Positions 1-33,709 of a DNA stretch of 33,709 nt are shown piece after piece. How positions within the stretch are numbered: the first letter of the stretch is position 1; every line of letters starts with the position of its first letter. Under the pieces are notes generated by a model, which was given only the letters and a program-made list of their open reading frames with translations, ran no database searches and was not told where the DNA came from. Origin of the DNA: Maricaulis sp. (GTDB lineage Bacteria; Pseudomonadota; Alphaproteobacteria; Caulobacterales; Maricaulaceae); assembly GCA_029251785.1 (NCBI GenBank), contig JAQXCQ010000148.1:1-33709 (forward strand), written 5' to 3'. Both the position numbers and the translations under genes were made by a program.

Positions 1-19
1 GCCGCTGACGATCAAACCG

Positions 20-586
20 GTGAGCTGGAACACACGGATACGGACGTTACAAAACACACTCCAGCGGTCGATACTGACGATGGAACGTGATCTTCCAGCG
101 CTCGTCTTGTTCCTAGTTCAATTGAGTGATGAGCACTGGTTCCCCACAGTCCGTATAGTGCTCAATATCATTGGTTCTATCGGTTTCGCCGTTTCACTAT
201 TCGCGCTTCTTTTCAATCGGCTTCAATTATTAATCGGGATCCCCTTGATCGCGATCAGTGGTCTGATTGGTCCCTGGTCCACAATGTACATTGGGATGCT
301 TTATCCAATTACCCAATGCGAATTGGAGCGCCTGCATGGCGCTACGGTGGATGACTTGGACGACTGCCACCAGGTATCCGGGCTAAACTCAACAAGCCTT
401 GCATCCCCACAGGCGGAAGAACAACTGGAACGGATAGAGGAAATAGAATCTCATCCGGTCTGGATGATATTTGTGTCGGCCATGACGTTGTGGGGCTTTT
501 GGCTCTTTACTCGCCGCTGCAGAATTGTCGGGAGGCGCAGGTGGCGACAACATCAGCGTCGCAGCAATCGGCTCTCACGCTCCTAA
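20..586 (+). CDS. Small membrane protein of unknown function
   Basis: I do not recognise this 188-residue protein. It has a hydrophobic hairpin at about residues 43-85 (two likely membrane helices separated by a short NRLQ turn), an acidic soluble stretch (about 100-145), a third helix near 147-165 and a very basic Arg-rich tail that should stay in the cytoplasm. The first possible start seen is a GTG at 20, but the frame is open to the left edge, so the gene may begin outside the window. An ATG at 80 is an alternative, and neither has a clear Shine-Dalgarno sequence. Its stop overlaps by 3 bp the stop of the convergent M48 protease gene. It is the only plus-strand gene in the first 12 kb. 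It is real rather than a shadow mainly because nothing lies opposite it and its hydropathy is membrane-like. Confidence 0.5.
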   Translation: MSWNTRIRTLQNTLQRSILTMERDLPALVLFLVQLSDEHWFPTVRIVLNIIGSIGFAVSLFALLFNRLQLLIGIPLIAISGLIGPWSTMYIGMLYPITQCELERLHGATVDDLDDCHQVSGLNSTSLASPQAEEQLERIEEIESHPVWMIFVSAMTLWGFWLFTRRCRIVGRRRWRQHQRRSNRLSRS

Positions 587-1611
587 ACCTCCGGAACACT
601 CGTCCCGCGTTTGCGTGGCTGCGGCACTGATGGATGCTGTCGCTTGCCGCCGGCATGTTCGATCAGGGCCTCGATGCGTTTTTCCATCGGGGGGTGTGTG
701 GCAAACATGCCCATGAAACCCGTATGCGGGTTTTCGATGAACATCTCCTTGACCTCATCCGGCGCTTTCTTCACCTGGGCGTTGCCAGAGATTTTGTTCA
801 GAGCCGATATCATCGCATCTGGATTTTTAGTGAGCTCTACCGCGCCAGCATCGGCCATGTATTCACGGCTACGAGATAGAGAGAAGCGGATCAATATAGC
901 AAGCAGATAAGCGACCGCGATAATGACCATGGCGATGATGATGGCGGCACCACCACTGCGACCGCCAGACCGCCGACCGCCAGCGCCGTACAACAGGCCG
1001 CGAAACAAGATCTGGAAGACAAAGGAAATAATCCCGACAAAGATCACAGAAATAACGAGCAAGCGGACGTCCCGGTGGCGAATATGGGAAAGCTCGTGAG
1101 CGAGCACCCCCTCTAGCTCAGCATCGTCAAGGGTTTCCATCAGGCCGCGTGTGACTGTGATGGTGTATTGCTTGTCATTTAGGCCTGACGCGTAGGCGTT
1201 GAGAGCACCTGTCTCGATGACTGCCAATTTGGGCATTGTCAGGCCGCGCGAAATACACAAATTTTCTAGCAAGTTATAGAGTTTGGGTTCCTGTTGCCTC
1301 GTTACGGATCGTGCACCGGTCGAGGCATTGATAATCGCCTGATGGGCAAACCAGGCGATGACAAACCATATCGCCGCGATCCCGATGGACCAGGCAGCAA
1401 TAAGGGGCCAGGCGTCCAGAGCCTCGCTATAGCCAGACAGGATTCCTGCCCCTGGCTTGGCGGAATATTGGGCGTTGTCGACGCCGAAAATCAGAAGAGA
1501 TATCGCCAGACCTATAAAAGTCAGGAGCACCGGAAACCCGGCCAGGAGGAGGCCGGATTTCAGATTGTTATTCCAGATGTGGGTGCGTAGTCCCGTCGCG
1601 CCCATCAGCAT
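583..1611 (-). CDS. M48 family (HtpX-like) membrane zinc metalloprotease
   Basis: Probable membrane-bound peptidase with its active site at the cytoplasmic face, of the M48/HtpX type that degrades damaged membrane proteins. The 342-residue product has two N-terminal membrane helices (about 17-42 and 69-90), the zinc site HELSH at 172-176, two more hydrophobic segments (about 183-204 and 222-245), and the downstream glutamate in SREYMADAGA (E250), the usual third zinc ligand. A C-terminal THPPMEKRIEAL segment (305-316) is typical of the family. A Gly/Arg-rich linker (203-221) separates the last two helices. The ATG at 1611 has AGGA about 7 nt upstream and follows the lemA stop by 9 bp, so the two are probably one operon. 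LemA/M48 pairing is common in proteobacteria. It differs from canonical HtpX in its long N-terminus, so I leave the symbol blank. Confidence 0.93.
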   Translation of the reverse strand: MLMGATGLRTHIWNNNLKSGLLLAGFPVLLTFIGLAISLLIFGVDNAQYSAKPGAGILSGYSEALDAWPLIAAWSIGIAAIWFVIAWFAHQAIINASTGARSVTRQQEPKLYNLLENLCISRGLTMPKLAVIETGALNAYASGLNDKQYTITVTRGLMETLDDAELEGVLAHELSHIRHRDVRLLVISVIFVGIISFVFQILFRGLLYGAGGRRSGGRSGGAAIIIAMVIIAVAYLLAILIRFSLSRSREYMADAGAVELTKNPDAMISALNKISGNAQVKKAPDEVKEMFIENPHTGFMGMFATHPPMEKRIEALIEHAGGKRQHPSVPQPRKRGTSVPEV

Positions 1612-1620
1612 GGTGTTATC

Positions 1621-2172
1621 CTAGAATTTAATCGAAGGCGCTGCGCGTTCGGCCTCACCAACCTCGAAGAAATCACGCTTCGCAAAACCAAAAGCGTTGG
1701 CAATAATCACGGCGGGGAATTGCTCGGCGGCTGTATTGTATTCACCGGTCGCATTGTTGAAGAAGCGACGGGCGGCGGCGATTTTATTCTCCAAATCTGC
1801 GAGTTCATTTTGCAGCGACAGGAAATTCTGATTGGCCTTCAGGTCCGGATAGCTCTCGGACAGGGCAAACAATTGACGCAGCGCACCAGACAGCATGTTC
1901 TCAGCGCCAGCCAGGTCCTTGATTGATCCGGCATCGATCGCCGTCTGACGGGCCTTGATGACGTTTTCAAGCGTTTCTTTCTCGTGTGCGGCGTAGCCTT
2001 TGACGGTCTCTACCAGATTGGGGACGAGATCGTGGCGCTGCTTGAGCTGCACATCGATATCACCCCAGGCCTGATTGCAAGTTTGCCGGAGCGCGACCAG
2101 ACGATTGTAGGCCATCATCACAATGAGGCCCAAGACGATCAGGATACCGAAGAAAATAAATGAGCCGTCCAT
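1621..2172 (-). CDS. lemA: LemA family protein
   Basis: LemA-family protein of 183 residues: one N-terminal membrane helix (about 5-21) followed by a long helical domain facing the outside. The family hallmark W-x-D-ID-VQLK-RHDLVPNLV lies at about 36-54 and is followed by TVKGYAAHE. The exact biochemical role of LemA is not established. I chose the ATG at 2172 because AAGGAG sits 8 nt before it and the membrane helix then starts at once. An in-frame extension to 2226 adds 18 residues with no good binding site. The gene is 9 bp upstream of the M48 protease gene, the usual partner, and 66 bp downstream of parC on the same strand. Confidence 0.93.
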   Translation of the reverse strand: MDGSFIFFGILIVLGLIVMMAYNRLVALRQTCNQAWGDIDVQLKQRHDLVPNLVETVKGYAAHEKETLENVIKARQTAIDAGSIKDLAGAENMLSGALRQLFALSESYPDLKANQNFLSLQNELADLENKIAAARRFFNNATGEYNTAAEQFPAVIIANAFGFAKRDFFEVGEAERAAPSIKF

Positions 2173-2238
2173 TATGTTGTCTCCTTGACCGGACAAACCG
2201 GCGAAAAATTCAATATTAGTCTCCACTTATGGCGTTAT

Positions 2239-4515
2239 TTAGTCCGTTTTCGCCTGAGAAGCGAGAAATTCTGTTCCACGCGGGGCAAACATAAGGCTTC
2301 GCGGGAAACCGCGAGGGGCCATTTTGCCTGCCTGGGCGCGCTTTGCCGACCACATTTCCCAATCCTCCATCTGATGCCGACGACCGGCCCCATCAAGCCA
2401 ACTCAAGCCATCCTCTGCGGCAAACACCGTGACATGGGCCACCTGCGCGCCTTTGCCCCCGAGCAATTTCACACCCTTACCCCGCGTCATCACCGGAATA
2501 TCATCGAGGGCAAAGACCAATAGCTTCTTATTCTTGCCAATCACGGCACAACGGTCACCGATGGCCGGAATACACAACATGGCCTCATCTCCATCGATCA
2601 GATTGAGGATCTGTTTGCCGCCCTTCTTGGCCGCCATCACATCCTTTTCCATCACGCAGAAACCCGTTCCCGCACCCGAGGCGACCAGCAATTTACGTTC
2701 GGGATCATGCTTGACCAGAACCAGTGGCACCGCATCATCGGGCAAATCCACGTGCAGGCGTACAGGTTCGCCATGACCACGACCACCAGGCAATTTGTGG
2801 GCATCTAGCGTGTAGAACTTACCATCGCTGGCAAACATAATCAGCTTGTCGGTCGTCTCGCACTTCACGGAGAAGGCGGATGTGTCGCCTTCCTTAAATT
2901 TGAGCGTCGACTCATCGGTGCCATGCCCCTTGAGTGCCCTGACCCATCCCATTTCCGACAGGACAGCGGTAATCGGTTCCCGGACGATAAAGGCTTCAGG
3001 AGACGCATCGGCCACAACAAGCGGTGCATCGCTGAATGTCGTGCGGCGCGCACCAATTTTGCTCTTCGGCCCATAAAACTTTTGAACTTCGGCAATCTCG
3101 GAATCGACAAGCTTCCATTGCAATTCGTCACTGCCAATCAAATCGGTCAAGCTTTGACGTTCGGCGCGAAGTTTTTCATCTTCCTGCCTAATTTCCAGCT
3201 CTTCCAATTTCCGCAAACTGCGCAGGCGCATATTGAGGATGGCTTCAGTCTGCCGTTCGGTCAGATTGAAGGTTTCCATCAAGGTTTGTTTGGGTTTGTC
3301 CTCAAAGCGGATGATGCGAATGACTTCATCCAGGTCGGCATAGACGATCAAATATCCGGCGAGCACTTCGAGGCGATCTTCGACCTTTGCCAGCCGCGTC
3401 TTGGTGCGGCGCACAACGACCTCACGACGATGATCCACCCAGATCTTCAACGCGTCCTTGAGATTCATCACACGTGGCGTGCCGGTCGGGTCAAGAACGT
3501 TGAGATTGAGCGATACCCGGGTCTCGAGATCCGTCAGTTTGAAGACCGACGCCATGAGCATTTCTGGATCGACCAACTTGCTCTTGGGCTCCAAGACAAG
3601 CCGAACGTCTTCGGTGGATTCATCGTGCACATCATCCAGCAATGGCAGACGCTTGGCGTCCATCATCAGGGCGATACGTTCCACAAGTTTCGACTTTTGA
3701 ACCTGGAACGGGATTTCGGTGATCACAATACGCCACATGCCGCGGCCGATATCTTCCAGCTCCCAGCGCGCTCGAACGCGGAAGCCACCCCGGCCGGTCT
3801 CATAGGCCTCCTGCATCGATTCTTGAGATTCGACGCAAATTCCACCGGTCGGAAAATCCGGACCTTTTACGAATTTGAGCAAATCGCGGACTTCGGCGTC
3901 CGGACGGGCAATTATCTTACGCGCGGCCTGACACAGTTCGGCGGCATTATGCGGTGGGATCGATGTCGCCATACCAACAGCAATACCGTTGGAGCCATTG
4001 GCCAACAGGTTTGGAAAGGCGCCGGGGAGCACGACGGGCTCACGCTCGGAACCATCGTAAGTTTCCTCAAAGTCGACCGTGCCGAGATCATAATCCTTGA
4101 GGATCAGATCGGCCGCATGGGTAAGACGAGCCTCGGTATACCGCATGGCGGCGGCATTATCGCCGTCGATATTACCGAAATTGCCCTGCCCCTCGACAAG
4201 CGGGTAGCGGGCCGCGAAATCCTGCGACAGACGCACCAAGGCATCATAAACCGATTGGTCGCCATGCGGGTGGTATTTACCGATCACATCACCGACGACG
4301 CGGGCGGATTTTTTGTAAGCGGATTCAGGGTTCAGCTTCAGCTCGCGCATGGCATGCAACAAGCGTCGGTGAACCGGCTTCAGCCCATCCCGCGCGTCGG
4401 GCAAAGCGCGCTGCGTAATCGTCGCAAGAGCATAGGCCAAATAGCGCTTGGACAGCGCTTCATCAAAGTTTTCCTCGATGATATGTCCGGAATCCGGTTC
4501 AAATTGTTCGCCCAT
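2239..4515 (-). CDS. parC: DNA topoisomerase IV subunit A
   Basis: Subunit A of topoisomerase IV, which cuts and rejoins DNA to unlink daughter chromosomes, working with ParE (not in this window). At 758 residues it has ParC length, shorter than most GyrA. The N-terminal breakage-reunion domain shows LPDARDGLKPVHRR (38-51), GDVIGKYHPHGDQSVYDA (75-92) and the catalytic tyrosine Y126 in AAMRYTEAR. The C-terminal part is a degenerate beta-pinwheel and I see no GyrA box, which also favours ParC. At the position of the quinolone-binding Ser of GyrA/E. coli ParC this protein has Gln87, with Asp at 91. The ATG at 4515 has a weak AAAGG upstream. It ends the housekeeping run after recO with a 143-bp gap that contains a CTGCCC-N6-GGGCAG inverted repeat at 4556-4573 but no T-tract. 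Confidence 0.97.
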   Translation of the reverse strand: MGEQFEPDSGHIIEENFDEALSKRYLAYALATITQRALPDARDGLKPVHRRLLHAMRELKLNPESAYKKSARVVGDVIGKYHPHGDQSVYDALVRLSQDFAARYPLVEGQGNFGNIDGDNAAAMRYTEARLTHAADLILKDYDLGTVDFEETYDGSEREPVVLPGAFPNLLANGSNGIAVGMATSIPPHNAAELCQAARKIIARPDAEVRDLLKFVKGPDFPTGGICVESQESMQEAYETGRGGFRVRARWELEDIGRGMWRIVITEIPFQVQKSKLVERIALMMDAKRLPLLDDVHDESTEDVRLVLEPKSKLVDPEMLMASVFKLTDLETRVSLNLNVLDPTGTPRVMNLKDALKIWVDHRREVVVRRTKTRLAKVEDRLEVLAGYLIVYADLDEVIRIIRFEDKPKQTLMETFNLTERQTEAILNMRLRSLRKLEELEIRQEDEKLRAERQSLTDLIGSDELQWKLVDSEIAEVQKFYGPKSKIGARRTTFSDAPLVVADASPEAFIVREPITAVLSEMGWVRALKGHGTDESTLKFKEGDTSAFSVKCETTDKLIMFASDGKFYTLDAHKLPGGRGHGEPVRLHVDLPDDAVPLVLVKHDPERKLLVASGAGTGFCVMEKDVMAAKKGGKQILNLIDGDEAMLCIPAIGDRCAVIGKNKKLLVFALDDIPVMTRGKGVKLLGGKGAQVAHVTVFAAEDGLSWLDGAGRRHQMEDWEMWSAKRAQAGKMAPRGFPRSLMFAPRGTEFLASQAKTD

Positions 4516-4658
4516 GGCGGAAGGCCTTTCGAATCACTCCATTCACTATAGGGCTCTGCCCCTGCATGGGCAGGGCTGCAGAACAGTTTTGTGTGGAGAA
4601 ATCCGGTGTTGGCAGCACCGAGGCCACCTATTTCGCAAATCGGACTATTTTGCTATCA

Positions 4659-5387
4659 CTAGAGGCGATGCAGGCGGCCCAATTCATCGAAGAGGCGGGT
4701 GCGCGCTTCGGGTAATTGGCGATTGGTCGGCCAGAGCACACGACGTTCAAGAAAATATCCGGTCAATTCCAGACCGCGCTGGATATCGCCGGCTTCAATC
4801 TTCCCGTGTCCCTGAAGAAATCCAGGCAATGCCAGCAACTTATCCAGATATGGTGCCGCCTCCTCCCTGCAAACAGCCCGGCCTGTTCGCGGGCTGATAT
4901 GGGTGAGATCCTCGGTTACACCTGTTACCGCGCACTTTTCCGTATCGAGGCCATAGCCCAGATCCGCCAGCAAGCCGGCCTCCCATCGCACATAGAGTGC
5001 AGGCCAAATATCTTCATTATCAAAGCTCTCGACCAATACGCGCAGGCCCTGATAAACGGCAGGATGAACTTCACGTTCCGGCAGGCACAAAATTGACAGA
5101 GCACAGGCAGAATTGAGACCGGCCAATGCCGCACGGTCATCCATCACCGAACCGGCACGCAGTGTATCCGCCTCAATGGTGTAGCTGCCCAAATGATCCG
5201 CCAGGCGGGCCCGCCAATGCGCCTGTACGCAATTGCCCGGTTGCAATACCGGGCGCTTGGACCGCGAACGGGCACCGCGTACCAGTCCAGCATGCCGACC
5301 GTGCTCTCGCGTTAACAGGTCCACGATACCGCTTGTTTCGCCATGGGCCTTCACGGCCAATATTATGCCGGTGTCAGACCAGTCCAT
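4659..5387 (-). CDS. recO: DNA repair protein RecO
   Basis: Recombination mediator that anneals single strands and helps load RecA on SSB-coated gaps in the RecF pathway. The 242-residue product begins with the RecO OB-fold signature MDWSDTGIILAVKAHGETSGIV and RGARS (38-42), followed by the helical domain. The zinc-binding four-cysteine module found in many RecO proteins is reduced: only the Cys of EKCAVTG and a Cys in RAVCREEA remain, so zinc binding is doubtful, as in several proteobacterial RecO proteins. It lies 8 bp downstream of era on the same strand, the usual rnc-era-recO order. Confidence 0.95.
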   Translation of the reverse strand: MDWSDTGIILAVKAHGETSGIVDLLTREHGRHAGLVRGARSRSKRPVLQPGNCVQAHWRARLADHLGSYTIEADTLRAGSVMDDRAALAGLNSACALSILCLPEREVHPAVYQGLRVLVESFDNEDIWPALYVRWEAGLLADLGYGLDTEKCAVTGVTEDLTHISPRTGRAVCREEAAPYLDKLLALPGFLQGHGKIEAGDIQRGLELTGYFLERRVLWPTNRQLPEARTRLFDELGRLHRL

Positions 5388-5395
5388 GGTTTCGC

Positions 5396-6343
5396 CTAGG
5401 CGTCAAAGTCCAGGCCGATCTCGGAATAGCGCGAGCGGCGCTCTGTCCATTTGGGATCAACCTTGACGTTGAGGAAGAGGTGCACTTTGCAACCCAGCAT
5501 TTCTTCTAACTCGCGACGCGCAGACTCGCCGATATCCTTGATCGCCCGACCGCCCTTGCCGAGCACAATCGGTTTTTGGCTGTCTCGCTCGATGATGACG
5601 TTTTGCTCGATGCGCAATGAGCCGTCCTTCAAAGTCTTCCAGGCCTCGGTGTCGACCATCGCCGCATAGGGCAGTTCATCGTGCAATCGCAGGTACAACT
5701 TTTCCCGGGTGATCTCAGCGGCCAATAGGCGCTGTGGCAAATCCGCGATCTGATCCTTGGGATAGAACCAGGGACCCGGCTCCATCAGTCCTGCAATGTG
5801 CTCGCGCAATTGCATAATGCCCGAGCCGGTCTTGGCGGAGACCATGAACACTTCGGTGTAATTACCCGTCTCGTACAATTCCTGCGACATCGCCAGCAGG
5901 CGATCGCGCGGCAGAACATCGACCTTGTTCAGCACCAGGATCGCCTTCCGTTCGGCAGACTTCAATCCTTCCATCACACGCTCATCGTCCTGAACCGTGT
6001 GCTTATCCGCCCCCTTGGCTTCGCCTTGGTCTACGCGATCTCGGGCGGCGACATCTATAACATGGGCAATCTGGTCGGCCCCGTCAGCGCCGGCCCAGGC
6101 AGCATGTACCATCGCTTTGTCGAAACGGCGCTTGGGGGCAAAGACGCCCGGCGTGTCGACGAGCACGATTTGGGCCTGGTCGTGGATCATTACGCCTCGC
6201 ACGGCAAAACGCGTCGTCTGCACCTTGTGTGTAACAATCGAGACTTTTTGGCCCACTAGGGCGTTCACAAGCGTCGATTTACCGACATTCGGCGATCCAA
6301 TAATGGCAACGAAGCCAGAGCGACTTTGGGTATTAGCGGACAT
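5396..6343 (-). CDS. era: GTPase Era
   Basis: Essential GTPase that binds 16S rRNA and helps mature the 30S subunit. The 315-residue protein shows the G1 loop GSPNVGKS (16-23), the G3 motif DTPG (63-66), the G4 motif NKVD (139-142) and a C-terminal KH domain with VLGKGGRAIKDIG. The stretch after G3 (about 99-125) looks longer than in E. coli Era and is rich in charged residues. The ATG at 6343 has GAGAGG 6 nt upstream and lies inside the end of rnc (11-bp overlap), indicating translational coupling. The reading frame stays open for another 97 codons upstream, but that part is the out-of-frame shadow of rnc with no family similarity. Confidence 0.97.
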   Translation of the reverse strand: MSANTQSRSGFVAIIGSPNVGKSTLVNALVGQKVSIVTHKVQTTRFAVRGVMIHDQAQIVLVDTPGVFAPKRRFDKAMVHAAWAGADGADQIAHVIDVAARDRVDQGEAKGADKHTVQDDERVMEGLKSAERKAILVLNKVDVLPRDRLLAMSQELYETGNYTEVFMVSAKTGSGIMQLREHIAGLMEPGPWFYPKDQIADLPQRLLAAEITREKLYLRLHDELPYAAMVDTEAWKTLKDGSLRIEQNVIIERDSQKPIVLGKGGRAIKDIGESARRELEEMLGCKVHLFLNVKVDPKWTERRSRYSEIGLDFDA

Positions 6344-7022
6344 CAAGTCCCTCTCTTTGCAGGAGCGCGGCCGCAGCGGCGCGTTCGGCAATTTGTTTTG
6401 AACTTCCTTCACCCGTTGCCGCGTCGAGCTTGCCGACGCGGACTTCGACGGTGAAAACCGGTCGATGATCTGGACCTTTTCGACCGAGCATCTTGTAGCT
6501 GGGCTCGCCATGTTTTTTCTTGGCGGCCCATTCCTGCAGTGTCGACTTGGCCTCTTTGGGCTGACGACGCAATGCCTCGATCTTGTCGGACCAATACGTG
6601 TCATAAAACGCGGCGACGGCTGGCATGCCACCATCGAGATACAGAGCGGCGATCAAAGCTTCGCAGGCATCCCCGAGAATTGAAGTCTTGTCGCGCCCTC
6701 CGGCCTTCTCCTCGGACGGAGCCATCATCAATGCTTCACCCAGCTTGATGGTTCGCGCGACATCGGCGCAAGCCTCCTTGCGGACCAGAGCATTAAGTCG
6801 AGGTGCCAAACCGCCCTCATCGACCTTGTCGAATATTTTGTGTAGCCGCTCGGCCGTTAGCAGACCCAGCACACGGTCGCCGAGGAATTCTAACCGCTCA
6901 TAGCTTTTGAAACCCTTGCGACCGTCGCCATAGCTGGCATGGGTTAGCGAGCGCTCAAACAGTTCGCGATTTTTAAACTTGTAATTGAGGCGCGTTTCCA
7001 GCGCTAATTTTCGATCAGCCAT
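6333..7022 (-). CDS. rnc: Ribonuclease III
   Basis: Double-strand-specific endoribonuclease that processes rRNA precursors and structured mRNAs. The 229-residue protein has the signature [11 protein letters not shown] at about 43-53, with Glu and Asp metal-binding residues, a second acidic cluster in [18 protein letters not shown], and a C-terminal double-stranded RNA binding domain ending in [15 protein letters not shown] prefer the ATG at 7022 (MADRKLAL) with GAAGAAG upstream and an 8-bp overlap with acpS. An ATG at 7049 would add nine residues unlike the family. The typical alphaproteobacterial neighbour lepB is missing between acpS and this gene. Confidence 0.96.
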
Positions 7023-7428
7023 GCGTGTCTTCTTCGCGCAAAACCTCAATCACCACAAAGGCCTGGGCGTAGGGGTGATCGTCGGTGATGGTAATGTGTG
7101 TGTGTGCCGTCATGCCGCTTGGCGTCATGCTTTTGAGGCGATCAAGTGCTCGGCCCTTAAATTCGAGTGTTGGCTTGCCACCAGGAAGATTGACCACACC
7201 AATTTCTTTCCAGGACACCCCGCGAGCAATACCGGTTCCCAGCGCTTTTGCACCAGCCTCTTTGGCGGCAAAGCGCTTGGCATAACTCGCGGCACGCATG
7301 CGTCGTTTGTCGGATTTGGCCTGCTCAACTTCGGTAAACACACGCTGCACAAATCGATCACCGAACCGGTCGAGCGATTTTTCAATGCGACGGATATCCA
7401 TCAGATCTGAGCCGAGGCCGATAATCAT
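7015..7428 (-). CDS. acpS: Holo-[acyl-carrier-protein] synthase
   Basis: Transfers the 4'-phosphopantetheine arm from coenzyme A to the serine of apo-ACP, switching on fatty acid synthesis. The 137-residue product carries both family motifs: [11 protein letters not shown] (6-16) with the metal-binding Asp, and [16 protein letters not shown] (about 51-66) with the conserved Glu and Lys. Length is normal for trimeric AcpS. It overlaps pdxJ by 4 bp (ATGA) upstream and rnc by 8 bp downstream, so it is translated as part of the coupled run. Confidence 0.96.
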
Positions 7429-8177
7429 CGCTGCGCTCGCGCCTCCACCATAAGACCGCGCATCGTGGTGACAGCCTCGCGCAGTCCGCGGAAAATCGCC
7501 TCGCCGATCAAGAAGTGGCCGATATTGAGTTCGGCGATGTGGGCGATCGCGGCGACCGGCTTCACGGTATCATAGGTCAGCCCGTGCCCCGCGTGCACTT
7601 CCAGACCGCGGGCATAACCCTCCGCGGTACCGATTTCTATCTTTTGAAATAACCTTGCGGTTTCAGCCGTATCGTTGCGAAGGGCCGCTTCGCAATAGGC
7701 GCCGGTGTGAAGTTCGATCACTGCAGCGCCCATGGCTTCTGCCACCGCGATTTGAACCGGGTCGGGCTCAATAAACAATGACACCCGAATTCCGGCCTCT
7801 CCCAGCTGCCGAACGTAGGGCGCAATGTGATTGTGCCCCGCCGCCACGTCGAGGCCGCCCTCTGTGGTTCGTTCCTCACGTTTTTCCGGGACAATGCAGA
7901 CCGCGTGCGGCTTGTGACGCAACGCAATATCGAGCATTTCCGGTGTGGCGGCCATTTCAAGATTTAGCGGCAGATCAATCTCGGCCATCAGACGGTCTAT
8001 ATCCGTGTCAGTGATATGACGGCGATCTTCGCGTAGATGCGCCGTGATTCCATCCGCACCGGATTCTGCTGCCTGTTTCGCCGCGCGCACCGGGTCTGGA
8101 TGTTCGCCACCGCGCGCATTGCGAATAGTCGCAACGTGATCGATATTGACCCCAAGTCTCAGCGCGGCAAGCGGCAT
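7425..8177 (-). CDS. pdxJ: Pyridoxine 5'-phosphate synthase
   Basis: Last specific step of the DXP-dependent vitamin B6 route: condenses 3-amino-2-oxopropyl phosphate with 1-deoxyxylulose 5-phosphate to pyridoxine phosphate. The 250-residue TIM-barrel protein starts [21 protein letters not shown], the standard PdxJ opening with catalytic His14. It also has [16 protein letters not shown] (about 40-55), [10 protein letters not shown] and the glycine-rich phosphate loop near [10 protein letters not shown]. Its ATG overlaps the pyrE stop by one base (TGATG) and its own stop overlaps acpS by 4 bp. Confidence 0.97.
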
Positions 8178-8761
8178 CAGGCAAGCCCCCGACTTCCGGG
8201 TTTAATGGCCGGTATCGCTTCCAGTTCAGGTGGCAAAGCGTCAGCAGGATAGGCGGGCACTTTGTACTCGGCGAGAGAGATCAGCGGAACTCCGACACCG
8301 GCTTCGCCTCCAGAGCGATCCACCAGACAGGCCTCGGCAATAACGCTGGCACCGGTGGCCTTGAGCGATTCAATGCATTCACGTGAGCTCAGCCCGGTCG
8401 TGACGATGTCCTCAACAACAAGGACCTTGTCCGCGCTGGAGAGCTCAAAACCGCGCCGTAAGACAAATTCGCCGTTTTCACGCTCGACATAGATCGCGTG
8501 AAGTCCCATCTGCCGGCCCATCTCATAACCGGGCACGATGCCGCCAACTGCGGGCGACACGATGATCGTCGGCTGTTCGGTCAATTCCGCTCTCACCTTA
8601 GCCGCGAGGGCCGCACACAGGCGCGCCGTGCGCTCGGCATCGGCAAAGACCTTGGCCTTCTGCAAGAAAACCGGACTGCGCAGCCCAGAAGACAAAATGA
8701 AATGCCCTTCCAGCAGCGCACCGGCTGCCCGGAATTCATCAAGAACCTCATCACGCGTCAT
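8177..8761 (-). CDS. pyrE: Orotate phosphoribosyltransferase
   Basis: Converts orotate plus PRPP to orotidine 5'-phosphate in pyrimidine synthesis. The 194-residue protein has the PRPP-binding motif [14 protein letters not shown] (about 113-126), the flexible-loop region [16 protein letters not shown] and the phosphate-binding [12 protein letters not shown]. Its length matches the short class of PyrE. It is coupled to both neighbours by single-base TGATG overlaps: the rsh stop at its start and the pdxJ start at its end. Confidence 0.95.
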
Positions 8762-10986
8762 CAGTCACCGATCTCCTCAATTTCAGCACGTAGGCGCTCG
8801 GCGGATACCACCGGCTCACACATGCGTATCGCGGCCAGAATATTGGCCAGGTGCCGGGTATCAAACACCTCGACATCAAATTCCATTTCAAAAAAACTGG
8901 TGGAGCGACTGATCGTTTTTACGCTGGCGATATTGCCACGATTCTCGCCGACAGTTTTGGCGATAACCGCCAGCGTGCCCGGCTCATTATGCAGGACCGC
9001 TCGGATCCGTGCCATGGACACAGCATTGTCTTCAGCTTCCGGTGTCCAGGCCAGGTCCAGCCATTGATCCATCGCCCCCTCTTCATATCGAGAGAGGACT
9101 TCGCAATCGATCGTATGAACCTGAACGCCTTTTTCCGGCTGCAGCAAGCCGACAATCCTGTCGCCGGGCAAAGGCGAGCAACAGGCGGCAAAGTGCAGCG
9201 TGACACCCGAGGTTAGACCACGGCCCTTCACATAGAGCATGGCTTTTTCGTCTTTGATCAATTCCCGACCCGAGACATCAGCCCGATCATCGAGTCGCCC
9301 GGGGTAGGCTGCGTCGAGCAGATCTGATGACGTAATACGACCCCGTCCCAATTCCTCGAATAATGTTTCCACGCTTTCCAGTTCGAGTCGCTTTAGGGCG
9401 TCACTCAGATCGTCCTCAATGAGTGTCTGCCCTTCACGACGGAAGGCATGATCGGCCATGATTCGACCGATCCGGAGGAATTCATCCCGCTCGGATTCCC
9501 GAATTAGACGGCGGATTGCGGCGCGGGCCCGACCGGTGATGGCGAGATTTTCCCATCCGGCCGGTGGCTGGCGCACACCGCCCTTGATAATCCGAACCAC
9601 ATCGCCATTGAGAAGCTCCGTGCGCAATGGACGATCGCGACCATTCACCTTGGCTGCGACGGTGGTGTGACCAAGCTCGGTATGGACCGCGTAAGCAAAG
9701 TCCAAGGGTGTCGCGCCCACAGGCAGGTCTATAAGATCTCCATCTGGGGTGAAGCAATAGACCTGGTCGGCAAACATTTCGAGCTTTGCATGCTCGAGGA
9801 ATTCGTCGGGATCACCACCCTGGTTGAGGATTTCCACGAATGGGCGCAGTCGATCCAGGGGATCACCACCCGCTTCCTGCGCGGCGTCGGGGTCGTATTT
9901 GTAGGACGAGTCCTTGTAGCGCCAATGCGCGGCCACACCGCTTTGCGCCACGGTCTCCATTTGCTCGGTCCGAATTTGCAGCTCAACGCGGACACTGTCT
10001 GGCCCGATGACTGTCGTGTGCAGCGAGCGATAATTATTCGGCTTCGGCACCGATATGAAATCGCGGAACCGTTCCGGCATACAGCGCCAGGTCTGATGGA
10101 TAACGCCCAATGCATGATAACAATCACCGGGATTGGGTACGATCAGCCGAAACGCGTAAATATCGGCAATCTCGTCAAAAGTCAGACCTTTACGCTCGAG
10201 CTTGCGCCAGATGGAATAGGGCCGTTTTTCCCGACCAAAGATCCGGCATTCGATACCATCTTTCTCGAGTTGCTCGGTGATCGCACTGGAAACCCCCGCC
10301 ACTTCCTCACTATGGAGATCGCGGATCAACAACAATCGCCGGGTAATGGATTCGTGTGCCGCAGGATTGATGTGTTCGAAGGCCAGGTCTTCTAACTCGA
10401 CGCAGACCAGATTGATCCCAATCCGACGGGCTAGCGGCGCATAAATCTCCAGGGTTTCGCGGGAGATGCGCTCGCGTTTCTCGGTGCGCTGGATAGCGCT
10501 GAGCGTGCGCATATTATGCAGGCGGTCGCACAGTTTAACAATTAGCACCCGGACATCCGAGGAAATCGCCACAACAAGTTTTTGCAAGTTCTCAGCCTGC
10601 TTGGTGCGTTTGGAACGCAATTCCATCTGGCTGAGTTTGGTAACACCATCGACCAGATTCGCGATTTCCTCGCCAAACAATTCGATCAATTGCTCGTTGG
10701 TAGCGGGCGTGTCCTCCACGGTATCGTGCAAGAGGCCGGTACAGATCGTCGCGACGTCCATCCGAAGATCGGCCAAGATCATGGCAACAGTCGCCACGTG
10801 TCCGAAATACGGCTCGCCTGATTGGCGCTTCTGCGGCCGGTGCATTTGTTCGGCAAAATCATACGCAGAACGCACGAACGCCCCATCGACGTTTGGAAAG
10901 TAACGTTCGATGCGGGCGATCAATTCGTCAGCAGTAGGAATTGCGTGCGTTGCCGCTGCAGGCTTGGTCGGCGCGCCCGTCGTCAA
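8761..10986 (-). CDS. rsh: Bifunctional (p)ppGpp synthetase/hydrolase (RelA/SpoT homologue)
   Basis: Makes and breaks the alarmone (p)ppGpp, the single long RSH enzyme expected in alphaproteobacteria. The 741-residue protein has an intact HD hydrolase domain (H63, H87-D88, E91-D92, and D154 in [11 protein letters not shown]), a synthetase domain starting at [12 protein letters not shown] (251-262, the RxKR/RxKD form of bifunctional enzymes), a TGS domain (about 408-470) and a C-terminal ACT domain (about 665-740). Both catalytic domains look active. The only usable start near the family start is TTG at 10986, because an in-frame TAA, which is the rpoZ stop itself, lies two codons upstream. 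A TTG at codon 22 is the next alternative. No strong Shine-Dalgarno is seen, so translation may depend on ribosomes finishing rpoZ. Confidence 0.95.
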
Positions 10987-10992
10987 GACGGA

Positions 10993-11361
10993 TTAGAGGC
11001 GGCCGTCAGGCGCGCCATCCCGGTCGTTTTGCAGGGCTTTGAGCATCTCGGACTCATCAAGCTCAACCGGCGGTGCTGGCAGGGCTGTGAGTTCCGGAGC
11101 GGCTTCCTTAGCGGCGTCTTCATCATCGTCGGATGGCAGAACGCGCTGAAGGCCTGAAACAAGGCTCTCGCCCAGCGTGTCCAACTCGACGGTCTCGTCA
11201 GCGATTTCTCGCAGTGCTACGACGGGATTTTTGTCGTTATCACGCTCAATAGTCAGCGCTGAACCGGCTGAAATGCTGCGCGCACGATGGGCGGCCAGCA
11301 GGACCAGACGGAAACGGTTTGGTACTTTTTCGATGCAATCTTCGACGGTGACGCGAGCCAT
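10993..11361 (-). CDS. rpoZ: RNA polymerase omega subunit
   Basis: Small subunit that chaperones beta-prime into RNA polymerase and, in many bacteria, forms part of a ppGpp site. The 122-residue product begins [28 protein letters not shown], the standard omega start, followed by [10 protein letters not shown] (about 49-58). The C-terminal half (about 75-122) is an acidic, Pro/Ala-rich extension typical of alphaproteobacterial omega. It is directly followed by rsh in the same frame, the classic rpoZ-spoT pairing. Confidence 0.96.
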
Positions 11362-11408
11362 AGAGCGCGATCTCCTGGATAAGGCGCTTACGATAAGAAC
11401 CGCGTTAC

Positions 11409-11969
11409 CTATCCCTGTCGATGGGTGAAAGCAAGGCCCTGCAATGTATCGGATGCGGTCGTTTGCAGCTTTTTTATCGACTGCCGGTCCGCATCGGGCA
11501 GCTCAGACAACAGCGTATCGATTGATTGCCTCGATACCGGGTCGGTCCAAGTAGGCGCGATTTCTCGCAGCGGCATCAAAACAAAGGCGCGCTCGCAGGT
11601 TCTGGGGTGTGGAATTTGCAGACCTTGATCATCCGTCATCACGGTTCCGCGAAAATCGACCAGATCAAGGTCCAGTGTCCTTGAGGCCCAACGGATCACA
11701 CGCGTCCGACCCAGCCGGGCTTCAATCTTGTGTAACAAGTCAAGTAATGCCCGCGCCTGCATCGACGTCTCGACTTGAGCCACGGCATTTACATATTCCG
11801 GATCCGATGGATCTGGCCATGCAGGGCTCAGCCAATCACTTGATCGCGCAATCACACGCACGCCTTCGTCCTCGAGCATTGCCAGCGCCCGAGCAATTGT
11901 TTGCGCTGGCGTCCGCGTTTCTAATGGCAGATTGGCGCCAAGCGCGATATAAACAGGCATAACCTTCAT
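11409..11969 (-). CDS. folK: 2-amino-4-hydroxy-6-hydroxymethyldihydropteridine pyrophosphokinase
   Basis: Folate synthesis: transfers pyrophosphate from ATP to hydroxymethyl-dihydropterin. The 186-residue protein has the opening VYIALGANL and the signature [14 protein letters not shown] (about 94-107) with the two catalytic aspartates, and an HPR loop in [16 protein letters not shown]. The usual RxPRxLDLDLL is slightly changed, with Ala-Ser in place of x-Pro. Two ATGs are possible: 11969 has GGA 6 nt upstream, and 11960 gives a more family-like start but its AAGG is too close. It is divergent from the NYN gene across only 46 bp, so their promoters must overlap. Confidence 0.94.
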
Positions 11970-12015
11970 TTCTATTCCAAGTCTTATTCAAGCTAATTTC
12001 AACAAAGGATATTCA

Positions 12016-12552
12016 GTGACATTTTATCCGGATGAACGCATCGGTATCTTTATTGACGGTGCCAATCTTTTCTCGACCACAAAGGGTCTTGATTTCGATA
12101 TAGACTTCAAACGCCTTCTTGACGAGTTTCGCAAGCGGGGCCGTCTGATCCGGGCCAATTATTACACGGCCCTATTGGAACATGAGGAATTCAACCCATT
12201 GCGGCCGCTGGTCGACTGGCTGGCGTATAACGGCTTCAAGGTGATCAGCAAACCGGCGAAGGAATTTACCGACGATCAGGGGCGCAAACGCATCAAGGGC
12301 GATATGGATATCGAACTTGCGGTCGACATGATTGAATCGGCGGCCTTCCTCGACCATATCGTCTTGTTCACCGGCGACGGTGATTTCTGCCGGGCGCTCG
12401 ATGCTGTGCAGCGTTTTGGCACACGCGTCACCGTCATATCATCACTGCGAACCACCCCACCAATGATCGCGGCCGAGTTGCGTCGTCAGGCTGATGAATT
12501 CATCGAGCTGCAGGATTTGCGGGATTTGATCGGGCGCGAGCGCAAAGGATGA
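12016..12552 (+). CDS. NYN/LabA-like domain protein, putative ribonuclease
   Basis: A 178-residue single-domain PIN-like NYN protein (LabA/DUF88 group). Proteins of this fold are predicted metal-dependent RNA nucleases, but the target is unknown. Motifs with the expected acidic residues are FIDGANLF (12-19, D14), KGDMDIELAVDM (94-105, D97 and D99) and TGDGDF (119-124, D121 and D123), so the active site looks complete. It starts with GTG at 12016, preceded by AAAGGA at 7-nt spacing. Its stop overlaps the start of the uracil-DNA glycosylase gene by ATGA, so the two are co-translated. NYN genes next to rpoZ/folK/smpB are a recurrent arrangement in alphaproteobacteria. Confidence 0.9.
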   Translation: MTFYPDERIGIFIDGANLFSTTKGLDFDIDFKRLLDEFRKRGRLIRANYYTALLEHEEFNPLRPLVDWLAYNGFKVISKPAKEFTDDQGRKRIKGDMDIELAVDMIESAAFLDHIVLFTGDGDFCRALDAVQRFGTRVTVISSLRTTPPMIAAELRRQADEFIELQDLRDLIGRERKG

Positions 12553-13217
12553 GCCGGGTTGACCCCAAGCCGCAATGCAAGCTGTGCCCTCGCCTCGCCA
12601 GGTTTCGCACCGACACGGCGCGTTCGTTTCCTGATTGGCATAATGCGCCCGTGCCGTCGTTTGGAAACTTGGATGCCCGCTTTTTAATCGTGGGCCTTGC
12701 TCCCGGGCTGCGCGGTGCCAACCGAACTGGACGATCCTTCACCGGTGATCAATCGGGACAGCTATTGTTCGCGACGCTAGAGGCGCACGACTTCACGCGC
12801 GGCAAATTTGGCAATGAAGCGGATGATGGCCTTCAACTGGTCGACACTATGATCACCAATGCTGTGAGATGTGTTCCGCCGGAAAACAGGCCGACCGGTG
12901 CCGAGGCGACCGCGTGTCGCCGATTTTTAATCGATACGATTGAAGCCATGCCGAATTTATCTGTGATTCTGGCACTGGGCACGGTTGCCCATGCCAATAC
13001 GATACGGGCGATCGGCGCCCCCTTGAAATCGGCAAAATTCGCCCACAATGCCCGTCACGCCTTGGATGTTGCCGGCCGCTCGGTCGCGCTATTCAACAGC
13101 TATCATTGCTCGCGCTACAATGTGAACACTCGCCGGCTCACACCTGAAATGTTCAGCGATGTGTTTACAAATATTCGCTCGCATCTCATTGCAGCTCAGG
13201 CGGCATCGCCGGACTGA
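12549..13217 (+). CDS. Uracil-DNA glycosylase, family 5 (UDGb) type
   Basis: Iron-sulphur DNA glycosylase removing uracil and possibly other deaminated bases. The 222-residue protein has motif 1 GLAPGLRGANRTG (49-61), where family 5 lacks the catalytic Asp/Asn of other UDGs, a second motif SYHCSRYN (184-191) with His186, and four cysteines in the cluster pattern (C10, C13, C108, C123). The segment CVPPENRPTGAEATAC is a family hallmark. It is translationally coupled to the upstream NYN gene by a 4-bp overlap, and its last 22 bp overlap the end of the convergent small Cys-rich gene. Confidence 0.93.
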   Translation: MSRVDPKPQCKLCPRLARFRTDTARSFPDWHNAPVPSFGNLDARFLIVGLAPGLRGANRTGRSFTGDQSGQLLFATLEAHDFTRGKFGNEADDGLQLVDTMITNAVRCVPPENRPTGAEATACRRFLIDTIEAMPNLSVILALGTVAHANTIRAIGAPLKSAKFAHNARHALDVAGRSVALFNSYHCSRYNVNTRRLTPEMFSDVFTNIRSHLIAAQAASPD

Positions 13218-13390
13218 GCGATCGCGGCATCGAATAGGCCTGTCGCCTTAATGAATTTATCACGACAGCCCGGGGTGCAAAACCCGACAATGTTACCGCG
13301 ATATCGCGCCAGGCTGTCGGATTGAACCGGGTCTCCGGACCATGGGCATAACGCGTTGACCGCCAAACCCTTGGTTTTGTCTTCAGTCAT
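13196..13390 (-). CDS. Small TRASH/YHS-like cysteine-rich protein
   Basis: A 64-residue protein with three cysteines arranged C15-x22-C38-x3-C42 around the core CPWSGDPVQSDSLARYRG and GFCTPGCRDKF. This resembles the TRASH/YHS class of small metal-binding modules. Similar small proteins occur widely in proteobacteria, but their role is not established. I infer metal binding only from the cysteines. The ATG at 13390 has a good GAGAGGTG at 6 nt, supporting a real gene despite its size. It converges with and overlaps the uracil-DNA glycosylase gene by 22 bp and is divergent from the GlxA-type regulator, with only 85 bp between starts. Confidence 0.8.
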   Translation of the reverse strand: MTEDKTKGLAVNALCPWSGDPVQSDSLARYRGNIVGFCTPGCRDKFIKATGLFDAAIAQSGDAA

Positions 13391-13475
13391 GTGTCACCTC
13401 TCCACCACCAACTATTTTTTACAATTACGCTTATTCGGCTGGATATATCGACCGCGACTTGGCATAAATGACAAC

Positions 13476-14501
13476 ATGCCCACGAATTCTGCCAACTTTG
13501 ATATCGAGAAACGCCAGATCGCCTTCGTGATTTTCGAAGACGTCAAACTTCTTGATGTCAGTGGACCACTGCAAGTTTTCTCGGACGCCAACAAAATTCT
13601 GGGTCATGCCCATTATGGCACCACTGTCGCTTCTTTGAGCGGCGGCCCGGTGACAACTGATACCGGTGTCTTGCTGAACACACGCCGCCTTGCCGGCTTG
13701 GGCATGGACACCCCAGACACACTTATCGCCTGCGGGGGTAATGGTGTGTTTGAAGCATCGCTCGATATCCGGATGGTGCGAGCGATGAGCAAGGCGAGCG
13801 AAAAATGCGGGCGTGTTGCGTCCTGTTGCACTGGCGCATTCTTGTTGGCGGCTTGTGGAATTCTCAAGGACCGACGGGCCGTGACACACTGGCAATATTG
13901 CAATCAGCTTTCCCAACAATACCCCGCCATCATGGTTGACCCCGACCCGATCTTTATCGAGGACGACGGGATATGGACATCTGCAGGAGTAACGGCGGGG
14001 ATCGATCTCGCCTTGGCGATGGTCGAGGCAGATCATGGACGAGACATTGCTCTTAAACTGGCCCGCGAATTGTTGGTTTACGTGAAACGTCCCGGTGGGC
14101 AGTCGCAATTTAGTGAAGCGCTCAAGCAACAGGCCCGAACGACTTCAGGCCGTTTTGATGCGCTGCACTTGTGGATGCGTGAAAATATCACTCAGGACTT
14201 GCGTGTTGATTCACTGGCCCGGCGTTGCGCCATGAGCCCGCGCAGTTTCGCCCGTGTCTATGCGGCGGAAACCGGCCAGACACCGGCGCGAATGGTTGAG
14301 CAGATACGCGTAGATATTGCTCGAGCATTGCTCGAACAATCGACCGACAGCATCAAACACATTGCCGATATTTCCGGATTTGGGAATGACGAACGCATGC
14401 GACGCAGTTTCTTGCGCCAAATCGGTATTTCACCACAGGCTTACCGGCAGAGGTTTGATCAAAGTGAAGTGACACCAAAAACATCCCCATTCTTTGATTG
14501 A
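13476..14501 (+). CDS. GlxA/FtrA-type AraC family regulator with DJ-1/PfpI domain
   Basis: Transcription factor of 341 residues. The N-terminal half is a class-I glutamine-amidotransferase-like (DJ-1/PfpI) domain: QIAFVIFEDVKLLDVSGPLQVF (14-35), ACGGNG (85-90) and the nucleophile-elbow region SCCTGAFLLAACGIL (116-130) with Cys117/Cys118. The C-terminal third has two helix-turn-helix motifs of the AraC type (about 243-262 and 290-313, ending GISPQAYRQRF). In this family the N-terminal domain is thought to sense a small molecule rather than to act as an enzyme. The inducer is unknown. I chose the ATG at 13476 because family similarity starts there. Upstream in-frame codons run into the divergent small gene. 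No clear binding site for the ribosome is seen. Confidence 0.9.
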   Translation: MPTNSANFDIEKRQIAFVIFEDVKLLDVSGPLQVFSDANKILGHAHYGTTVASLSGGPVTTDTGVLLNTRRLAGLGMDTPDTLIACGGNGVFEASLDIRMVRAMSKASEKCGRVASCCTGAFLLAACGILKDRRAVTHWQYCNQLSQQYPAIMVDPDPIFIEDDGIWTSAGVTAGIDLALAMVEADHGRDIALKLARELLVYVKRPGGQSQFSEALKQQARTTSGRFDALHLWMRENITQDLRVDSLARRCAMSPRSFARVYAAETGQTPARMVEQIRVDIARALLEQSTDSIKHIADISGFGNDERMRRSFLRQIGISPQAYRQRFDQSEVTPKTSPFFD

Positions 14502-14629
14502 ATAGGCGATGTCTAAAACGCGTTTCCAGGCGCAAGGCTCGACTTATCAAAGCCTCGGCCTACGCCCCACCATTTCAGAACTAGAGTCTGGATACACGGC
14601 GGCTTTATGGAGCGACAAACGAAGCAGGA

Positions 14630-15106
14630 TTAGCCCAACTGTTTCATTAAGCGCGCTTTTTGCTTGTTCCACTCGCGTTTTTTGACGGTTTCCCGCTTGT
14701 CGATATTCTTTTTGCCCTTGGCCAAACCGATTTCCAATTTGGCGATGCCACGATCATTAAAATAAACTTTGAGCGCAATAATGGTCTGTCCATTCCGGGT
14801 AACAGCCCCGGTCAGGCGCTCGATCTCCTTGCGCTTCAGGAGTAATTTCCGGTGACGCCGCGGCTCGTGGTTAAAGCGGTTTGCCGGGGCGTAGAGCGGA
14901 ATGTCCGCATTGATAAGCCAGATTTCATCGTTTTCCGGGCTGACATAGGATTCCGCAATATTGGCGCGCCCCTCCCGAAGAGATTTAACTTCGGAGCCCA
15001 TGAGCATGATGCCGGCTTCAATCGTTTCGATGATCTCAAAATCGAATCGGGCCCGGCGATTGACTGCAATCGCCTCGCCGTCTTTCATTTTCTTGCCCTT
15101 GCTCAT
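14630..15106 (-). CDS. smpB: SsrA-binding protein SmpB
   Basis: Binds tmRNA and brings it to stalled ribosomes for trans-translation. The 158-residue protein has the OB-fold core [22 protein letters not shown] at about 32-53 and the usual basic C-terminal tail with [21 protein letters not shown], which lies in the empty mRNA channel. Length is normal. It overlaps dapA by ATGA, so the two are co-translated. The tmRNA gene itself (ssrA) is not in this window. Confidence 0.97.
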
Positions 15107-15984
15107 GACGGATCCAAAAGTCCGGCAATGATCATGGCCGCCCTCACACGCTGACAGGACACATCATCGGGCTCGGTCAATGGCAGACGCATTTCACTGT
15201 TCGTGACGCCCAGAAGCGACATGCCATATTTGCTCGGCCCGGGGCTTGGAGCGGTAAATAACGCCTGGTGAAGCGGCATCAATCGGTCATTAAGTTGGCG
15301 CGCGGTTTCCCAATCATTGAGCATCATGGCGTCTTGAAACCGGGAACACAGCTCCGGAGCTACGTTTGATGTCACGGAAATCATGCCTTGTCCGCCGGTG
15401 GCATTGAATCCCAATCCAGTTGGGTCGTCACCAGAAAGCTGGATGAATTCCTCACCAATCAAACGGCGATGTTGCGGCACGCGAGTGAGATCTCCGGTGG
15501 CATCCTTGATGCCGACTACATGCTCGAGATCAGCAATGCGCGCTACGGTTTCGGCATCCATGTCTATAACAGTGCGTCCCGGGACATTGTAGACAATGAT
15601 CGGCAAATCCACAGCGTCATTAATCGCCTTGAAGTGCTGGAAAAGGCCTTCCGCGTTTGGTTTGTTGTAGTAGGGAGCCACGACCAATCCGGCATCCGCA
15701 CCCAATTCAGCAGCGCGCGCCTGATTTTGTATCGCCACGGTAGTATTATTTGAACCTGTGCCTGCGATGACAGGGATGTGATCCTTTGCGGTCGCGACAA
15801 CAAGTTCAATGACGCGCATGTGTTCATCGAAAGTCAGTGTTGCCGATTCACCGGTGGTTCCGCATGGAACAAGGCCGTGCGTTCCGGCCTCAATCTGCCT
15901 TTGAGCAAGGGAAACAACTATGTCTTCATCGACGGCCCCATTCTTGAAAGGCGTGATAAGTGCGGTGATGGAACCTTGGAACAT
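15103..15984 (-). CDS. dapA: 4-hydroxy-tetrahydrodipicolinate synthase
   Basis: First step of the lysine/diaminopimelate branch: condenses pyruvate with aspartate semialdehyde. The 293-residue TIM-barrel protein shows GTTGESATL (about 43-51), the catalytic tyrosine in [10 protein letters not shown], and the Schiff-base lysine in [11 protein letters not shown]. The ATG at 15984 ([13 protein letters not shown]) gives the standard N-terminus. The frame continues 52 codons upstream with no family match. It is divergent from the lytic transglycosylase gene, with 146 bp between them, so a link to peptidoglycan supply is natural but not proven. Confidence 0.96.
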
Positions 15985-16082
15985 GTTCAAAACCCAAAAG
16001 CGGAATGACGAGATGGTGACCCTAACGGCGGCAGAAAAAAACGGCCAAATTTTCCCGTCAAGACTGGACAGAAGCATTGATT

Positions 16083-16102
16083 TGCGATGATCATACATCG
16101 CA
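16083..16102. promoter_or_regulatory. Perfect 7-bp inverted repeat in the dapA/slt intergenic region
   Basis: TGCGATG, a 6-base spacer ATCATA, then CATCGCA. The arms are exact reverse complements. It lies 28 bp before the transglycosylase ATG and about 100 bp before the dapA ATG, so it could be an operator for a dimeric regulator or a stem in the 5' leader. No regulator is identified. Confidence 0.4.
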
Positions 16103-16130
16103 CACAAAAAACAAAGGCGTCCTGTACACG

Positions 16131-18272
16131 ATGATCGCACGTTGCATATCAGCGATTTTGCTGTTTGTCCTCACCGTACCCGCATATTCTCAGGTGCCAT
16201 CTCCGCGCGTTCGACCCGAAGTGGTCAATTATTCCGAATATTTAAGTGACGCAGACTTTGATCTGTTTCGTCGGGGCCTGGATGCTGCGGAAGATGAGGA
16301 TTGGGACGAGGTATCCACACTCCGCCAACAGCTTTCCAATACCGTCGCGCGAAATGTTCTCCTGTGGCGGACCGCGCTCAATAATCCGCGCGCCACATTC
16401 TTGGAACTCAACCTCGCCCTGACAGAGCTAGACAATTGGCCCCGTGACAGCTTTATCCGCAGCGAAGCGGAGGCCAAAATCACCGATTCAGGTTTGTCTG
16501 CGCCGTTTATTATCGCCTGGTTTGACGCCAATCCCGCCACAACCGGCCGCGGTCGTATGGCCCTTGCTCAAGCCCTGATGGACGACGGACAAACCGAAGC
16601 CGGCGAAAGTTTGATGCGCGAAACCTGGCGCTCTGGTCGCCTGGCCCTGCCCGTACAACGTCGTATTTATCGGGCCAACCAAGATTTGTTTTCCGATGAG
16701 GATCACTTCGCCCGGATCGACTATCTGATCTGGTCGGGACAACGAACTGCTGCACGTCGAATTTTGCCACTCCTGAGTGGAAATCAGCGCAATTTGGCAG
16801 ACGCCAGGCTGCGCCTTGCCGGGCGGCAACGCGGTGTTGATGGGGCGGTGCGTCGAATACCGGCTAGCCTCTCAAATGATGCCGGCCTGGTTTATGAGCG
16901 CGCTCGTTGGCGTCGCCGCTCGGGGCTGCGGGATACTGTTTTGCCCCTGCTCCTACAATTACCGGACAGTCATACGGATGCGAACGCGCTGGACCTAATG
17001 TGGACCGAGCGGAAATTAATGATCCTGACGCTCATTCGCGATCAGGAATATGCTGACGCCTATGAACTTGCGGCTGCACACGGCATGTCTCGCGGCGGAG
17101 ATTTCGCCGACGCTGAATTCATGGCGGGTTGGTTGTCACTGGTTCATTTGGACCAGGCGCAACGGGCAATGGATCACTTCACGCGCCTGAATGACAATGT
17201 ATCGATGACGGTCTCGCTGTCGCGCGCTTCCTATTGGATGGCACGCGCCGCCGATGCTCTGGGTCAGCCGGAGCTGGCCGCGCAACACTACGAAACAGCG
17301 GGTGGTCACAGCACGGCCTATTACGGCCAACTGGCCCTCGCGGAATTGGCCGATAATGGTATCGCCAATCTCTCCTTTGCGCCCGACCCAGAACCCAGCG
17401 ATGAGGTCCGAATTGGTTTTGAGGCCCGGCCACAAGTACAAGCATTGCGGCTCTTGGCAGAACAGGGCGAAGATTATTTTTTCCGTCTCTTCATCTATCG
17501 CCTCGACGACCAGATGATGGATCCCTCAGAAGCAGTTCTCCTCGCCGGATTGGCCGAAGATTACCTGTATCGACGCCAGGCCGTACGAGCGGCGAAGGCG
17601 GCCCGTCAGCGCGGAATTGTATTGCCCCAGAGCGCTTATCCAACCATCGAACTGCCGCAACAGGTTGCGATGGCTCCGGAAGACGCGCTTGTGCTCTCAG
17701 TAATTCGTCAGGAAACTGAATTTTCACAACGCGCTGTTAGTGGTGCCGGCGCGCGTGGCATGATGCAGCTAATGCCCGGCACAGCGCGCCAGACAGCCCG
17801 AGCACTGGGCGAGCCCTATCGTAATAACTGGCTCACCGACGACCTGCAGTACAATTTGACTTTGGGGATGAGCCATCTCGGAGAAGTCGTTGAAGATTAT
17901 GACGGTTCCTACATTGTTGCCCTCGCCGCATACAATGCAGGGGGGCACCGGGCCCGGCGCTGGATCCAGGATTACGGGGATCCGAGGGATCCCGATGTAG
18001 ATCCAATCGATTGGGTGGAAAGCATACCGTTTTCCGAAACGCGCAATTACGTCATGCGTGTCATGGAAAATCTGCAAGTCTATCGCACACGCCTGCAAGA
18101 CGACGCGGCCGTACCATTGATGATCGACGCAGATTTACTGCGTGGCGCGGACCTGCCTCCAGTTGCTGCGCCGCCATCATCTGGCCCGGCAGGCCCAAGT
18201 CTGGGACTGGTCCTCTCGCCGGACGAAATCACACCCGCTGCCGAGACCACGCCTCCAAATCCGGCCGGTTGA
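16131..18272 (+). CDS. slt: Soluble lytic murein transglycosylase (Slt-type)
   Basis: Periplasmic enzyme that cleaves the MurNAc-GlcNAc bond of peptidoglycan to form 1,6-anhydro ends. The 713-residue product begins with a signal peptide (about 1-20, hydrophobic core AILLFVLTVPA), followed by a large helical superhelix domain (about 40-500) and a C-terminal lysozyme-like domain. The catalytic region is VIRQETEF...GARGMMQLMPGTA with catalytic Glu528, and AYNAGGHRARRW is the following family motif. The ATG at 16131 is chosen because it starts the signal peptide. A TTG at 16077 would bury it. Pro-rich sequence ends the protein. Its position opposite dapA links two peptidoglycan functions. Confidence 0.94.
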   Translation: MIARCISAILLFVLTVPAYSQVPSPRVRPEVVNYSEYLSDADFDLFRRGLDAAEDEDWDEVSTLRQQLSNTVARNVLLWRTALNNPRATFLELNLALTELDNWPRDSFIRSEAEAKITDSGLSAPFIIAWFDANPATTGRGRMALAQALMDDGQTEAGESLMRETWRSGRLALPVQRRIYRANQDLFSDEDHFARIDYLIWSGQRTAARRILPLLSGNQRNLADARLRLAGRQRGVDGAVRRIPASLSNDAGLVYERARWRRRSGLRDTVLPLLLQLPDSHTDANALDLMWTERKLMILTLIRDQEYADAYELAAAHGMSRGGDFADAEFMAGWLSLVHLDQAQRAMDHFTRLNDNVSMTVSLSRASYWMARAADALGQPELAAQHYETAGGHSTAYYGQLALAELADNGIANLSFAPDPEPSDEVRIGFEARPQVQALRLLAEQGEDYFFRLFIYRLDDQMMDPSEAVLLAGLAEDYLYRRQAVRAAKAARQRGIVLPQSAYPTIELPQQVAMAPEDALVLSVIRQETEFSQRAVSGAGARGMMQLMPGTARQTARALGEPYRNNWLTDDLQYNLTLGMSHLGEVVEDYDGSYIVALAAYNAGGHRARRWIQDYGDPRDPDVDPIDWVESIPFSETRNYVMRVMENLQVYRTRLQDDAAVPLMIDADLLRGADLPPVAAPPSSGPAGPSLGLVLSPDEITPAAETTPPNPAG

Positions 18273-18282
18273 AGCTTGGGTG

Positions 18283-19269
18283 TTAAGCCGGTGCCGCCAA
18301 AGCCCGGTTGAACATCGCACCATCCACATTGCCCCCGCTGGCGATGACCACGGCAACTTTGCCAGCAACATCGATCTTCTTGCTGAGGAGGCTGGCGAGC
18401 GCGACGGCGCCACCGGGCTCAATCACCAGCTTGAGATGACGCCAGCCAAACGCCACCGCATCAAGCGCTTCTTGATCGCTAACAGCCGCACCCCCGGCTA
18501 GCTGACGACGGTTAAGATCCCAGGTCATTTGACCGGGCTCGGGCGTAATAATTGCGTCGCACACACTCCCGTCCAGTCGAGTATTGCGTTCAATCTGACC
18601 CTTGATCAGCGAGCGTTTGTGGTCATCGAATTCTTCCGGCTCGGCAGACCACATTTTGGCGTCGGGATGATTATGCAGAACGGCGAGGCCCGTTCCGGCG
18701 ATCAACCCGCCTCCACCGGCCGGCGCGGCGACGAGGTCTGGTGTCAAACCCAGCTCGGCTAATTGCTGGCAGACCTCCAAACCGGTGGTTCCCTGCCCGG
18801 CCATGATAAACCGGTCTTCATAGGGAGGCACCAGAATGCGTCCTTCGTTTTGAGCAATTTGAAGTCCGATCGCTTCGCGGTTTTCCGTCGCACGATCATA
18901 GGTGATGACTTTTCCACCCCAAAAATTCACGCCCTCAACCTTGGTGGCCGGGGCATCTGACGGCATTAGAATGGTGGCGTTTGTTCCAAAGATCCTCGCC
19001 GCCGCCGCCACACCTTGCGCATGATTGCCCGACGAATAGGCTAAAATGCCACGCTTTTTTTCGTCTGCAGTGAGTCGCGAAATTCTGTTGCATGCGCCGC
19101 GAAACTTGAACGAGCCAGTGCGCTGCAGGCACTCCGCCTTAATAAACACGCGGGCATTTAAATGCTGATCGAGCACATCACTTCGCACGAGGGGCGTGCG
19201 AACTGCATGTCCATCGATCTGCTCGGCGGCGCTGAGGATGTCTTGGTATGTGGGGACAAGCAGGCTCAC
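18283..19269 (-). CDS. Threonine/serine dehydratase, PLP-dependent fold-type II
   Basis: PLP enzyme that probably deaminates threonine (to 2-oxobutyrate) or serine. The 328-residue protein has the PLP lysine K55 in TGSFKFRGA (51-59), SSGNHAQG (79-86) and the phosphate loop GGGGLIAG. It has no C-terminal ACT-like regulatory domain, so it is the short catabolic/serine-racemase-like type, not the biosynthetic IlvA. Substrate cannot be settled from sequence. I place the start at GTG 19269 because AGGAGA lies about 6 nt upstream. An ATG at 19323 and longer starts have poorer sites. It is divergent from the acyl-CoA synthetase gene (160 bp between starts) and nearly abuts the transglycosylase stop. 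Confidence 0.92.
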   Translation of the reverse strand: MSLLVPTYQDILSAAEQIDGHAVRTPLVRSDVLDQHLNARVFIKAECLQRTGSFKFRGACNRISRLTADEKKRGILAYSSGNHAQGVAAAARIFGTNATILMPSDAPATKVEGVNFWGGKVITYDRATENREAIGLQIAQNEGRILVPPYEDRFIMAGQGTTGLEVCQQLAELGLTPDLVAAPAGGGGLIAGTGLAVLHNHPDAKMWSAEPEEFDDHKRSLIKGQIERNTRLDGSVCDAIITPEPGQMTWDLNRRQLAGGAAVSDQEALDAVAFGWRHLKLVIEPGGAVALASLLSKKIDVAGKVAVVIASGGNVDGAMFNRALAAPA

Positions 19270-19428
19270 ACAATTCTCCTGAATACACGCGCGAGACCGA
19301 TCGATACTCGCGTAAAATGACATAGGCTTTTTCAATTTCGCGCGCAAAGGGATTGCGCCGCGGCGTCGAAACAGTTTTGATGGCAAAAAATGGCACGAAT
19401 GTGCCCGGTCGATAACAGGGGAAATAGC

Positions 19429-21072
19429 ATGACAATTCGCGCGCACATGATGGACCAACCTCTCATGATTTCAGACATTTTGCGGCATGCTGCAAATTGT
19501 CATGGCGAGACCCAAATCATCACCCGTCTCCCGGAAAATGGTGAAATCCATCGGCAAGGATATTTTCAGACCCACGAGCGCACCAAACAACTTGCGAATG
19601 CGCTCAAGAAAAAACTGAAGATCAAATCAGGCGAACGCGTTTCCACCATCGCCTGGAATTCGCACCGGCATTTCGAACTGTATTATGGCATCTCCGGCAT
19701 GGGCGCCGTGATTCACACCGTCAACCCACGCCTCGACCCCAAGCAATTGATCTGGATGCTTGAGCATGCGGGTTCAAAAGCCGTTTTCTTCGATAAAACG
19801 TTTGCGCCGTTGATCGACGGAATTGCCAAGCATTGTAAGGGTGTCAAGAACTGGATTTTGATGTCCGACAAGTCGCACCTCGATTGCGTCTCGACCAAAT
19901 GCCTGTCCTATGAGGAATTGATTGCCGACTACCCTGCGGAATTTGACTGGCCGGTCTTCGATGAAAACGCGGCGGCGGGCCTGTGTTACACGTCCGGCAC
20001 GACGGGCGACCCCAAGGGTGTCCTCTACTCGCATCGCTCCAACATATTGCACGCAATGGCCTGCAATTCTGCGGATGTAATTGGGGTGGGGTCACGCGGC
20101 GTGATGCTGCCAGTGGTGCCCATGTTCCATGTGAATGCCTGGGGGATCCCCTATGCCTGTCCAATGAGTGGCGCAACTCTGGTCATGCCGGGCGCGCAGA
20201 TGGATGGTCCCAGTATCCACGAATTGCTGGAATCGGAGAATGTCACCTACGTCGCCGGCGTGCCAACGGTCTGGCTTGGATTGCTGGAATACCTGCAGAA
20301 GAACAATAAGCGGATCGATAGCGTACAACGCGTGCTGATCGGTGGGTCAGCCCTGCCGGAAGCCTTATTACGCGCTTATGAAGACGAGTACGGTGTCGAG
20401 ATGCAGCAAGGTTGGGGGATGACGGAGATGAGCCCGCTCGGGACCGTCAATGTCCCGCTTCCCAAGCATGACGATCTGTCACGCGAAGAGATAATCAAGA
20501 TCAAGCTCAAACAGGGGCGTCTGGTTTACGGCGTCGGCATGCGTATCGTCGATGATGAAGGTAATGAATTGCCATGGGATGGGGCAAGCTCCGGCCATGT
20601 TCAGGTGCGGGGGCCTTGGGTCTCTTCGGGTTATTTCCGCGGCGCCGGAGCGGACAGCTTCACCAAGGACGGTTGGTTTCAAACCGGCGATGTCGCACAT
20701 CTGGATGGCGATGGATATATGACCATCACGGATAGATCCAAGGATGTCATCAAGACCGGTGGCGAGTGGATCTCATCCATTGATCTTGAAAATGCAGCGA
20801 TGGGGCACCCCTCAGTTGCCATGGCGGCCGTTGTCGGACGACCTCACCCCAAATGGCAAGAGCGCCCTTTGATGGTGATCCAACTCCGGGAAGGGTTTGA
20901 GCCTGACCCCAACTCAATTCTTGAATATTTGAGTGGGCAGGTTCCGAAATGGTGGCTTCCAGACGGGATTGAATTTATCGACGAAATGCCGATTGGCGCG
21001 ACCGGCAAAATTCTAAAAACCAAATTACGCGAAATCTACGCCGATTACGTCTTCCCCGATGTTGATGCCTGA
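19429..21072 (+). CDS. Fatty-acyl-CoA synthetase, AlkK-like
   Basis: ATP-dependent acyl-CoA ligase of the ANL superfamily, activating a free fatty acid through an acyl-adenylate. The 547-residue protein has the AMP-binding P-loop [11 protein letters not shown] (187-197), the acyl-pocket segment [12 protein letters not shown], the GWGMTEMSP motif, the hinge region [20 protein letters not shown], and the A10 lysine in [13 protein letters not shown] near the end. The sequence style (start [15 protein letters not shown]) resembles medium/long-chain AlkK enzymes. Chain length cannot be deduced. The ATG at 19429 has AGGGGA 7 nt upstream. A strong terminator follows 24 bp after the stop, so it is a single-gene unit. 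Confidence 0.93.
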
Positions 21073-21096
21073 TTTTCAACACGAATGCTGATTAAC

Positions 21097-21128
21097 AAAA
21101 ACCCTGAACCTTGGTTCAGGGTTTTTTT
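21097..21128 (+). terminator. Rho-independent terminator after the acyl-CoA synthetase gene
   Basis: Stem of AAAAACCCTGAA pairing with TTCAGGGTTTTT around a CCTTGG loop, immediately followed by a run of seven T. It is perfectly paired and the cleanest intrinsic terminator on the plus strand of this window. The flanking A and T tracts could let it work in both directions. Confidence 0.93.
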
Positions 21129-21230
21129 ACATTCGGTACAATTTGGGGGGATGGAAGGATCCACTGTCCCGGGTGCACCGCCGGATCGGGCCGGATAGAC
21201 TTAAGGTCAATCGAATAGGGAATGAGACAA

Positions 21231-21431
21231 ATGGAATACTACATTGCTGGGCCGGAAATGGGCATCATGGCCTTGTTGTTCTATTTCCTTCCGACCGTCA
21301 TTGCGCTGTTTCGCGGCCATCACAATACGTTCGCTATTTTCCTGACCAATTTCTTATTGGGTTGGAGCGGTCTTGGCTGGATCATCGCCTTTATCTGGTC
21401 GTTTACCGCCAAGTATAAGGCACGAGCCTGA
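21231..21431 (+). CDS. Superinfection-immunity-like small membrane protein
   Basis: A 66-residue protein with two membrane helices (about 9-27 and 34-58) joined by a short HHNT turn. The second helix contains FLTNFLLGWSGLGWIIAFIWS, which matches the pattern of the superinfection-immunity (Imm-like) family, named after phage T4 Imm, a protein that blocks DNA entry of superinfecting phage. Most chromosomal members have no tested function. I prefer the ATG at 21231 because AGGGA lies 9 nt upstream. The ATG at 21222 directly follows that AGGGA with no spacing. It lies alone between a terminator and the convergent hybrid kinase gene (16 bp between stops). Confidence 0.75.
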   Translation: MEYYIAGPEMGIMALLFYFLPTVIALFRGHHNTFAIFLTNFLLGWSGLGWIIAFIWSFTAKYKARA

Positions 21432-21447
21432 TCCAGGGGATCGTTGG

Positions 21448-23076
21448 TTAGCCGTCTGACGCTGACGGGGAATAGAAACCGCCGGATGCGACACGACGCA
21501 AAACGTTCTCTAGCGCTCCAATATCCATTGGCTTTGCCATAGCCTCGTCCATGCCAACCCGTTCATACTCATCCACCTGCTCACGCATCATGTTCGCGGT
21601 CAGTGCGATGATGGGCGTGCGCTGCCTTTGCTCCGTCACTTCATAGCTCCGGATCAATTCTGTCGCCTCTTTCCCCCCCATGCCCGGCATACGGATATCC
21701 ATGAGAACGAGATCATAATTTCCATCTCGCCATAATCTGACGACGTCATGACCGTTTTCCGCAATTGTTACCTCTAAATCAAAGCGTTCGAGAAAGTTTC
21801 GGAGGACGAATTGGTTTGTCTTATTGTCCTCCGCTGCCAGAATTTTCAGAGCTGAGATATCGATTGCTCTCAGCGAGACATCAACGGTTCGCTCCTCCGG
21901 CACTTGGTTGGGAAGCAGCGGTAGACGGACATAGAATGTGAAGGTCGCTCCTTCACCGACCACACTGGCGGCAGAGATATCGCCGCCCATCATTTCGGCC
22001 AATTGCCGACTGATAGCCAATCCCAGGCCTGTGCCTCCGAAACGTCGTGTTACCGAGGCATACCCCTGATAGAACGCATCAAATAAACCATCTAAGGTAG
22101 ACTGATCCATGCCGATACCAGTATCGGTCACAACAAATTTTATCAGACGCAAGGCGGGATCATGCTCCTGCTCCACGGTCACCTGGACCGATACGCCGCC
22201 AGACTGGGTAAATTTTATGGCGTTAAAAACCAAATTGCTCAGCACTTGTCTGAGACGACCTGCATCACCGTGGAACCGCCCCTCCGCAGTGGATACTGAG
22301 CAATACAAACCTTGTTCGCGTGCTTTCACCTCAAACAACTCGGCGGCACCGTGAACCAGGTCGGCAAGCTCAAAGTCTTCGTTTCGCAGTTCCGTTTTAC
22401 CGGCTTTGATTTTGGACAAGTCCAGGACTTCGTTCAAAAGGGACAGCAGGCCCTCTCCTGAATCCTTGAGGATCCGAAGCGCATTTTCTTGTTCTGGATT
22501 GAGTTTCGTTTCCCATAAATAATTAGCCATCCCCAGCACACCATTGAGGGGCGTACGAATTTCATGGCTCACCGTCGCGAGGAAATCGGACTTTGCTTTG
22601 CTGGCACTCTCGGCGGCAAGCCGCTTCTCGTCCAACTCTTCACCTATCGCCTGGGCTTCACTTAATAAGTTTTGGTTTAACTCACGGACCAGCAAGAGGT
22701 CGAGCGTTGAGTCGGTGGGTGAAAAATCACTAAAATTCAGCGTACTGGCGAAGGCCCCATCCTGCCCCCCAATCACATGCCCCACCAAGAAGAGAACCTG
22801 ATCGTCACGCACCAATCCAATGCCCCGTAATAAGACATCGGGATCCTGATTGGACTTGATCAGCAATTCTTGACGGGTGTGTCCGATCGCAGCAATCGTT
22901 GTCAGCCTGGAAGGGCGTTTGAACTCAAACGCTTCGAACACGTCTTGCCCGATGATTTTCGCGCCCAATAATCGCGCAATTGAGGGCCCCACAGACAGAA
23001 TTTGATTGTCGATACCGACACGCAAGTAGGCCGGGTAAAGTCGATCAAGTTCGATGTCTGATAGATTTATCGTCAT
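21448..23076 (-). CDS. Hybrid histidine kinase with HNOBA-type sensor-partner domain
   Basis: Cytoplasmic hybrid sensor kinase of 542 residues with no membrane helix. Residues 1-130 look like the HNOBA (haem-NO-binding-associated) domain: LYPAYLRVGIDNQILSVG (13-30), EFKRP (51-55), LNFSDFSPTDSTLDLLL (113-129). A coiled coil (about 135-165) leads to the dimerisation/phosphoacceptor helix with H171 in SHEIRTPLNG, the N box NLVFNAIKF (281-289), G1 DTGIGM (318-323), G2 GGTGLGL (347-353), and a receiver domain with E416/D417, phosphoacceptor D460 in VLMDIRMPGM, T493 and K515. All catalytic residues are present. The start ATG at 23076 lies 4 bp after the H-NOX stop, so the H-NOX protein is its expected input. 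No HPt or output regulator is in the window. H-NOX/hybrid-kinase pairs are known to sense nitric oxide. Confidence 0.93.
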   Translation of the reverse strand: MTINLSDIELDRLYPAYLRVGIDNQILSVGPSIARLLGAKIIGQDVFEAFEFKRPSRLTTIAAIGHTRQELLIKSNQDPDVLLRGIGLVRDDQVLFLVGHVIGGQDGAFASTLNFSDFSPTDSTLDLLLVRELNQNLLSEAQAIGEELDEKRLAAESASKAKSDFLATVSHEIRTPLNGVLGMANYLWETKLNPEQENALRILKDSGEGLLSLLNEVLDLSKIKAGKTELRNEDFELADLVHGAAELFEVKAREQGLYCSVSTAEGRFHGDAGRLRQVLSNLVFNAIKFTQSGGVSVQVTVEQEHDPALRLIKFVVTDTGIGMDQSTLDGLFDAFYQGYASVTRRFGGTGLGLAISRQLAEMMGGDISAASVVGEGATFTFYVRLPLLPNQVPEERTVDVSLRAIDISALKILAAEDNKTNQFVLRNFLERFDLEVTIAENGHDVVRLWRDGNYDLVLMDIRMPGMGGKEATELIRSYEVTEQRQRTPIIALTANMMREQVDEYERVGMDEAMAKPMDIGALENVLRRVASGGFYSPSASDG

Positions 23077-23080
23077 TCGA

Positions 23081-23632
23081 CTATGCGGGCACCTTCTCAA
23101 CGGATCGCACAATCGTGAAATCTGAAAAATCCGCGTTGATGATGTAGCGAATTTCCCCGAAATCATTAAACCGATTTAGCAATCCCTGAAGAAGGCCGAC
23201 AACAAAGGCTTCAAGTCCATCGCGCTCCGAGCGATAGCGAATTTTGATTTGCGTGTCGCTTGCATCAAGAACCTCAAAACTTGGCATGGATGCTCCCGGC
23301 ATCTGCGCCGCGATTCCAACATGCATGCGATCCAAATTACTCAGAAGACTAACGAGATCGTTTCCTGCCATTTTCATCATCCCCCCATAAGAGGTTTCGC
23401 TGGCATATTTGATCCAATACTCCCCGAAAGACTTAAGCAATTCATCGAGCGGAATTTTGGTATGTTCTTGGATGGCACCGATCAACGCGAAAGTTGTTTC
23501 GTCGTCGGATGAGAGCCCGCTAACAAAGTGTCGTTCAGACAATCCGCTCTTGGAGACGATGGCGGACCAATCGTCCTCACCGGCGATTTACAACACCATT
23601 CTGCGCGCTGCCTGGTGGATCATTCCGTACAT
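23081..23632 (-). pseudogene. H-NOX (haem-NO/O2-binding) sensor gene interrupted by an in-frame TAA
   Basis: Read through its stop, this frame encodes a 183-residue H-NOX protein, exactly the family length. The start MYGMIHQAARRMVL (ATG at 23632, preceded by GGGAGGG at 5 nt) resembles the MYGLIN/MYGFVN opening of the family. Codon 15 is TAA (23588-23590), and the same frame then continues IAGEDDWSAIVSKSGLSERH and so on. Proximal haem His is H104 (in LDRMH) and the propionate-binding YxSxR motif is Y133-R-S-E-R137, both at standard positions. No frameshift is needed: only the one stop breaks the gene. The longest uninterrupted product would start at TTG 23542 (153 residues), lacking the first helix and with only a weak binding site. 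The gene could be a pseudogene, a sequencing error, or expressed by rare readthrough. It precedes the HNOBA hybrid kinase by 4 bp. Confidence 0.85.
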
Positions 23633-23714
23633 CACACCCTCCCTTGGATGCTTGGTCGTTAGTCTATCATGAAGGCGCCGATCGATCCCAAATTCTGAAC
23701 ATTTGCCGATCGTT

Positions 23715-24389
23715 TTAAATCCAATCTGAAATATCACTCAGGGATTTTTTGATCAAAGCATGTTCAGGCACAGTCGCATCGCTGTCAGGATGTCCTGCGA
23801 CAATCAACATATAGGCTTTTTCCGTGTCGGGCCGCTCACACAATTTATTGAGAAATCGCATTGGGTTAGGCGTGTGAGTCAATGTGACAAGGCCGGCCTC
23901 GTGAAATGCGGCCAGCATGAATCCACACGCGATGCCGCAGCTCTCGTTAATGTAATAATTCTTCATGTCCTGCCCGACCGTCACACCGCCACGCTTCTGT
24001 GCGAAGACGGCAATCACGACCGGGGCGCTTTCAAGAAACGGCTTGGAAGCATCTGTTCCCAGCGGCGCGAGTGCCTCGAGCCATTCAGAACCCGCCTTGG
24101 CCTCGTAAAAGCTTTGCTCTTCAACCTCCGCTGCACGCCGTAGCGCGGTCCGTCGCGTCGGGTCCGCGATCACGACAAAATGCCAGGGTTGATGGTTTGC
24201 ACCAGACGGCGCCGTCCCAGCGGCTTCTATCGCGCGTTCGATGATTTTGCGATCGACCGCTTTGGTGGAAAAGTCACGTACAGTGCGCCGACGTTTGAGA
24301 TTGTGGGTAAAACTGTCGATACGAGCCTGCATGTCCTGGGGATCGTATTCTTCATACCCTTCGAGGGGCGTACGGGCTTCCAAACTCAT
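23715..24389 (-). CDS. Iodotyrosine-deiodinase-like nitroreductase family flavoprotein
   Basis: FMN-dependent nitroreductase-fold enzyme of 224 residues. FMN-binding motifs are RRRTVRDFS (33-41) and APSGANHQPWHFVVI (60-74), and NESCGIACGFMLAA and THTPNP follow. Within the superfamily it resembles iodotyrosine deiodinase: the lid residues that hold halotyrosine in that enzyme (human E157, Y161, K182) have counterparts here with the same spacing (E91, Y95, K116). It also ends KKSLSDISDWI like that group. So reductive dehalogenation of halotyrosines is a reasonable hypothesis, though a general nitroreductase role cannot be excluded. The ATG at 24389 has AGGA at 10 nt; a TTG one codon upstream is less likely. 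It is 117 bp from tdh and 82 bp from the H-NOX start, all on one strand. Confidence 0.88.
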   Translation of the reverse strand: MSLEARTPLEGYEEYDPQDMQARIDSFTHNLKRRRTVRDFSTKAVDRKIIERAIEAAGTAPSGANHQPWHFVVIADPTRRTALRRAAEVEEQSFYEAKAGSEWLEALAPLGTDASKPFLESAPVVIAVFAQKRGGVTVGQDMKNYYINESCGIACGFMLAAFHEAGLVTLTHTPNPMRFLNKLCERPDTEKAYMLIVAGHPDSDATVPEHALIKKSLSDISDWI

Positions 24390-24425
24390 CAATCAAACGT
24401 CCTATCTTACAAACGACATTCAGGT

Positions 24426-24439
24426 CTGCACTTGTGCAG
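24426..24439. promoter_or_regulatory. CTGCAC-TT-GTGCAG inverted repeat upstream of the nitroreductase gene
   Basis: Two perfect 6-bp arms separated by TT, 37-50 bp before the nitroreductase ATG and downstream of the tdh stop. No T-tract follows on the minus strand, so an operator is more likely than a terminator. No regulator is identified. Confidence 0.25.
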
Positions 24440-24506
24440 GCTTGAACTCGTAGATCTCCAGGCCGCATTTGGTGCCAGGCGGCCCAGCAATCCCGGAAAA
24501 CTGTAA

Positions 24507-25535
24507 TCAACTCCAGTCGAGCAATACCTTGCCGGACTTGCCGGAACGCATCGCGTCAAAGCCTTTTTGGAACTCATCGGCGGCATAATTGTGCGTGATC
24601 ACACGGCTCACATCCAGCCCGCTTTCCAGCATCGCAATCATTTTGTACCAGGTCTCAAACATTTCGCGGCCATAGACGCCTTCAAGACGAATGGCCTTTA
24701 GAACAAGCTGACCGAAATCCACCGAAATTGGTTCTGCTGGCAAGCCCAGCATAGCGATCTTGCCACCCATAATCATATTACTGAGCATGGATTTGAACGC
24801 CGGCTCCGCACCGGACATTTCCAGCCCCACATCGAATCCTTCAGACATACTGAGCGAGGCCATCACATCTTCGAGCTTTTCTTCGGCGACGTTGACCGTG
24901 CGAATATTGGGAGCCACTTCGCCGGCTAAATGCAAACGGTGGGTATTTATATCGGTCAGTACCACATGACGGGCACCCACGTGCCGGGCGATTGCGGCCG
25001 CCATGATTCCGATTGGCCCCGCACCGGTAATCAGCACATCTTCGCCGACGAGATCATATTTGAGAGCTGTGTGAACGGCATTTCCAAGCGGGTCCAGGAT
25101 CGCGCCGTGCTCGTCGGAGACATTCTCCGGCAGAGGCACAACATTGAACGCTGGCAAGGACAGATATTCCGCAAAAGCGCCGGGGATATTGACGCCAATG
25201 CCCTTGGTATCCGGGTCGAGATGGTAGCGCCCTGCCCGGGCTGCTCGTGATAAATCGCCCACGACATGACCTTCACCCGACACACGCTGGCCGATCTTTA
25301 CGCGTTTGACATTGGCGCCCACATCGACAATCTCACCGGCATATTCATGGCCGACAACCATCGGTGTTGGCACGGTTTTTCGCGCCCAATCATCCCAATT
25401 GTAAATGTGGATATCCGTGCCGCAGATCGCGGTCTTGGAGATTTTTATGAGGACATCATCCGGGCCAATCTGTGGCTCGGGCACGTCTTCCATCCAGATG
25501 CCTTCTTCAGGCTTGGCCTTGACCAGGGCTTTCAT
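24507..25535 (-). CDS. tdh: L-threonine 3-dehydrogenase
   Basis: NAD-dependent oxidation of threonine to 2-amino-3-ketobutyrate, which Kbl then splits to glycine and acetyl-CoA. The 342-residue medium-chain dehydrogenase keeps the catalytic zinc ligands C38 (AICGTDIH), H63 and E64 (VGHEYAG), the NAD Rossmann motif TGAGPIG, and TDH-specific stretches [32 protein letters not shown] and [12 protein letters not shown]. All four structural-zinc cysteines of E. coli Tdh (93, 96, 99, 107) are replaced by Gly93, Ser96, Ala99 and Asp107, so the second zinc is lost. The ATG at 25535 has GGAG at 7 nt. Its usual operon partner kbl is not adjacent but about 7.7 kb away at the right edge. Confidence 0.95.
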
Positions 25536-25629
25536 GCGCGTCTCCGGGAGGATTATATGTTTGAGCCTTGATACCGCTATTGTTTTTTGGCGTCCAGCCA
25601 GAGGGGTGCGGCAGGTTGCGGTTTTGCGA

Positions 25630-26205
25630 TCATGTTTGGGATGGCCGAAACAGATACATTGCGGCCGCTACGGGGAAGCTGAGCATGAAGGGCAAAAGCG
25701 CCAGCCCCATCAATTCGGCGACCACACCGCTAGAGCCAGACAACCAGGTGGCTGCGACTGCAAAGGCAGCGAAAGCACCAGGGATCGCCAAGACGCGGCG
25801 TTTGTCTTGCCACACAAGGACGGACATCAGGGCAGCGTAGAGGCCGATGAGGCCCCATTTGATCCAGGTGGCGAGCTGCAACGTGGAAATCTTTGGCGCA
25901 ATCACGATCAATCGCGTTACCTCTAAATTAATTCGGAACTCATCAAGGTCCAATTTTGAACGGCCAGTTGCTAAACTTATGCGCTCGCCGATCGCGCAGG
26001 ACAATTTCTCGCCCCGCAAAGCCAACCCCAAAAACAACAACGCCGCCATGCCTGCATAGGCAATCGGGAAATATCGATCCAGATCCTGCATGCGGACCAG
26101 AGCCGCGCGCAACTCAGCCGCCCCCTCACCCTGAAGAAACGCCAAGTCTTCCGGCGACTTCGCAAATTCGAGCGCCAGGATCGGTGTCTGGAAGCCACCG
26201 GCCAT
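25630..26205 (-). CDS. Multi-pass membrane protein of unknown function, probably N-terminally truncated by an in-frame TAG
   Basis: I cannot assign a function. From the ATG at 26205 (GGAGAT at 6 nt) the product has 191 residues: a soluble start with [20 protein letters not shown], then four hydrophobic helices ([71 protein letters not shown]). The same frame continues upstream through TAG (26242-26244) to an ATG at 26307, and that stretch encodes a classic N-terminal membrane helix, SRISFFAVFAFTIATLTF, directly before the stop. The intact ancestor was therefore probably 225 codons, interrupted at codon 22. A TTG at 26238 is another possible start. The 5' piece lies 58 bp downstream of the deoB stop. 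Whether the shortened form still works is unknown. Confidence 0.6.
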
Positions 26206-26365
26206 CGGGATCTCCGGCACAGGTGGCGTTCCGATCAAAACCTAAAAGGTGAGCGTGGCGATTGTGAAAGCGAAGACGGCGAAGAAGCTTATGCGAGAGG
26301 TGGTCATAGGATCTCGGATTGCGGAACGGACTAGCGCAGGGTTAGGCCGGAATGACAGGGCGTGT

Positions 26366-27610
26366 TCAAGCGATGATTTTCCTACCTTTGGTGGTGGTGA
26401 GCAGTTCGCCGGACATCCAGGAGCTACCGTACTCGGGCGATGGCAAGCCAAAATACTGTCGAATTGTCGCCCCGATATCGGCGAAACTGTCGCGTCGACC
26501 TAAGGATCGACTGACCATGCTCGGGCTCCAGACCAGAACCGGAACATGCTCACGTGTGTGATCGGTGCCGGGCCAGCTTGGGTCACAGCCATGATCGGCC
26601 GTCAGGATCAGGAGATCGTCCGAACACATGACTTTGAGGAGTTCGGGCAATCTTGCATCAATGCTTTCCAGTGCCCGAGCATATCCGGCACAATCACGGC
26701 GATGGCCATACAACATGTCAAAATCCACAAAATTAGTGAAGACCAGACTGCGATCAGGTGCATCGCCAAGTGCCTGAATTGTTGCATCGAATAGGGCTTG
26801 ATTACCATCTGCTTTGATCGCTTGGCTGATCCCCTGCCCGGCAAAAATATCGCCAATCTTACCGACTGCAATTACTTCACCACCGGTTTCAACAAGAGCA
26901 TCAAGCAAGGTGGGTGATGTCGGCGGACAGGTGTAGTCGCGACGGTTTTTGGTACGAGCAAAACCGGAAAGCTCATCGCCGGTGAACGGCCGAGCGATGA
27001 CACGGGCGATATTGAGGGGCCGAACGCGGTCGAACGCGAATTCACAGAGCTGGTACAATCGTTCGAGCCCGAATTCTGTTTCATGCGCGGCAATCTGGAA
27101 AACACTGTCGGCGGACGTGTAACAGATCGGCTTTCCGGTTTTGAGATGTTGCGCGCCTAGTTCGGCGAGGATTTCGGTTCCAGAGGCGTGACAATTGCCG
27201 AGAATTCCCGGAAGACCTCCAGTCTCGACCAGATCGTCGACCAGACTTTGGGGAAATGTTGGCTTCTGTATGGGAAAATAGCCCCATTCGTTGAGCACCG
27301 GCACCCCGGCCATTTCCCAGTGGCCGCTGGGCGTGTCCTTGCCAGCGCTTTGCTCAACCGCATAACCGTACTGACCATCAACGCGTTCTGGTTGAACGTA
27401 TCCGGCCGGCAGGGCTCCGCAACTATCTTGGGCTGCCAAGCCCAGACCCATTTGATACAGATTTGGCAGGGCAAGCCCGACACCTCGTTGGTGCAGGCAA
27501 TATTCCGCGATGTGACCGAGCGTATTGGCACCGGCGTCGCCATACTGATCGGCATCCGCACTGCTCCCGAGGCCAAAAGAGTCGAAAACGCCGATTATCG
27601 CACGGGGCAC
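26366..27610 (-). CDS. deoB: Phosphopentomutase
   Basis: Interconverts (deoxy)ribose 1-phosphate and 5-phosphate, linking the phosphorylases to DeoC. The 414-residue alkaline-phosphatase-fold protein has the metal-binding FDSFGLG (9-15), the phospho-acceptor threonine T93 in [14 protein letters not shown], and the C-terminal metal cluster in [23 protein letters not shown]. It starts with GTG at 27610, with GAGAGGA about 6 nt upstream, inside the last 16 bp of deoA, so translation is coupled. It is the last gene of the nucleoside-salvage operon. Confidence 0.96.
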
Positions 27611-28950
27611 AATTCATCCTCTCCCAGTATTTCCATAATGACCTCATCGCGGATGACCGGCTCGTCCTCACAAATATTGATGGCTTGAGCAAATTGTCTA
27701 GCCGCGCGTTCCGCCTCCGCATCGCTTCGGGCGTGGACAAGACAGAGCGGCCTTTGCATGTCGATCCGCTGACCGCGCTCACACAGATCCGTCAGGCCGA
27801 CAAGCGGATCGATCTTATCGCCAAGAGCGCGGCGACCGCCCCCCAAGTCAACCACACATTCGCCAATCGCACGAGCGTCTATAGATTTCACCCATCCGGC
27901 TCGTTGGGCGTAGACAGGGCGAACATAAGGTGTCGCACCCAAGACCGCATTGGAACGATCCAACAGGTTGGATGAGCCCCCCAATACCGAGACCATGCGT
28001 TCAAAACATTCGGCGGCCTTGCCGCTGCTCAGGGCTTTTTGGATACAATTTCGCGCAGTTTCGGCGTCACCGACCAGGCCACCGGCGATCAGCATTTGGG
28101 TCGCCAATCCCTCGACTAGTTTGGATTGCCGAGTTTCGCGACAATCACCGGTGAGGAAGTTGATCGCATTGCGAACTTCAAGCGCATTACCGGCAGCACG
28201 CGCCATCGGCTGATTCATGTCGGTCAATAAAACACGGCAGGACAGTCCCGTTTCGGCAGAAGTGTTAAGCAAACAACTCGCCAAAGCCCGCGCGTCTGCG
28301 CGTGAAGCGGTAAAGGCACCACTTCCAACTTTGACGTCCAGAACAAGGGCATTAAGCCCGGCGGCGAGTTTCTTGGATAGGATAGAGGCCGTAATCAACG
28401 GGATCGACTCGACCGTCGAGGTGACATCCCGCACGGCATAAAACCGGCGATCCGCAGGCACAAGAGACTGTGACTGGCCGATGATAGCACATCCCGCCTC
28501 GCGTATGGCTTGATTCAGCGCAGCCCGACTCGGTTCGGTATTATATCCAGGGATAGCTTCCAGCTTATCGAGCGTTCCGCCAGTATGCCCCAGACCTCGT
28601 CCTGAAATCATCGGAACCACGCAACCCACAGCAGCAATCAGTGGTGCTAGGATGAGGCTCGCATTATCGCCAACTCCGCCGGTGGAATGTTTATCTAACA
28701 CAGGTTTGCCTGGGGCGATTTGCGACCAGTCCAGCCGCTCGCCGGATCGAGCCATTGACCTTGTGAGGAAGAAGCACTCATCTTGCGACATGCCGTTTAA
28801 AAACGTCGCCATCGCAAAGGATGCCAATTGGGCGTCGCTTACACGGCCATCGGTTATTCCGGTTACAAACTGGGCGATCTGTTCGGACGACAAAACTCCG
28901 CCATCGCGCTTTAGGCGGATTAAGCTTTGGAGGCTGTCCGGATCAGGCAT
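27595..28950 (-). CDS. deoA: Thymidine phosphorylase
   Basis: Phosphorolysis of thymidine/deoxyuridine to base plus deoxyribose 1-phosphate. The 451-residue protein has the family signature [20 protein letters not shown] (116-135), the phosphate-binding KHSTGGVGD (87-95), and the helical N-terminal domain opening with [12 protein letters not shown]. Length matches the bacterial DeoA homodimer. The ATG at 28950 overlaps the deoC stop by 8 bp and has GGAAG upstream. A start at 28974 would add eight residues not seen in the family. Confidence 0.96.
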
Positions 28951-29701
28951 GAGCCGGCGCTTCCAGTACCGCAAGTAACGCGCTCAAAAGGCTACTGGCA
29001 CCAAAGCGAAATGTGCCCACCTGCGCCCAGCCCTCTCCCATAATCGAGTCAGCAATTTGGAGGTATTGCGCGGCGTCTTCGATTGTTCCGACACCTCCTG
29101 ATGCCTTGAATCCCGCCTGGGCACCGGATTGCCGGATGCAATGCAGCATCGCGGTTGCAGCGTTCGCTGTTGCGCCGATTGGAACCTTGCCGGTCGAGGT
29201 TTTGAGCATGTCTGCACCAGCCGCGAGAGCGAGATTAGACGCGTGGCCGATCCGGGCAGCATTGCCCAAGGCCCCGGTCTCCAGGATTACTTTCAAACAC
29301 CGGTCCAATGGCATCACTTCGCGCACAGCCTCGATCATGGCGACCCCAACCTCCTCGCGTCCATCGAGAAACGCGGGATAGGGTAAAACCAAATCTATCT
29401 CATCAGCGCCATCGCTAAGCGCTGTCCGGGTATCTGCAACGGCTGCGGCGGTCAGTTCACTTCCATGCGGAAAATTTACCACTGTCGCGACCTTGACCCC
29501 TTTACCCTGCAATCGCGTTGCTGCCTGTTGTACAAATTCTGGCCATACGCACAGAGCAGCGACCGGTCCGTAGGCCGTTAGACCGCGCGTGACCAGCGCG
29601 TCGATATCGCCAGCATCGCAGGTCTCTGACAAATTGGTCAGATCGACCAGAGGCAAAGCCCGCCGGGCAACTTCCTGTCGTGTGTGGTGCGGCATGCTCA
29701 T
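28943..29701 (-). CDS. deoC: Deoxyribose-phosphate aldolase
   Basis: Cleaves 2-deoxyribose 5-phosphate to glyceraldehyde 3-phosphate and acetaldehyde. The 252-residue TIM barrel has the Schiff-base lysine K167 in MLKTSTGK and the proton-relay lysine K199 in GFKASGGV, plus VVNFPHG (74-80) and ADEIDLVLPY. It overlaps the purine nucleoside phosphorylase gene by ATGA and deoA by 8 bp, so it is translated with both. Confidence 0.96.
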   Translation of the reverse strand: MSMPHHTRQEVARRALPLVDLTNLSETCDAGDIDALVTRGLTAYGPVAALCVWPEFVQQAATRLQGKGVKVATVVNFPHGSELTAAAVADTRTALSDGADEIDLVLPYPAFLDGREEVGVAMIEAVREVMPLDRCLKVILETGALGNAARIGHASNLALAAGADMLKTSTGKVPIGATANAATAMLHCIRQSGAQAGFKASGGVGTIEDAAQYLQIADSIMGEGWAQVGTFRFGASSLLSALLAVLEAPAHA

Positions 29702-30546
29702 GACGAAATCTCTTCAATAAATGGCGGCAATAACCGCATCAGCTGGGCGGCGCCCAGCCGGGCATTAGCGCGTGTATGATCGTGGCTCAGATGTTGTGCG
29801 CTCAAATCCGCGCCGAGATTGGTCACGACCGAAAAGGCGGTTACTCGCAGCCCACGTCGGCGCGCCAGAATGACCTCAGGAACCGTCGACATTCCAACCA
29901 GATCTGCCCCGAGTATGCGAGCGGCGCGGGTTTCTGCCGGAGTTTCGAAACTCGGTCCGGAAAACCACATATATACGCCTTCGCTTAGTGGAATTTCCGC
30001 TCGCCTGGCGACCTCGAGTGCGCAGGCGCGATAGTTTGAGTCATAAGCGTTGGACAAGTCGACAAACCGGTCGTCGCCGTCCGCGCCAATAAGCGGATTT
30101 TTTCCAGAAAAGTTTATGTGATCACGGATCAGCACCAACTCGCCGGGACCGGTTTCCTTGCGAAGAGAACCTGCCGCATTGGTGAGAATCAAAGTCTTGC
30201 ACCCCAAGTCGGCAATCAAATCGATTGCCGGGGCCATCGCATCCGCGCTGCCGTGTTCGTAAAAATGTTCACGCCCGGCAAAGACCAGCACGTTTTTGTT
30301 CCACAACTGACAAACTATCAAGACGCCGGCATGGGAAGTGACGCCGGAATCCGGGAAGCCGGGCAGAGTTTCATAGGGTAGTGTCAGCGGGTTTGGCAGA
30401 TTGTCCGTAAATGCCCCCAAGCCTGACCCCAACACAATCGCTATATCAAATTTAACCGGCGTGGCTTTGGTCGGGTTGTCACCGATATGCCGAGTGAATT
30501 GTTCGCAAACCTGTTGTGTCGCGCCATTCGTTTCGCGGGAATGCAT
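29698..30546 (-). CDS. Purine nucleoside phosphorylase, trimeric class
   Basis: Phosphorolysis of inosine/guanosine and their deoxy forms to base and (deoxy)ribose 1-phosphate. The 282-residue protein belongs to the trimeric (mammalian/PunA-like) class, not the hexameric E. coli DeoD class. Active-site residues fall at human numbering: F200/E201 (PSFETPAE), M219 (VGMSTVPE) and N243 (SVVTNLGADLS). The Glu/Asn pair predicts preference for 6-oxopurines. Other motifs are LGSGLGAF (39-46) and TNAAGSL (122-128). The ATG at 30546 has GGGAAGG about 9 nt upstream. It is the first gene of the deo-type operon, so operon control should lie just upstream. Confidence 0.94.
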   Translation of the reverse strand: MHSRETNGATQQVCEQFTRHIGDNPTKATPVKFDIAIVLGSGLGAFTDNLPNPLTLPYETLPGFPDSGVTSHAGVLIVCQLWNKNVLVFAGREHFYEHGSADAMAPAIDLIADLGCKTLILTNAAGSLRKETGPGELVLIRDHINFSGKNPLIGADGDDRFVDLSNAYDSNYRACALEVARRAEIPLSEGVYMWFSGPSFETPAETRAARILGADLVGMSTVPEVILARRRGLRVTAFSVVTNLGADLSAQHLSHDHTRANARLGAAQLMRLLPPFIEEISS

Positions 30547-30569
30547 GCGGACTAACCTTCCCAATGTGT

Positions 30570-30587
30570 GAAACTTGCTATAGTTTC
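30570..30587. promoter_or_regulatory. Candidate operator of the nucleoside-salvage operon
   Basis: Perfect inverted repeat GAAACT-N6-AGTTTC, 24-41 bp before the first ATG of the deo-type operon. On the minus strand the spacer contains a TATAGC that could be part of a -10 element, although no good -35 is visible. Position fits repressor binding at the promoter. The regulator is not identified. Confidence 0.4.
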
Positions 30588-30703
30588 AGCAAATTACATG
30601 GATGGGAAAGGTGTCAGATTGCCTCACCGTTGCACGCTGGTGTTGAACCGGCTATTCCGGAGCGTATTTCGCTGATCAGGCTTCGAAGTCTCCACCAGCA
30701 AAC

Positions 30704-30735
30704 AAAAAGGAGCGGCTCCGATGGGAACCGCTCCT
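30704..30735 (-). terminator. Rho-independent terminator of the 10-helix membrane protein gene
   Basis: On the minus strand AGGAGCGG pairs with CCGCTCCT across a loop that itself can pair by three more bases after one mismatch, then a run of five T and G. It lies 26 bp past the stop at 30762, in the right orientation for that gene. Confidence 0.88.
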
Positions 30736-30761
30736 CTTAATCTCTCAACAGGCCGAAAATA

Positions 30762-31940
30762 TCAGCCAACCGCACCACTGGCGGGCGGGAAGAGCCGGGC
30801 CAGTGGGCCGGAGCTTGGGAAGGGTGTCAGCAGCATGCGTCGCACCGGGTTCCAGGCTGCGCCCAGAAGGACGACTGTTCCGCCCAGAAGAAGCATGGTG
30901 ACCGCAACGACAGCACCAGCGTCCAGGCCCGCATCACCAACGATGACGCTGATTGCGATACCGGCTGTAAGCAGGCCGGAGACGATCAGGGCACGTCTAT
31001 TGATCAGCAGAGAGACCAGCGCGAAGGCACCGATGACCAGCAGCGCGACTGCCGCGAGCGCGGAGGCGTTGGCACTGTCTGATGCCATGGCGGCGATCAG
31101 ATTTGTCTGCTCGAAATTGTCGAAGTCGGTCGCTTCCAGCGTCCAGCCTACCTGGGTGACGTTCATCACGGCTGCCAAAAGGATGGGTGCAGCGAAGAAG
31201 TGCAGCCAGAAAGCCGTGCCCGACAGGCGAGTCGAGCGATCCGGATCGCGCATGTCAAACACGATACCGGCCAGAAGCAAAGCACCACCAGCCGCGACGT
31301 TCACGGCGGGCAGATTGATCGCAACCGCATAGGGATCGAGCATGAAGAAAGTCAGCACGCCCAGCCCAACAAGGCCGGCACCGGCAATACCACCGGCAAA
31401 CGGCAGGCGGAAACGCAGATAATAAATCGCGGCTGGCAGGAAGAATGCCAGGCCCATCACGACGGGCATGATGCGCAGCGACCACGGGATTTCCGCAAGC
31501 ACCAGGGCGACAGCTTCGGGCCCAAATTCCATGCCTTCGGCGGCCATGGCGGGATTTTCGACCATCGCTTCATCCAGGCCAACACCGTGGATGAGGAATT
31601 GTGCATAGGCCCAGATCAGAACGATGGCGGAGGTGATGGAAAACGCTCCGCTGAGCACGATGCCCGGCAGGATGCGACGTTGCTTGCCGACCAGCAGGGA
31701 TGAGAGCATCCAGGAGACGAGGCCGATACCGGCGATCAGGGCCATCAGCACGTATTGCCAATTTTGCTCGCCCTCATTGATATTGAGGCTGGACATGACC
31801 TGCCCCGCTCCAACGGCGAGGCCGCCAAACAGGATCAGAACACCGATCGTTGTAAATACGTCGTGGAAATTGTTGAGGAATGGCAGCATTTCGTCCTGCG
31901 GATTTGCAGGAGCTGCCGCGGCTTGGGTTGAATCAGTCAT
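30762..31940 (-). CDS. Polytopic membrane protein of unknown function
   Basis: I do not recognise this 392-residue protein. It has about ten hydrophobic helices: for example TIGVLILFGGLAVGAG (31-46), YVLMALIAGIGLVSWMLSSLL (63-83), ALLLAGIVFD, ASALAAVALLVIGAFALVSLL, and VVAVTMLLLGGTVVLLGAAW. The N-terminus has a short Ala-rich soluble tail. The C-terminus ends with WNPVRRMLLTPFPSSGPLARLFPPA, a basic-proline pattern at the cytoplasmic side seen in some DUF2157/DUF4401-like membrane proteins; this is only a resemblance. The ATG at 31940 has a very strong AAAGGGGGG binding site. It is a single transcription unit: 158 bp upstream free of genes and a clear terminator downstream. Confidence 0.85.
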   Translation of the reverse strand: MTDSTQAAAAPANPQDEMLPFLNNFHDVFTTIGVLILFGGLAVGAGQVMSSLNINEGEQNWQYVLMALIAGIGLVSWMLSSLLVGKQRRILPGIVLSGAFSITSAIVLIWAYAQFLIHGVGLDEAMVENPAMAAEGMEFGPEAVALVLAEIPWSLRIMPVVMGLAFFLPAAIYYLRFRLPFAGGIAGAGLVGLGVLTFFMLDPYAVAINLPAVNVAAGGALLLAGIVFDMRDPDRSTRLSGTAFWLHFFAAPILLAAVMNVTQVGWTLEATDFDNFEQTNLIAAMASDSANASALAAVALLVIGAFALVSLLINRRALIVSGLLTAGIAISVIVGDAGLDAGAVVAVTMLLLGGTVVLLGAAWNPVRRMLLTPFPSSGPLARLFPPASGAVG

Positions 31941-32098
31941 ACTTCCCCCCTTTCAATAAGGTTACCGTCTTGATGCCCCCAAGCGTTCAAACGGATGCAA
32001 ATTCGTTATTCTGGCGAATTCCCTGTTGGGAAAACTAGGTTAATTCGAGGCGGCTGTCAGGGGAATTGCGTGTTCACCAATCCCGCCCTAGCCCGCGC

Positions 32099-33202
32099 CT
32101 AGAGGTGTTCCGCCACATATTCACCGATGGCCAATGAGGCCGTTAGCCCCGGACTCTCAATTCCATATAGAGTTACAAGGCCTTCCAGACCGTGCTGGTC
32201 GTGACCATCTATTCGAAAATCAGGTTGCGGCTCGCCGTAACCGTGAATTTTGGGACGAATGCCGGCGTAATCAGGCACCAGCGCGCCGTCTGGCAAGCCA
32301 GGCCAAAAACGGCGGATTGCTTCATAGAAGCTGTCTGCCCGGGTCGGGTCGATCCGGTAATCAAGAGTCTCAACATAATCCAGATCGGGGCCAAACCGGG
32401 CCTGGTCGCCGAGATCACGGCGATAATGCGTGCCCAGCGCGCCGGCGATCGGCATGGGATAGACGAGATGCTTGAACGGCGCCCGGCCGGCCATGGTGAA
32501 GTACACGCCCTTGCCGTAGTGAATTTTCGGGACCTGTTCGGTCGGATAAGCATCGATCTTTGCCGCGAGCGCCGGTGCGTCCAAACTGGCGGAGATGATG
32601 AGCTGGCGGCAGGTCAACGTCATCGCCTCTGCACCGCCGACATAAACACGATAGCCACCCGTGCTCAGCGCCTCGGCGCGCTCGAAGGGCGTTGTCGTGA
32701 CCACATTGCCACCCGCCTCCTCGATACGGCCCTGCAGGGCCAGCATATAGGCGTGGCTGTCCATCACACCGCTACAGCCGACCAGCAGAGCGGCGTTGGC
32801 CCTGAGTTGCGGTTCCAGTGAGCGGGCGGCGGCACCAGAGAGCATATCCATGCCCTCGACATTATTGATGAGACCCTGCGCCCGGATTGCCTCCAGACGG
32901 TCCTCTTCGCCGGGCTCGGTCGCCACCACCAGCTTACCACAGCGACGATAATCTACCTTATGATCGTCCATAAAGGCATACAGCGCCCGCCGCCCCTCAA
33001 TGCACAAACGCGCCTTCAACGAGCCGGTAGGGTAATACAGCCCAGCATGCACCACTTCGGAATTACGCGAGGACACGCCCTGCCCGATCGCCGCCTCACG
33101 ATCCAGCACGATCACCTCCTGACCGCGCTTCGACAGGGTGAAGCCGGTCGCGAGACCGACCGCGCCTGCGCCAACGATGATGGTGTCCGTGTCGAAGCTC
33201 AT
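32099..33202 (-). CDS. FAD-dependent oxidoreductase, L-2-hydroxyglutarate oxidase-like
   Basis: DAO-type flavoprotein of 367 residues. FAD binds at the N-terminal GAGAVG (11-16), VIVLDRE (30-36) and SSRNSEVVHAGLYYPTGSLKARLC (44-67), a stretch characteristic of the LhgO/L2HGDH group that oxidises L-2-hydroxyglutarate. The C-terminus YAGIRPKIHG and LYGIESPGLTASLAIG also fits. Human and E. coli members act on L-2-hydroxyglutarate; here the substrate is inferred only. It follows kbl by 9 bp and so is probably co-transcribed with a threonine-catabolism gene, which could mean a different 2-hydroxy or amino acid substrate. Confidence 0.9.
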   Translation of the reverse strand: MSFDTDTIIVGAGAVGLATGFTLSKRGQEVIVLDREAAIGQGVSSRNSEVVHAGLYYPTGSLKARLCIEGRRALYAFMDDHKVDYRRCGKLVVATEPGEEDRLEAIRAQGLINNVEGMDMLSGAAARSLEPQLRANAALLVGCSGVMDSHAYMLALQGRIEEAGGNVVTTTPFERAEALSTGGYRVYVGGAEAMTLTCRQLIISASLDAPALAAKIDAYPTEQVPKIHYGKGVYFTMAGRAPFKHLVYPMPIAGALGTHYRRDLGDQARFGPDLDYVETLDYRIDPTRADSFYEAIRRFWPGLPDGALVPDYAGIRPKIHGYGEPQPDFRIDGHDQHGLEGLVTLYGIESPGLTASLAIGEYVAEHL

Positions 33203-33211
33203 GCGAGCACT

Positions 33212-33709
33212 CTAGATAACGCCCAGCGCTTTACCCACTTTCGTAAACGCCGCGATCGCCCGATCGATCATTTCCGGCGTATGCGCCGCGCTCATCTGGG
33301 TACGGATGCGGGCTTTGCCCTTGGGGACGACCGGGAAGAAGAAGCCGGTGACATAGATGCCCTCCTTCATCAGGCCGGCAGCCATGTCCTGGGCGAGTTT
33401 GGCGTCGCCGAGCATGACCGGGATAATCGGATGTTCGCCGGGCAGCAGGTCGAAGCCGGCCTCGCTCATGCCCGCGCGGAAGCGTTTGGCGTTGTCAAAC
33501 AGGCGGGCGCGCAGATCATCGCCCTGCTCGATCATCTCCAGCGCCTTCAGTGACGCGCCGACAATGGACGGGGCCAGGGAATTGGAGAACAGATAGGGAC
33601 GCGAGCGCTGGCGCAGCATGTCGATGATTTCCTTGCGCGCCGCGGTAAAGCCGCCCATCGCGCCGCCAAGCGCCTTGCCGAATGTGCCGGTGACAATGTC
33701 GATCTTGTC
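33212..33709 (-). CDS. kbl: 2-amino-3-ketobutyrate CoA ligase (glycine C-acetyltransferase), 5' part outside the window
   Basis: C-terminal 165 residues of a PLP-dependent alpha-oxoamine synthase. It splits 2-amino-3-ketobutyrate with CoA into glycine and acetyl-CoA, completing threonine breakdown after Tdh. The frame is open to the right edge and begins [17 protein letters not shown], which contains the PLP-binding lysine of the family. Downstream are [15 protein letters not shown] and the C-terminal domain [23 protein letters not shown], both close to E. coli Kbl. An internal ATG at 33658 is not the start. The stop precedes the LhgO-like gene by 9 bp. tdh is about 7.7 kb away. Confidence 0.93.

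What the first reader, a model, noticed from the sequence alone, without database searches (positions are those of the whole stretch)
23081..23632. H-NOX gas-sensor gene carrying a single in-frame TAA at codon 15
Seen: ATG 23632 with GGGAGGG binding site, MYGMIHQAARRMVL, TAA at 23588-23590, then the same frame continues IAGEDDWSAIVSKSG and on to a full H-NOX with H104 and YRSER. Known: H-NOX proteins open with MYG-like sequence and are about 180 residues, and the first helix packs on the haem. Inference: one base change disabled an otherwise intact sensor. Alternatives are a sequencing error, translation from TTG 23542 giving a protein without its first helix, or readthrough.
Basis: partly seen in the sequence, partly recalled or inferred. 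Interest (0 to 1): 0.75.

Follow-up and report, generated by a model that had tools for sequence, protein, structure and literature searches.

The report
Nonsense-broken H-NOX gas-sensor gene
In this bacterium's assembled genome the gene for a nitric-oxide sensor has a stop signal near its start while the rest of the gene and its partner kinase look intact, which is most likely a recent, ordinary loss of a dispensable sensor, although an error in the assembled sequence cannot be ruled out.

Summary
An H-NOX haem-sensor gene lies on the minus strand (23632-23081) with one in-frame TAA at codon 15; the part after the stop matches Pfam HNOB at E = 1e-35. The genome is Maricaulis-like. Seventeen of 17 aligned MYG-type relatives start at the same codon and have a sense codon at column 15, so neither a later natural start nor conserved readthrough fits. 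The gene sits in a conserved slot with an open hybrid kinase next to it; five of five other slots examined in the genus lack both genes. After the stop 18 of 18 invariant positions are kept, without frameshift or second stop. This points to a recent nonsense mutation: sensor disabled, kinase left without input. Two other H-NOX genes of the order hold stops. No stop occurs in 57 domain matches of two large families in this genome, but those do not cover gene starts, a second gene of the window has an early stop, and no reads were available: a local error or mixed-strain consensus remains possible. Ordinary gene decay; low interest.

The parts
23081..23632 (-). H-NOX (HNOB, PF07700) gene, 183 codons plus stop, interrupted at codon 15
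23588..23590 (-). in-frame TAA (codon 15), inside helix A of the predicted fold
23637..23645 (-). strong Shine-Dalgarno (AAGGGAGGG) before the ATG, computed pairing -11.8 kcal/mol
23540..23542 (-). TTG (codon 31), the first common in-frame start after the stop; computed pairing only -1.7 kcal/mol
21448..23076 (-). partner hybrid histidine kinase (weak HNOBA match, HisKA, HATPase_c, Response_reg), open, starting 4 bases after the H-NOX stop
23715..24392 (-). nitroreductase, conserved upstream neighbour
24507..25535 (-). zinc-type alcohol dehydrogenase, conserved neighbour
19390..21072 (+). AMP-binding enzyme, conserved downstream neighbour that marks the slot

Best explanation
This is an H-NOX nitric-oxide sensor gene of a Maricaulis-like alphaproteobacterium that a recent nonsense mutation at codon 15 has turned into a pseudogene. 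Shown: the stop, the otherwise intact reading frame, its place in a slot shared with relatives, the open hybrid kinase directly downstream, and the absence of both genes from the same slot in other genomes of the genus. Inferred: ribosomes start at the strong ATG and end after 14 residues, so no haem sensor is made; the kinase is either made without its NO input or made less, because its translation may be coupled to H-NOX; the stop is an early step of the same loss that is complete in other genomes of the genus.
For: TAA at codon 15. 17 of 17 aligned MYG-type relatives, and 12 of 12 family relatives of either type, have a sense codon at that place. 18 of 18 columns invariant in 17 relatives are kept after the stop, with no frameshift or further stop; under a simple neutral model this bounds divergence since the stop at about 0.056 substitutions per site. 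The G000 H-NOX branch (0.51) is close to that of G136 (0.46) and the G011 path (0.22 + 0.23), so there is no sign of a long free drift. Gene order ADH-NTR-HNOX-HK-AMPB-PALP in G010, G011 and G136; neither H-NOX nor HK found in the slot of G006, G009, G014, G016, G018, whose NTR-to-AMPB gaps are 380, 2617, 526, 2748 and 747 bp. Other nonsense-broken H-NOX genes in the order: G165 with an open GGDEF gene downstream, G382 with two stops. Predicted fold: helix A 3-16, helix B 19-29, and the statement that the first 4-5 residues of helix A contact the haem in sGC beta (PMC7949132, passages).
Against: No reads, no second isolate and no strain-level relative was available; the nearest H-NOX is only about 55% identical, so the age bound is loose and the ancestral codon unknown. 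The kinase shows no decay, which would also fit a working pair. One near-invariant residue departs (Y42S; 22 of 23 kept), a weak sign either way. A second gene of the same contig also has an early in-frame stop, which would fit a local sequence problem.
Confidence: 0.7

Rival explanations
1. The TAA is an artefact: a base-call or assembly error, or a consensus over mixed strains of a fragmented draft assembly (232 contigs).
For: No reads available; draft of 232 contigs, completeness 94.96. A second gene in the same contig also has one early stop, TAG at codon 22: 2 of the 27 window genes that I could align to relatives. Everything else in the H-NOX gene looks functional. The family controls cover domains, not gene starts.
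Against: In the same genome 0 of 40 ABC_tran and 0 of 17 adh_short_C2 matches contain a stop, nor do the 9 of 14 kinase-like matches of this genome that were listed. No long homopolymer at the site. Broken H-NOX genes occur in other genomes of the order.
Confidence: 0.18
2. A working, shorter H-NOX is made from a start after the stop (TTG 23542 or a non-standard start), by reinitiation or independent initiation.
For: The frame is open from TTG 23542 for 153 aa and its conserved residues are kept. A non-standard ATC at codon 25 (23560) has moderate pairing, -6.5 kcal/mol at a wide spacing of 13.
Against: Pairing at TTG 23542 is only -1.7 kcal/mol, weaker than the median of 600 random window positions (-2.5); the ATG has -11.8. 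The product would lack helices A and B. All 17 aligned relatives keep MYG/LYG at the start.
Confidence: 0.07
3. The TAA is read through to make full-length H-NOX at low level.
For: Intact downstream frame.
Against: None of 17 aligned relatives has a stop there, so no conserved recoding. No stop inside 57 other domain matches, so TAA does not look reassigned. No recoding signal was sought.
Confidence: 0.03

Closest known systems
Caulobacter crescentus H-NOX (CC2992) and HnoK (CC2993)
   Same: H-NOX gene next to a histidine kinase (PMC10746521, passages); also an alphaproteobacterium (recalled)
   Different: There the H-NOX gene is intact; its laboratory deletion resembles the natural state here and gave slow growth and higher c-di-GMP (same passages). 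The two proteins were not aligned with the window's here.
Maricaulis sp. HCUG1438-2 and HCUG1439-2 H-NOX-HK pairs (G011/L080, G010/L081)
   Same: Same slot, gene order and family; H-NOX 55% and 51% identical, HK 46-47%
   Different: Open H-NOX, sense codon at position 15
Nostoc sp. PCC 7120 H-NOX Alr2278 (2o09 and related entries)
   Same: Best sequence matches among solved structures and best fold match, 2o09, TM 0.90, 36% identity
   Different: Intact
G165 broken H-NOX (L066)
   Same: One in-frame stop (TAG) in an H-NOX gene, with an open GGDEF gene downstream
   Different: MKG-type H-NOX, stop at about codon 65, another genus and family of the order, cyclase instead of kinase

Membership tests
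H-NOX (HNOB, PF07700) | Profile match over the family cut-off | tested here: met
   135.6 bits read through against cut-off 25.5; 123.5 bits for the part after the stop
H-NOX (HNOB, PF07700) | Proximal haem histidine and YxSxR motif (motif names recalled) | tested here: met
   H104, Y133, S135, R137 invariant in the 13-row alignment that includes the window's own
H-NOX (HNOB, PF07700) | H-NOX fold | tested here: met
   Model with the stop read as alanine: pLDDT 89.9; 2o09 TM 0.90
Functional H-NOX sensor | Uninterrupted reading frame from the conserved start | tested here: not met
   TAA at codon 15; 17 of 17 aligned relatives have a sense codon there
Functional H-NOX sensor | Haem and NO binding | not testable with these tools
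   needs protein
Pseudogene by nonsense mutation | Stop present in the cells' DNA, not only in the assembly | not testable with these tools
   no reads; indirect controls
H-NOX-associated (HNOBA) hybrid histidine kinase | HNOBA input domain plus HisKA, HATPase_c, receiver | tested here: inconclusive
   HisKA, HATPase_c, Response_reg all over cut-off. HNOBA in the window's kinase 21.3 bits, below its 23.4 cut-off (E = 2.1e-4), likewise G011 (20.8); the G136 orthologue is over it, 34.1 bits

The most novel reading that the evidence does not exclude
H-NOX circuits may be dismantled sensor first: a nonsense mutation removes the NO sensor while the HNOBA hybrid kinase (here) or diguanylate cyclase (G165) stays under selection, so that a sensor-free output protein works for a time as a constitutive or re-wired regulator before the pair is deleted.
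Probability: 0.12. Interest if true: 0.45.

Novelty: new member of a known kind. Interest (0 to 1): 0.2.

Why it matters
If true, it is a natural sensor-null next to an open kinase, comparable to the Caulobacter hnox deletion, and a snapshot of how a gas-sensing circuit is lost in one genus. As a single draft-genome pseudogene of a patchily distributed accessory gene (5 of 19 genomes of the genus have any H-NOX) it changes little.

Tried and rejected
A natural start downstream of the stop was rejected because 17 of 17 aligned relatives start at the same place. Conserved recoding was rejected because none of them has a stop at the column. A compensated frameshift at the site was rejected because the alignment is gap-free there. 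General assembly noise was made less likely, not excluded, by 0 of 57 stops in two large families. A back-up NosP-type sensor was sought through the FIST family: 0 of 19 genomes (that NosP is a FIST protein is recalled). Relative rates did not show clear acceleration of H-NOX or kinase in this genome.

Searches that led nowhere: plasmid records, no match; first scan of genome contigs with the single protein, no relative among 97 stretches; papers with H-NOX and 'premature stop' 0; H-NOX and 'pseudogene' 4, seen as listing and starts of abstracts only, none on this topic by title; Maricaulis and H-NOX 0; H-NOX and 'gene loss' 1, a Vibrio-squid review seen in the listing only. Passages of PMC8738867 were read for general H-NOX biology; the listings only served to pick papers.

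Rows dropped: one search extracted 30 loci including the window's own; for L045, L049, L054 and L055 the script placed the start wrongly and they were left out, and 8 MKG-type loci (L053, L057, L059-L062, L064, L065) were left out of the MYG-type alignment; 17 relatives remained. Only the best 30 of the 82 matches (79 genomes) came as loci. Those with stops or a split were fetched apart.

Full report
What is there. On the minus strand, ATG 23632-23630 follows a strong Shine-Dalgarno sequence; after 14 codons stands TAA 23590-23588, and the same frame then runs to TAG 23083-23081. Pfam HNOB matches the part after the stop at E = 1e-35, and the genome-wide family search reads the gene through exactly one TAA at E = 2.7e-39, the only H-NOX match in the genome. 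H104 and Y133-S135-R137 are present. With the stop read as alanine, the gene is predicted to fold as a standard H-NOX (pLDDT 89.9; Nostoc H-NOX 2o09, TM 0.90). The stop lies in helix A (3-16).

Organism and relatives. H-NOX is patchy: 5 of 19 genomes in the genus, 13 of 137 in the family, 79 of 398 drawn from the order, the window's own counted each time. In the genus, G002 and G003 carry the other, MKG-type, H-NOX.

Position 15 in relatives. In 17 of 17 aligned MYG-type relatives the gene starts at the same codon (16 ATG, 1 TTG) and column 15 is a sense codon (residues E, D, A, T, K, N or S). In 12 of 12 family relatives of either type, counted from the start of the match, it is a sense codon too (in L013 the count begins one residue off). 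Column 15 is variable, so the place itself is not critical; what matters is the stop.

Slot. ADH, nitroreductase, H-NOX, HK, AMP-binding enzyme and PALP stand together in G010, G011 and G136 as in the window. Of the genus genomes without this H-NOX I looked at five slots: in G006, G014 and G018 nitroreductase and AMP-binding enzyme are 380, 526 and 747 bp apart; in G009 and G016 2617 and 2748 bp without a match to either gene lie between them. So the pair is either old in this slot and lost repeatedly, or gained in few lineages; the slot shared with Woodsholea favours loss. Matches to the kinase from its first residues were seen only in G010 and G011 among the rows listed (the list was cut).

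Partner. The kinase starts 4 bases after the H-NOX stop and has HisKA, HATPase_c and receiver domains over their cut-offs. Its N-terminus gives HNOBA, the H-NOX-associated domain, below cut-off in the window and in G011 and above it in G136. Its branch is not longer than those of its relatives (0.68 against 0.65 + 0.16 for G011 and 0.82 for G136). It looks functional. H-NOX proteins bind and regulate histidine kinases or cyclic-di-GMP enzymes (PMC8738867, passages).

State of decay. After the stop, 18 of 18 columns invariant in 17 relatives are kept, and 22 of 23 nearly invariant ones (Y42S departs; 9 of the 17 relatives also miss at least one in their own leave-one-out count). No further stop or frameshift is seen. 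A simple neutral estimate gives at most about 0.056 substitutions per site since the stop (95%). The G000 H-NOX branch is 0.51, against 0.46 for G136 and 0.22 + 0.23 for G011. Position-specific GC of the part after the stop is 54/39/54, against 58-71/38-49/56-67 in the 15 other stretches compared, kinase included: a little low at positions 1 and 3, not diagnostic.

Alternatives to loss. TTG 23542 has computed pairing of -1.7 kcal/mol, weaker than the median of 600 random window positions (-2.5), while the ATG has -11.8; its product would lack helices A (3-16) and B (19-29). A non-standard ATC at codon 25 has -6.5 at spacing 13. In sGC beta the first 4-5 residues of helix A contact the haem and Tyr2 stabilises the pocket mouth (PMC7949132, passages). 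An internal ATG at codon 88 has strong pairing (-9.3, about the first percentile of background) but would give only the last 96 residues.

Is the stop real? No reads could be examined. Controls: 0 of 40 ABC_tran and 0 of 17 adh_short_C2 matches in this genome hold a stop; the same counts in G010 are 0 of 43 and 0 of 25. These matches cover domains, not the first codons of genes, so they do not test early stops directly. In the kinase search none of the 9 listed matches of this genome (of 14) has a stop, while single TAG codons appear in two listed matches of G011, one of G010 and one of G004, so interrupted accessory genes occur in the relatives too. Of the window genes that align, in the frame I judged their own, to an ORF of G010, G011 or G136, I count 27, of which two are interrupted inside the gene: H-NOX and a membrane-protein-like gene at 26307-25630 with TAG at codon 22; in a few others the alignment ran past the evident start or end into a stop. 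The second case is divergent and contains a replaced segment, so it may itself be decaying, or its start may differ.

How common is it? Among the 82 rows (81 genes if the two halves in G139 are one gene), three have in-frame stops: the window's, G165 (TAG) and G382 (TGA and TAA). G139 is split between two frames, and the G366 match is partial, 19 bases from a contig end. In G165 the gene downstream is an open GGDEF protein, a parallel to the open kinase here. No H-NOX partner domain was found in the four G382 neighbour ORFs scanned.

Known biology. The nearest named system is the Caulobacter H-NOX CC2992 with HnoK CC2993; deletion of hnox there slowed growth, raised c-di-GMP and increased surface attachment (PMC10746521, passages). 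A kinase without its H-NOX here would be a natural counterpart; this is inference.

Verdict. Artefact is the main rival. It is an ordinary case of gene decay.

Noticed in passing
window 25630-26307 (-): Membrane-protein-like gene with a single in-frame TAG at codon 22 (26244-26242); orthologues in G010 and G011 are open, about 40% identical. A middle segment looks replaced by unrelated sequence. No Pfam match for the part after the stop.
   Followed up: partly
L066 5795-6271 (+) and 6334-7185 (+): G165: another H-NOX gene (MKG type) with one in-frame TAG at about codon 65, followed by an open GGDEF gene.
   Followed up: partly
L067 5990-6451 (-): G382: H-NOX gene with two in-frame stops (TGA and TAA) and a weaker family score; no partner domain seen in the four neighbour ORFs scanned.
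   Followed up: partly
L068 1093-1570 (+): G139: H-NOX split between two reading frames, apparently by a frameshift; a kinase-like match follows at 2218-3432.
   Followed up: no
L039 5634-8250; L041 1831-4578: In G009 and G016 the H-NOX slot holds about 2.6-2.7 kb of other DNA without a match to H-NOX or the kinase.
   Followed up: no
window 23369-23386 (-): GGGGGG ahead of ATG codons 85-88 inside H-NOX scores as a strong Shine-Dalgarno (-9.3 kcal/mol); probably chance.
   Followed up: no
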